A DNA stretch of 64,000 nt, taken from contig JAMAHW010000047.1 of the NCBI GenBank assembly GCA_023627715.1, positions 1 through 64,000 of the forward strand, written 5' to 3'. Under the pieces are notes generated by a model. The model worked only from the letters and a program-made list of their open reading frames with translations, was not told the origin of the DNA and made no database searches. How positions within the stretch are numbered: the stretch's first letter is position 1; every line of letters begins with the position of its first letter. Source of the stretch: Periconia sp. R9002 (Eukaryota; Ascomycota; Dothideomycetes; Pleosporales; Periconiaceae). Position numbers and translations under genes: made by a program. Positions 1-64,000 of the stretch are shown piece by piece.

Positions 1-72
1 TTAAACTAACTTCTAAAATTTTGCGGCACTATATTTCTTATTTAATTCCCAAATTTTTTATATTTTATTTTT

Positions 73-112
<40 letters not shown>

Positions 113-2915
113 CGTATCCAGTGAGAATGATTGGTGAAACAAGGGATGGAGATAACCAATAGTATTTCCCTCATTGTCACCTTTGTTTGCCTCTTCGGTC
201 CGACTACCCGAAGCGCCGCCGCATTTCACTCAATATTGCCTTTTGCTGTTGTGCGATGGGAGGTTCGTATTATTACGTGTTCAGCTCATCGGGTTCGCAT
301 ACCAATCCACGTAATCCCTGTAATTTCTGCGCTGCTGCTGACAGACCAACATTAATCACTCGCATGATCACACAGCACATAGGTAACCGAGAACCTATTA
401 GCACTTGGATGCGGGGTTTTTGTATTGAGAATCAGAGTACCATTTGAATGATATTATGCATTTAGGTAGACCAGAAGTTGAAAAGCGACCAGTTGGTACA
501 GACAAACCGAATCAATCCTTAGGGAGTGAGGAGTGATTAAGCACTTACTTTCAAAACTTCAGCTTTACATCTGGTCATCTTTGCGACGGACGTGAAAGGC
601 AGATTGCTGACGTAGTTACCTTTGCGGCTGAGTGCACCTGATTTTGATGCATTCTGGCTGCGTTCATTATCTTGCAGGATTTTCATGGATTTCAGCCATG
701 GAACGAGCTAAGCTTATGATGATAACATCTGTTCACCTGAGCTCTTTAACCGCCAGGAAGTCTGACGTTTGACCAACTACACATTCATTCTCGATGACTG
801 GAGGTGCATTTTCCCTAGTCCAGTAAGCATGAATGTTTATAGCTATTGTCAGCTGGCATTTGAACAATCGGGTTGTTATACACGTAGACCTTGGAAGAGT
901 CCATTTAGGATCATAGAACATAACCTGCAGTTTCAGGCTGGATATTCGTTGCTTCATTTTACCCAACACGTATGTGGAATCAATGTGAATCCGTTCATTG
1001 TAGATTCTATGAGTAGAGATGGAAAGCAAAACAAAATCGGCCATCGTTATATGCTGGCTATACTTCATCGTAATTTGCTTCTAGTCTGATGCAACGACCG
1101 GATTACAATATCTGTTAATGAGGCAAAATCAGTACCCATGTATTTTCTTTTCTTTAGATAGTATCCCTAGCCCTAAGTCAGAAGGCAGACTTCATTACGT
1201 GACACTCGCTGTTGGCCCGTTAGAGGACTATGAAAATGTTGGGGGCTGATATGGAACTTTGATTCGCCTTTCGTAAAGTTTGGTTACATTCGATGTCTTT
1301 GAAGGTTTGTTCCAAAATCATAGATTATATTGCTTGCGCCAGCTGAAGATGGGTGGGATCGATGTGATCACAAGAAGTCGCATCTGTCAGACGCTATTGG
1401 GCATATCTCCAGCGGAATCAAAGCCCTCGTCCTGCCAAGGCTTCCACTCATGGCTTGCCTATGAAAAGGACTTGCATGCATTACCGTGGCGTTTTGGTCT
1501 CGGGGTCCTCTGAGTACCACAAGCTTCTTGATGTGTGGTGAAATTCGGATAACCGAATACGAGAAGTCGGCATGCATGGAAAGCTCGAAGAGGTCAAATG
1601 CTCGGGGAATGGTTGCACAAGAATTTCCGTGAGCATCAAAGTCATATTTCCTATTCGCCGGCTAAATAATATCACGCCTTGTATAGCAGTGACAGCAATG
1701 GGCGGGGGTTACGTATTCAAATACGATGATCTGGGCACAATCTTGGCAAGGGAGAGGAATTATTGGCGCCCTCAAGGGCGCATCGGACCTGAACATTGCG
1801 TAGTCCGATTTGCGATTCTTGTGGATTTATATAAAAGCGAGAAGCATTTGCTCCACGCGCTTAGATTTTCACTGACAGGCTATTGCGAGCATGCGCCAAA
1901 GTTTTACTGCTCCCCGACAAATATCCAAATCTCATCCAAGGATACCGAAAAGGATGAGCCACCTGACGAGTACTAGCATATTCTATTGGGAAACAAAGCT
2001 AATCTATTCTGTCTCACCGCAAATATCGGGTTGAGGCTTGTTTGGGCCCATACGAACAGCTCAAACGGAAACTTGCTTGCCTGACATGACGCGTATTCAT
2101 GTGCAAGCAACCTTTATTGAAATATTTTCAAGTATATAGCCTTGGCAGCTTCGCCGGTGGAAATTTGTACGCGTCACCTCTGTTGGTAGGCTTGTAAACA
2201 GTGGTTGCATCCGCAACCGACTTGTATTCCTAAAACGCGAAAGGCCCAATCAGTCTCGGGGTATGGGTGAAAGCTCTCTCTCATCATCACGTGCGGTTGT
2301 GTGTTATTTACTCTTCGAATAAAATCTATCACCATCTCCATCAGCATTACAAGCTCTATAATGATAAAAGAAGGCACCCAGCACTGCCACTCGTGTATAC
2401 GTACTGGAAGTTGTTGGTTCTCCTGTTGCCTAAACACTTGCTTTTGCTTGCGACGTTATGTGAGCTGGCAGAATTTTAGTCTAATAGTTATTGATGACTT
2501 GATTCTTTGATTGAGTCCCTATCGGATAATTGGATAACGACGAAGAACAAGTAGTAAAGCTCTAGGTTTTATTATTGCTTGGTCACGAATTACCTTGTGT
2601 CTACAATGCAATGCGGCCGGAAATGCACAGCCAGTTAATTATTGCTGCTGTGTTTTAAGGGACTACGCGACAGTAAACGTAATGCGGCGTATATCGATCT
2701 CGCAGGATGTTGACGAGGCCTGTCGGTCATCTGTGACATGTCCGATTGTCCGCGACGTCTCCGCTGCCTCAAGCTTACGCAATGCCTCACATACCCGACC
2801 CAGGAGATTTCCTGTATTCAATGAAAACTGACCGATATATTCTGGACTACAGAGTATATGTGCATCAAATGGCCCATTGCATTTTTCTGTATTTTCTATC
2901 TCTATCGTATCAATC
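1..2915. other. gene-poor stretch, no supported gene
   Basis: Both strands hold only short open frames (the longest is about 145 codons and overlaps the start of the next gene). None shows a recognisable domain, a signal peptide or a plausible chain of exons. Composition is mixed and AT-leaning, with a long poly-T run near the left end. It may be old repeat-derived or untranslated DNA; I see nothing that can be named. Confidence 0.5.
75..112. repeat. 38-base poly-T run
   Basis: An uninterrupted homopolymer of T that follows an AT-rich stretch. Poly-A/T runs of this size can mark the tail of a retroposed element or simple slippage. No element body is recognisable beside it. Confidence 0.9.
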
Positions 2916-4732
2916 ATGGCACACATTATAGAAGCAGGAGTCCTCTTCGGGATACTTTCAGGGTCTGTTGCTTTAGCAGTGGGCCTTACTCGACTCTCTT
3001 GCTACGCTACAATTTGCCCCGAAGACTACTTTTCGACTCAAACGACAATACACATCGCTGTCTACTACGGAACGCTTGCGGTCCTCTCTCTGATACTGCT
3101 CCTCCGCGCGCACATCTCTGCAGTACGGTCGGTCATGGGATTCCACCTCGCGAACACGCTACCTATAGTCAACCGAAGAGTGACATTTGGAGGACTCTTG
3201 ACTTGTGCGTGTGTCCTTGGTTTGGCAGGTGGTGCCACTGGTGTATGGCTGCCCAGACAACTCAAATTTTGGGGATCGCGTGCAGATCCTCTTAAATGGG
3301 CTTCAGCGAAGATGCAGTTAACGGCCACCGGTGTTAGTGGACACTATGCAGACATCATGCTCGGACTTCTGCTTTTGCCAACGTCTAGGTTCAGCTTGAT
3401 CGGCCGAGCTTTTGCCCTGCATCAAAGTACACTCTTATTCGCACACAAAATGATCGCATATGCTTTTATCCTCTTCTCGTTAATACATGGCGGAGTATAT
3501 ATGGTAAGTCTAATACTGAGAATTACTCCCCATTTACACAGAGAACTAACTCAGATCAGAGTTTTGAGTCCGGTGGCCAGGAAGGAGACCAGCGTAGGAA
3601 AGAAGCCTTCGCTTCTGGGAACCCCATCATGACCTCCTCAGAGGCAAAACGAAAGAGCAAATGGTTCTCTGAGACAATGGACACTGGACTTGCCGCTGGT
3701 GCATTCTTTTTGATTGTATTTTTCACCTCCCTCTCGCGTGTCCGCCGCAACCACTATAACGTTTTCTACTACACCCATGTCGTAGGGGGTACGGCGGTGA
3801 TCATTGCTGCTTGCTTGCATGCCAGCACTGACTTTTACCTCCTAATTCCTGGCCTCCTTCTGTGGATCACTGATCGACTTTACCGGCTATGGGCTGTTTA
3901 CATAATACACCAGAATTCAAGAGCCCTGGTCGAGAACGCAGGCAACGGTTGGATCCGAATCTCACTCGGCAGTACATCTCAGGACGACATACCGATTGGG
4001 GAGAGAGACGTCATCATCAAAGATCCACTGCAATATTATTATCTAAGCTTTCCGAGTGTTAGTAGACTGCAAAACCACGCTTTCACGGCCGCAATCCCAG
4101 GCACATCTCATACAGGACCACGGTTCCTCTTGCAACCAACGACTGGGAAGTCCTCAGAGAAACAATACAAAGAATGGACATGGAAGCTCCGCAGCCAAGC
4201 CTCAAGTCGCAGAAGACGCACTAGTCTCTACGTGGATGTCCAAGGCCCATACCCTGTTCACGATGACGGCTATAAAACTGCTTCTCACATAGTTTGCATT
4301 GTTGGAGGCACGGGGGTGACTGGTGCCTGTAGCCTCGTCCATTGGTGGCTTAGCAACGGGTCGCCAGATTCTTTTATGACTGTCATCTGGGCTATCCGGG
4401 AGCGAAAAATGGCAGATGTCCGAGAATGGCATGATCTCCTGAGTGCAAGTAGATCTATTGCTACCCTTTCATTGACGGTCCACGTTAGTTCGGAGAACGG
4501 GAGACTAGAGGCACACCCGATTCTGAAGAATGAGCTGATGCGGAGCAATGCACAGCCGGCTGAGACCAACAGTGCTTGGGTTTATGCCTCTGGGCCTGAT
4601 GGTCTTCTTAAAGCAATCGAAAACGCCTGTGTGAAGGTACAACAAGATCTACAAAGAGCTGAAAGAGAAGGAAGGAGAAGACGTTGGAGGGTATCGAAGA
4701 TTTCATGGTATGTTGCTAAATGGGAAGTATAA
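2916..4732 (+). CDS. ferric reductase-like transmembrane oxidoreductase
   Basis: A protein of about 586 residues in two exons (2916-3503, 3560-4732). The 56-base intron 3504-3559 has donor GTAAGT, branch CTAAC and acceptor ATCAG, and keeps the frame. The N-terminal half is multi-span membrane. Two H-x13-H pairs (His177/His191 and His269/His283) are the bis-heme ligands of the FRE/NOX family, which moves electrons from cytosolic NADPH through FAD and two hemes across the membrane. The C-terminal half carries a FAD-binding-like HAFTAAIPG region and a GGTGVTGACS nucleotide-binding loop. The start ATG at 2916 was chosen over open frame beginning 39 bases upstream because that extension has no ATG. 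The family normally reduces Fe(III) or Cu(II) for uptake at the plasma membrane. No iron permease or multicopper oxidase lies beside it, so the substrate is open. Confidence 0.85.
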
Positions 4733-5487
4733 CCACGATCTGAAAGAGAGGAGTAAAGTTCCAAGGTGGGACATAGGGGACGGTGGTGTGTTTTTTTCAA
4801 TGTACTACACAATCTCATCTGTTTTCAAATCATGTTTCATAAATAGCAGCCTCATGTTTTAGCTTAGTTTAGTTCAGTTTACTTTAACCATTTCAACAGA
4901 TAATCAAACTGCTTGTAGCATCGAGACATATTATGAACTAGGTCCTCAGTGTTATATAGACCGATTCAACTTCCACTGTTTTCTACCATAACCTTGCTTG
5001 TTGCGTTTCTGGGAGTAAGAAGCACCTTCTATCACGTGTGGTTTGAAGCAAACATGTTGTATGATCTCGGCTTATTGCTTGTGGCGATTACTTACACCCG
5101 AAGGGTTTCTTGGCATACTCTTGCGAAACACGGAAAGTGTTCACTCTCGACTCATCGCCCGCAAGCTCGCATTTACTTCGCAACACTTGAGGCTACCAGT
5201 TACTTACGTCACATTCATGCCGTCCCATTAAAATAGGTACCGGTTTCATGTTTCGCGATCCTTGTTCTCAAGCGATCGACGGTATAGATTCCCGAACGAG
5301 CTAGTGCAGAAAGTTTTAGCCCACAAGGGCAACCGATGACGTCGACCCTGTTCCCTTGTAGTAGACTTCTGAAGTATATAAGTTAGAGGGCATTCGTCCC
5401 GTTCTTCTCACACTCTAGCTATTTCTATCATATAACCTTCTACATAATCACAACTCCAAAATCTTATCTTTCTCAATCCAACTCACG
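4733..5487. other. intergenic, promoter of the next small gene
   Basis: It begins with the 3' flank of the ferric-reductase-like gene. A 95-codon open frame (4949-5236) shows no coding character. The last 150 bases hold a TATATAAG-like box near 5375 and a pyrimidine-rich leader ending at the ATG at 5488, which suits a well expressed gene. Confidence 0.4.
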
Positions 5488-5749
5488 ATGAACTCCAACA
5501 CGCAACAAGGCGCCGATAAGCCTGATTATCTCGACAAGGCCTTCTCAGCAGGCGCCAAAAAGTTCGGTGGCGCGCAGGGGCAGAAGATTGCAGGCGATCG
5601 TGCCACGAGCGAGAAAATAGTATGCAAGAAACTCTATTGATTACTACTTAGCTGCGTCATTCATGCTAATTCTCCTTTAGACCGACGGCATGCGCAACAT
5701 GTACGAGAAGGCTACTGGAAAGAAGGTTAACCCCAAAATTTCGAACTAA
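5488..5749 (+). CDS. small conserved hydrophilic fungal protein (66 aa)
   Basis: Two exons, 5488-5619 and 5681-5749, around a 61-base intron (GTATGC donor, TGCTAAT branch, TTTAG acceptor, phase 0). The protein is rich in Lys, Asp and Gly and has no signal peptide or membrane span. It contains the blocks YLDKAFSAGAKKFGG, EKITDGMRNMYEKATGKK and a KISN end, which resemble a widespread family of roughly 60-80 residue ascomycete proteins often induced by stress or starvation. No biochemical role is established that I can name. It has a TATA-like box and a CT-rich leader, so expression may be strong. It is too short and too split to show up as a long open frame. Confidence 0.75.
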
Positions 5750-6361
5750 GGTGTAAACCTACAACATTGTCTACACATAACGAGTTTATGCGAGAAGGAG
5801 GGCAGGGCTTTGAATCTCAGCATAGAATAGGAGCGCGATTTTGCGATGGACGAGCAGAGTACGAGTAGTAATGGCCTCTTCAGGCGAGATGAATTGATAC
5901 CCTATAACATTTCACACATCATTGCTACGTTATTCCACTGAACCCAAAAAGTGGTCTAATGTCGCTCACTACTTGATGACGATTTGATTGTATACATGCA
6001 GATTGGTTTCGTGTCTTTCCGTATAACTCGCATTGCAACTGTAAATGTTGAATTACCATGGTCGAAACTAAGCTTGGGGTACAGAGTCACCCATAAGCAA
6101 GATACTATGTGACATAGCCTACTGAGACAATGGTAATGTGCTGCAAGTACCCAAGTTGCATATAGCTAAGTTTAGACAGTATGCAGAATTGTTTGTTAGC
6201 AGAATCACCTTCGAAGAAAGCCCTACAGTCAGTGATTAGGCCTTGTGAAGATATCTGACTGATCAATGACCGCTCTTAGATAGAGGAAAGTAAAACCAGT
6301 CGTCGATTGATCTCAGAGTAAAATCCACGGACTGACATACAATCGGAAGATCCGAATTGGT
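5750..6361. other. intergenic, nothing recognised
   Basis: Convergent 3' region between the small plus-strand gene and the minus-strand regulator. No open frame, repeat or RNA gene was recognised. Confidence 0.4.
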
Positions 6362-7966
6362 TTATAGGATACAACAAGAATTCCCTTTTCCTATCCTCGC
6401 CTCCAACAATGCATCGCTTTCGCTTGACTCTTCGGATCTCAATCCACGCATAGCATTCCCCTTCGCCTCAAGCCACCTCTTTGTCCACCGCGCGATATGA
6501 ATGCCATTCACACCTGGGAAGTCCTCATCGTACATTCTTATCAGCTCTTCTGTTTTTGCTAACTTTGCACCATCTTTTGTGGTAGCCCACGCAAAGCACA
6601 GCATTACAGGGACCCATTCTGTCCCTGTCGGTCGGAAACAAGACGCATTCTCCCCTAGTCTCAAACATTCATCCACATAATGCTCTGCTTCTTCCTCCAG
6701 CATTCCAGGTAAGGAGTCCACATTTGAGAAAGTGCGAAGGAGGTAATTCGAAATGATTGCGAAAGGGAGTAAAATTCCATATTGAAGGGAGCAGCCGAGC
6801 TTCAGTGCCAACAGGTCCTCGGGATTCTTTCCCATGCTCTTTTCCTGGGCGATAAGAGCATTAAGCTCGGCTAAATTTTTTCCCGTCTGCGCAATATCTT
6901 GACAGAGAACATAGTAAGCGACTGTAATGCCCGATTGATGCGATGGAGGGTCCTGCATGAACTCGGTGAACTGATAGATTCCTCGCAAGCTAATGGAGTA
7001 AGGTTGTCCTGCCTTTTGTGGCCTCGGGCTCTGCCACGCAAGAACCTCTTGGAACCAAGGCCCGAGCTTGATTTTCGGATTGTAAAATCGCTCTAGTAGC
7101 TGGATCCACTTATCAGCACTATAAATAGAGGGGATATGAAAAGAAAAATAATTTACCAGAGGCAGAAGAGCCACTGCGACTATTTGAACCTCAAAATGAT
7201 AGATATTTAGGTTCTCAGTTTGGCTCCAGTCGTAGGATTTTGCGAACCCATTCAAAACGTAGCACAGTCCTGCCAGATGGTTGCCCCACTTCATATCCGT
7301 CTTGGAGATCCAGTTCTAAGAGAGTGTGAATATTAGATGTTGTTCTAAGTGTTTCCCAAATCTAGAAAATATCAATATTCACCTGGCAAATAATCAAAAA
7401 CCAAATGGCACAAGCCGTGTTGGCACTGAATCTCTGGTCAGAGTCTTGTAGACATGTGCCTAGTGCTTGCAAAGCGCGACTATATTTCTTGAAAACGTCT
7501 TCCTGACTACCTCTTTTTCGCATAAAATGTTGAGCGCTCGTTACTGCTTCGACGGCGGCATCAAGGGCTTGATTCCAGCCTAATCGCTGAGGGACTAGTG
7601 TGTATAAGTGGCTAGCCGTAGTGATTGTGGCGAGCCTGCTCGTGCCAATGCCAAACGCATCAATAAAGTCACTGCCTATACTCATGCTGTTGCTAGTCAA
7701 GCTTGGTAGAATCGTCACTCGGGGTCTTTGCACGAGTTGTGCTGTGTTTGGTGGTTGCTCTGCGGAGACGACGAATCTAAATCTCTGCTCGCCTGCTCCG
7801 ACGCATTCAATATTCAGTCTTTTACAACGGGTGCATGCCGGTTTCAGCTGATCACATCCTCTGTGGCATTGTAAGCCCATTTTCAGCGGTGACTGCGCTT
7901 TTTGCGCCCTTACTTCTTCTGCGCCCGGCACGCTTTGCATCCACGGCTTGTTGGCCCTGCAGGCAT
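6362..7966 (-). CDS. Zn2Cys6 transcription factor
   Basis: About 494 residues in three exons: 7914-7966, 7383-7860 and 6362-7315. Splicing the 53-base intron 7861-7913 (GTAAGG donor, CACAG acceptor, phase 2) rebuilds an intact binuclear zinc cluster near residues 10-36: C-x2-C-x6-C-x6-C-x2-C-x6-C, reading CKAC, then GCDQLKPACTRC, then a Cys after KRLNIE. The second intron (7316-7382) has a CTAAT branch. The rest is the helical fungal regulatory domain, without a recognisable ligand site. The apparent open frame starting at 7940 is misleading, because it reads through the first intron and loses two cysteines. The gene sits downstream of and co-oriented with the MFS permease at 8265-9897, and may regulate that permease and the lyase at 10562. 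Confidence 0.85.
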
Positions 7967-8264
7967 GGTAACGCTTATCAAGGTATCAATGACATGAAGT
8001 AGTATCGCTGAATGATTGCGTATGGCATGAAGAAGGCACCTTTGCAGGGTAATAAGTGTGCAAGATGTGAATTATGACGTAGGCAAGGGGGGTCAGCATG
8101 TTTATCTCGCCAAGAAAAATGCCATCAAAGAAGGACTAGCCTGTTCGGTAATCTTCTTCACGAAAGCAACCAAAACATAAAACCCTGAAATCACAAGAAT
8201 AGATCGATTGATCCCCGCAGTCACGTCTTCTTCCGGACTGCATGTTTTTATTTTTAGTAGCTCT

Positions 8265-9897
8265 TTAATAGGCATAGAACACATTGCCAGACCCTCCCTC
8301 TCTTTTCAGGCGTCTGTTGGTCCACATCAGCCACAGCTTGAGAGCCCATGCCGCAGCAATTGTCGCGAACGCGAATGCAGCGTTACTGCTCATCGCGATC
8401 AAATACCTCGGACCGTCGCTCTTGGGGTATAGATACGGCGTGTAGATGAACGATGCCATCGAAAGCATGTTGATGATGGAGAGAGAAACCGCTTTCTTTT
8501 CAGGTGTTTGGCCGAGGGTGGCGGAGACCCAGCCGAGGATCACCGAATTAACTGCATACACACCTGGATTTGTCAGACAAGGCGCGAAACCAAGACTGCA
8601 TGCGTGACTTTAAAATACTTACCGGAGGCAAACATGAAGCAGGAGACATAACGGGCGGGCATATTCAGTGTTGCCGCCGAGATCACGAAACCCACAAGTG
8701 CCATGCCCATCATACCTGTGATATGCCACGTGCGTTCATTAAACTTCCCAGACGAAATGCCTATGAGGATCCCCACCCCTCCTGCTACGAGTGTTGGAGG
8801 ACATGTGAGGACTAAAGTGATGGTGTTGTTGAAGCCAAGCGATTTCACCACCGTCGGGAAAAACTACGCATCATCAGCATTATTTTCATTCACAGAGTCT
8901 TTGGTGCGAAAGAGTATAGCATACCTGGTTAAAACTTGTCGCGCTCAGATGCATATTCTGCATGAAGATAAGGAGATATAATCGAGGATCTCTCAAAGCT
9001 TGCATGAACCCGGCTCGTGCGCCCTTGCTCTCTTGCAGACCGACAGTGTCCCTCTCCATTCTATCGTGTGCCATCTGTCGCTCGTCCTCAGTGAGCCACT
9101 TTGTCGTGAGTGGATAATCGGGAAGCATCCATATCGCTGCTACTGCGACGCCGAAAGTGACAAGACCTTCAATGATGAATAGCCACTGCCATCCATGCAT
9201 TCCGTGCTTGTTGTCTAGCGTACTGAACGTGGCAGCTGCTATCAGTCCTGAGAAGCTCGTCGCGAATATATTGCCCGCATAGAGAATAGAAACGCGTGTA
9301 GCAATTTCTTTGCGAGTGTAAAAAAGAGACAGTATGTATAAAGCTCCAGGGTAAAATGGAGCTTCAACAACACCCAAGAAAAAACGCACAACAACAAGTC
9401 CGACGTAGTTCTTGACGAGAGCCGTGAGAGAGGCAACGCTTGCCCAAGCCATCATCGTCACGGCCATGTAGAGTGATGGGCGGACCTTGCGAGAAGACAT
9501 AAGCATATTCGAAGGGATCTGCGTGAATAAATATCCCACATAGAGAATAGATATGCATGTGTTGTATTGAGAGCCGACCAGGTTGAGATCTGCTTCAAGA
9601 TTGTTGAGACGGGCGTTTGCAATTGCGTTCTGGTCAAGCTTGTTTCTGTTTCCATAATGAGTTCGAGACTTTGGGTTGCTCGTCGACGATAACTCACAGA
9701 AAATACATGCAAAACAGAGCTGGCATGATCCGATAATCGAGTTTCCGTACCAAAGCAATTTCCTTGGGATCAGTCTTTGCGACGGCACCCGAGTAATCTC
9801 CTTCGGCGTCTAACCCTGAATCATTTTTCCCACATTCGATATCATCGAAATGGAAAGAGCTGCTCTTTTCTTTCTCGTCAACGACCTTTACAGTCAT
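8265..9897 (-). CDS. MFS permease, Dal5/allantoate (anion:cation symporter) type
   Basis: About 486 residues in four exons: 9698-9897, 8925-9645, 8623-8863 and 8265-8563, with introns of 52, 61 and 59 bases. The spliced protein has a charged cytosolic N-terminus ending in ETRMP-like LDYRIMPALFCMYFLNKLD, the LNKLDQNAIANARLNNLE segment after TM1, and FNQFFPTVVKSLGF at the second half, all typical of the Dal5/TNA1 group. This group carries allantoate, nicotinate, pantothenate and other small carboxylates into the cell with protons. The start ATG at 9897 (MTVKVVDEKE) fits the usual N-terminal length. It shares a 664-base divergent promoter with the DapA-family gene at 10562, so the permease may import the substrate of that lyase or its precursor. 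Confidence 0.88.
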
Positions 9898-10561
9898 GGT
9901 AGCGATGTGGGTCCTGAAACACAAAGTGAGGGAGAATATGTTGCGCGTTGCGCGGTTCAAGATAGTGACCACTCGCACATCCTGCGTCCACATTCGATTT
10001 CTTTTTTATATGCGTGTCGGAAGAGATTCCTCCTAGGGGTGTCTTCTTCCCCGGCGTTTTCCCCCAGACTTTCTTGCTACCCCGGAACTTACCCCAGGTG
10101 TTGACCATGCAAACAGGAAACGATCAGTGATGCGGGGCGACAGTCCTCAGATCCAGTCGCTAGTTCGGGCACGGCTAGTTCTATCTTTGTAAGATTATTG
10201 TCCGTGGGCAAGCTCATGGTTGTTGGGATGAGCTAGAGGTGGTCATTCAGCCGCTAGGACAAAGCCTAGTCCGGGGCATACCACTAGCTCGAACCATGCT
10301 CGGACTTGAGAAAGTCCTAGCTGCGGGGAAGAGATCTGGGGTACACGATCATCTATGCTTGACCATTTTTGGAACAGGAGCACACACGGCAGATGTCAAT
10401 GGATTGCAGAGGCAAGTATAGGGTAATTAAGCATGACAATGTTGGGGACATATAATGCAAGTCGATATCCAGTCAAATCTAATCATCGCAAGTTCAAGTT
10501 TCTATTCCACAATCTCCACCTAAACAACACAACACTATTTATTTCTTGATACCATCGCACC
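9898..10561. promoter_or_regulatory. divergent promoter between MFS permease and DapA-family gene
   Basis: Both starts face outward from this 664-base region. It holds several CGG/CCG triplets and small palindromes, for example GGACTT-GAGA-AAGTCC at about 10303-10318 and CTAGGAC-AAAGC-CTAGTCC at about 10254-10273. Those are plausible sites for the two flanking Zn2Cys6 regulators. The assignment is inference. Confidence 0.45.
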
Positions 10562-11533
10562 ATGGGTTCCATGCCTGAAGTTCAGAAAGCACCCCAAATC
10601 GACCTTGCTGGACTTGTTCCCGCCCCGGTCACACCCTTCAATAAAGACGGCTCTGTCGACTACGCTGCCATTCAACGTATTGGTTCATGGCTCGGCAGTA
10701 TTGATGGTGTCAAGGGTCTCGTAGTTCTTGGCCACGCCGGTGAGGGAACTTTCCTCACCCAAGAAGAACAAGTCGAAGTCATCAAAGCTTTTGTCAAGTC
10801 CGTCGACGACCGCATTCCCATCATTGCCGGAATTACCACCGAAGGAACCGAAGTAGCCGCCCTTGAGGCTCAGCGCGCCAAAGCCGCAGGTGCTAAAGCT
10901 GGTCTCCTGTACCCATGCCACGGGTGGTTGCGCTTCGGTTACCAACCTGGCGCACCTCAAGACCGCTACAAGGTCGTATACGAAAAGTCCGGCCTCCCTC
11001 TTATCCTCTTCCAATACCCCGATGCCACCAAAGCCACCTACAACCTTCAGACTCTGCTTGAGATCGCCGCGCAACCTGGTGTCATCGCCATGAAGAACGG
11101 TGTCCGCAACATGACAAGATGGGATACCGAGATTCCCGTCATCAAGGCCGCAAACCCAGATCTTACTATTCTTACTTGCCACGACGAGCACCTCCTCCAC
11201 ACCTGCTTTGATGTCGATGGTTTCCTCGTTGGTTACGGGTGTATTGCGCCCGAGCCTCTTCTCGAGATGATCGAAGCCGGCAAAGCGCGTGACTACAAGA
11301 AGGCAAGAGCCATTCACGACCGCCTGCTCCCAGTTACCAAGAACGTATATCACCGGGGGTCACACATGGAGGGTACTGTTGCGCTGAAGCATGGCTTGGT
11401 CGCTAGGGGTATCTTAGAACACGCGACGGTGCGAAGCGGACTGTTACCTCTCCAGGAGGGTGCAGACAAAGAGATCCATGCTGCTTTCAAACAGGCGGCG
11501 TTGCCCAAGGCGGTCGTACCGGCATCAAAATAG
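10562..11533 (+). CDS. DapA-family lyase/aldolase (dihydrodipicolinate synthase-like)
   Basis: An intronless gene for 323 residues, the normal size for a class I Schiff-base (beta/alpha)8 barrel. The blocks visible in order are LVPAPVTPFNKDGSVD near residue 20, GHAGEGTFLT (position of the GTTGE motif), FQYPDATK with the family tyrosine, and VIAMKNG with the Schiff-base lysine. Ascomycetes make lysine by the aminoadipate route, so a biosynthetic DHDPS role is unlikely. Fungal members are mostly catabolic 2-oxo-acid lyases or aldolases, such as those of uronate, hydroxyproline or deoxy-sugar-acid degradation. The exact substrate cannot be read from the sequence. Its neighbours, a carboxylate permease and two Zn2Cys6 regulators, support a small catabolic cluster. 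The absence of introns may point to transfer but is not proof. Confidence 0.85.
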   Translation: MGSMPEVQKAPQIDLAGLVPAPVTPFNKDGSVDYAAIQRIGSWLGSIDGVKGLVVLGHAGEGTFLTQEEQVEVIKAFVKSVDDRIPIIAGITTEGTEVAALEAQRAKAAGAKAGLLYPCHGWLRFGYQPGAPQDRYKVVYEKSGLPLILFQYPDATKATYNLQTLLEIAAQPGVIAMKNGVRNMTRWDTEIPVIKAANPDLTILTCHDEHLLHTCFDVDGFLVGYGCIAPEPLLEMIEAGKARDYKKARAIHDRLLPVTKNVYHRGSHMEGTVALKHGLVARGILEHATVRSGLLPLQEGADKEIHAAFKQAALPKAVVPASK

Positions 11534-11634
11534 ATTGTTTTGGGTTTAGTTGGGTTAAATAGCTTCATGACTTAGTTTTTGTTTTCGAATATCAATACCG
11601 ATTCATTCTTATGACCACAATCAAACAGTTTCTC

Positions 11635-14600
11635 TTAATCTCCGAAAGAAATATCGTCGCTCATGAAATACCCCATATTTTCGCTATTGAAAAGAGCCAT
11701 GATATCATGATTTGAAATCGGATTATCAGATAGTTGTTGTGCAATACCAAGAAAACTGCCTGAGGTTGCTAAGTGTGAACTTATGAAGCTGGTGCCAGGA
11801 GGGGGGTTCGTGGTGTAAGGAATGTCGGGAAACGACATAGCGTCGAGATTGTGATTAGGTGGTGGCTGGGAAATGGCCTGTGCGAATCCAAATGGAACTC
11901 TATTGAAAGCAGCTGGTATTGGTGAAAAAGTGTTGTTGACTCGCGTCTGTGACGTGGAAACTCTGTTCCTAATTCCGGAGTCTGTGGCCATACTCGAGGT
12001 GTGCTGGTTGTTCGAATTACCAACAACCGAGTTCCGCGATGACCCTCTAGATGGATCTTCCAGCCTTGCCATCAAATTTCGGATTGCTACAATGCATGCT
12101 TCTGGCCAATTGGTTCCCCTAAGAGCCAGGTGTTTCAAGACCTCTATGCTACGATCTGAAAGCCTCATCGCAACGTCTCGTGGGATCTGATCTTCCGTTG
12201 CGGCAAATATTACTATGAAAGCGCTCATCCATAATGCCCACGTAAATGATGGCCACATTAAGGGACTGGGATGGGTTCCAGGCGCGCTCTGCGAGCCAGA
12301 TTCACTGGATAAATCTTGGAGAGCCTTATGAAGTGTGTTTATAATAGATCGTGAAGCGGATATGCACCGTTGAAGCGCAACATTATATGCAGAGTTTCGA
12401 TTTGACGTGGCAAGGACTGACCGATGAAGTGCGATAACGAGTTCGAATCTAAGAACTACAAGCGTGATTCGGTGCGGCTGCGCAATAGATGAAGTTGGAC
12501 CATAGTCTGACAGATATTCGTCAATATAATTCCACCACTTTGTGTGATCTGCCTCGATGCGCATAATGGTTTCGGCTTCGTTGATGGTGCTATCAAGCGC
12601 GGCTCTGTTGCGAAGCTCCATGATTGACCCTCTTATTTCCTGTTGTGATTTTGAGCGATTGGCGCGATTGATTCTCCGAGTGCGATTGTGAAATATTTTA
12701 GATTAAAGGAGGTCTGGGGGATTTGAGGGATGCGGGCTGCAATACGTACAGCGTGTCGGGCAAGAAAATCGAGCAGATCCAACCGACTGTCTCTCTCTTC
12801 ATCTGGTTGTCTGTCTCCATGTTTTTCGGAATGCGGGTAACATACATCTACATCCTCGAAACGTATACCAAGTGGGATACCTAAACGAATGCAAATGTAG
12901 CGGTCAATGCAAAAGATGGACCAAAAGAGGCGCTTGCGAAGCTCTGCTTCGCTCGCCGCATCTCCCCCAATGCGAACTGGGCAATGATGGAGACGAAGCT
13001 GGAACGCCATACGTACAGCTAATCCTTCTAAACGAGATGCTGCGTTGTATCGAAGCATGGAGATAAGGAAAACTTGAACGCTCACAAGGGTTTGAAGTGA
13101 TAAGATCGATGTCTCTTCAATAAGAATACGTCTAACATTGTCTATGGCATCCATGTGTGAGTGGAAGACAAGAACCGATGGCACTGCCTTGAGTCGTCCA
13201 GGTTTTTGTCGGGCATCCACGAGTGAGATCGAAATGATGGCGCGCATCATGGTATATTGTAAGTCGTTGGTGGACTGTAGAGTGGAAATATCTGTCTGCG
13301 CAACTTGGCGAAAATAGTCAAGAATTGAAGGGGCGTGAAGAAATGGAAATGCCGGATGCCAGTGGTCGAAGTAGTTTTGACTCCAGTCTAATAAGTCCTG
13401 AAAAGTGCAATGAGTGGAGCTAGATCGTCCTGCTGATGGCGCAATCTCTGGCGGCCACCAAAGCCATTTCGATGCATTTTGGGTGCTGCCTGTTGTGGGA
13501 TCGGCCTCTCCAGGTGCAGCATCACTTTCCGGGGTGTCGATGAGAGGTCGGGCCTCGGAAATATGAGTTGATCCAGCCGTAGGGGGTCCACCCTGGTTGC
13601 GAGGGCTTGTGCCGAACGAGCCACGATTAAAATCTCTTGGACTAGAAGCTTGAGGACCGTATTCTCTAAGCTGTTGGCCCATCGTCTGGAGGAATGCTCT
13701 CCTCTTTCCGGACACCGGACTGGCGCCTGAGACATCGGCCTGCTCTATCTCATCTTGCCTCATTCGGCGCTTGTTGGGGTTCATCGTCTCCGGCATTTCA
13801 TCTCATTCTTCATCATCAGGTTCCAGACAATTGAAAATGGTTGAATAGAGATGAAAGAGCTTCACATATTGATGACCGCAATTTCTATGTACATGGTGTT
13901 GTACTAGGAGTGGAGATGCACTCGCAACCCCACACGGCGCTAACTCCAAACCGCCACAGTAAGACCAAAAAGGTCAAGCGCCCAGAAAAATCAAAAATAT
14001 CTTCGCCATTGCTGACTAGTATCTATTACGGATGCTTGTTCAACTGGAAGAGGAGGGTCTTCCGTATGAAGTGGTAAGATCATCGCTGGGCTTGCAGCAT
14101 TTGCATTAGAGACTTCTTGATTCTGTGGAGTCGATGTTTGTTCAGCTTGCAACGAAGTCAAACCCCCAGGATCCTGATACTCAAGCTCCACTCCATCTGA
14201 TGGATTCGCCGGTGCACCAAGTTCCGTAACAGTGCCTGCTACCTCGCATCTCTTCTGCCACCATCTTATCCTGTCGCAATCTGTTTCTAGAGAACAATTT
14301 GTCCACTCTCTGATTTTCTCATTTTTCGACTGTTTGTAACTGAACTCGGCAATCGCCTCTCGCTGAGCCTGCGATGATCGGAAAGGATGGACCTGTACAG
14401 GAGATGCATATAACGCACAAAGTGATTCAAATAGTACCAACTCTGTTTCCAGAAGGCGTTTTTCGAGGACTGATATGTAGCCAGGTGGAATCCCTCTCTT
14501 GTTACTGTTTGGGTATCGACAAGAAGCGCCGCTAGAAAGGCATTGTGCACACGCGGGAAGTGTGCGGCTACACTACATGCGCACAGCCGTCAGCTCCTAC

Positions 14601-14690
14601 TTCCACCCAGCAAACAGGAGCGCCGCATACTTTTGATTTTTTATTGCGACAGACTTCGCATGCGATAGGATGAAGTTCGGTAACTTGCTC
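11635..14690 (-). CDS. Zn2Cys6 transcription factor with fungal_trans domain (5' end unresolved)
   Basis: The C-terminal part is firm: exons 12750-13796 and 11635-12639 join across a 110-base intron (GTACGT donor, ACAACAG acceptor). They give the fungal-specific domain with the hallmark RLFWSIFCIDRYICIRLG followed by DVDVCYP. Upstream on the same strand, exon 14631-14690 and the exon starting at 14572 join across a 58-base intron (GTATGC donor). They form a canonical zinc cluster: ACEVCRNKKSKC, then TLPACAQC, then C at GASCRYP, followed by the linker KRGIPPGYISVLEKRLLE. I infer one gene, because the downstream part lacks any zinc cluster and the upstream part lacks an effector domain. The intron joining them (somewhere in 13797-14030) and the first exon upstream of 14690 could not be fixed. 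Two genes, or a broken one, remain possible. Confidence 0.65.
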
Positions 14691-15393
14691 CTGCGGCCAT
14701 CAAACTCGAATTAGCATCCACTGAGCCAAAACCCCCCATGGCTTACCCGGGTTCAGCGGAAGATAAAAGCTTATACTGACAGTCTGCATAGCAAAAGCAC
14801 GTGATGGTAGATACGGACTTTTATATTGATTTCGCTCTTCGCAATAATGGATGAATCCTTGTTGCGCGTTAATCTCTTGCTTATGAGACTTGTGGGGCGC
14901 GCAGTGACGGACTTGGGTTTGTCCTAGCGCAACACGGATCAAAGGTCCGCCGGTGAGGGGCCCGAGATAGTTTGAACCGCCCGCGGCTAGACTATGTCAT
15001 GCTATAACTCACGTGAACGCCATAAATGAAAGACGCTTGAGGAGGCATATTGAACCAGAGTAATAGATATTATGTCTTCACTATTGGGCGTGTCAAGTTG
15101 AATCATATAACGCATTCAACCAGATTCCCTTTGTCATTCCAGATCTCGACAGGCGCCATCACTCAATCGATATACCAGGACACGCATCCACCTGAATAAG
15201 TACAATACTTTGGGTGTCTCTGCATGTATAATACCTTTTCTATATTTTCCCCGTAGTCTTACTCCTGGAGAATATTCTTAAACAAATGAATTGCTTTAGA
15301 AGCAGTGTCCTTCACGGGCGTAACATCTTTGAACTTGCTAAATGTGCCTGGTTTATCACATAAAATTACATTTGCTCATTCATAATTTTTCAA
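14691..15393. other. intergenic, 5' flank of regulator; probable missing first exon
   Basis: It must contain the first coding exon of the Zn2Cys6 gene on the minus strand. A candidate is a short frame starting near 14795 (MQTVSISF) with a GTAAGC donor at about 14744, but the phases do not fit cleanly. The rest is non-coding, and nothing else was recognised. Confidence 0.35.
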
Positions 15394-16775
15394 TTAAAAC
15401 TTGCTCTCATCATCTCCCTCTCTTACCAAACGCTCGCGTACACTAGCAAAGAAATGGAAGCAGCGGTTCGGGATAGCCATAACGACGAGCTGTCGTATGG
15501 CAGGCAGACAGACGGAGACAAAACCACTCGCCAATTCAATAGTAGTCCAAATCGTCACCTCTACATAATCCCACGTAGGATCGATTGACACTTTAAAGCT
15601 AAGCAGGAACTGCAGACGCACGATAGTTGCGATGAATCCACTTTATAGCACGTTAGCTGGCTGTGTTGAAGAGGATGTGTAAGCGGACGACTCACAGAGT
15701 GCCGACTGCGAACATAATTCCTACAGCGGCCTTCTGGCGGTTCGAAATATTCAACTTCCTAATGAAAATCATCGGGAGGATAAGCAAGAGAAAATCCTGA
15801 GCGATAGCGTTACCACTATTCGCAAACGCCAAGGCATTGATGTCTAAACATTTTCCTTTGACATCGCGGTCCCAAAACCTGGGTACTGGCCAACACGAAG
15901 AAACCGTTGACAGAAATATCGCTAGATTCGATGAGACGATATACGCAATCATCGAGAAAGCTAGGATTCGAAATTTTCGGTAAGGGAAGATTTGGAGGTA
16001 GAACATGACGATGGAGACCTTGATCATGCCGAGGACAATCACGTAGGTGGTAGACGCAACGAAAAATAAGCGGAGGTTGTCTTTTAACTGCCCGGGTCGT
16101 AGGTCCCAAATGTGTCTTCCGAACCCAATCTGCGTCACTGGACTCTGTTTAATAATCATAATTTCCGGATTGGACATAACTTGCTTGCTATAACAAGACC
16201 GCAGGGAAGTGCGGTAAGCAGCATGGCTGCGACTAAGATATAGTCATCTGGAGCTAGAAGTTTCTCGATGTATCTTCGATAAATTCTAAGGCATACAGCT
16301 ATAAAAGCAGTCTCATATACTATGATTGTTGCTTGTAGCACTTTGTTTGATTTCGACTCGTTGGGAAGCCTGCATAACGACGCTTGGACTTTAGAAGTAT
16401 CTGTATCATTAGGTCAACGTCTAATTCTTGCAAGGATTCTCTAATATATTGTAACATACTCAGCGTCTCAGCCATCGTACAGTTTTGGAGAAGGCAAGCT
16501 GCGGTAGCTTGAGCCAGTCCTGTATTCTGACATTGGCAGTTGAGATCGTCGATAGCGCAGCCGCTCTTTGGGATGATGGATATCAGGCATGACAACTGTA
16601 GACATGAGCGTTACAGCAATAGTTTATGGGTATAAGAAGAACTTCGTACACCGCATGGTGGAGTATCTGCCAGCGTTAACGCTCTCTGGAAAACACCAAT
16701 AGTGTGCGCCGTTGCACTACTGATAGGAACAGGAAACAAGCACGAGGCCCATGCAACGATCATGTTGAAATGCAT
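15394..16775 (-). CDS. CFEM-domain, PTH11-like seven-helix membrane protein
   Basis: Exons: 16650-16775, 16460-16595, 16400 to about 16190, about 16140 to 15696, and 15394-15640. The N-terminus (MHFNMIVAWASCLFPV) is a signal peptide. The next segment is a CFEM domain whose eight cysteines appear once introns are removed (CGLSCLISIIPKSGC, DLNCQCQN, CLLQNC, SLC). Splicing at 16401-16459 supplies the last cysteine. After it come seven hydrophobic helices of the fungal rhodopsin-like (PTH11) fold, with GFGRHIWDL in the first long loop. PTH11-type proteins sense surface cues in plant pathogens, but the family is large and mostly uncharacterised. The exact borders of the third intron (about 16130-16200) are unresolved. 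The C-terminal tail is short, ending soon after the last helix. Confidence 0.78.
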
Positions 16776-18690
16776 GTCTTGATAGGAAAAAATGGTGTTT
16801 TACAAGAACCATGTTCAGGAAAGTACAACTGTATATCATAGAGGGTAATAGCTAATTAGGTCGATGCAGTCATATTTGCAATTCGCGTGAAGCTGAGGAA
16901 TCATGCTCGTCCTGTCACTGAACAGCAGAGGCTGCAAGGAAAACTAACTCGATAGAGTAGGTATACCGGATAAGTGCTTAATTACAGCGTACGGAGACAA
17001 CTCCGAGCCAGTGTACTATCTTCGTGTGATCTGGCTAGAATCAATCAACCTTGCAGTGTTTCAAACAAAAGTTGAAACATCGCACCTTCTTCAATGTGTG
17101 GCTATGGCCAGACAACGGCACGTTACAAAACACGAAGCATATTGGCTGGGAAACGAACTTCGATACTACTAAGCAGTGAGAAGGGCCTGGTTATTCTGCG
17201 ACAAGTTCAGTCTCGGGCCGTACGATTGCAAGCTAGATTAGAACATGCCCATCTCACAGAATCGTTACAGGCCTGTACCCAGGATTTTACTGATGTAGAC
17301 GTAATTGATAGAAAAATAAAGCGGCAAACCCTGCTCATCAATTGCATTTGTCATAAAAAGATCGTATTTTGCCGATGATCTAGGCGGGTGAAGAGCAGAG
17401 CTAACTTTGGTTGCTGAACTTGTAGTCCACATGAACAATACAATGCCCACAGTATGCGTCCGAGGATGCACTTTTGTCATTACTGGTAAACGCGACGTCG
17501 AAACCAATCTACCACGAGAAAATCTCATCGCCAAAAAAAAAAAAATCGCCACAGTATTCACCCATACAGCCAACGTTTTCTTTTTGTTGAAAAATCTGCT
17601 AATTTTAGGTGCCATGCAGAATGTAATCCCCAACGTCTGACCTCAATAGCAACATGGTTCCACCTCCACATTCTGGGACAGTGTTTGCATTGCAGGCCCC
17701 ACAATACCAAAAAGGCCCGCTTTTCTCATCGACTAGAACAACTTCGCATGCAGGGACGTTTGAGCGAGCTTTCTGCAGATGATTTATTTGAGCAGTGATG
17801 CTACAACGCATGTGCTGTGTTGATGCTCCAGAGCGCTTGTACAGGTCTTCCATTAGTATGTTCGGGTGAGCTGATTTTCACAAGGCCACATGCGTGGTAA
17901 GGATTATCTGTAGTAATAGTATGTTTTTGAGTGAAGGAAGCGATTGTGCGTTCTTTTACAGACGATGATGAAGATGAAGCAGACGGACTGATTCATGTTT
18001 CACTTCTTAATAAAAAAGCGGATTATGATTGGCCGACAATCTATATGAACTGTAATTTTGCGGAGATCTTTTTCAGCCCACTTAGCTGCCACCCTGGAAG
18101 ATAACGGTGTAGGTGTGGCCGAAGAGAGCGACGATGAAGGAATGGCTTTCTTAGAACTTCCACTCAGCGCGGAAAGTCCAGATAAACTGTTGAATTGGCG
18201 GTGGAAATTTTGTCAACGCTAATGCGCAAGTACTACTTATGAGTATCTAAACTAGTATAAAAGATACAATTATCAGGCGCTTCGTTCGATCCTCGGCGAT
18301 AATTCAGTCGAATAAAAGGGTCGGCTCGCCATATTCTCCCTTTTAGCCCCACTTGTGCCGCTACACGAACCAATGTCATTTCATATTCCCACTTCTTTAT
18401 TGTCTACCAATAACTACCCAATTTTCGACGCACTGTCTCAATCTCTATGCAGTTTGGGGGTAAAATAGTCCTGATATCTGACAGTGCAATCACGGCACCC
18501 TTCCACCCGTACAACTTTCACGCTGCTGGGGTAGAATCACTCTCCTTGGGCCACACAGTAATGGATAAAAGATATCTTAGTTATCAATCGAAAGGGCCTG
18601 ACCAATTCTATCTGAGGATAATTAAAAATAGTGATTGACTAGATAAAGAGATAGTTTAAGTCTCCATTTTACCATTCTTTCCTACTATGA
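16776..18690. other. gene-poor stretch with one coding-like remnant
   Basis: No complete gene can be built here. A minus-strand frame of 82 codons (17605-17853) starts with ATG and contains a Cys-rich WYCGACNAN patch, but nothing supports it. The stretch 17962-18222 reads like acidic coding sequence and is listed separately. The rest shows no signal. Confidence 0.4.
17962..18222 (+). pseudogene. coding-like remnant, unknown
   Basis: After a TTTTACAG acceptor-like site an open frame reads DDEDEADGLIHVSLLNKK and further. In a second frame from about 18049 the sequence reads AATLEDNGVGVAEESDDEG and ends in NWRWKFCQR and a stop. The two frames abut through a GT...TTAG stretch of only 34 bases, too short for a normal intron. 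It may be a 3' fragment of a gene or transposon, or a degenerate gene. No family was recognised. Confidence 0.2.
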
Positions 18691-20160
18691 TCAACGGCCT
18701 AGATCCAACCCTGGACTTTTGTTCATAGAGAGGTAGTGAGATCGCCTTCGTGCTCCGTACTTCTTCAATAAGGTTGCCATACTGTCCAAGCCCTGTTTTT
18801 CAGCTTTCTTCAGAGTCTGCGTTCCTATTTTCCCCTTTACTTCGACGCCATGCTCTATTAGCTTGCAGACCATATCCTCTCTCTCTCTCAATACCGCACA
18901 GAGAAGCGGCGTAGGAGACCCACCATCCAACTCGGCACCACGTGCATGCATCGCCCACACCAAATTCCATCTCCCGTACCTGGCTGCCAACGCCACTTCA
19001 TCGACCCGCGCGCGTCTGGATATCTCCGGCTCCTCATGCATCAGCATATCTATTATATCCTCTGAACCGTGAATGATAGCGGTGTTCTTAAGCTGAGGAA
19101 TAGGAATATCCCAATACTCCTTCTTCGGCCCAATATATTTGCCACAATATGTGGGAAACTCGACGCCATCCAGATGAAAAAGATGTTCCATTAACTCTCG
19201 AGTTCCGAAGCGGGCGGTCCAAAACAACATTTCGCACATATTAGGTATCGACCACTGTGCATGGTCTTCGCGCTCCTGCTTCATTTTCACGGCTCTTAGT
19301 ATTTCGAATGCTTCTACATTATTTGTTCGCATCGTACGAAGTATCTTTTTATTGCTCAGATGCGAAGAACGCGAAAGAAGCTCATTGAACCAGGTTATTG
19401 AGCAATGGTCTGCAGCCGTCTTCAGCATGGTATGACACAGTTTCGGCAGGCTAATTTTAGACGATGATTCGACGGCGCTAAAAAGAAGTATCATAGCTGT
19501 TTCGTTTCCGCAAAGCATAGCGTTGAGATATACACTCCCGAAAAGCCCGCATTGAGTTGGTTCGTACTGTAGATTGGCGTCGTCGCCAATGAACTCCATA
19601 AGAAGAGAGTTGTGATTTGTGAATGCCGCAGCAGATATGATACTGGAGTTGTAAAAGGTGGTGTAAGGTGGCTCCAACCGAGTCAAAGAGTCCATTTTTG
19701 GTTGTTTCCCTCGATAAACAGACGCTTCTACTGCCCTTCGACACAACTGTTTGATATATGCAGCGTACAGTTCCTCATTGCCTTCATCGCCGTCTTCAAG
19801 GACTAAGCGTTTGGCTATATCGCAGATTATGCTCCAGCTTGGCCAAACAGTGTCAGGGGCGTGAATAAGGCGGCGGGAGATGTAGTCAACGCCCATAGGC
19901 CCCATAACGTTGATACAAACACGAAGGCCGTCAAAGAGTCTCAATTCATTGATGATCCGCATGACCTCTCGATTGAATGTTTCTGCAATGACTGCATCAG
20001 TCTATTGTTGCAGAGTGTACTTTGTATCGGTACTATTATACGCACTGTTCACGAGCCGCAATCGCAATGTCCTCTTGCGATCCCTAGCTCGGATGGAAGC
20101 GGCTAAGACTGCATCGAAGAGTTCTACGGGTAAGTCAAATAGACGGAATACGTTTGACAT
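18691..20160 (-). CDS. ankyrin-repeat-like protein
   Basis: About 471 residues in two exons, 20046-20160 and 18691-19991. The 54-base intron has a GTGCGT donor, ACTGAT branch and TGCAG acceptor. The short first exon encodes MSNVFRLFDLPVELFDAVL, an F-box-like LP-x-E-L-F start common to fungal F-box/ankyrin proteins. The long helical middle resembles degenerate ankyrin units (ISAAAFTNHNSLLMEFI, LFWTARFGTRELMEHLF). The last 120 residues show two clearer ones (ALAARYGRWNLVWAMHARGA, PLLCAVLREREDMVCKLIEHG). Such proteins form a large, variable fungal family involved in protein-protein contacts. No catalytic motif is present. The downstream ATG at 19926 would lose the F-box-like segment. Confidence 0.72.
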
Positions 20161-20712
20161 GGTTGTAACGGGTGTGATAGGAGGAAGGTAATCTTTCGAA
20201 GGTGATTTGCAGTGTCGACGAAATGTACAGATGTAAGCTAAGGAGTCCCGAGTAAGATGGCCCGGAGCACAATGTCCACCTTTGGTTAGTTTACCAAGAC
20301 TAGTTAGTGTAGCTTACTGCTCTTCAACTAAGCCCCCATCAAATTCCTGCGTAAATTTTTCATTCCGGTGCTGATACGTTTAGCCTTCCGGAATAGGCGG
20401 TGGATTCGCAAATAGATGCCAAGCAAATCACGATTATGGCAAATGAACGGAGCGTTGCCAAGGCACACCAACCTCAATAAATGAAGAATCATGCAGGGTC
20501 CCGCCGCGCTTGATTTGCCAAGATCTGGAAGAACATCCCATTTAGGCAGGCGAAGAGATACACCTCCTTACAGGATCACCTTGATCTCGTATCTTTACAG
20601 TGGTCCAGATCAGATACTCTGTATGTATATAATGTCGACCCAGGAAACACTGATTGAGTGCCTGGTGTTCGTGGTGGCGGCTCTTGACGAAGCTTGAAAA
20701 CCTACCAGCAGA
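20161..20712. other. divergent intergenic region
   Basis: It lies between the minus-strand ankyrin-type gene and the plus-strand M3 peptidase and so holds both promoters. No specific site or repeat was recognised. Confidence 0.4.
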
Positions 20713-23064
20713 ATGGCTTCTCTCGGACACCTCTCACTGGCACTCTTGCTCTTCGCCCCATCGGCTTTTTCTGCTATCGCAAAACCGCTTACACCAGCGG
20801 GATATGAATACACTCCGCGATTCCAGTACAAGTCGAAGAGGCAGGCAAATCCTGACTTAACCCAGCCGCCTCAGACGCCGCCCATCTTCAACGACACGGT
20901 GGACTCCCTAAAGGTCGACGCCCCCGGTGTGTGCAACAAGACCAAGGCAGTGCTTGATAAATTGGCTGCATCTGTGTCACCATTTAATGCTACTTTCGCC
21001 AATTTCTATGGCCCAATCCTGGAGGATGAGCATGACGCTCTATTGAAGATGTACATTCAACAATTCTATGCGTCCGTCTCTACCGACTCAGCACTGCGTG
21101 ATGCTAGTAGCGAGGCAGCATCTGTACAGAGCAATTGTGGTCTCGAGGCCGGAACCCGCGATGACATTTTTAAGCTGGTTGAGGCCGTCTATAATCGCTT
21201 GAACGGCACTACAAACGGCACCGTCGACGCTGAAGATAGATATTTAATAGAGAAAGACTACAAAGGTTATCTTCGCAACGGTCTCGCGCTTGATGGTTCA
21301 AAGCGCGACGAATTCAAGGCTGCCAGATCACGAATCACCGATTTGCAACTCCAGTTCGACCAGAACTATTCCGGCGATACTTCCGTCATCTGGCTTACTC
21401 CTGCAGAACTCGAAGGCCTTCCCACAGATCACATCAACTCGCTTGTAAAAGGCACCGGAGAGAATGACGGCAAAGTCGGCTTGACCTTCAAAGCTCCCGA
21501 CGTTACCCCTGCTTTGGCCCTGGTGAAGAACCCTGATGTGCGCCGTCGCATCTACATCGCCAGGGATACTCGCGTGCTCCAGAATGTGCCTTTGATGAAG
21601 GAGGCCATTGTTAAGCGAGATGAAGCCGCCCGTCTTCTTGGGTACCCGCATCACGCTGCTTTGGCTCTCGAAAACAAAATGGCTCACGATGTTGAGACTG
21701 TGCAACCTTTCCTCGATGGTCTGCGCGGCCGCCTTTACGAACGTGGCCAAGAAGAAATCGCAGGTATGAACGCGCTGAAGAAGAAAGATCACGAAGCTCG
21801 CAACCTCACGTATGACGGAAACTTCTACTACTGGGACCGCGACTACTATAATAATATCATCATCGAAACAGAGTATGCCGTTGACCAGGTCAAGGTTTCT
21901 GAATACTTCCCCCTTGACCGTACTATCACCGCTATGCTACACATTTTTGAGTCTCTTTTCAGCATGCATTTTGTTCAGCTGAGCGCAGCCGATCTCAGCG
22001 CTCTTTCGCCCTCCGGAAATGCCAAAGAGATGACTTGGCACGAGGATGTCATCGCATTCGCCGTCTGGGAGGGTGACAACTCTGGTTTCGTCGGCTATCT
22101 CTATATGGATTTGTACCCTCGTGATGGCAAATATTCTCATTTCGCCGAATTCACTCTTCAACCTGGTTTCCTCAAAGCCGACGGCAAATCTCGTCATTAC
22201 CCAGCTGCGGCACTTGTATGCAACTTCCCCAAGCCACAAGGAAACAATCCTGCATTGATGACCCACGATGATGTTGTTACCTTCTTTCACGAGTTGGGCC
22301 ACGGCATCCACGATCTCTCCGGTCGTTCCAAATGGGCGCGTCTATCCGGAACCTCAACCGCACGTGACTTTGTCGAGGCGCCGAGTCAAATGCTCGAAAA
22401 TGTAAGTTTCCAAATTATTCTGTCAAATTCCCGCATCATTTAATAAAGAATGAAATAGTGGATGTGGACGAATCTCACCCTCAGCCAACTTTCTTCGCAC
22501 TACAAGACCAACGAGACCCTCCCTACTGAGCTCATGGATGCACTCATCTCCACCAAGCACGTGATGGAAGGCCTTCTGACCCTCCGTCAACTCGCGTTTG
22601 GGCTTTTCGACATGAAGATCCACACTCCCACTTCACATGAGGAAGCTGAGGCCATCGACCTCAGTCTAGAGTACAGCAAATCCATGCGCAACACGACCGG
22701 TCTCAAAGGTCCCGAAGACCAAGGCGAGCCAGAGTAAGTCTCATCCGCACTTTCAACAATTCTTAAAAGGTATTAGTCTAACGCGTGGGTCGACAGAAAT
22801 TGGTCCAGCGGCGAAGCAACCTTTGGACACTTAATGGGCGGCTACGACGCCGGCTACTACGGCTATCTCTGGTCACAAGTTTACTCCACCGACATGTTCT
22901 ACACGGCGTTTAAGGCCGATCCGATGAATCCCGCTATTGGGAGTCGTTATCGCCACGGAGTGCTAGAGAAGGGTGGATCGCAGGATGAGTTTTTGACATT
23001 GGAACAATTCCTAGGACGGCCGCCGAATAGTGAAGCGTTTTATAAAGATTTGGGATTGGAGTAG
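20713..23064 (+). CDS. secreted M3-family zinc oligopeptidase
   Basis: Three exons (20713-22401, 22459-22733, 22797-23064; introns of 57 and 63 bases) encode about 743 residues. A signal peptide (SLALLLFAPSAFSAIA) opens the protein. The zinc motif HELGH is at residues 526-530, followed after about 28 residues by the third ligand in FVEAPSQMLENW, as in thimet oligopeptidase and saccharolysin. The helical N-terminal half has the M3 blocks (RDEFKAARSRITDLQLQF, FDQNYSGDTS). The C-terminal block GHLMGGYDAGYYGYLW with conserved His and Tyr is intact. Classical family members are cytosolic or mitochondrial. The signal peptide and N-glycosylation sequons suggest this paralogue acts in the vacuole or outside the cell on short peptides. 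Confidence 0.92.
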
Positions 23065-24106
23065 GTGGGGAGCAGTTTCACATGTGTAAACGAATGTATT
23101 CCCTCCGCGACCGTAACTCCTGAATATCCAAGTGCAACGATGGCATACGCTTCGAATGCGATGATTTGCAGCATAGGGTTTCTTTGTTTCTTGCTCGTAT
23201 CTTCGTTAATTCTTGAACCGTGCTCAATCTCAGGCAATCGGCCATTCTTAGACATGCGAAAAAGTACAATATCTGCCCATCAGACCCAGAATGCATCAAT
23301 GCTAGTGATGATGATCCGCGCAAGCCATTTTTCTGGCCTTAGATTGAAAGAATCTCATCTTTCAAAAGCACAGATACGAGAGGGGACGCTCAGAGAAGCA
23401 ATTGCGGGTACCGTAAGCATAGAGCGGTAGCCGACCAGTAATATCTGAATTTCTCTGTATCAATGCTCAACTTGACCGTGAGGAGGGTGGAACAAATTTC
23501 CAAAATTGAGATGGCGATGATCGGTCATTTTGAGTGCGAGTGTCGAAGAATGTTGGGCGGAGAGCATCAAAAAGTTGAGTACCATTAAATCAAGCTATTA
23601 TTGACAAGGCTGAAGCAGGGTGCTGCTGTGTCAAGTGCGACACGCCTGTTGCGCCGTCAAATCGTGAATCACACAGTTATCGTGTTATGAAGCTCAATAT
23701 TTTAACTTTTCTCGGGCTAATCCATCCATCACTTACACTAGAGTGAAAGTGAAATAATTTACGGAGAGCAACGCTATGTTGATCCAGCGACTCTGCGATG
23801 TACATAAATTGCTACAATGAAATACAATTTTGAAGCCGCATGCGTCCATCTTAATTTATAGCATCAAAAGCAATGCACTGGTGATTATCGCCTGAGAAGA
23901 GTACTAATAGCCTGAACAATTCCAACGGCCATATCATTGGAGAGTCAACACTTGGCGGTCAAAGATGATTCATAGAGCCCCGCGTTTGTACTACCTCACA
24001 AATAAAATGTTCTAGACAAACATGATGTTTTCTCTCTAATTATGACAACATCCAGAAAATGGGGCATCTTTGACAACCAACATTATATTCCTTTCGTAAA
24101 TGAGAT
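23065..24106. other. intergenic, nothing recognised
   Basis: Between two plus-strand genes. Open frames up to 121 codons in the 3' flank of the peptidase have no coding character. No repeat or RNA gene was recognised. Confidence 0.4.
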
Positions 24107-25330
24107 ATGGCGCCTCTCCGTATCACAGAAGACTATTATGCAATTCTTGAGGTGGACCAGGCCGCTAGCCCAGACGAGATAGTGAGATCTTACCGGCGGT
24201 TGGCGTTCAAACTTCATCCCGACCGTAACTCCAACTCAAATGCCACGAAGCTTTTTCAACAAGTACGCCCAATTACAATCCATAACTAAATCGGGTCCTC
24301 AACTAACCATTACTACTCAAAGCTTGGAAGAGCATACGAAACATTGAAAGACGACAATGAACGCCAAGCATATAACCTTCTCTATCCTTCCATTAAGGCT
24401 GGTTTTGCTTCGCCACGTACTGCACAAGTGCCTCCTACCTCATTTGCCTCGGCGTCGCAATCTGAAGCTTCCGAACATGTACAAATCGCTGCAATTCAAA
24501 AGTCCAAACAAGAGCGGACAGCCAAATGGCATACGGAGAAGGCCAGAATCGAAGGGTCGCAATTTGAGATACAGAGGGAAATACGGCGATTAGAGAAAGA
24601 CATTTCTGGGCTGACTAGCATTGCAGCTGCTGAGGCTGCAGTTGAGGCGCAGAAAAACAGTTGGATGACATGGTTTCTGTCCCCTCTCTACAAAAAGGTA
24701 GAAGACAGTGAAGAAGAGAAAGAACGGAAGGATCGGAGCAGGCAAGAGAGAAGGATTGAAAAGGATCTGAAGGAGCGGCGACTGCATACAAACCAATCGA
24801 GACTAAACGAAATGAAAACGCAGTTGAATCAATTGAATGCGGAATTACAATATGCAAATCTACAAGACGATAGAACTATACAAAATCTTCGGGCACGAAT
24901 AAGGCACAGAGAGGATCTCGTTAGACAAGCCAAAGAAAAGGCGGAGAGACAGAAACGAGAAGACGAAATGAAGAAATGGCAGGAGCAACTAGAGAAAGAA
25001 CAAAGACAGAGGATGCAACGGCAAGCGGAAGAGATGGAAAGACAGCGAGCTTCCAGGCAGGCGGCAGCAGAAAGGAGGTACGAGGAAGAGTTGGAAAGGC
25101 AAAGAGAAGGCACTTCCACCTGTCGCCATGACTACTGGTGGCCAAAAGTGCAAGGTCGTACACACTGTCCAAGCTGTTTCGAAAGTTGGTCTTATCTTTT
25201 GCAATGCCCGGGATGTATGATGAAAGCGTGTCCAAGGTGTCAAGCTGCAGTACGGCCGAGACAGCCACGTCGCGCACCAAACAACTATCATCATATCCCA
25301 GCTCCCGATTTAGATTTCGATTATTGGTAA
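24107..25330 (+). CDS. J-domain (DnaJ/Hsp40) coiled-coil protein
   Basis: Two exons, 24107-24262 and 24323-25330, separated by a 60-base intron (GTACGC donor, CTAAC branch, CAAAG acceptor, phase 0) inside the J domain, give 387 residues. Residues 8-70 are the J domain (DYYAILEV, LAFKLHPDRN with the invariant HPD). A long charged coiled coil follows from about residue 120 to 330. The C-terminus has a small Cys-rich zinc-ribbon-like patch (THCPSC, LQCPGCMMKACPRC). The J domain stimulates Hsp70 ATPase; the coiled coil and zinc patch probably select the client or location. No G/F-rich region or type I zinc finger is present, so it is a type III J protein. Its specific role is unknown. Confidence 0.88.
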
Positions 25331-25482
25331 AAACTATTTGAGCTGGAAGCCCGCAAACTAGATGTTCCCAGTTTCTCAACGTCATCTAGAGGTCTATTTT
25401 AGTTTCTCCTATAAGCATTTTCAACCAATACGGCCAAAACGCATGGCTACAACAACAGTCACTACTTCTTCCCATCAAGCCC

Positions 25483-26190
25483 CTACCCTAATTTCTTGAC
25501 GACATCCGCCAAATCCTGCATATCCTCCAAGAACACATCAAACTCCTCTTTCAATGCGTCCATATCCTCTTCAATATCATCCGTCCATCGTCTCACATAC
25601 ACCGTTTTGATTCCAACTCTTTTTGCACCCCTCAAATCATATGCATGCGCCGCAACTTTTACTACCTCTTCCGGTCGGGAACCTATCAACTTCAAAAGCT
25701 TCAAAAAGCCCTCTGGTGCAGGGATGATACTACCCAGCAACTCTGATGAGAAGAGCATGTCGAACGTCAGCCCAGACGATTTCGTAATGTCGAGTTGCAA
25801 ACGCGTCGTCCCATTCGCGTGTACGAAGACTTCGTACCCTTCACGCTCTCGCAACGCGTCTATAACGGATTTGACATCAGACCACGCTTTCTCGTTATGA
25901 AACGCGCGGATTGCGATTTTCTTTGCATTTTCGTCAAAATGGTGTTCAACATCTGTGAAACGCTGAGAAAGAACTAAGTCTAGCGCTTGCGCGAGTGTTT
26001 CGTCGAAGGGTTCCACAGGGAGGTTGCGGTTTACACGGGCCTGGTTGAGGTCGAAGTACTGTTGGCGCCATTGTAGGGCGAGTTGTGATGCTTGTTCCGC
26101 AGGAATGGAAGAAGGAAGGGCAGAGACGACTGATGAGTGCCAGTCTAGGCAGGTGCCCATATAATCGAAGAGGATTGCTTTGATGGGCAT
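25483..26190 (-). CDS. HAD-superfamily hydrolase, haloacid dehalogenase type II-like
   Basis: A single-exon 235-residue protein with the HAD core. Motif I is ILFDYMGTCLDW with the nucleophile Asp near residue 9, motif II is VFVHANGTTRLQ, and motif III/IV contains AAHAYDLRGAKRVGIKTVYV. The spacing and the DxxGT form match the type II L-2-haloacid dehalogenase group, in which an aspartyl ester forms on the substrate. Fungal members are usually annotated as dehalogenases, but their natural substrates, often small phosphate esters, are mostly unknown. The Asn and Thr of HANGTT replace the usual SNG, a mild deviation. It is convergent with the J-domain gene, 150 bases away. Confidence 0.85.
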   Translation of the reverse strand: MPIKAILFDYMGTCLDWHSSVVSALPSSIPAEQASQLALQWRQQYFDLNQARVNRNLPVEPFDETLAQALDLVLSQRFTDVEHHFDENAKKIAIRAFHNEKAWSDVKSVIDALREREGYEVFVHANGTTRLQLDITKSSGLTFDMLFSSELLGSIIPAPEGFLKLLKLIGSRPEEVVKVAAHAYDLRGAKRVGIKTVYVRRWTDDIEEDMDALKEEFDVFLEDMQDLADVVKKLG

Positions 26191-27360
26191 GATGAAGTTA
26201 TATCGCGGGGGTAAACCTGAGTTATTGTATGTGTAATATGAATGCTTGGTAGTGATACCTTCTATGATCGGTTGTTCTACCTCGATAAATACTGGAGTAC
26301 ATACCTAGATATATTTCTAGGAAGCACCGAAGTCATAAAACGAGATGCGACATGCGAGCGATCCACGATTCTGCTTATAAATTGTATGTGTGAGTAATAC
26401 AACTCCATTGGCTCAGAGTTCACACGGTTCACAGCGTGGTAACATCGCTTCGACTTAGCGTAGGATGTCTATCCTTAATGCAGTAATTACTGTATGTATG
26501 TTCGACTTTTTCCTGCTCACATTAGTCAGCTTGACGTCTCAATTGTCCTGGCAACAAACATCCATATGTACATGAAAGCTTATGTATAATCAAGGTATTG
26601 GGTAACGGGCGTCTATAATCATTTGTTTTGTCTGACCGATCTTCGCCATCCATTAATCGGTATACTTTCAACATGAACTTGGTATTCTTGAATGAATAAA
26701 TGACTTAGTGCGGCTAGGTTCGATCCCCATACAACCAAATAACCTTTTTTTTCTTTTGAACGAAATGGCATCTTATTGCTGGGACAGGATAACAAAACGT
26801 CTTAGACGCGATACCTCAAGCTTCATTGACCAGAGAGATACAAGCTTTGCACTTCACAACCAAACTTCAACAACCGTTCCTAATATCTGCGTGCCCGCTT
26901 TGAAACACGTACCTACATTTTCCTCGGTCTGTGACCGTCGGTCGCAATAAGCAATGGATCTGCACCACGAAAACAGCTATGAGAAAAACCCACGTGGACT
27001 AGGCCGATTACGCGTGACAGATAGCACTAAGCCCAGTCTAGGTTTAGCGCTTCATACATATACACCCTATGCGGTCATTGTGGAACACACTTGTATTACA
27101 ATCTTTTCTTTCTTTCCCGACGGATCCCCCAGGAAGAAGAAACAAACGATGGCGAAGAAGAATGTCTGAAGAACAAATATACGATATCTAAAAAAAAAGC
27201 AAGTGATCGCGACAGATCAGAACGGGAAAATCGAAAATCCGAGATAAACATTTCACAACCTGAGTGCTCACTCCCTGTGTCATACACCGACAATCCACAA
27301 ATCGCAACGCGAATAAAAAAAAATAAGAACCAGAGAAATCCGCTCTCCGCAGAAAACAAA
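26191..27360. other. divergent intergenic region, promoter of alpha-amylase
   Basis: About 1.2 kb between the HAD gene and the amylase gene, which point away from each other. The last 250 bases are A-rich and form the probable amylase leader. The open frame starting before 27361 is only an upstream continuation with no ATG in good context. A GGTTCGATCCCC string near 26716 resembles a tRNA T-loop but has no matching stem. Confidence 0.4.
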
Positions 27361-29045
27361 ATGCAAAACCGCACAATCTTCCAAACCTTCGAATGGAACC
27401 TACCCGCCACGCAAACCCACTACACCTCCCTCCTCTCTGCCCTCCCATCCCTCCACCGCATCGGCCTAACCTCCCTCTGGCTCCCTCCAGCCTGCAAAGC
27501 CGGCAACTCCTCCGGCAACGGCTACGACATCTACGACCTCTACGACCTGGGCGAATTCAACCAACGCGGGTCCATCCCCACGAAATGGGGCACCAAAGCC
27601 GAGCTCATGACTCTAGCGGCAAAAGCGCGCGAATTAGGCGTGGAACTGTACTTCGACGCTGTGCTGAATCACCGGTGCGGCGGGGACGCGAAGGAAGTCG
27701 TCAAAGCGGTGCAAGTGTCTCCCGACAACCGGCATAAGCATCTTTGTGAAGAGAAGGAAGTTGAGGCGTGGTTGAGGTTTGAATTTCCTGGGAGAGAGGG
27801 GAAGTATAGTGAGGTGCGGTATGATTGGCGCATGTTTAACGCGAGTGACTGGGATGATCGGAGTCAGAAGCACGCGATTTGGAGGATTGTAGATGATGGC
27901 AAGCAATGGGCGCGTGATGTGTCCAGGGAGTGGGGAAATGGAGATTACTTGATGTTTAATAATCTGGATTACTGTGGGAACGAGGTTTTGAGAGAGGATG
28001 TGAAGAACTGGGGTGTTTGGGTGACGCGGGAACTGGGGTTGAAAGGGTTTAGATTGGATGCTGTGCAGCATTTTTCGCAGGCTTTCATGCAGGAATGGGT
28101 GGACTTTGTGAGGAAGGGCGTTGGGGAGGACTTGTTTGTTGTAGGGGAGTATTGGAATGGGAACGTCGAGACGCTTGTGGAGTGGTTGGACGCAGGATCG
28201 CTGCAAGATATGTACTTGTATGATGCGCCGTTGTTGTATAATTTTGGGAGATTGTCGTATGAGAGGATGCCGGATTTGCGGACGGTGTTTGAAAAGACTC
28301 TGGTGGAGTGTAGGCCGGGTAATGCGGTAACGTTGGTCATGAACCACGATACGCAGTAAGTTCTTCGATCCCATTATTATGCATCGCATCAATTTTGCTA
28401 ACATAAGAATCCAGAAAAGGACAAGTGATGGACACCCCCATCCACCCGAAATTCACTTCTCTAGCCTACTCGTTGATTCTCTTCCGAGAAGCAGGCTATC
28501 CATGTGTATTCTACGGCGACATGTACGGCACCTCTGAACCACACGTGTCATCTCCAACCTGCGATGGCAAACTCGCAGATCTCATACTAATACGGAAGCT
28601 TTACGCATACGGCGAACAGGAAGATTATTTCTACGACGCAGAGTGCATTGGGTGGGTTCGAAGAGGGATCCAGAGTGGACAAGGTGGTCAATCAGCCGGT
28701 ATGGCAGTGGTGATGAACTGGGTGGGAGATCATAAGAAAATGCAACAAGAGGATCCCCATCTGTCGCATAGACCACGCTGGATGCGGCGGTTGTCGGGGA
28801 TGGCAGAGAAATGGGGCATCTCGGCGAAACGGCCGAACCAGCGCCAGAGGAGGATGAACGTCGGCGTGCAGCATGCAGGGGAGGTGTGGACAGACATTTT
28901 AGAAGGCTGTTCACATCAAGTCGCAATTGGGAGAGATGGATATGGTGTTTTCCCCTGCGAAGTGAACAGTGTGGCTGTATATGTTTCGGCGTCTGCTCCT
29001 GGGAGGGAAGAGTTTCCCGTCGCGTTCAACTCTAGATTCTGTTGA
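27361..29045 (+). CDS. intracellular alpha-amylase, GH13 (GH13_5-like)
   Basis: Two exons, 27361-28355 and 28415-29045 (59-base intron, GTAAGT donor, GCTAAC branch), encode 541 residues without a signal peptide. The GH13 regions are visible in order: FDAVLNHR (region I), GFRLDAVQH with nucleophile Asp233, VVGEYW with acid/base Glu263, and VMNHDTQ with Asp330. The lack of a signal peptide and the bacterial-like sequence match the fungal intracellular amylases implicated in cell-wall alpha-1,3-glucan primer formation (the Histoplasma AMY1 and Aspergillus AmyD group). The role here is inferred from that similarity. Codon use of the first 300 bases is strongly C-rich at third positions compared with the second half of exon 1, which is G/T-rich. 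Confidence 0.9.
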
Positions 29046-29590
29046 GGACGATCTTTCATCAAAGCATGGTCATACCAACTAAGCATAGAAATGGCCAACT
29101 TCATTCATGCATCGGTCGAGATGGAACTAAATAAATACTCGCTGTGAGAGACTCGCGTGCACCGATCATTCTAAAATGATAACATGGTGAATGTAAAAGA
29201 AGTGAAGTTTGAGATGAGAATGGTTCCGCCAATATGTTCTCTCTTTCAGCCATCTGGATGTGCAACATAGTTTCAGAAGGGAGACTTCAAACAAACAGCA
29301 TCAAAACTGACTTTTGTGTGTACACCAGACGAATTAGGGACAAGGGACTTTGATTAAATCAATCGACATCCGAAGAAACATTGATTTCCCTGGGATTAGG
29401 GTTCAAATGCCATTCTTTGGAAAAACTGCGGAGAAAACATGATCGAAAAAAGGAGCTCTGAAAAAGGTGTAGGTTGGTATAAATAGCCGGGCCTTAGGAT
29501 TTAATGGCTCATGTGTCATACCTAAAACAGCTTGTGTGACACAGAATGCGCGCAGTCTCTTGCGTGCTGCTCTTAGTCGTCGTAGAATAT
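29046..29590. other. convergent intergenic region
   Basis: 3' flanks of the amylase and F-box genes. Nothing was recognised. Confidence 0.4.
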
Positions 29591-30919
29591 TTAATCTGTT
29601 GCGCGCGGCCTTGTAGAGCAGACGATAGTCCCGGTGGACTCCTCCCTTGGCTCCCATGTAATATGTTGGAAAATGACAAACCGAATCCCAACGTCACCAA
29701 ACGCCACACGGTAAGAATCCAAAACACCGTCTTCGATTTGAGTAGTCGTTATCGTCTCCACAAATATGCTCTCCAGACATGGGCGCAGACTCTTAATATT
29801 TGTAACGAAGTCCACGATATCTTGGCCGCGGAGTTCCCACATGTGCATCGCTCGATTACCGATGCCGATATCCCTATGACGGATATTGAGATATCGGGTA
29901 GATTTTGGAATACAACTTGCATCAATGAGGTTGGCTTCTCGCTCAACTTGAAGCAGCACGTGACTATCGATGAATAGTTCCTCAACTTTCGAATTCTTGA
30001 TGTCAACGAAGGACATTATATCTCCGGCAAAAAGCTGCCTTTCGTCGGATCGCGGGGGCATTGCGTCATTTATCTCGCCATCTCGGAGTTCTAATCGACG
30101 TAGATGCTGTATGTCAAAGTGACCGATAAGACGAAGGAATTGGCGGGGGTAAAGACGCTCCCCTAATTGTTCAATCGTTAGAGATTCGAGATTCGGCATG
30201 CTGCGGGACAGCGCCCGGAGAGAGTTCCCCCTGAACGCGACTTCTAGCGTTCCCCACTGGTACTCTTTCGCCGGATCCGGGCGCAATATTAGATTTTTGA
30301 TGGTTTGGGAGGTCCATTTCCAATCTGAAGGCAACCGCCGGTCATCTTCGGTTGAGTCTTTGACATCAAGCGCGTTTAGACAAACTGTTTCGAGACGCGG
30401 GAGTCGGAGAATGTAATGGTATTCAAAGACCATCTTGCCAGCATACAATTCCAGCCGTGTCACTTGGCTGAAATCTGTCGGTGCGGACATGCGGTAGCTA
30501 CTGCCGACTTTGAAAAGCAGATTGTGAATTAAGTGGCTAGTGCCAGGGAGGCAATCCGAGCGAAAAAAAGTGAGGTTGCCCAAGAAAGGGAGAAATTCTT
30601 GGATGAAGTGACGAAGTTGCATGCCGTAGTATTCATTCCCGCTCTGGGTTATTGACAACGCCTTCGTGTTGGTCAAGAGATGTGGTTTTTCTCGTAAGAT
30701 GGGTTGGAGATGTTTGAGTTGGAGGGAGCTTATGTCAAGTTCCATTGCCTCGTAGAGATAAGGTTGTGCTATTTCGTAGAGCTTCCATGACGCTAGACAG
30801 GCATTGCATAGTGTGGTGATATTTTGGTTACGCTGGTTATAGGACTGATCGAGTGGAATACTTAGATACGAGAATATTTGAATGATCAGCTCTGTAGGTA
30901 CTCGCTTTGAAAACGCCAT
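29591..30919 (-). CDS. F-box protein with leucine-rich, LRR-like body
   Basis: An intronless gene for 442 residues. The N-terminal F-box-like segment (KRVPTELIIQIFSYLSIPLD) is followed by leucine-rich units with regular LexL spacing (LPRLETVCLNAL, MPNLESLTIEQL, LRRLELRDGEIND). Such proteins act as substrate adaptors of SCF ubiquitin ligases, with the F-box binding Skp1 and the repeats binding the target. The substrate is unknown. An overlapping 143-codon frame on the opposite strand is a shadow. Confidence 0.8.
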   Translation of the reverse strand: MAFSKRVPTELIIQIFSYLSIPLDQSYNQRNQNITTLCNACLASWKLYEIAQPYLYEAMELDISSLQLKHLQPILREKPHLLTNTKALSITQSGNEYYGMQLRHFIQEFLPFLGNLTFFRSDCLPGTSHLIHNLLFKVGSSYRMSAPTDFSQVTRLELYAGKMVFEYHYILRLPRLETVCLNALDVKDSTEDDRRLPSDWKWTSQTIKNLILRPDPAKEYQWGTLEVAFRGNSLRALSRSMPNLESLTIEQLGERLYPRQFLRLIGHFDIQHLRRLELRDGEINDAMPPRSDERQLFAGDIMSFVDIKNSKVEELFIDSHVLLQVEREANLIDASCIPKSTRYLNIRHRDIGIGNRAMHMWELRGQDIVDFVTNIKSLRPCLESIFVETITTTQIEDGVLDSYRVAFGDVGIRFVIFQHITWEPREESTGTIVCSTRPRATD

Positions 30920-31442
30920 GTTTCATTGCATTGAATACGATGGAATGAAGAGTGGTTTCCAGCTGATGAGGGGAATTGAAACAAAAACGAGAGGGGACGA
31001 CGACGACAACCAAGCTAGGTAACGCTAATCCCAATATGGTTCGATGGGATTTACATATACTGACCCGTCCTTAACTACATACGACTTGGCCTTGTTTGGG
31101 CTTCGAAGAACTAGATAAATGCAGATTGTATACAAGATCTAACGACGCATGATGAAAAGTGAGAGTCCCGATATATTTGTACATAGCAAACCCCTTACGG
31201 CGAAGGTTCACTTTCTCCCAACCAGTTAATTAAACGCGGACTTCATGTACTTTAGGAAGAAAGGATAAAAACAATACATGACATTCATATTCATCGTAAG
31301 ATCTAACCATAAAATTATAACACACTTCAGCTCTTTCTCTACCAACACCTTCACCCATCAAAACCCAATGAGGTAAGGTAGTGTATGCTTTTTATAAGTC
31401 CCATGCCGCCTCAACTGTCCAAGGAAGGAGGAATGATTAGGA
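30920..31442. other. intergenic, nothing recognised
   Basis: 5' flank of the F-box gene and 3' flank of SVP26. No gene or repeat was recognised. Confidence 0.4.
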
Positions 31443-32418
31443 TTAAAAAGTGTGCCTTGTCTTCTCCCCTTTCCAAAACCCCATCAGCTCCCCAGTCTCC
31501 CCCACCCACTCCCTTACGCGATTGACACTCGCCTTCGCAAGCCCCGCATTCGTTCCACTCCTGCCCCTCCTCTTCCCCGTGCCAATGCTCGCACTCCCAC
31601 TCCTGCTCGCAGCTCCATCGATTCCATATCCCGCCCCACCAGGTTGTTTCCCCGCGCTAATAAAGCTGCTACCCTCGCCCGTCGCATACTCCGACCCCAT
31701 CGACGGCAACACGTTTTCCCCTGCGGATAGCGACACGAAGAGAGCGAAAGGAACGAGCCAGACACAGAGCCCGAAGTAGGAGGCGATTTCGGTGAAGGAG
31801 GGAATTGAGGGGTCCGGGCCGTAGGTACTGTAGGAGGGGTATTTGGGAGGTGGTGGGGGTGCGGAGAAATGGCGAAACCACATCCAATGGTTGAGGATAA
31901 CGAGGCCTATAACAAGCAATAAACCATATTAGATAAGTTCTCTGTTTCCGTGTTCATCCGCGTTGCGTAGTGGTAGGGACCATGAATGTTGGCGAAAGAC
32001 GTACCACAAGAGAGCAAAAACAGCGGATCCGTCAACTTCACGATCGGGAACCTCCTCAAGTTTTGCGCATATATGACATGCGAAATGACACTCAGCGCGC
32101 TCAGCCCCATGGGGAACCCATCAAAGAGCAGGAGCGCGACTTGGACGCCGATGACGCCATAGATGAGTCGTGTGAGGAGTTTCTTTGCGAAAACCGTGTG
32201 CTCTTCGACGAGCTCAGAGAGATAATAGAGTCCCGACGCTGTTTTGCGCACGTTGGTCAGCTTTTTAGGGATTTCGTAGAATTTGCGCGCACGCGCTCAC
32301 GCATGAGAGGGTCAAGTGGGATATGGCGAAATGTGGATTGAAACGTACCAATCGCCAGCGTCAAGAAGCAAAACCCCAAAATCACACCCACGTAACCTAA
32401 GAGCGGTAATATCCACAT
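31443..32418 (-). CDS. SVP26: SVP26/ERV26-type Golgi-ER cargo protein
   Basis: Three exons (32349-32418, 32005-32238, 31443-31906; introns of 110 and 98 bases, both phase 1 with GTACGT donors) encode 255 residues. The spliced N-terminus MWILPLLGYVGVILGFCFLT, the block ASGLYYLSELVEEHTV, and NLRRFPIVKLTDPLFLLSCG followed by HWMWFRHF are the conserved TEX261/Svp26 signature. The four membrane spans are intact. In yeast Svp26 (Erv26) is a COPII adaptor that carries type II Golgi mannosyltransferases and pro-alkaline phosphatase out of the ER. The Gly/Ser-rich C-terminal tail after residue 170 is longer than in yeast, as in other filamentous fungi. It shares a 407-base divergent promoter with BUD23. 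Confidence 0.93.
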
Positions 32419-32825
32419 GATTCTCAATCTCGCGCAGGAAAGCGATACCGACAGCTCAGATTCGGAAAAGAGCACACACAGCTTGGTGGGGATAGCTTTT
32501 GCTTGGGGAAATAATGGCCACGACACGTTCTAAGCTCCAGATCGCGCTAAACCAAATAAGGGAGCAGAGGGAAAGATGAGGTCAGGATCCGCGGAGGAGT
32601 TGTTTTTCCGCGCGCCGATTGCGAGGCGGGGAAATTTAGCTTCTTTAACGTTCAAAAAAAAGTTCGAGATCAACTCAACGAAATTCGACATCTTGGCGAC
32701 CCGACGGGCGACGACTCCACTTCCTGCGACACAATTGCTGCTCCCCGACCTTCTCAAACTCCCAGGACCAGAATCCATCTTACTCAAATACGATTCTCCA
32801 CAGAAAGGAATAAACTACAGCAAAT
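32419..32825. promoter_or_regulatory. divergent promoter SVP26/BUD23
   Basis: 407 bases between two outward-facing starts. No named site was recognised. Confidence 0.4.
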
Positions 32826-33737
32826 ATGTCGCGCCCCGAAGATACACTGTTCGTCCCTCATCCCCCCTCCCAACACAACACCCCAAACTAATATCCCTTT
32901 AGCCCCCCCGACCTCTTCTACAATGACCCTGAATCCCGCAAATACACCACCTCGAGCCGAATACAAACCATCCAATCGCAAATGACGCACCGCGCGCTAT
33001 CCCTCCTCTCGCTGACTACGCCCTCTCTCATCCTCGACGTAGGCTGCGGGTCCGGTCTGTCCGGCGAAATCCTCTCTCAGCCCTCATCCGCCGGCACGCC
33101 GGGGGGACCGCATACGTGGATCGGCATGGACATATCCTCCTCGATGCTGGGCATCGCTCTGGAAAAGGAGGTCGAGGGGGACTTGTTCCTTGCGGACGCG
33201 GGACAAGGGGTGCCATTCCGCCCGGGCACGTTCGACGCCGCGATCAGCATTTCGGCGATTCAGTGGCTGTGTAATGCTGAAACGTCGCTGGACTCGCCGA
33301 CAGGGCGTTTGAATAGGTTCTTTGGCGGGTTGTATGCGAGTTTGCGAAGAGGAGGCCGCGCGGTGTGTCAGTTCTATCCCAAGAACGATACCCAGAAAAA
33401 GATGGTCAGTCAGGCGGCTGTGAAAGCGGGGTTTGGCGCGGGGTTGCTGGAGGATGACATGGGGACTAAGAACGCGAAAACGTATTTGGTATTGACGGTG
33501 GGCGGTGGGGAGGTGGGGGATGGGGATATCACGGGAGTGGTGAGAGGGCTGGAGGGGGTGGATGTGCTGGATGAGCGGAGAAGGAATGGCGGGAGGGATG
33601 GGAAGAGGAAGAGGGGAGAGGAGGTTAAGGGGAGTAAAGGGTGGATTCTGAGGAAAAAGGAGCAGATGGAGAGGAAGGGGAAGGTGGTGAAGGCGAATAG
33701 CAAGTATACGGGAAGGAAGAGGAGGATTCAGTTTTGA
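32826..33737 (+). CDS. BUD23: 18S rRNA (guanine-N7)-methyltransferase Bud23
   Basis: A tiny first exon (32826-32848, MSRPEDT) joins 32903-33737 across a 54-base intron (GTTCGT donor, AAACTAAT branch, TTTAG acceptor). This restores the family N-terminus PPDLFYNDPESRKYTTSSRI. The protein is 285 residues. The Rossmann methyltransferase motif I is LDVGCGSGLSGE, followed by WIGMDIS and AISISAIQWLC. The C-terminal tail is very Lys/Arg-rich (GRKRRIQF end), as in Bud23/WBSCR22. It methylates the P-site-adjacent guanine of 18S rRNA in pre-40S ribosomes together with Trm112. The C-terminal half is unusually G-rich, giving long charged low-complexity sequence. Confidence 0.95.
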
Positions 33738-34100
33738 TTGGGTCTGCGTTTCTCCCTTTCCTTCTCTGTTCTGATGTTTTTTTGTTGCTTTCCTTCCTTT
33801 CTTCTGTCCCTTAACGATATCATGGAGTTACGATGCATAGCGCGGCGTTGATGGTGATGCAAAGGGTATAGAATCGATTCATGCATGCAAGCTATATACC
33901 ACTAAAAATACAGCTCTATTCACACCTTGCGGCTGCCTATGTACTGGTACAGATTCGCCATGTCGAGTCGTAAAAATTGAGAAAGCGCAAGTCTATCCAA
34001 ATCGCCGCGTGGCCCGTTTCCTCATGCGTTCGATTCGGCGGATCGTCGTGGCAGTAAATGGAAGGGTAACTCGGGGAGATCCAAAAACACGTCAAATTGC
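33738..34100. other. convergent intergenic region
   Basis: 3' flanks of BUD23 and IDH1. Nothing was recognised. Confidence 0.4.
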
Positions 34101-35463
34101 TCATGCCTTCTCCATCTGGTTTAGGATAGCGCGGGTGAATTCGTTGGTGGAGGAGTTGCCGCCCATGTCACGTGTTCGTACTTGGCTGCAATCTTGTTAG
34201 CGCGGAATGATGAGAAAACATACACAGAATACTTACCCGTCCTCGATGACCTTGTAGACAGACTGGGAGATACGGTTGGCGTGCTCGTCAAGACCAAGGT
34301 GTCGCAGAAGCATAGCGGCGGAGAGAATCAAGGCGCTGGGATTGGCCTGGTCCTTGCCCTGAATGTCAAGACCGACGTGACGGCATCCGGGCTCGAAAAC
34401 GGCGACCTCACGTCCCATGTTGCATCCGGGGACGATACCGGGGCCACCAACGAGACCAGCTCCAATGTTGGAGAGAATACCTCCGTACAAGTTGGGCATG
34501 ACCATAACGTCGAACTGCTGCGGCCTAGACACGCACTGCATGGAGGCGTTGTCGACGATCATGTCGCTGTATTCAATGGACGGGTAATCCTCGGAAACCT
34601 TCTTGCAAGTGTTGCGGAAAAGACCGTCGGCGAGCTTCATGATGTTGGCCTTGTGGATGCAGGTGACCTTCTTGCGGTTGTTGGCGAGGGCAAAGGCAAA
34701 GGCGAACTTGGCGATGCGCTCCGACTTTGCGCGGGTGATGATCTTAAGAGACTCAACGACGCCGCTAACGGACTGGTGCTCGAGGCCAGAGTACTCGCCC
34801 TCGGTGTTCTCACGGATGATGCAGAGGTCGACGTTCTTGTGGCGGGTCTCATAGCCGGGGATGTTCTTAATCAGGATGATGGAGGCGTAGATGTCCAACT
34901 CCTGGCGCAGGGCGACGTTGAAGGACTGGTGACCGGAGCGCTCGACGGGGGTGTGGAGGATACCCTTGAGACCGAGCTTGTTGCGCTTGAGCGAGGCCAT
35001 GGCTTCGCGGAAGAGCGTCTCGGCGTTCTTGTCGCCGGTCTCGACACCTGACACGTTGACCTGCTCCCACTCAATGGGAACGTTGTCTGCCTTGAAAATC
35101 TCCTTGACGGACTCGGATACCTCAGCACCAATACCGTCACCAGGAATGAGGGTCACAGTGTATTTGCCGCCGAACTTGGTGGGCTTGAAGATATCCTGGG
35201 TCACGGTGGCCATTGCTGCGGTCTAGGTCAGCCATGCTGTCCGTTTCTTCGGGGGAAGACAAGATGGGGTGGAAGGGGGGTTGCGCGCACATCGAGAGGC
35301 CATCGAGGGACCGGCGGCCCATCGTGATACAGGCTTTGCGCCCCGCAGGAGCGTCTATCGCGCGTCAGTTTGTGTGGCTTTTGATGGAGCTGCAGGAGGG
35401 CCAATGGCTGGCGAGGAGGGTGGAACGTACCTGGGCCGTCTTCTGAGAGGTCCTCGATAGCAT
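34101..35463 (-). CDS. IDH1: mitochondrial NAD-isocitrate dehydrogenase subunit 1
   Basis: Four exons: 35431-35463, 35291-35354, 34237-35215 and 34101-34185, with introns of 76, 75 and 51 bases, give 386 residues. The first two small exons encode a basic presequence (MLSRTSQKTAQ, TLLRGAKPVSRWAAG). The third carries VTLIPGDGIGAE, the ENTEGEYSGLEH block and DNASMQCVSRPQQFDV. The last exon supplies VRTRDMGG and the C-terminus. Idh1 is the regulatory (AMP- and citrate-binding) subunit of the octameric TCA-cycle enzyme. Residues such as the altered Arg cluster (LHTPVERSGHQS rather than the catalytic-subunit pattern) support Idh1 rather than Idh2. The long open frame alone would miss both ends. Confidence 0.95.
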
Positions 35464-36250
35464 GATGGGAGGTGAGGATGGTAGGACGGGGTGGGAGGCG
35501 TGGGTGGATGAGGCTGCGAGGGATTTGATTATGGGAGAGACGAGACAAGACGAACTGGAGCTCTGCCGGCCGGTCACGTTCTGCAGCCTTGGCGCAGTCC
35601 TCATATGCCGCGGCCAGCCACCGACGACCTGCCACACCCAGCAAGTTTTGCTTCGGGCTCCAAATTTTTTTACTGCCGCAGCGGAACCAATGTTGTTCTT
35701 CTAAGGCCCCTAGTCAACTATGTAACTGCGGACTTTCTACTGTACATCAGCTAGTTCTCTATATCCGTATTTTGATGTCGTTTGATTTCCTCACATCGCA
35801 CCTCCCGTTTCCTTGCATGCACCTTGCTCTCTGTTTATCTGCAGCGACCACGGGCATCGGCATGTGAAAATGTCCGTGCTCCCCTGCCTGCCAACAGCTT
35901 GCGCCATCTGCCATCTGGGCACTGTTCCATCCCTTTGGATTTATCTTCACACAAGCGTCAACCGCCAACTTCCACCAGCTTTCCAGTAACGAGATAAAGT
36001 TTACATCCACAATGGCTCCCCGCAATTACGTCTTTGCACTCTCCCCTCCACCCCCTTGCGTCATGGTGATCTTCTCAGCCGCCTTTCCCTTTTCTAGCTC
36101 GTCCAGCCAATTACATTCACTTCTACCCCCGATCGATAGACATGCCGTTGACTACATATGTACATATCCACCACAAAATAACAATTTTTTTCTTCCTCAT
36201 CCACCTTTTGCGATCCCTTCTATTTATACCTTTGTGAACTTCACGAGAAG
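35464..36250. other. divergent intergenic region
   Basis: 787 bases between IDH1 and the 6PGDH-like gene. Small frames on both strands are shadows or chance. No specific site was recognised. Confidence 0.4.
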
Positions 36251-37313
36251 ATGGAGGCACCAATCATCGGCTTTGTTGGACTCGGCCAGGCTGGCTTGTC
36301 CATGGCTGCTTCCCTTGCCAAGAAGGGCCATTGTTTACGAGTGCGTGACGAAGACATCACAAGAGGAAGCAAATTTGTCGAGGAACGTCCCAAATGCATA
36401 GTTGCCACTTCAGACGCCGACTCATTCTCCGAATGTGAAATCATCATCACAAGTTTATCCGGCAATGGCAAGGTCAAACATGTGCTGCTAGGCGAGCATG
36501 GCATCGCGCCCCATCTGAAGCCAGGCATGAGTTCCTGTTTGCGAATATGAGCCATATCTTACATTCAACAGGTTCTATCATCATCGACACCAGCCCTTGC
36601 TCGCCTTTCGATGCTCGTGCCCTTGGCCTGGAACTCAGCAGACTGAACGTGGATCTTGTAGACTGTCCCGTCACACAGGAGAATCTGCACGCTTTCAACG
36701 AGGGGCATGCGACCTTGATGGTCGGCTCGGAAAAGCCCGAGGTTCTCGAAAAGATCCTGCCTATCCTCAAAGATATGGGGAACCATGTATTCCCCATGGG
36801 CGGATTAGGGTCAGGAAGCACAATGCAAACCTTGAACAGTTACGTCAACGCCAGCAGAATGATTGCTCTCTTCGATTCTCTCGTTAGTACAGTACCCAAG
36901 AGTCCCATAGATCTTCGTATTGATTGTGTCAGGTGATTGGCCAGAAGCTTGGGGTGGATCCACAATCGATGATCAATGTAATGAATGTCGGAACTGACGC
37001 CAACTTCGCAAAATATTCCATGAAGAATCTCGAGTCCAACGACTCCGACTGCCAACTCGAACCACTAGTGGACAAAGTCAGGAATGCCAAGGATCTGATT
37101 GAGAAATCTGGTTTCGAGACTGAACTTCCGTCACTTATATTGAGATATCTTGAAGACTCTCTGCAACACGTCCCAGAAGGGACCGATCACTCTGCCCGTC
37201 TGAAGAGGTGGGAACAGAGGGCTGGTGATAGCATTGCGAAGGCCGATCAGGAGAAACACAGCACGAAGCTCCCAAATGTCTCCCAGCTAGAGCCAGTACT
37301 CCGTATACTTTAA
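36251..37313 (+). CDS. 6PGDH/3-hydroxyisobutyrate dehydrogenase-like protein, catalytic Lys replaced
   Basis: Three exons, 36251-36524, 36572-36882 and 36933-37313, give 321 residues. The N-terminal Rossmann domain has IIGFVGLGQAGLSMA (GxGxxG), and the C-terminal helical domain is present. The first intron is best read as a 47-base GC-AG intron (AG|GCATGA ... AACAG), since the only GT alternative is 41 bases. In active beta-hydroxyacid dehydrogenases the block GxGxxxKxxNN holds the catalytic lysine. Here it reads GSGSTMQTLNSY, with Gln at that position, and the substrate loop DxPVSGG reads DCPVTQE. The enzyme may therefore be inactive, or use another acid/base. Fungal relatives are often simply called NAD(P)-binding proteins. 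It is divergent from IDH1. Confidence 0.8.
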
Positions 37314-37706
37314 TACCCATTACTAGTCAATCGTGACACGTTTTCGTCCTCACCCCCCCCCTCTTCCCAAAAACACCCCACTCACCTTCATTTTCAGTCT
37401 CATTCCTTCTCTTACCTCTTCGGTTGGAAGCTCAGGTATAAATACGATCCCTCGTCTCCCAGATCTTTGCTTTACCCTCTTCCACACTACCACTCCACCT
37501 CTCTTGCGACTTTTCTCCCTCTAATCTACCTCGACTACTCAAAGCGACATATATCGACTGCTCTCTACACTCCTCTTAACCTCACTGCTCGTCATCTACT
37601 CGATTACCCCAGTGTCTGCTTTCCAATCTTCCTCACGAACATCGAAGCTTCTCACCTTGTCGCTATCCGCCGTGCTATATCGACTACCTGTGAATGAGTG
37701 CGCAAA
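37314..37706. promoter_or_regulatory. pyrimidine-rich promoter/leader
   Basis: It is strongly CT-rich on the plus strand from 37340 to 37690, with a TATAAAT-like box near 37437. This is typical of a fungal promoter and leader. No defined factor site was recognised. Confidence 0.4.
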
Positions 37707-39246
37707 ATGAAAGTTGAGGAACGAGATTCAGATCGCAAGGCCGAGGTGCACTTACATGTAACGGGCCAAGTAAAGCCTGTCAAGGAGTACGAGGAAGATC
37801 GCGATCCAGAAGATGGTGCAATCTGCTGCTATGTTCCTGTAAATGCCGAAGACGAGATTAAGATTGGCGGAAAAATTTCAGGGACCGTGAGTGGTGACGC
37901 AGACAGATGACATGATCTGTATCTAACTGTGGCAGACCCTCATTTATGGCTATGATATAGCAATTGACGGTGTCTTGCGTAAGACTAAGCTGACAGTCGG
38001 GAAGACAGTCACACGTCAATCTATGAAGTTCGATTGCGACAGATTCCTTTATTACAAAGATGATAAGGTTTTCGAAACAGAAGCAGTCATTGAAACGGCC
38101 CCAGACCTCAAACCAATTCGCAACAATCAACGTGAGATTGTTGGAACCATTGAGGTTCGCATTTTCATGTTGCGAAAGTTCGGCGACGAGTGGCCCATCG
38201 GTGATTGTCGCACATACTACGACCACGTATACTACGATCTCCCTGCGGACTCCGACAATGATGCAAACCCACCGATTCCAACTTTTAAAACGGTTCCCCA
38301 GGATGTCAAAGTCACATTTCAGCAGGATAGCCCTGCCCTTGACAAGAAGAAAGAGAGCCGCCGCAAGAATGATATGCACAAAAATCGCCCAGGCAAAAAG
38401 CCGTGGGCCATCTTCCGCTTCCATCTCCGGAGTGAGGGTACGTGTGTCTTGACAATGTCCTAGACAAGTCACTAACACTGTGCAGAGTCAATCGAAAAAC
38501 ATAAGTTAGAAGTCAGCTTTGACCCGAATGACAAGAAGCTTGAAGAGACTCACATTCTCTCATTCGAGAAAGTGGCGCCGCTTCAGGTTGGATCAAAACC
38601 ACCAGGGAAGGCAAGCAGTACGACTCCTGCTCCAACCTCGGCTATCTCGGACCTGGATGGAGACGTACCAGTCGTCGCACCCAAGCCAGTGGACCAAGTA
38701 CAAAAGCAAGCTATTGGAGAAATTAGCGGCACCATACCAACCCCAGAGACTGATGGCAATACTCATACTCAAGCGGTTCAGTGTCCTCTCAAACAGCGCA
38801 TTCCGCCAACGATTGTCACTCGTCCCCCGAAGGCTGATAAACTACTTCTACCACCTCCTCCGAAATTGCCAGCATCTGTGGTGCTACAAGGCCTTCCTAA
38901 GCCACCCCCAACAATTCAAATCCCATCACCTCAACCCTCGCCAAACTCCACTGCGTCCCCGGGTCCAGGAATCGGTCTTAAGCGCACAAGGAGTATAGTC
39001 GATATGAAAAAGGATATCATTGATGCTACGAAGAAGTACAAGGGCGTACAAGCTGAACGCTTTAGAGTCGCGGTCGCATTACAGCCCTTCAAGGAAAGAG
39101 ATGAAGAAGAGCGGAAGAAGCTATTGGCGGAGCTCGAGGAGATCCACCAACTTATAGAAATGGAGACGGAAGCGTTGGTGGACGAACGGAAGACGCTGGA
39201 ATACTACACGAACGGTGCTGATGAGGAGATGAAAATCGAGGAGTGA
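37707..39246 (+). CDS. fungal hypothetical protein, beta-rich N-terminus, Pro-rich middle, C-terminal coiled coil
   Basis: Three exons (37707-37886, 37936-38437, 38486-39246; introns of 49 and 48 bases) encode about 480 residues. The start at 37707 (MKVEERDSDRKAEVHLHVTG) is the first ATG in frame; the open frame runs back to a GTG. The first 200 residues look like a beta-sandwich (EDGAICCYVPVNAEDEIKIG, YGYDIAIDGVLRK, FDCDRFLYYKDDK). This recalls the fungal DUF7918-type proteins, a weak resemblance. Residues about 260-390 are Pro-rich and low complexity. The last 90 form a charged coiled coil (EERKKLLAELEEIHQLIEME). No signal peptide or catalytic motif is present. The function is unknown, and expansion of such proteins is common in litter and plant-associated ascomycetes. 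Confidence 0.75.
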
Positions 39247-39941
39247 GTGGATTGGTCTTGTTGGCGATGTGATTTGGGAGATCTCACATACATGAGTGGT
39301 TCGTATGATGATTGCGGGTTTACGTGGCTTGGTCTGTTATTCGGCTGGAGGCGTTGGGTGCGGCGTTTTGGGAATTTGGATTGCGAATCCTGGGGTACTA
39401 CGATGTGCGATCCATTGAGTGATTGGGCTCATGATGGGCCATGGCGACATGGGTCACTTCGACAGAAGCATTGTCTTTTGCTCTGTGGTCTCTTTCTTTC
39501 TTCCAGGACGCACCAAATGGACAGCACATACTGGGCTAAGGAAAATGGGACGGGATGACCGAATGACAAGCAATTGTCTCGTGGCTTACATGATCATGCG
39601 TCCGGTTAGGAATATGGGAGTGGGGACTGGCTTTTATCCATTATCCCTATGGTTTCGGTATTTCTCATATCTGACAGTACTCCAAATCTAGGAAATAAAA
39701 AAAAAAGAAAACTAAACATATATACGAACAAGTGAAAACTAAAATATGATAACTCCACCCAATCCGCCACTTACAGCAAACTCGACACAGTTTTTCTTCT
39801 CGTTGTTTCACCCTACCTACTCCATCCCCTTCCATCTTGTTACAAGAGCACTCCACAGAAAAGGACACAACTTCGTTGTCTCCTTCTCACCCATCCATCC
39901 CTACACCCCCGTTACCAATTCCACCATCTCAATTTTTCGCC
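39247..39941. other. convergent intergenic region
   Basis: Long 3' flank after the hypothetical gene. An open frame of 103 codons immediately after its stop has no coding character. Nothing else was recognised. Confidence 0.4.
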
Positions 39942-40370
39942 TCATTTTTCCTCTGGGCGAGAAGAAGAAGCAGGAGTAATCCTCATATTGTCCTTCACCC
40001 TCTCAACAAGAACCTCACGAGTCGCCAGCGGTGAGGGATGCAGGTTGCGGTTGTTTAACCATGTCATGCACTGTGCATGGGTCCATTGTTCTGGGTCTAC
40101 GAAATTGCACCGACGTCTGTCATTAGTAGGAAATCCTAACCGGAGAGAAAGGGAGAGAGGAGTAGTTGGAGTAGTCGTACCGCCGGTAGGATCGCTGCTG
40201 GGAAAAATGTCATTGCCCCAGATGCTCCAAGCTGCCACACCCGTGACAATGGCAGCGAAGGCGAAGAAAGGGGCCTAAATCAGTAAGGTTAGAGTGATTA
40301 CCCGTGGCAGTTTGAGGGATCAATGGTGGCTTACACGTGCGCTTGTTGCGCGGTCGAGTGGAGTTGGCAT
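39942..40370 (-). CDS. small membrane protein with ISH1/SAP-like helix-extension-helix motif (94 aa)
   Basis: Three exons, 40335-40370, 40181-40274 and 39942-40096, with introns of 60 and 84 bases, all joining in frame. The N-terminus MPTPLDRATSAR is followed by one hydrophobic helix (APFFAFAAIVTGVAAWSIWG). The C-terminus reads WTHAQCMTWLNNRNLHPSP then REVLVERVKDNM, like the short ISH1/SAP-type helix-loop-helix units in Ish1/Msc1 proteins of the nuclear envelope and ER. A one-helix, one-unit protein of this size occurs in many ascomycetes without a known function. The gene is invisible as a long frame because it is split over three small exons. It is divergent from RPL38. Confidence 0.72.
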
Positions 40371-40729
40371 GGTGATTGTGAAAATCTTTAGATAGATCTG
40401 GGTTGACTGTGTCGTATAACAGTAGAAGGGAATCAGTTATTTATAACGAGGAAATGAGATACCATCAACCAGGCAGCAGGATCGTGTTTTCCAACTTTCA
40501 GAAGCTCCAAGTCATCTACTCGAGGGGGTGCGCCACACATCGTCGTCATTGGACTTTCCCAGAAGTTGATTAGCGCGTGGCACCGCCCCATAACAGCACG
40601 TGCGCTCACAAGCGAATTTCCACCTCCACAACAATTTGGCCCAATCCGCCCGCCTCTCTTGGAAAGTTCACGATTGTCACGAATCCCTTCCTTTCCAACC
40701 GAACCGTTCATTCGACACAATCCGCCACC
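40371..40729. promoter_or_regulatory. divergent promoter, RPL38 side
   Basis: 359 bases between two outward-facing genes. A pyrimidine-rich leader precedes the ribosomal-protein ATG, as is usual for this class. Confidence 0.45.
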
Positions 40730-41191
40730 ATGCCTGCCGAAGTTTCAGACATCAAGCAGTTCATCGAGATCTGCAGGCGAAAGGACGCCAAGTGTACGTT
40801 TCTCCTCTACCAGGGAATTGGGGATTGGATGATGCGCTCGTCAACGTGGGATTCCAGAGCCGCGGGACGGAAAATCGAGGGATGAGAATTGTGCTGACTT
40901 TGGTCCAATGCAGCTGCCGGTATCAAGAAGAACCAGAAGACCAACAACATCAAGTTCAAGGTCCGATGCAGCCGTAACATCTACACCCTCGTCCTTAAGG
41001 ACACGGACAAGGCCGAGAAGCTTAAGCAGTCCCTTCCCCCAGGTACGCTTCCATTTTCGCTACATCTGCCTCGTAGCACCGTCTCATAAATCGCGCGCGA
41101 TACACCATTCGGAACTTCGGGCTAACGGGCTGTTGTAGGGCTCACCATCACCGACATCGGCAAGAAGAACCCCAAGGGCAAGCGCGCATAA
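40730..41191 (+). CDS. RPL38: 60S ribosomal protein eL38
   Basis: Three exons: 40730-40793, 40914-41042 and 41139-41191. The introns, 120 and 96 bases, are the longest in this part of the window, as is common in fungal ribosomal-protein genes. The 81-residue product reads [20 protein letters not shown], then [19 protein letters not shown], and ends [17 protein letters not shown], matching eL38 along its full length. It is a small basic protein of the large subunit near the solvent side. The last intron contains GTACGC and a GTAG acceptor. The normal length and intact conserved blocks indicate a functional gene. Confidence 0.97.
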
Positions 41192-41547
41192 ATGATTCTC
41201 GAGAGCGGGCGGTGAAATGACATGGACGAGAACGGAATTTTGGTGCCGGGTTGATGCAAAAAGACAACGGTCGCGGTGTGTGTGTGTGATACTGCATGAT
41301 GCATGATGGGAAGGCTTGGAGATCGGCGTCTCATCGGATACCTCTTTCACTGGCATAACCGGGGGTCCCTACAAATACTATGGGATACCAGCAGGAAATG
41401 AAAAAACGTTCAACTTCACATTACCTTGTGCTCGTGGATTCTTGCTTGCGCAACATGGCGCTTAAATCATGCGTACACATGTATACTTGAGATTTTTATG
41501 TAGTAAAGCTGACGATTGACGATATCTAGGTAAGGGCGAGATATATC
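41192..41547. other. convergent intergenic region
   Basis: 3' flanks of RPL38 and the metallo-beta-lactamase-fold gene, with a short (GT)n-like run near 41276-41288. Nothing else was recognised. Confidence 0.45.
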
Positions 41548-42591
41548 TCACTGCACCCTCTGAGTGCCCTTAATCCCCTCCCTCACACTAAATTTATACT
41601 CATCCTTCCGATCCAAATACACCACCTTATCCCCCAGCCCAGCCTCTTCCACTTTCTTCTTAAAATCTTCCAACGGCGACAAAAAAACGTCATAATCATC
41701 ATAATGAATCGGAATCGTCACATCCGGATTGATCAACCGCATCAACTCCACTCCCTGCTCCGCATCCATCGTCACCATCAACAACGGCATACTCGGCCCA
41801 GGAATCGTTGTGCCTCCCAAATGCACCAGCATCAAATCAATCCCCTTCCCCTTATACCGTTCCGGAATCTCCTTCAACTCATCCACCATCAACGTATCTC
41901 CTGAGATGTAAATCCTATACCCACACTCAAATTTGTCTTCATCCGTAGCAGATCCATACCCCAGCTCGACCATCCACCCATTGGTTGGGGGCACCGCCTT
42001 CAAGATATCGTTTGCGACGGAGAGCGGCCCGGGCGGAACATGTTTCCCAGGCATACCAGTCACTTTGATACTCGGTTTCTGCCCTCCCACAATCTTGTCC
42101 GTCTTCACATCAACCCGGATACTCTCGAAGAAATCCAATGCGTGCACCGCCGTGAAACTGTCCTCCCCTTTCGCCGTCAAACACGCCTTTGCATGCGGCG
42201 TCGTGATGATCGGGATCGATTTCGTCAGCTTCTCTTCGACCTCTCTATCGAAGTGGTCTTCGTGGTAGTGGCTCAATAGCACAGCGTCGATGCGTGGAAG
42301 CTGCTCGAGATCGATGGCCGGGTTCGTCTTGCGCGTTGCGCTCACCCCTGGTCCGAGGTGCACGTGGTCGCCCGCGTGCAGGAAGTTGGGGTCGGTGAGG
42401 ATGCGGAGGCCGGCCCATTCTAAGATTGTGGTCGCGGTGCCGATGAAGGTTAGAGTTGCGTTGGTGCTGGTGCTGGGCGCGTTGGTTGGGTGCACTTTTG
42501 TTGTCTTAGCTGGTGGGAGCGAGGGGGGTACGGTGGTGTGTTGTTTGGTTGGAGGACCGGAGGTGGAGGGGTCGAGTGAGAGATGCTGCAT
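41548..42591 (-). CDS. metallo-beta-lactamase-fold hydrolase (UlaG/NAPE-PLD-like)
   Basis: An intronless gene for 347 residues. After a Ser/Thr/Pro-rich leader of about 45 residues the MBL fold starts with NATLTFIGTATTILEWAGLR and LTDPNFLH. The metal motif is LLSHYHEDHFDRE (HxHxDH). A later metal Asp is in IYISGDTLM, with a final His in PIHYDDYD. The order and the TDP...GP segments match the UlaG-like branch (lactonases and phosphodiesterases of unknown substrate, found in many fungi). There is no signal peptide. The low-complexity leader might be an organellar targeting signal, but it has few basic residues. Confidence 0.85.
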   Translation of the reverse strand: MQHLSLDPSTSGPPTKQHTTVPPSLPPAKTTKVHPTNAPSTSTNATLTFIGTATTILEWAGLRILTDPNFLHAGDHVHLGPGVSATRKTNPAIDLEQLPRIDAVLLSHYHEDHFDREVEEKLTKSIPIITTPHAKACLTAKGEDSFTAVHALDFFESIRVDVKTDKIVGGQKPSIKVTGMPGKHVPPGPLSVANDILKAVPPTNGWMVELGYGSATDEDKFECGYRIYISGDTLMVDELKEIPERYKGKGIDLMLVHLGGTTIPGPSMPLLMVTMDAEQGVELMRLINPDVTIPIHYDDYDVFLSPLEDFKKKVEEAGLGDKVVYLDRKDEYKFSVREGIKGTQRVQ

Positions 42592-43388
42592 TTTGGATTT
42601 CGCTTTGGATGCTGTTTCCTATGTATGTAGGTACTTGGTTTGCTTTTGAGGACTTTATGGTGGTTTTGAGGAAGAATGGGAAATGACTCTCAACTTGATA
42701 TTTTCAAGGTGGACATTGAGTAATATATATAGCTTCATTACAGCGAAAGAACAGCGAAAAAATGATGAGGGATTGGGTTTGGTCTCCCACTTACATGACG
42801 TCCCTCCGTGGTAATCTGGGGATGAGGGGAAATCAATCTCCACCTCGTATTGGTATGTACTAAACATTGCCGCGGCCAACCTATTTCTTCAGATGCATGA
42901 GATTAGTTGGGTACTTTTATGACATTAAATCTTTCTTTCAAAATCTTTGTTCGAATCAATGACTTTCCTACATTTCCACGTCAGCGACTCCATCGACAAC
43001 AGCACTTGAGATGTAGTAACATGTGGCTGGACACGTGGCGCACCGCCTTCGTCGCACCGCCACGGATCTACCCAGCACAGCTCACATCCCTGTTCAGGTC
43101 CGAGGTCCGACTAGCCTAATGGAACACCTGTCAAGACAACCGTCTTGAATTATTTCAATACTCTTTTTCACACCTCGTTGTAAAAACAGGAGGTTCAATT
43201 AGATACTCCGGACGTGCTGCACTTTTGGTGCGCATTTTGAAAATACAGAAAACTCATCCGAGTCTTCTACCCAATAACCGTGCCACACGACCGCCATCCG
43301 TGCATCTCTCTCGAGCTGTAGTGCCTAGCAGCTCTATGGATTACTAGGAAAGGAACACATTTCCTCCAAACATTAGACAACCTAATAC
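42592..43388. other. divergent intergenic region
   Basis: About 800 bases between the hydrolase and the mannosidase, holding both promoters. Nothing specific was recognised. Confidence 0.4.
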
Positions 43389-45701
43389 ATGAACACACGC
43401 GACCCGTTCAACCTCCGCAGCAAAACCACAGCGGGACGATCCCCCCAATCCCCGCTCTCGCTCCTCCACACAGCAACTACCGCGAGCGCGACCTCGAAGC
43501 TCTCCAGCACCACCGCTGCGCGTGCGGCCGCCCCCATCCCCCAGACCAGCAGCTCCACCGAAATTGCGCCGCGCGGGAACGACGACGACGAAAACGCGGA
43601 TATGTCCTTCCAACTGCCCAAGAACGTGCCAAATTTCGACAACGCACAGCGCCGCTTCGAAGATAATGTGTGGGCCAAGTTCTCCGGCGCGGAAAAGGGA
43701 CTGCCCATGTACAAGGATAAACCGGCGGGCTATGGAGCCCGTCGCGAGGCAGGGAGGTGGTGTGGAGGGAAGAGAAGGATCGCGCTGGCCGCTGTCGTCA
43801 TTTTGAGCGTGTTGTATTTATTTGGTGCTTTTGAGGCGGATGACGATGATCATCAGGGGACGAAGGGCAAGGGGGACAAGGCTGGTTGGGGAAAGATCAT
43901 ACCGGGGAAAGGATCGTTGGGGGAGATGGTGGGCGGGAAGGGCAAGGTGGTGGATTGGGATAAGAGGAGGGAGAGTGTGAGGGATGCGTTTTTGCTTAGT
44001 TGGAAGGGGTATGAGGAGCATGGATGGGGTAGGTGATTCCATGTTGAATTGATGTGAGAATGGATGGGTTGCTGACGTTCGTTTCCAGGTTACGACGAAT
44101 ATCACCCTGTTGCGCGGACAGGACGGTATATGGCGGAGCCTAATGGCATGGGTTGGATCATCGTGGACGCATTGGATACCCTTATGATCATGAACCTCAC
44201 CAAGGAGCTCAAACATGCGCGCGAGTGGGTCTCCACGAGCCTCAATTACGACAAGGACCAAGATGTGAATACGTTCGAAACCACGATCCGCATGCTCGGC
44301 GGTCTGCTATCGGCCCACTACCTGCAAGAAACGTTGCCCGGACTGAAGCCGGATAATTCCAATGAAGAAGATTTGTTTTTGGAAAAAGCGACCGATTTGG
44401 CGGATAGGCTATCAGGTGCATATGAAAGTCCTAGCGGAGTGCCCTGGGCGAGTGTTATCCTGAAATCAGGAGAAGGGAAAGGCTCCCACGCGGACGGTGG
44501 TGCGTCCTCGACTGCCGAGGCCACATCCCTTCAACTTGAAATGAAATATCTGGCGTTCCTCACTGGTGAGGTTGCCTATTGGGAGAAAGCCGAAAAGGTC
44601 ATGCAAGTCGTCGATGACAATGGTGCCAAAGATGGACTGGTTCCCATCTTCATCTACGCGGATAGAGGCACTTTCCGCGGCAACGAAATCCGCCTGGGTA
44701 GCCGTGGCGATTCATACTACGAATATCTTATCAAACAGTACCTCCAAACCCAAAAGCAAGAACCGATCTACCTCGAAATGTGGGACGAGGCCCTTGCCGG
44801 TGTGAAAAAGCACCTCCTCACCTACTCCAAGGACCAACAATTCACCGTCCTCGCCGAGCGACCCAACGGCCTTGACGGCCACCTCCACCCAAAGATGGAC
44901 CACCTCGTCTGCTTCATGCCTGGCACCATCGCCCTCGCAGTAACCGAAGGCCGTCCCCTCTCCGAAGCTCGCAAACTCCCCACCTGGAACAAGCAAAAAG
45001 AAGAAGACCTCCTCCTTGCGCGCGAACTCACAAAAACCTGTATCGGCATGTACCGTTCCACCGCGACGGGCCTGGCACCGGAAATCGCACACTTCGAGCT
45101 CCAAGACCCACCCCAAATGTACCGCCAACAAATCCTGCAATCCAAATCCGACATGCCACTCTCGACCGACGACTCGCACCCACCAGAATGGACAAAAGAC
45201 TTCATCATCAAGCCCGCGGACGCGCACAACCTGCAGCGCCCCGAAACCGTAGAGTCCCTTTTCTACCTCTGGCGCATCACCGGCGACGATATATACCGCG
45301 AGTGGGGCTGGGACATGTTCGAAAACTTCGTCAAGCACACCATCGTCCACAACGGCGGCGGCTTCACCAGCGTCAACGACGTCACCGTCGTCCCGCCCCC
45401 CTCGCGCGACAACATGGAGAGCTTCTGGCTCGCCGAAACCCTCAAATACTTCTACCTCCTGTTCAGTCCGAGGGACCTACTGCCGTTGGAGGATATCGTC
45501 CTCAACACCGAGGCTCATGTTTTCCCTAGGTTTGATGCCAAGAAGAAGAGGTTCGGGACGGGGTGGAAGAGGTTGGAGAGGAATGAGAAGGGGGAGGTGG
45601 TGAGGGGGAGTAGGAAAGGTGAGGGGCATGAAGAGGAGAAGAAGAAGAAGGGGGAAGAGGGAAAGCAACAGAGCCCTGATAAAGATGCTACCGCGAGTTG
45701 A
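43389..45701 (+). CDS. GH47 class I alpha-1,2-mannosidase, type II membrane protein
   Basis: Two exons, 43389-44028 and 44089-45701 (60-base intron, GCTGAC branch), encode about 750 residues. The cytosolic N-terminus of about 130 residues is followed by a signal anchor (IALAAVVILSVLYLFGAF, residues 131-148). The GH47 barrel starts with WGYDEYHPVARTG and has NGMGWIIVDALDTL, VNTFETTIRMLGG and the end signature NTEAHVFPRF. These enzymes trim mannose from N-glycans in the ER or Golgi, or mark misfolded glycoproteins. The long cytosolic tail and anchor suggest the Golgi/ER trimming type rather than the secreted fungal type. After the domain comes an unusual 45-residue Lys/Glu tail (EEEKKKKGEEGK). 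Exon 2 is C-rich at third positions in its centre and G-rich at its end. Confidence 0.9.
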
Positions 45702-46358
45702 GAGTTGGTTTTAGGGATTTGATGCACTTGAGCGTTGTCGAAGTGATCGTTTTCGCCTCGCTGGTTTTTTTTTGTTTGGGTATCTAAAACGCACCTTTTT
45801 TCTTTGTACTATAGTGGTAATAGATTTTTGGAAGAGTTGAATTTCAAACGTCTGTTCCTTTTTCATGTCGCACTCTTTTGGTTTTTGTTTTTCCTTTTTC
45901 TTTTTTTTACGGATGTGTTCGAATACTTGGATATATTTGGGCTTTAGCGGTGAGAAGTCTGACCACGACGAGATTGGTATGTTAAACTCTAGGTATAGAG
46001 TCGTTTAATATCGAGACACCACGTAGCGTGGTATTAAGACACTGATTATGTGTTGTAGCTACCCTAGTCACATTTGGCTAATTTTTTATCCGCGGGATAG
46101 GTATACTTATTTAAGCGTTTGTTTTGGTTGATGTGGGTAGTACGAATACGAGGCTTTCGGCTGAGGTTGCATACACCGGCACACGAGCATTCAGCCTCAC
46201 GGCAGCTACAAGCCTTTAATAAATCCCGGCCTCGCGCACCTCCTACGTAGAAATATTTCTCGCTCTCCTGTAGTTCAGTACCGATGTAGTAGCTTCAGAC
46301 AATGCGATAGATAGTTCAACACTATCTTTGACATTTAACCTGGCATCAACTACGAAAG
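45702..46358. other. intergenic, contains a repeat relic
   Basis: Long T-rich 3' flank after the mannosidase, then a short repeat relic (see 45981-46031). No gene was recognised. Confidence 0.45.
45981..46031 (-). repeat. repeat relic, copy A (inverted relative to 56581-56631)
   Basis: On the minus strand these 51 bases match 56581-56631 at 42 of 51 positions. All nine differences are C/T or G/A transitions, which is the pattern left by repeat-induced point mutation. The parent element is not recognisable. Confidence 0.6.
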
Positions 46359-49300
46359 ATGGCAGACCCGCTCAGTCTCATCGCAGGCATAACCGGCATT
46401 GCAGCGGCGAGCGCGCAACTCGCAAACGCAGTGTACACGCTCAGCGACAAATTGATGCACGCGCCCCTCGAGATTCGCAACATCGCGTCCAACATGTCAC
46501 TCCTCTCCAACATCCTCGAGAACCTCGCGGAGGTCCTCGACCAAGGCAAAGACGTATACAAACCTCACCTCCTCCTCGAAGCCGAGAGCATCCTGCAGAA
46601 AATGAAGGACGTGCAGCGGGATGTGGCAAAGATGGTGAGGAGGCAGACGGGTGTTAGGGCGCGGTTTAAGTGGGTGTTGAGTTATAAGAAGGTTGCGGAG
46701 TTGGGGGCGAGGATTGAGGCGTTGAAGAGTGCGATGGGTTTGGTGCTTTGGACTGTGCAGTTGGCTATGTGGAGAAGGGATCCGGAGCGGGGGGAGAAAA
46801 AGTAAGCACTTTCCCCACCTTTTAATTGTACTTGAAGTAGGGAAAAGAGTGGAGATGCTGATGTTTATTCTTGTGTAGAGGAGCGCGGCTCAAGAACCTC
46901 GTCGAAGCTGTAATGAAGCAGAACCGCCAGGCCATTATCAGCCTCAAACAGCGACCCCCACGACTACCAAACAACGACACGGCCCAGATTGCTGGAAACG
47001 AGAAACTTGCATTACCCAGTAACGACCAGGGTGCAGCCCGTCCATCCTCTGATGGCATCCAACCGTACAATCCACCGTCAGGTTGCGACGGAAACGCACT
47101 TGCATACCCACCAAACCAACTAATTCGTCACCAAACGACTCTAGAATCGAAGGTGAAAGACGAAACTGCCGTGTGGTTGTACAGACTAGCATTCACGCCG
47201 TGGCTGGATCCAGACGGGAAAAGTCAAGATGACAAGGACGACGAGAATAAGGAAAAGCAGTTAATTCTGCCAGATACGTCAAAAATACAGAGTCTTTCAA
47301 TCTCCTCAGCGGTTGGAGACCTCATGGATGCGTGGACTGTCCTGGACAAAGAGGAAATCAACTCGGTGAGGCCTGAGGAAGACATTCTAGCCGAGTATGA
47401 GAAATCATCTGTGAAAGAAGATGAAAAGGATTCGGACACAAACGTGAATTCTGAAGAAGAAGAGGAGGCGGAGTATTCGGACACGGAAGCATTTTTTCAG
47501 TCGTATCTGAAATCATCCAACAGTGGGCCGAGCATTCCAGTTCCTCCGCCTCCGCCTCCGCCTCTTCCCGAAGATGAAAAATTCGCCCGCCTCCAGGAAC
47601 TCTTGATCGAGCAGCAAAAAGCGCGAAAAGAAAAGGATGCAGCTAGACGCAAAGCTGCCGAGGATGCTGCAAATGCTGCGCGTGAAGTTAAGAAAAGAGC
47701 CGACGAAGAGAAGCTAGCTCAACTGGAAAAGCTTATCCTGGCGCAAAGGGAAGAACAGTTGAAGCGGGAGGCGGCAGCTGAGGCCATGATGAAAGCGGAG
47801 AAGTTTGAAAATGAAACGAGGGCTGCGAAGGAAGCAGCAGAAAAGAAAGCAGAAGCTGAGGTAGCTGCAAAGGTACTATGGGCCGCACAGAGGGCCCGCG
47901 AAGAAGCTGAAATGAAGGCCGCGCAACAGAAGGAGAAAGAGATAGCTGAAGTCAAAAAAGGTCTGAAAGATTTTTTTGAAGGAAAGCTAGATGAAGAGAG
48001 GGTGCTTCGCACTAAACTGGAAGAGTATCATGAGATGGAGATGAAGCGGGGTGATGAGCTCGCGCAAGCGAAAATGAATATGTTGCATAAGGAAATCAAT
48101 AATTTGAAAAAGGAAGAAGAGGCATTGCGTTATGTTTCGACGGCATTGATCGAAAAAATGAACGAAGATAAACTCCAGCCGCGGGAGAGGATTTTCGTGT
48201 CGCTGGACGGTAAGGGTTTCGTAGTAACAGGCAAAGCACGCACGTCCGCCCAATTGTTCGAGCTCCTCAAAGATCGCCACCGCCTTATAGACGATTCTTC
48301 TACAAGTGCATCCTCGCAATCCAACGACAATCTGGGAATGAGACTAGAAAATGGCCGCGCCATCCGTCAATGTCGACTCGAGCTTGTGGATCTCGAGCGT
48401 CAGCTCGCCGAGGCAGATAATGAAGACGAAACCGAAGACCAAATACATTCAGAAATCGAAACTGTCCGCCGCCGACTAGGTCGCCTAATGAGACAGAAAA
48501 GCAGGTTAGAAGACGCGCTTCCGTCACCCGCGAACAAGACAAAGGGACGTTCCAACTTCGCAGTCCCACCTCCACCACAACCTCCCCAACCCCCCGTTTC
48601 ACGCTCGATATACGACTCCAGCGATGACGAGGATGATGATTATCTAAAGTCTGAATATCTCGTCATGTTCAACACATACGTAAACCCAGATAACGAACGA
48701 CTCGAAGCAATTAACGAAGCACTGAATGAACACAAGATTGCATCGTTCTTCCAGAAGAAGGTTGATTGTTCATCGATGTTAGATGACGAGCCAGAATTGA
48801 TGGGTACGTTAAACGAGCGTGCCATCTCAGGTTCCTTGATGTGGATGCCATCCTTAGCGCATGGTCGGAGCGAGCTCTTCGATGCACTTTGTGACAGCGG
48901 TTGGAAGCCGATTTACTTGCGTGGTTCGGGTAAGTTAGATTTTTGAAAAAATTTCCTACGATACGACGGGTTGTTAAATGAATGCTAACTATACTGTGTA
49001 GGTGCTGGCCAGACATGGTACCACGGCCCCCATCCAATTCACGTCCGCTTCCAAGATCCTACGTACATCCCGTCCCTCCCACACATACTGCAACCCTCCT
49101 GGCAACGCTACTGCCTTGTGGGATCAGAGTGGATTGCAGAAGATGCGTTTCAACTCATGGGCGTTGAATATAAACTTTTGCCTTCGGGATTTTGGATGCT
49201 GCCTCCCGATATCGTATATGTACGTCTCTCCCACTTCTTCTTGAGCAATTAGTTTTATCATAGGGGTCGCACAGACAAGGCTAATTTATGATGTCTAGGA

Positions 49301-49496
49301 CGACATTCTATCTCTCATTTCAATGTCATTTACCTTGAGGGAAGCAGCATTGAGGAGGAGCGCCAGGAAGATTTTAGATGAAGGGTCTTTGAGGTTGGTT
49401 GAGGCGGATGCTGAGAAGGGCTTAAGCGACGGTGGTGCACATAGTGTTGATGACATACCCCGGCTTGCACTCGCCGAAGATGTTGCTTCTCCATGA
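46359..49496 (+). CDS. HeLo-like N-terminal domain fused to a long coiled coil
   Basis: Four exons (46359-46801, 46879-48929, 49002-49219, 49299-49496; introns of 77, 72 and 79 bases) encode about 969 residues. The first 110 residues (MADPLSLIAGITGIAAASAQ, LEIRNIASNMSLLSNILENL) match the N-terminal helical domain of fungal STAND/NLR-like proteins (the HeLo-like/Fun_N group). In some members this is a membrane-active cell-death or signalling domain. Instead of a NACHT or NB-ARC domain there is an acidic linker, a PPPPPPP stretch near residue 365, and a long Ala/Glu/Lys coiled coil (about 380-560). A Leu-rich region and a C-terminal globular part (GQTWYHGPHPIHVRF, YKLLPSGFWMLPPDI) follow. No nucleotide-binding loop is visible. 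The function is unknown; it resembles large coiled-coil proteins frequent in Leotiomycetes and Sordariomycetes. Confidence 0.78.
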
Positions 49497-49932
49497 TATT
49501 TCAGATTTGTGCGGGAAGAGTATGGTTGGAATGGAAGTCACTGATAAGAAAGGGCACTCCAGTTTCATCAACGTATCAGTCACGTGAAGAGCTATTGTAG
49601 GCTAGTATAACACAGAAAGGTAGACCTATGTATTCACATTGATTTCGGGCACCCAGCTTGAATAGGGGCACATGATGCGGTGCCCTTCAGTACTCGACAG
49701 CACGTCCTGCAAGCATAAAGCAAGCCCATCTCCCACCCCCTTCCACACCCAACTTCTCGCTCTCCAACACTTCTTTCCGCACGCAAACTGCTTCTTTCTC
49801 GCTTACCGCAACCGCTTTCGTCCGACTGACTTTTCCAGCCACTCCGTCTACCCTCCAAATAACAACCAATCCCATCTCCAGCCTCTCAGCCTGGTCACTC
49901 GTGCCCCTTTCGCCAAGACCCAACCGCCAATC
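49497..49932. other. intergenic, promoter/leader of C2H2 gene
   Basis: The last 230 bases are pyrimidine-rich and lead to the ATG at 49933. An in-frame open stretch begins further upstream at 49672, but the MSEYVNNEM start has the better context and no conserved sequence precedes it. Confidence 0.4.
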
Positions 49933-51108
49933 ATGTCCGAGTACGTCAACAACGAGATGCAGCTTGCTGCCTTGGATACCCCAATCGAAGACACTGATTG
50001 GGCTGCTTTGCATGAGGAGGTTATGAGTGAGCCCTGGATGGACTGGGTTGATTGGACTGCGTGCGGTGATCATGAGAGTCCTGAACAGGGTTCTGATGGG
50101 ATGAGCCCGGGGAACAGGTGAGTTAAAAAAAAAGACATGCGCTAACGAAAGGGCACCTTGCCTGACAGACCTCGATCGGGGACTATGTTTCCGCCAAACG
50201 CATGCACTGAGATGGAAATAACCCCGGGTCTTTCCACGTCCCCCCCTTTACCCGGATCAACACGAGTATTGAAGTGCGATTTCGCTGGCTGCAAATCCAA
50301 GTCTTTCAAACGTGTGTCCGAGCTGAATCGCCACAAAAAAGTACATGAGCGCAATCAGCTACTCTTCCCATGCCCAGCTGTCGGTTGCGACCGGGTCGGT
50401 GCTCGAGCATTCTCTCGCAACGACAAATTAGCCGATCATATCATCGCCGGCCATGATTCAGAGCAGCAATTTCTTTGCCAGGTCTCTGAATGTGGCTGTG
50501 GGCTATCTCTGAAGAAAGATGAGATGGTGGTACATCATTTTTCTTTCTCGCCAAAGTTTGCAGAGTCTCCCTTTCGTCGACTTCGATTTTACCGATTCTG
50601 TCCTTTCGAAAAATGCTCTGAAAAATTCCGAATGCCTAGGCACCATTGGGAAACTAGTGGGTGGCCCTACCTTACATCTCTAAACGATCTGGAAGGGTTG
50701 CACAGTCAGATCCGATCCCATGTATCCCAGGAACATACTCGGGAAAGTCGACAAAAGTTCGCGACACTCATCCATGCACACGGTTACCATCATTTCAATC
50801 TCGAAATTTTGTGCCCTATGTGTCTGGGCCAATCCAGATTCCAGAAAGTTGACGAATTCTATCAGAATTTCTTAGAAGATCATTGCCGTGTTGGCGATGC
50901 GGGAACCGGTAAAGATGTCTTTACAGAGTGTAAAGATCCTTATTCTCCTTTACGCCGCAGCACCTTGTTTAAGGTATTTCGGCAATGCACAGATATTTCA
51001 GATGGAGTTCGTCAGCATCGTCGTACGATCTTGCGTCTGTGGCCGGAGTTCATTGTGCATCCTGTTTGGGATGACATCAGGGTCGGGAAATGGGATGAAG
51101 TATACTGA
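49933..51108 (+). CDS. C2H2 zinc-finger protein
   Basis: Two exons, 49933-50117 and 50169-51108 (51-base intron, GTGAGT donor, GCTAAC branch, phase 2), give 374 residues. The acidic N-terminus is Trp-rich (WAALHEEVMSEPWMDWVDW), a possible activation segment. The zinc fingers are near residues 98-120 (CDFAGC, then RVSELNRHKKVH) and 128-160 (CPAVGC, then NDKLADHIIAGH). A third, degenerate pair is CQVSECGC, then VVHHF. The remaining 200 residues contain further Cys/His pairs (RFCPFEKC, LCPMCLGQSRF) that may form diverged fingers. It is likely a DNA-binding regulator; the target is unknown. Confidence 0.82.
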
Positions 51109-52622
51109 ACAAGAGGAACTTGCAGTTGATGTACTTTGGTTGACACAGTATGCTAGCTGACACTCTGGTCTCAGTCTGGATTCTGGTGTTGGTCCTAAAT
51201 CGAAGTCCTAACATTGAGAAAGGAATGGTGAAGTATGAAGAACATACAAGACTCGTGTTTTCATTCTGGTTGTTGCCGAATCTGGTATTTTGTTTTTTTG
51301 GTCCGCGTTGTTCTTTAAGACTGTCCTTATTGGAAAATCAGCGTCTCGCCTTTAGCCCCTTTATTTTAATTACACCTTTCTAAATTTTCTTCGTTTTACC
51401 TCTCGATTACAGATTGCTTTCCAATATTTTCCCTTAGCTTCGCTGTCATCTGTTCTATCTTTTACTCTTTATCCCCTTTCCATCCATTTCTATCGCGCTA
51501 TAGATTTCGTAGCTAAACCAACAAAACCATTGAATATATCTATTTTCCTCATTGACGTTTGTATGCGTTAAAAGCAATACGTGGCAATTAAATTGAACTG
51601 CGATCATGTCAATGGCCATGAGATTCCTTATACCCTGGCACCCACGTATGAAAATAGCCCACACTCACAACATCACTCCACATCAAACGCTTGAATAGTC
51701 TTTCCCCTCTAAGATTACAATCTTCCTAGTAGTAAGTAGAATACTAGGAGAGTATTTCTGTAAAGCATTTTTACTATTCCTTCTTTAACTCAACTATTTA
51801 AGAATATAGATCTTTTATAGATAGAGTAGAGTTCTTTTACAATGTGTTGTAAGTGGGTGTTATTTTGACACTCGCGTGCCTGGGATCAAGTGCTGTGAGC
51901 ACACTCTGTTTGTGTACAAGTTGCTCTTGACGAACGAATCAAAATAACATACTTAGATTGCAATTTTTGTTCAACTCCCTTATCCTTTCAGATGTTGACG
52001 CACCTTAGCCCCCCGAACTCTCAATTAGTTTGATGCCTCAATGTATCAAGTCAAGTCAACGAGCAGCCGTGGGGCACGCATGCCACTGACTAATCTCGGT
52101 TTGGGCTAGCGCCTCGATGATAGTCGAGAAGAGGCCGGACCAGGATTGATCCTGGTCCGCACACTTCCTCGAACTAGAGGCCCACGCTTTACTTAGTGCT
52201 TTGCTTGGACCTCACGGTAATTATGAATGCATTTGTCATTGACTATAGACCGAAGTATTTGACCCGGAGAAAATTCGTAGACAAAAAAAGCGCATTGATT
52301 AAATTCGTACACTCTTTATGGTATAGTAAATGGAGCAATCACCAGCTCCATCTCTAGAGCAAAATGAATTATGTTGAATCAGGGGGGAAAGCTTTTTGTA
52401 GATAATGAGCTATAGCAAAGAGGAGATATAATTACGATTTCGTCGAGACAAAAACACAGTACATACGGCCAACAAAGGAAATTCTTTATGCGGCCACCAT
52501 TCCCCAGACCAAATACTATTCACATCCATTCCCTTATGATGTATACCCTGGCTTACGTATGCCAAACCCCAACTACACGAGAAAGAGTTCAAAGGTGTAA
52601 TGCATGAGCTCGACTCAGTTGT
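51109..52622. other. intergenic with repeat-derived sequence
   Basis: It is AT-rich from 51300 to 52000, with a small inverted repeat CCTAGTA...TACTAGG at about 51724-51747 and a TGTTGTAAGTGGGTGTTATTT start at about 51844 that looks like the edge of an old LTR (weak). At 52136-52159 lies the perfect palindrome listed separately. No gene is supported. This marks the left border of the accessory locus. Confidence 0.45.
52136..52159. repeat. perfect inverted repeat CGGACCAGGAT-TG-ATCCTGGTCCG (copy 1)
   Basis: Eleven-base arms with a two-base spacer. Related sequences recur at 54802-54839 and 57055-57081. All three are intergenic, in the accessory locus. Either termini of a small transposon relic or binding sites for a CGG-recognising Zn2Cys6 regulator would fit. 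Confidence 0.7.
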
Positions 52623-54383
52623 CTAGCTTTGGGCAAACTTTGATCTTTTGCGAAGCTTCTCACCAAAGATGTAGATGGCAAACGTGCCGATAATGCCAGC
52701 TACACTCACCCCCCCGAGGAGAGTAACACCTTTGTGAACACCTAAGTTGATAAAAAGTGGTCTTGCAAAGACAACACTTCCACCCGCAGTCCCAGATCTC
52801 CATATGCTATTCCCGGCAAAAAGCGAAGCAGCGTATTGCGGATAAGAAAATGGAATGTAGATGAAAAGTGATTGCATGGTGAAGAAGTGACCAATTGTAA
52901 ATATGCCTACACCGAGAAGCGGTACCGACCAGTGAATATTTGAATCGGCGGTCCAGGCGAAGGTGAAAAGTCCGATGGTGAGTAAGAATGAACCAAAGAT
53001 GGCCGGTACCAGCCTATGCTCCTGTTTGCGAAAGCCATTGTTGATGTTGTCGGGCACCATGTAAAAATAGAGGTAAGCAAAGTATGCGAGTAGTGCAACG
53101 ATGACGCCAATCAAACACGACAAGAATGCGAGACCGGTCTGTCCTAGGTTGAAACCATAGAATGGCGGAAATACTAGAGGGAAGACTTCGAAGAATGTGT
53201 AGAAGACACCATAAAAGTACCCTGTGTATACGTTGACGAAGAAGATGGCCGGGTCTTTCAGCATGATCTCCATGGGGCGGACCAGGGCGGAAATGAGGAT
53301 ATTGGATGCGGTCATATGGCGTTGGTCGATTTCGCTTTGAGATTGCAGCCGTGAGTCGCCTGTCAATTTGCGCAACCGTTGTGCACGCCTGAGCAGGATA
53401 GTCGGACCCGAAGTTTCTGGCATGACGACTAACAGGGCGATAAGTACAGGGGAGGACATCCAAACCACCTCCCAGAGAGGCCATCGCCAACCTTTGGCCA
53501 TAGCAGCAAAGCCTCCGATCAAAGGACCAAATGCAGGGCCGCACCATGCAGAGAATACCCAAAAGGACAGGCCATAGGGAATATAGATTAGCGAGAACAT
53601 GTCTCCCACTGTTGCGCCTCCATTTGCCAAAGCAGGGCTGCCGAAAAATCCCATCCAGAAACGTAGAGAGAGGAGTCCACCAAAGCTGTTCACCACAGCG
53701 GTTGGAAAAGAAAGAACCCAAAAGACGACGAATGTCAACCAATAGATAGGGTTCCTTCCGATAATTGGAATCTCAGTGAGAGGTGCAAAGAGTAGGTCCC
53801 CAATACCGTACGCAAGAATGTAGAGCCCCAAGCCAAGCGTGGCAGCAACTGGACTAATCCCAAAGTGCTCCACGAGCCCACCAGCTTCAGAAGCAGCATA
53901 AATTGGCCCTGCGCAGTAGACAACAAAGGTGTAGAATGCGAGAATGAAGACGACTACGCCCTTCTTGAGCGATGACCAATTCTGTGGGTTCTCTGGGTCA
54001 TCAGTGGTGTACCAATCCACGAGGATTGTGCCGTCGGATGTTTTCTTCGGAGTGATGGGAATGGAGCTGACACGCTCGGCATCTAGCATCCGCTCAACGC
54101 GCATCCTTTCACTGCTGTAGGGTGCAGTTTCCACGCTGATCACTGATCGAACCGTGTCTTGCCGTTCCAAGTCGTGTACTGCGTCGTTGGAGGGTCTGGT
54201 GCTAGGTGTCTCTGCCGCGCTGCTCTGAGCGGTATTCGACAGCTCAGAAGTGTCTTTAGATGAAGCAGTGTATTGCGGCGGAAGCTGGAAATCGGACCTC
54301 TCTTCTGGGTAAAGGAGCATTTTGTTGTTCGAAAGATAGCGAATGGCCTGGCCCAGCGGCGCATCTCTGAAGATGTCAAGCAT
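52623..54383 (-). CDS. MFS multidrug exporter, DHA1-type
   Basis: An intronless gene for 586 residues. A cytosolic N-terminus of about 140 residues, rich in Ser/Thr/Glu, leads to TILVDWYTTDDPENPQNWSS, the signature just before TM1 of fungal DHA1 drug:proton antiporters. Twelve hydrophobic helices follow, with the motif-C-like GGATVGDMFSLIYIPYGLSF region and SPVLIALLVVMPETSG before the central loop. These proteins export toxic compounds, including a producer's own metabolites. Its location next to an enoyl-reductase-like gene and a peptide-precursor locus makes product export a reasonable guess. It is divergent from the gene at 55327. Confidence 0.9.
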   Translation of the reverse strand: MLDIFRDAPLGQAIRYLSNNKMLLYPEERSDFQLPPQYTASSKDTSELSNTAQSSAAETPSTRPSNDAVHDLERQDTVRSVISVETAPYSSERMRVERMLDAERVSSIPITPKKTSDGTILVDWYTTDDPENPQNWSSLKKGVVVFILAFYTFVVYCAGPIYAASEAGGLVEHFGISPVAATLGLGLYILAYGIGDLLFAPLTEIPIIGRNPIYWLTFVVFWVLSFPTAVVNSFGGLLSLRFWMGFFGSPALANGGATVGDMFSLIYIPYGLSFWVFSAWCGPAFGPLIGGFAAMAKGWRWPLWEVVWMSSPVLIALLVVMPETSGPTILLRRAQRLRKLTGDSRLQSQSEIDQRHMTASNILISALVRPMEIMLKDPAIFFVNVYTGYFYGVFYTFFEVFPLVFPPFYGFNLGQTGLAFLSCLIGVIVALLAYFAYLYFYMVPDNINNGFRKQEHRLVPAIFGSFLLTIGLFTFAWTADSNIHWSVPLLGVGIFTIGHFFTMQSLFIYIPFSYPQYAASLFAGNSIWRSGTAGGSVVFARPLFINLGVHKGVTLLGGVSVAGIIGTFAIYIFGEKLRKRSKFAQS

Positions 54384-55326
54384 GTTGTAGATCTGGTTCG
54401 CGGCGATGTATTTGTTGTTATCGTGACTTGTTTTGGGCTTTTTGGGATATCAGGGAAAATTGAGAGCGGCTCGTGGTAGGAGAAATGGTTATGAGACTGG
54501 AAGAATTTTTTACGAGCCAGAATAGAATATCAGAGAGCTATATATACTGAAGACCCGTGAAAGTTCCGAGTAGCTCGACGCACTGCAACAGCATTGTTAT
54601 GAATGTTTTTAAGCATTCTCGGCGATGTGCGGGTCTTGAATTACTCAATTCGGGAAAGATATGCTTGGTCAAGATCATGCATAGTGAGTAATCAATAAGA
54701 ATATCTGGCAATTAGAGGTATAGGCAACTGAAAGGCGAAGTCATTCGAACGATGCAAGGCAAGGACGAAGGTAAGCATAGTGTATGCCGCGCACTAAGCA
54801 GCGGACCAGGATTAGATTAACGACGATGCTTGTCCGCACTTTTAGCGATCTTCATAGGCGGCTTAGCCAGGGACCCACCAGGCTAGAGCACTTTATACTT
54901 TGTAAGGTGCATGGATCAAAAACTCCCAATGTAAGACTGCCAATATCCCATGCCAATTAGAAATACATACAGCGAAACGACAGCACTTTCTTTTTACTCC
55001 TTGCTTTACCAATCCATTCACGAATCGATGATTACTCACCCGCTTGATTTATTAGGGTTGGTTGGGCAGTCTGGCGCCGCACTATACCAGAGGCCTACCT
55101 TACTCTTGCGTATCACATTATTTACTGCATAATTTCAAAGCAGCTCTAAGCAGACAAATCACGCTTACAATCCCGCAGACCTACATCCAAGCCGAGATAT
55201 TGTCCTCCCCTGGCAAAAAAGATAAAGCTGCCCAGTGGAGACAACATCATTTTACTTCTGCTCGCCTTTTTCGTTGTGTTCCCGTTACATTTTTCTGAAC
55301 TTGGTATTCATAAATTCACTGGAAGT
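54384..55326. promoter_or_regulatory. divergent promoter, MFS exporter and MDR enzyme
   Basis: 943 bases between two outward-facing starts. It contains copy 2 of the CGGACCAGGATT...GTCCGCAC element. No other site was recognised. Confidence 0.5.
54802..54839. repeat. CGGACCAGGATT...GTCCGCAC element (copy 2)
   Basis: It begins CGGACCAGGATT and ends GTCCGCAC, in the same arrangement as copy 3 on the opposite strand, with a longer middle. It is a diverged inverted repeat lying in the divergent promoter between the exporter and the MDR enzyme. Confidence 0.6.
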
Positions 55327-56421
55327 ATGAAGGCCATTTACAGCCAAGAAGGCCACGCTGCGGCAGTGGGCAACTATCCAATCCCAGCCCTTCGGCCTAC
55401 ATATATTCTCGTGAAGGTTCACGCTGTAGGCCTCAATCCTCTCGACTTCAAGCTCATCGATTTTGTGGGGCTTCCGAATCGCATGCAAGGCTGTGAGCTT
55501 GCAGGGGTTGTTGAAGAAATTGGGGACGAAGTCACTGTGCCTTATCAAAAAGGCGATCGCATCGCTGCACTTGCCCATGGCGGCAATGCAGATGAAGTGG
55601 AAGATGGCGCCTTTGGGGAGTACGCGGTTGTGAAGGGTGACGTTGCCATCAAGATACCCGAGTGGATGAGCTGGGAAGAAGCAAGTGTCATTCCTATGGG
55701 TGTATACACTGCAGGCATGGGTCTATACCAACACTTGGGTCTGCCGTGGATTGACAAAAAGGAGGGGCAAACAAAAGGTACTCCGCTGCTAATATATGGC
55801 GCAAGCTCCGCAATGGGGATGTATTGTTTGAAATTGGCCAAACTGTGAGTGAGATTGTCACAGGATAGAACTAGGCTAACTCTTCGCAGCTCGGATCTCG
55901 AAATATACGCAACCTGTTCGCCTCACAATTTCGACCTAGTCAAATCTCTCGGAGCTACTCACGTGTATGATTACAACTCCCCTACATGCGGTTCTGACAT
56001 TCGCCGGGACTCTGAAAATGGAATCTTCCTTGCATACGACTGCATCTCCGAACAAAGTTCGATTCCGATCGTCTCGGACGCGCTCTCCAGCGATACTGTA
56101 AAACGAACCCCTATCCACCATGTTTTGCGACAGTTTCTCACGTTTCCGCGCGATGATGTCAAGATTACATACTCTTTGAGTTTCACGATACTGGGAGAGA
56201 GTTTTGGATACATATCTGGCTCGCGTTTTGAAGCCTCGGAGGACGATTTCAACTGGGCGATCAACTTTGGTCAGACGATAAGCAGACTTTTGGAAGACAA
56301 GGTCTTGGAGCCAATTTATCCCACTGTCGGAAAGGGTGGGCTGGATGAAGTGCTGGATGGAATTGATCTGTACAGGAAGGGCCAGGTGAGCGGGCAAAAG
56401 ATTGCATACAGGATTGCCTGA
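55327..56421 (+). CDS. MDR-superfamily oxidoreductase, trans-enoyl reductase-like
   Basis: Two exons, 55327-55844 and 55890-56421 (45-base intron, GTGAGT donor, GGCTAAC branch), give 349 residues. The GroES-like N-terminal part contains VHAVGLNPLDFKLIDF and GCELAGVVEEIG. The Rossmann part has LLIYGASSAMGMYCLKLAKL. The zinc-ligand cysteines of true alcohol dehydrogenases are absent, as in the zinc-independent trans-acting enoyl reductases of fungal polyketide pathways (LovC-like) and the toxin-cluster reductases annotated as ADH domain proteins. It would use NADPH to reduce an activated C=C bond. No polyketide synthase is present in the window, so the partner, if any, lies elsewhere or the substrate differs. 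Confidence 0.88.
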
Positions 56422-56580
56422 GCTTGGTTCTTGGCAACCCTACACAAATCCGCACGGAATGTTTTAGATACGCCGGGATTTCTCTAGCTACCAGGTTTGA
56501 GGGTGGCACCTATATCGTAGGTACAAAGTTAGCTTAATTCAACCAGGGTTGATATAATGACAGGTGAATATCTCAATAAA

Positions 56581-56631
56581 CCACGCCACGTAGTGTCTCG
56601 ATATCAAACAACTCTGTACCTGGGATTCAAC
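56581..56631 (+). repeat. repeat relic, copy B
   Basis: It matches the reverse complement of 45981-46031 with nine transitions and no transversions over 51 bases. See copy A. Confidence 0.6.
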
Positions 56632-57054
56632 ACAGGATTAGTCTACTAGATTTATGTTGGATCTTACGAATTTCTGATTGTGTTGTTGATATCTATGTCG
56701 ACGCCTCTTCGTAATTCCCCTTCTCATAAAAGTCACGACGAGTTCGTCATCCTAGATTGTTTTATAAACTTGAATTAAGTTTCGTTTGTCTAATGCGAAA
56801 ATTATCTCTTTACTATATTCAAACATTTTCAAGATACAAATTGTCTTTACTACTCTAAAAGATCTCGATCGAGATTGTTTTCTTTAAATTTTTGTTGAGA
56901 CCTTCGCGGTACTAATTCTTTACTCGAAGTAACACGTGCGAATCAGATCCATCGTCGTTGTGTTTTGGTTGTCAAGTAATGCCAGATACCCTTGTGCGGG
57001 TAGCTTAGAGCCTTAGAGCCGGCCTTTGAACGATAGGCTCAAACGGCACTAGTG

Positions 57055-57081
57055 GTGCGGACAGGCTACAATCCTGGTCCG
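57055..57081. repeat. GTGCGGAC...AATCCTGGTCCG element (copy 3)
   Basis: Twenty-seven bases starting GTGCGGAC and ending AATCCTGGTCCG. It corresponds to copies 1 and 2 on the opposite strand. CGGAC and GTCCG form an inverted pair with 14 bases between them. Confidence 0.6.
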
Positions 57082-57212
57082 AAAAATCGTCAACGAGGCT
57101 AAAAATTTCCCCACTTTGTTGATCAATGGAAGCGCTGTTAGCATCCTTGGCTTCACAACCTGCGTGTCTTGTCCGTAGAAAAAGGTCTTACTAAGGTGGT
57201 GTACGGAAGATC

Positions 57213-58853
57213 TTATGTTTTTGTTCTTCGAGTACTGATCAGGTCTCCTTGATGAGGGACTTGCAAAGCCGGCCAGATTTCATTAAGATTGTCCAATCGC
57301 TCGAGATATTGATCTACGGAGGGGTTAGCACATCAAAACCGCTCTATGCATATTGACTTACCCGCCAGCCTCCATCGTAGGGAACATCGCCTAAGTATCT
57401 TTTTGACTGATTCGATTTGTCTGAGGTGGATCGTACTGTTGTTCGTCTTCCAAAGCCGGTATTGTACGATTGCTGTTTGGCACAACGAATATGGAAGATA
57501 AGGCGAGAATATCTCCGGTGGATAATCTCCTTTCAAGTCGCCGTACGACGCTTCTGCAAAATTTATGGAGGCCAATGATACGTCTTCAATACACTGGAGG
57601 ATTCTTTCGATATCGACATTGTTACCAATGCTTAGCATGGTCTCGTAGAGGATGTAAAGGGCGCTGTCCACAGTGTTATGCAGTTCCTAAAGGAATAATG
57701 GTGGGCTCCTAACCTATTACACATCCCGAAAGCAGCACAGTATTTGCCAATTTTCAATTCCTCGGCCGCGAGTAGTGGCAGATAAGCCCGCAGGGTGCGC
57801 TCCAGCTGCGCAGCTTCTTTCGCGTTAAATTCAGGATCTGGTGTTGGTTTCAGCACATGTCGTACGACCGAGCCGACCAGATTCGATATCTGACACTCTC
57901 GTGCCATTTGTCCCACGGAAACACTGAGCGGCGTATCTAACGAAGGAGGTGAGCTGATTTTTTCGTGGAGATCATCGGGGGACAATGCCTCCGTCCACAA
58001 CAGGTCGTCGATTGGGAGCGGATCTGTCCTTTCCGGATCATCCGTTAGGAACAAATCGTCTCCGTTACACAGGCTAATAAATCTGTCCATAATAACGATG
58101 GACCACCAGGCTCTCTTCATTTCCTCTAATTCAATGGGATCAGATTGTAGTTGGTCATAAATCCAAGGCTTTCTATTCAGACCAAGTACACGTGCTGCTC
58201 GCGCACATGAAGCAACTGATAGGTATGCTGCCCTATGAAGACCATGACCCATCTCGTAGAATGTAACTAGAATTTTGCAATGAAGAAGATCAATGGAGAG
58301 ATCGTTTGCCATCTCAAGCACGCCAATGATATTCTTCACTGTCGAATAAAGCGATGAATGTGGATTGGTCGATTTCGATGGCAGTTGCTGGACAAGGAGA
58401 ATGGAGAGACACAAAGCTGCGAAGTCTGCACGTGGCTGTCCTGCGGTGAATGATGGAAAATTTTTGTAAAATCTGAACCTGGATAGTGCCGGGATCCGTT
58501 GATGTGTCCCAGTAAAAAAGGCAGTTGACATGATGTGTATGCTTTCAGGTGAGCCAAGAATTCGTATTGCCATATTTGATGTGTACTGCTCAAAGTTTTC
58601 TAGGCTGGGGACTCCTATATTTAGCAAACCTGAGCTCAAGGAAGATGGCACGCTGATTTCCTGGTGAGTAGCGAAGTGAGTTTCGATCGTATCCTCTCTG
58701 TAGGTACAGGCCCTGTGCAATCTAAAACATAGATTTTTTTCAGCAAGAGCTGGGTTCGCTCAATGTAAAAGCTTACCGAAAACAATTCGAGCAGGTTGGT
58801 CTCTTTCTGTCACACTTCCGTTTGCCATTCTTACAAAATGTGCATGCGTTCAT
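57213..58853 (-). CDS. Zn2Cys6 transcription factor, candidate cluster regulator
   Basis: Four exons (58777-58853, 57714-58721, 57362-57663, 57213-57313; introns of 55, 50 and 48 bases) encode 495 residues. The first intron interrupts the zinc cluster. After splicing it reads MNACTFCKNGKRKC, then TCSNC, then FRLHRAC, which is C-x2-C-x6-C-x6-C-x2-C-x6-C at residues 4-31. The middle is the fungal_trans fold (RAARVLGLNRKPWIYDQL, MKRAWWSIVIMDRFISLCNG). The last exon (DQYLERLDNLNEIW) is found only by using the GTAAGT donor at 57361 and the TGCTAAC branch. It lies between the MDR enzyme and the repeat-peptide precursor, so it is the natural candidate regulator of this locus. Confidence 0.88.
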
Positions 58854-59997
58854 TGTAGAACAGTCCGGTGAAGTTGAGATAAGTCTAATAGGCTCCTGAA
58901 AAAGCACGGGGTTTTTCGAATTGGAGAAGAAGAACGGTGGTGCCGGAAGGTAATGCAGCCGGAGGTGGCATTCCCGGAAAGGATACGGTTTGGGCTCTGT
59001 AAGAATGGCGCTAAATCATTTGGGGCTAGTCTATACGGGTGCTAACTTTTCGCACGAAGGAGTAAGCATCGTGCGACTCACTGTTTAGGTAGAGAAAGTG
59101 AGGATAATGAAGTGAAAATATGTTTGCAATCATTTTTAAAGGTGATCCTGCGATTTATGATCCAAATGAACTTCGGTAGTCGTTCCGACGCATCCGTTCT
59201 CCATGATCTGTCATTCGGCGATTTGAGCTTGATTTCTGGGATGATGCCGTTTGCAGAGATCCTGCATGGCAGCGGAAGTCGAGTTCGAAACCTTATTCCC
59301 AGTCAGTTCATACTGATCTGAAAAGTTGGAATAGCATTAATTCGTTAAATCGGTTTGTTCCCCACGAAGCTGGGGTTTCGGTTATAAGTACATATCAATA
59401 AGGCAAGTATTGAAGTAAATTAGGGTTGTTAGGCTTGAGCTTCAGAGAAAATTGAAAATTGGATGTAGGGCAGAAACATCTGGTTTGAGATATATTCGCC
59501 ATCAGTCTTTGGTTGTCTAGAGATTGCACTAGGTATTGATAGAATAAACAGCTCTTACGCGTAAAGCTAAAGGATTGAGAGTAGTGTACACCGTAACTGC
59601 TATTAAATTCGAGAGCATCTGAATACATGATAAAAAATGGTTGACGGAGTGTGTTGAGTATGCCACTGAAGTGCAAAGTCATGCCTCTACCCGCCCGGCC
59701 CATACTTTTCGGTTATTACCCAATATGGATGGTGTATATAATTTCTGGAGTACCTACTAGATGTACATGTCACAGTGTACTCATGGTGGAATGTATTTTC
59801 AATATGTATATTCTACGAGCCGAGATGAATTTGCAGTACTAGGAATCCCTACAAAAACTCTATTCGTCTTGAGCGCTGACATGAGGACCAAAACACAACC
59901 TCAAGGATAGTATATCTCGAGCTCAGAAAGTCCATACTAACGGTACTTGATGCGCTTTTAAAGCAGTACAAGGTCTGCATGAAGGCTCATATCGACC
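58854..59997. other. intergenic, nothing recognised
   Basis: 5' flank of the regulator and 3' flank of the peptide precursor. Short frames (up to 103 codons) on both strands have no conserved features. Confidence 0.4.
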
Positions 59998-60312
59998 TCA
60001 ATATCCAGTAACGGGGCCACTTGGTGGATCGACCATGTGTTGTCTTTTCTCCGGGGGGTCAACCATATGCTGTCTCTTCTCTGGAGGGTCAATCATGTGC
60101 TGTCTTTTCTCTGGTGGGTCGACCATATGTTGTCGCTTTTCTGGGGGGTCAACCATATGCTGGCGCTTCCCAAGAATGATGCTGGGCACAGCGTGCCTGA
60201 GATCTCCGATAAAAGAGTTGGCGCTACCTGCATCACGTCCCCCAATGAAGATTGGGCTAGCAGAGGTGCCGGCTGTGAGAACGGTAATGATAGCAACGAT
60301 AGAGACTTTCAT
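59998..60312 (-). CDS. secreted Kex2-processed repeat-peptide precursor, candidate RiPP precursor
   Basis: A single-exon 104-residue protein. Residues 1-18 form a signal peptide (MKVSIVAIITVLTAGTSA). A leader of about 30 residues (with GGRDAGSANSFIGDLRH) ends in GKR. Then come five tandem ten-residue units (residues 51-97) of QHM(V/I)DPPE followed by KR; the last unit reads QHMVDPP and ends in SGPVTGY. Lys-Arg between units is the Kex2/KexB site, so the Golgi should release several copies of one short peptide. This architecture is that of dikaritin precursors (UstA, PhomA, AprA) and of fungal KEP proteins. The units lack Cys, Trp and the Gly-Gln of alpha-pheromones. I chose the ATG at 60312 because it starts the signal peptide; the longer frame to 60465 has no ATG. 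The neighbour at 61827 encodes a UstYa-like protein. Confidence 0.85.
   Translation of the reverse strand: MKVSIVAIITVLTAGTSASPIFIGGRDAGSANSFIGDLRHAVPSIILGKRQHMVDPPEKRQHMVDPPEKRQHMIDPPEKRQHMVDPPEKRQHMVDPPSGPVTGY
60022..60168 (-). repeat. five tandem 30-base coding repeats
   Basis: Each 30-base unit encodes Q-H-M-V/I-D-P-P-E-K-R. Units differ at the third bases of Gln, His, Val, Pro, Glu and Lys codons and by CGA versus AGA. The only amino-acid change among the full units is one Val to Ile. The array includes the leading Lys-Arg at 60163-60168. Confidence 0.92.
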
Positions 60313-61826
60313 CTTGAAATATTTGCAATATAGAATGAATTGACTGTCGAGAAATCGGAGAGATGTCTGTTGTCGAAGCAAAGAACCATGGAACAAACAC
60401 TTCTTATATGCCTTCGAATAGGTCATCCCCGACTTCTGTAGCTCGGCAAAAGCAAGTATTTGCAAAACATTTGACTAGTAATATTGCGGTAAAGATGTCC
60501 ATGTTGCATCCACTCTATGATATGCGTCTTTATCACGGCTTCTTTATTGGTTACCAATTACCCGCCCGGAAATAACTCCAGCTACGTATACATGGTTCAA
60601 TGTTGACATCAGATCTTAGTCCCATACATAATGTCATTACCCGTGGATTCCCATCTCTAACCACTTAGAAAGCTTGTTGGATTGTTTCAAACGTCTCATA
60701 TTACCTACGCCTACGTCAGGTATAGGTTCATTTTGAGTATACCTTCCGACACTAGTTGCTTACAACAGTGCAGAGGTCCTGATAAGCTTTGGCTAAAACT
60801 ATGCCAAGCTTCAGTCAAGATGTGAAAATTGCTTGAGTGGCGACAAGTCAACGGCGAAAGGTCCTAAAGGGAAAGAATAGGATTCCGCTTGGGTGTATAT
60901 TAGAAGCTTGATACGGGAAGATCAGCAAAGTACGAAAAGCTTCGGTGTACCAGGACTATAGCTTAGTGTCAGCAAATGTTTACGCTTACCTATTTTTATT
61001 TGGCTTCTCCTGTTGCTCTATTGTACCAGAGTTTGGCCTGTGTAAATTTGAATCTGCAGTATAGAAATCTCGAGAAAACTGCAATCTCGACACAACACAT
61101 GGAGAATGACTATATAACAAGTGTATCAAAAAGGCCTTCGGTATGACTACTTTTAATGGAAGATCATCGTGTAGGTCTGAAATACTGCGCACGCACCATT
61201 TGAAGGATTATAATGTACAAGCAGGGCGTATGTGGCGCGGGGCGTAAGAAGCTTGGTCAGCAAAGTCAAACTAAAGAGTAGGATTACAAGAGACAATCTT
61301 GCCACTATCTCACTCACTGAAGTCCAACCTGTCCCATTGCATGGCCACTCTCCACTCCGTGAGCAAGCAAACCGCAGACTAGTTACACCGCATTTTTGCC
61401 ACCCAGACGTCACAAATCAGTCGTGAAATCCACTGAATAAGGAAATGCTTGTTATCGCGCGAGAACCACCGGAGAACGAGGTGAAACACTTGGTTGAAAA
61501 GTGGGCAATGCTTGCTGTGAATGGCTAGGTTATACTCCTTATCAAAGACTGGGGAATGCTTCCTTCAGCGCTAGAGGAATCCGAGAAAGTCTGATACATT
61601 GCTGGCATGGGCTAACAGCATCACTATCACTGTAAACCCGAACCTTTCGAAGGCTAGTTGAGGGTTATAATTACCTCCCTAAGTAAAAAACCCTTTCATC
61701 TCACTCCACTCCATTCTCCTCTCTCAATCTTACTATATACTTGGGTACACCGTTCAAGATCTACTGCGCCTGGTATCAGCACCTTCATATCCAATATCAT
61801 CTTGTCATTATTCAAAAGCAACAAAA
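60313..61826. promoter_or_regulatory. divergent region between peptide precursor and UstYa-like gene
   Basis: About 1.5 kb between two outward-facing starts. The 3' end (61690-61826) is a CT-rich leader with a TATATACT-like box near 61732. A minus-strand frame of 86 codons at 61153-61413 has one hydrophobic stretch but no ATG support or conservation that I can see. Nothing else was recognised. Confidence 0.45.
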
Positions 61827-62549
61827 ATGGGAAAACGGTGGTCAACATCAGAGAAAGAACCGTTTCTCTCAGATGACTCTTTTAAGATGCGACACCGCCA
61901 GGCATGGAACGCGAAACTCGTTGCAATCATCTGGCTCACAGTGCACGTTGTGCTCTTCGCAATTCTCGGTAGCATCCTAGTCGTGACCTCTGAGAATAGA
62001 ATTCTCAAAGCTATTGCTTCAAACGCACCGTATTCCCTTACCAGCCAACAAGCAATATTTGGCGGACTGACCGTACAAAACGACGACCAAAATGGCCCCT
62101 ACGTCATCTGCCCAGAAGGGGATCCATCCGCTGCTCTTCAGGCGGGTTGCAAATTTGACCTTTTTGCTAATGGTTGGTCGCCGGCTCCTTGCTTCGATGA
62201 AGAATTGCACACCTTCTTCGTGAACCAACGGGACTATTATTTCTGGGCGGACAGAGAAAAACAACATCGTGTACCCCAGGAAAAAATACTCAATGGAACC
62301 AATGAGTACCCAGAGTTGTTTGTTAGCTTCGAGGAGCACTATGAGCACTGCCGGTATTTGCTTAATGGGACACTCAGGAATGCTCGAGATCCGTACCGTG
62401 GGATCCTGGATATTTATTTGGAGCCAGGGCATCTGGAACATTGCATCGATTTCTTGAAGGAATCTAGGGATCCGCACTACGTGGAAGAAAATGTAATCGC
62501 GTACTTCGGCTACAACAAGTGTTTCCTGCCGCGCCATAGTGGTGTTTAG
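61827..62549 (+). CDS. UstYa-like membrane protein with paired HxxHC motifs
   Basis: An intronless gene for 240 residues in a strong context (CAAAAATGG). A cytosolic N-terminus of about 30 residues is followed by one signal anchor (residues 31-53, LVAIIWLTVHVVLFAILGSI), then a lumenal domain. It has two HxxHC motifs, HYEHC at 171-175 and HLEHC at 202-206 followed by IDFLKE. This paired motif defines the UstYa (DUF3328) family, whose members carry out oxidative macrocyclisation and related steps on dikaritin peptides and on cyclochlorotine. The segment GCKFDLFANGWSPAPCFDEE before it is typical of a poorly studied sub-branch with the GCxFD and WxPxxC pattern. Its topology places the domain in the secretory lumen, where Kex2 and the precursor at 59998-60312 also travel. 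Confidence 0.78.
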   Translation: MGKRWSTSEKEPFLSDDSFKMRHRQAWNAKLVAIIWLTVHVVLFAILGSILVVTSENRILKAIASNAPYSLTSQQAIFGGLTVQNDDQNGPYVICPEGDPSAALQAGCKFDLFANGWSPAPCFDEELHTFFVNQRDYYFWADREKQHRVPQEKILNGTNEYPELFVSFEEHYEHCRYLLNGTLRNARDPYRGILDIYLEPGHLEHCIDFLKESRDPHYVEENVIAYFGYNKCFLPRHSGV

Positions 62550-63261
62550 TCAGGTGGTCCCTGGCAGCATTGAATGCAGCTGGTGGTTCATCGTGTAAAC
62601 GTTTTGTAAATTTTCACCAAATTATTTTCATTGTCTCACTCATTGTAGAGGGTCTGTATGAATGTTATATAATACAGATTCGTCACCCGTTGTCCGTAAC
62701 GTTCAATATGCCGGGGGGCTACTTTCTCTGACTTTTATTGTTGTCAGACTTGACGTCTGCTACAATTCGAAATATGATGGTTCGAATAGCTCGTTTAAAC
62801 ACTTTTGGCTAGACGATTACTTATACATTCATTTGGACACAAGTGTAAGTAGCCCCAACTCCTATAACTTGTTAAACAACTGCTCCACACTTTACAACAC
62901 CATCCTTGTTTGGTACCGCATACTAGTCTGGATTTGACTTTATCCCTTTCGTTACGCTAGCCCTACTCACAAACACAGACAAAATTAACCAACAACCCTT
63001 CATTAGAAAATCGCCCTCCACACCAACACCAAAATCCGTCACCAAGTCAGCTTGTTGAAATTCGGGGCAACATAGCGTACTCCTAAACTAACAGGATCCC
63101 GGATAAAGAAAGCCCTAGTAATACAGACAACAATTCTCTGTGTCCGGCATTAAAAGTTATCCTGTAAACTTCCCAACTACTACACATGATAATCGCGACG
63201 AGGCCAGGTAAGAAAATGACTCAAATATCAACATTGCATAGCTCTGGAATAACCATCGACA
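62550..63261. other. intergenic, nothing recognised
   Basis: Convergent 3' flanks of the UstYa-like and acyltransferase genes. Nothing was recognised. Confidence 0.4.
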
Positions 63262-64000
63262 CTAAATATCAGCCTTCAGCTGTTTCTCCACATGTGCCCA
63301 AAGTCCAGCCGGACGGTAACCCTCAAGCCAATAGTTGCCCTTAGAGTCCTGGCCTGTCACAATGAAACCATCAGGATAAGCTATTCCGCTCTGAATCTGC
63401 GAAACGAAAGACGGGTATAGAGGAATATTCAACTTAGTTTCACAAGCCACCGAGAAGTCAATCGCGTTGACTTTCGCCTTTGTCCAATTTGAATAGCCTA
63501 TGTGGTTCATGTTCGGCTTGCCAAATAATATGGGCATTGGACCAAGTGGCCATGCATTCCTTCTGCCCATGCTCCAGTACGCTTCAATTTGCTCACGGGT
63601 TCCATGCTTATTGACCCCTCGCCGAAGTTCCCATGCTAGGAGTCCCAACGATGATTCGGTTTCCTTTTTTGTCTTCAAGACACTTGTAAAGCTAAGGCAG
63701 TTGGAAATATAAGGCTTGTCGGAAGGTAGAAGATCGTTCTCAAGAGCGCGTCGCATAGACATAGCCTGCATTATCGTCACAGGCTTTTCTGGAGGCAGAT
63801 GAGAAAAGGCAAGACTAGAGAACCACGCGGTAATCAGATCATTGTCCGTCAGAAATGTGTCTTCTCTTCCCTCTTGTCTCAGATCCTGCAGTGCTCTTTC
63901 TCGAAGCTTCTTCATGAAAGAGGCGGGGATACAGAGAGTCCTTGTTTCTTTGGATCCCACCGCGATATTGTAACCATTCCTTAAGGCGTAAGATGCTGTA
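63262..64000 (-). CDS. BAHD-like acyltransferase, C-terminal part (runs off the window)
   Basis: The frame is open from the stop at 63262 to the window end, so the N-terminal part, with the catalytic HxxxD, lies beyond 64000. The visible 246 residues show RTLCIPASFMKKLRERALQD, then DNDLITAWFSSLAFSHL, ALENDLLPSDKPYISNCLS, and YSNWTKAKVNAIDFSVA (at the DFGWG position). This order fits fungal CoA-dependent BAHD-type acyltransferases, such as those of the trichothecene acetyltransferase-like group common in metabolite clusters. The apparent start at 63960 is a GTG inside the frame and not a real start. A role in acylating the peptide or another product of the locus is inference. Confidence 0.75.
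   Translation of the reverse strand, partial: TASYALRNGYNIAVGSKETRTLCIPASFMKKLRERALQDLRQEGREDTFLTDNDLITAWFSSLAFSHLPPEKPVTIMQAMSMRRALENDLLPSDKPYISNCLSFTSVLKTKKETESSLGLLAWELRRGVNKHGTREQIEAYWSMGRRNAWPLGPMPILFGKPNMNHIGYSNWTKAKVNAIDFSVACETKLNIPLYPSFVSQIQSGIAYPDGFIVTGQDSKGNYWLEGYRPAGLWAHVEKQLKADI

Follow-up and report, generated by a model that had tools for sequence, protein, structure and literature searches.

We found that the minus strand at 59998-60312 of the window (the whole stretch of DNA that was analysed, 64,000 nucleotides of contig C47 of Periconia sp. R9002) encodes the precursor of a Kex2-processed repeat protein (KEP), and that a divergent gene for a UstYa-like protein with two HXXHC motifs adjoins it. 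We lean, with some reserve, towards reading the locus as a RiPP-like pathway, in which Kex2 and Kex1 would release the peptides and the divergent double-HXXHC enzyme would oxidise them.

Precursor gene and its relative

Translation of the minus strand gave a 104-residue protein whose length, leader and repeats agree with those described in an earlier note on this DNA. Frame 1 of the plus strand over these positions gave no such protein. The order of the parts is MKVSIVAIITVLTAGTSASPIFIGG...LGKR, four QHM(V/I)DPPE-KR, and then QHMVDPPSGPVTGY-stop. The earlier note had counted five KR-bounded units. This holds for units 1 to 4; the fifth consists of QHMVDPP and the seven-residue tail SGPVTGY, ends at the stop and has no KR on its far side.

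59998-60312, minus strand: KEP precursor gene, one open frame of 104 aa (translation; unit codons under purifying selection; relative P0003)
60259-60312, minus strand: predicted signal peptide, residues 1-18, end placed by eye (hydropathy; 8 of 18 residues identical to P0003)
60163-60258, minus strand: leader, residues 19-50, with LGKR at its end (17 of 28 residues identical to P0003 over residues 19-46; LGKR identical)
60139-60162, minus strand: unit 1, QHMVDPPE, then KR (translation, codon comparison)
60109-60132, minus strand: unit 2, QHMVDPPE, then KR (translation, codon comparison)
60079-60102, minus strand: unit 3, QHMIDPPE, then KR (translation, codon comparison)
60049-60072, minus strand: unit 4, QHMVDPPE, then KR (translation, codon comparison)
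60001-60042, minus strand: last unit, QHMVDPPSGPVTGY, then stop (translation; tail (S/T)GPxxGY common to P0003, 4 of 7 residues identical)
60404-60408, minus strand: TATAA, 96 nt 5' of the precursor ATG (motif match only)

The N-terminus of the precursor was found to be strongly hydrophobic (best 11-residue window 2.68, at residue 3), and the T-S-A end of the predicted signal peptide was set by eye. The published KEP criteria are an N-terminal signal peptide and three or more tandem repeats, each 8 aa or longer, flanked by Kex2 sites (PMC7329392); the precursor has four 8-aa units between KR sites. The earlier description of a Kex2-type repeat precursor with a secretion signal is supported, the signal by hydropathy. 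The repeated core QHM(V/I)DPPE contains no Tyr, Phe or Trp, and His is its only aromatic residue. The sole Tyr of the precursor is its final residue, in the tail of the last unit.

We compared the codons of the five 7-codon cores. The repeat peptide is very probably translated and selected, because the core differences, pooled over the 10 pairs (which are not independent), comprise 34 synonymous and 4 amino-acid-changing ones (pS 0.86, pN 0.023). Variable sites were found at six of the seven third codon positions, at one of the seven first positions and at none of the second positions. When the same seven variable columns were placed at random, at most one variable residue resulted in 1 of 20,000 trials (0.00005), with a mean of 4.46.

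The earlier note had proposed a search of the precursor against proteomes. Such a search, run against about 5.8 billion proteins with matches accepted to E 10, returned one relative of the same build, P0003 (JGI, 84 aa, E 8e-26), and a renewed search from P0003 returned only P0003 itself. P0003 has three units in all, namely QHMIDPPE, QRMIDPPE and QHMIEPPTGPADGY. Identity between the two precursors extends over the signal region, the leader, LGKR and the tail as listed above, and 5 to 7 of 7 core positions are identical depending on the unit pair. Across both precursors, position 4 is the beta-branched Val or Ile in all eight units and position 2 is His in seven; the exception is one of the three P0003 units, in which His is replaced by Arg. 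The matching C-terminal end of P0003 supports a gene model for the precursor that would need no additional exon. No second copy of the precursor was found in the host genome (42.9 Mb, 267 contigs).

UstYa-like neighbour and its subgroup

The genes around the precursor were characterized by family scans of their open frames.

61827-62549, plus strand: UstYa-like protein, 240 aa, one membrane helix, two HXXHC (Pfam scan, family alignment, hydropathy, model)
62337-62351, plus strand: first HXXHC, HYEHC, residues 171-175 (family alignment)
62430-62444, plus strand: second HXXHC, HLEHC, residues 202-206 (family alignment)
57632-58900, minus strand: gene for a Zn2Cys6-type transcription factor, apparently spliced and with approximate limits (PF04082, 53.7 bits over 57632-58720; CTFCKNGKRKCDRKRPTCSNC in another frame at 58782-58844)
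63265-64000, minus strand: PF02458 acyltransferase-like gene, its frame running past the window to C47:64551 (whole frame 25.1 bits against a cut-off of 22.7; part within the window 15.6 bits)

The UstYa-like gene starts 1.5 kb from the precursor gene and is divergent from it. The earlier remark that such a gene sits beside the precursor was borne out, with both HXXHC motifs present, though the protein scores 13.4 bits against the Pfam UstYa cut-off of 25. That cut-off was reached by no subgroup member scanned. In an alignment of the neighbour with its relatives (16 members), nine have a UstYa match with an E no higher than 1 (lowest 0.012), and both HXXHC motifs are kept in 14 of the 16 rows, the other two rows being incomplete there. 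A profile comparison with seven canonical UstYa fragments gave a probability of 34.8 and an E of 0.0004, and the match was confined to 42 columns around the motifs. A PDB profile search with the UstYa-like alignment returned nothing up to E 1. The named relatives are from Beauveria thailandica and Xylariaceae sp. FL1272, in addition to a UniRef entry filed under firefly.

The two motifs of the neighbour lie 31 residues apart, and a double HXXHC in a clustered enzyme serves as a dikaritin marker (PMC12048977). Its membrane helix has a hydropathy of 2.56 over 19 residues from residue 34 and appears as a helix at residues 29-65 in the AlphaFold model. The model is poor (mean pLDDT 48); in it, both motifs sit on predicted helices near the C-terminus. 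CctR, which catalyses the hydroxylation of a C-H bond, is proposed to bind two coppers at HxxHC(x)nHxxHC, and alanine mutants of this motif lose activity (PMC12435403). The copper ligand residues are present in the sequence of the neighbour, which may bind copper in the same way.

We searched the genome in six frames with three subgroup members as queries, considering the best candidates only. Among these, all three queries returned the same six genes at four loci: three on contig C100 and one each on C136, C105 and C47. An alignment of the six genes, two of them as fragments, contains eight invariant columns, including the first H..HC, and a block with Cys108, Asp111, Pro119 and Cys122 is common to the neighbour and its five paralogues. 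Of the four loci, C47, C100 and C136 each showed a KEP, which makes three of four, or two of three when C47 is left aside, a count with no matched control stretches behind it. On C100, subgroup and canonical UstYa genes accompany a KEP with units such as TNIYPGVKYPGDADEVAKR, 2.1 kb from the closest member. On C136, a distance of 2.4 kb separates the subgroup member from a frame that contains KR repeats of the DAPWYRDS type. No KEP was found in the 7.2 kb of C105 examined, a stretch that ends at the contig end. These KEPs beside other subgroup members are the main new support for the earlier remark on UstYa. A scan of 12 UstYa-hit loci (of 61 hits; 1.5 kb flanks), blind to spliced genes and to wider flanks, found a KEP at none.

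The Zn2Cys6-type gene may be assigned to a cluster with the precursor only by position, and the PF02458 acyltransferase-like gene is no more than a possible member. Further away, the plus strand at 55150-56421 contains a gene resembling those for alcohol dehydrogenases. Its frame is interrupted by a stop at 55846-55848, for which an intron is the simplest explanation.

Proposed processing and alternative readings

In the proposed pathway, the precursor chain would enter the secretory pathway by way of its signal peptide. Kex2 would cut after each KR, Kex1 would trim the KR, and the N-terminal Gln would close to pyroglutamate. We propose this processing for the precursor because of published KEP biology, in which the N-terminal Gln of many KEP peptides occurs as pyroglutamate (PMC9769878). 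Each precursor would yield pyro-QHMVDPPE three times, pyro-QHMIDPPE once and, as a longer product, pyro-QHMVDPPSGPVTGY; their calculated [M+H]+ values are 935.393, 949.408 and 1467.657. One P-domain match was found in the genome, in an 859-aa open frame on contig C29, and this protease is presumably Kex2. The neighbour, as a membrane-anchored lumenal oxidase of the DUF3328/UstYa type, would alter the peptides before secretion. We infer cleavage, trimming, pyroglutamate formation, copper binding and modification at this locus; that the peptide is modified, and so a RiPP in the strict sense, we only infer. Our guess is that the peptide acts towards other organisms rather than in mating.

In favour of the RiPP-like reading we counted the architecture, the mostly synonymous divergence of the units, P0003, the P-domain protease, the membrane helix and both HXXHC motifs of the neighbour, the proximity of subgroup members to KEPs, and the published data on CctR, on DUF3328 genes beside KEP genes and on pyroglutamate. 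Against it we counted the sub-cut-off UstYa score, the weak profile comparison, the Cys missing after the second HXXHC, the poor model, a core devoid of Tyr, Phe and Trp, the P0003 unit in which Arg replaces His, the contig comparison described below, the lack of a tyrosinase match on C47 and the 12 UstYa loci without a KEP. A more specific version, which we regard as speculative and unlikely, is a histidine counterpart of the dikaritin reaction, in which the enzyme would join the imidazole of His-2 to the beta carbon of Val/Ile-4. The Tyr-Ile link of ustiloxin has the same i to i+2 spacing. The beta-branched residue at position 4 in all eight units speaks for this link and the unit of P0003 with Arg for His speaks against it. 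If the link is real, the subgroup would represent RiPP enzymes overlooked by searches relying on the UstYa Pfam model.

The precursor could also be a KEP whose products are linear peptides, modified by no more than pyroglutamate, that serve as a secreted signal or act towards other organisms, with the UstYa-like neighbour belonging to another pathway. We consider this the main alternative and a serious one, though less likely than the RiPP-like reading. The KEP peptides detected in four mushrooms are linear and minimally modified (PMC9769878), for 6,120 of 7,878 KEPs the 15 closest genes include none of the DUF3328 type (PMC7329392), and a core with His as its only aromatic residue would suit such a product. 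In addition, a longest contig is listed for 14 of the 15 UstYa-like relatives, and none of these equals that of P0003 (37,633 b). This comparison revealed no contig common to P0003 and the relatives of the neighbour, and so no linkage in a second genome. The adjacent, divergent arrangement of the two genes argues against unrelated pathways, as do the KEPs that accompany the same enzyme subgroup at two of its three other loci.

An uncleaved repeat protein of the wall or surface would equally have repeats and a secretion signal. We rejected this very unlikely reading because of the KR between all units, the LGKR before the first unit that is kept in P0003, and a length of only 104 aa; by eye, the precursor also has no GPI-kind hydrophobic C-terminal tail. 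The alpha-pheromone precursors of ascomycetes, which are alike in general architecture, have a WCxxxGQxC-type core. Translation of the 104-aa precursor reveals no such core, so we rejected a sexual pheromone of the alpha type as highly improbable, in agreement with the earlier note. A pheromone-type candidate was located elsewhere in the genome: at C90:114787, a pattern match reads KRDPKAEAEAFAKAWCRFVGQPC-stop, with the ending WCRFVGQPC, and is likely the end of an alpha-pheromone gene (one of eight matches, where the reversed control pattern gave two). Apart from three cases, KEPs annotated as pheromones are located away from DUF3328 genes (PMC7329392). Finally, an open frame without coding function would have to account for both the synonymous excess between the units and the existence of an 84-aa relative; this was rejected as having almost no probability.

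Relation to known systems

The earlier note had named the gene the best candidate for an undescribed peptide system. The type of system is known and its design is common in fungi: 7,878 KEPs were reported in 1,345 of 1,461 strains. DUF3328 genes occur alongside 22% of these KEPs and peak at the position adjoining the KEP gene (PMC7329392). The precursor resembles these KEPs (PMC6339444, PMC7329392) in its predicted signal peptide, leader, four KR-separated octapeptides and terminal unit. It resembles them also in the rarity of its core, as 2,560 of the 7,878 have no homologues (PMC7329392). It differs from them in that QHM, DPP, HMVD, HMID and VDPP are absent from the main texts of PMC6339444 and PMC7329392, whose supplementary tables may list them. 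Motif strings of the QHM-type unit had no match in open-licence PMC full texts, in line with the earlier claim of a novel octapeptide. Within these full texts and the main texts of the two surveys, no description of the peptide was found.

Dikaritins of the ustiloxin, phomopsin and asperipin type share with this locus a KEP precursor beside a double-HXXHC protein. In ustiloxin, asperipin and phomopsin, a core Tyr is the site of the ether links, and 65.6% of the repeats in KEPs near DUF3328 genes contain Tyr (PMC7329392). The locus differs in the Tyr-less repeated core, in the neighbour falling below the UstYa Pfam cut-off, and in its surroundings: C47:1-64000 gave no match to canonical UstYa, and none of the 32 tyrosinase matches in the genome lies on C47. 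We do not claim dikaritin membership because the core has no tyrosine and the Pfam cut-off is not reached. Di-histidine KEP types without Tyr do exist beside DUF3328 genes (PMC7329392), so Tyr-less cores are not unprecedented. The neighbour is similar to DUF3328/UstYa enzymes of the CctR type (PMC12435403) in its N-terminal membrane helix and two HXXHC motifs. It differs from them, as do its five paralogues, in the Cys108/Asp111/Pro119/Cys122 block, and it has no Cys ten residues past the second HXXHC, where all seven canonical loci in which both motifs are seen carry one.

Should the peptide prove to be both processed and modified, fungal RiPP chemistry would extend to a core without aromatics other than His, and the locus would point to a small enzyme subgroup that the UstYa Pfam model does not call but that lies beside KEP genes. 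Cluster mining that relies on this model would overlook such loci. If the peptide is linear, it would be another KEP among thousands.

The KEP at C100:88989-89663 is alike in lying beside members of the same UstYa-like subgroup and differs in its Tyr-rich 17-residue units and in the canonical UstYa genes that are also there. The surrounding region, C100:81839-93010, is a rich cluster of the dikaritin type, in which this Tyr-rich KEP is accompanied by several matches to canonical UstYa and by three UstYa-like genes of the divergent kind. Two other genes combine repeats and double motifs. The minus strand at C136:17949-18941 contains a 331-aa frame in which KR-separated DAPWYRDSAAS-type repeats are followed, in the same frame, by a domain with HQYHC and HVIHC. 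This is an apparent fusion of a repeat precursor and a UstYa-like domain; it matches no Pfam family at a meaningful score and has a possible signal-peptide exon in an upstream frame. The plus strand at C11:439811-441063 has the same build, with NWYSDSAAG-type KR repeats followed by HQTHC and HAIHC. The repeat strings tried had no match in open-licence PMC full texts. The C11 gene spans two frames, with a likely intron, shares 52% identity with residues 89-324 of the C136 protein, and is close to a canonical UstYa match at C11:438133.
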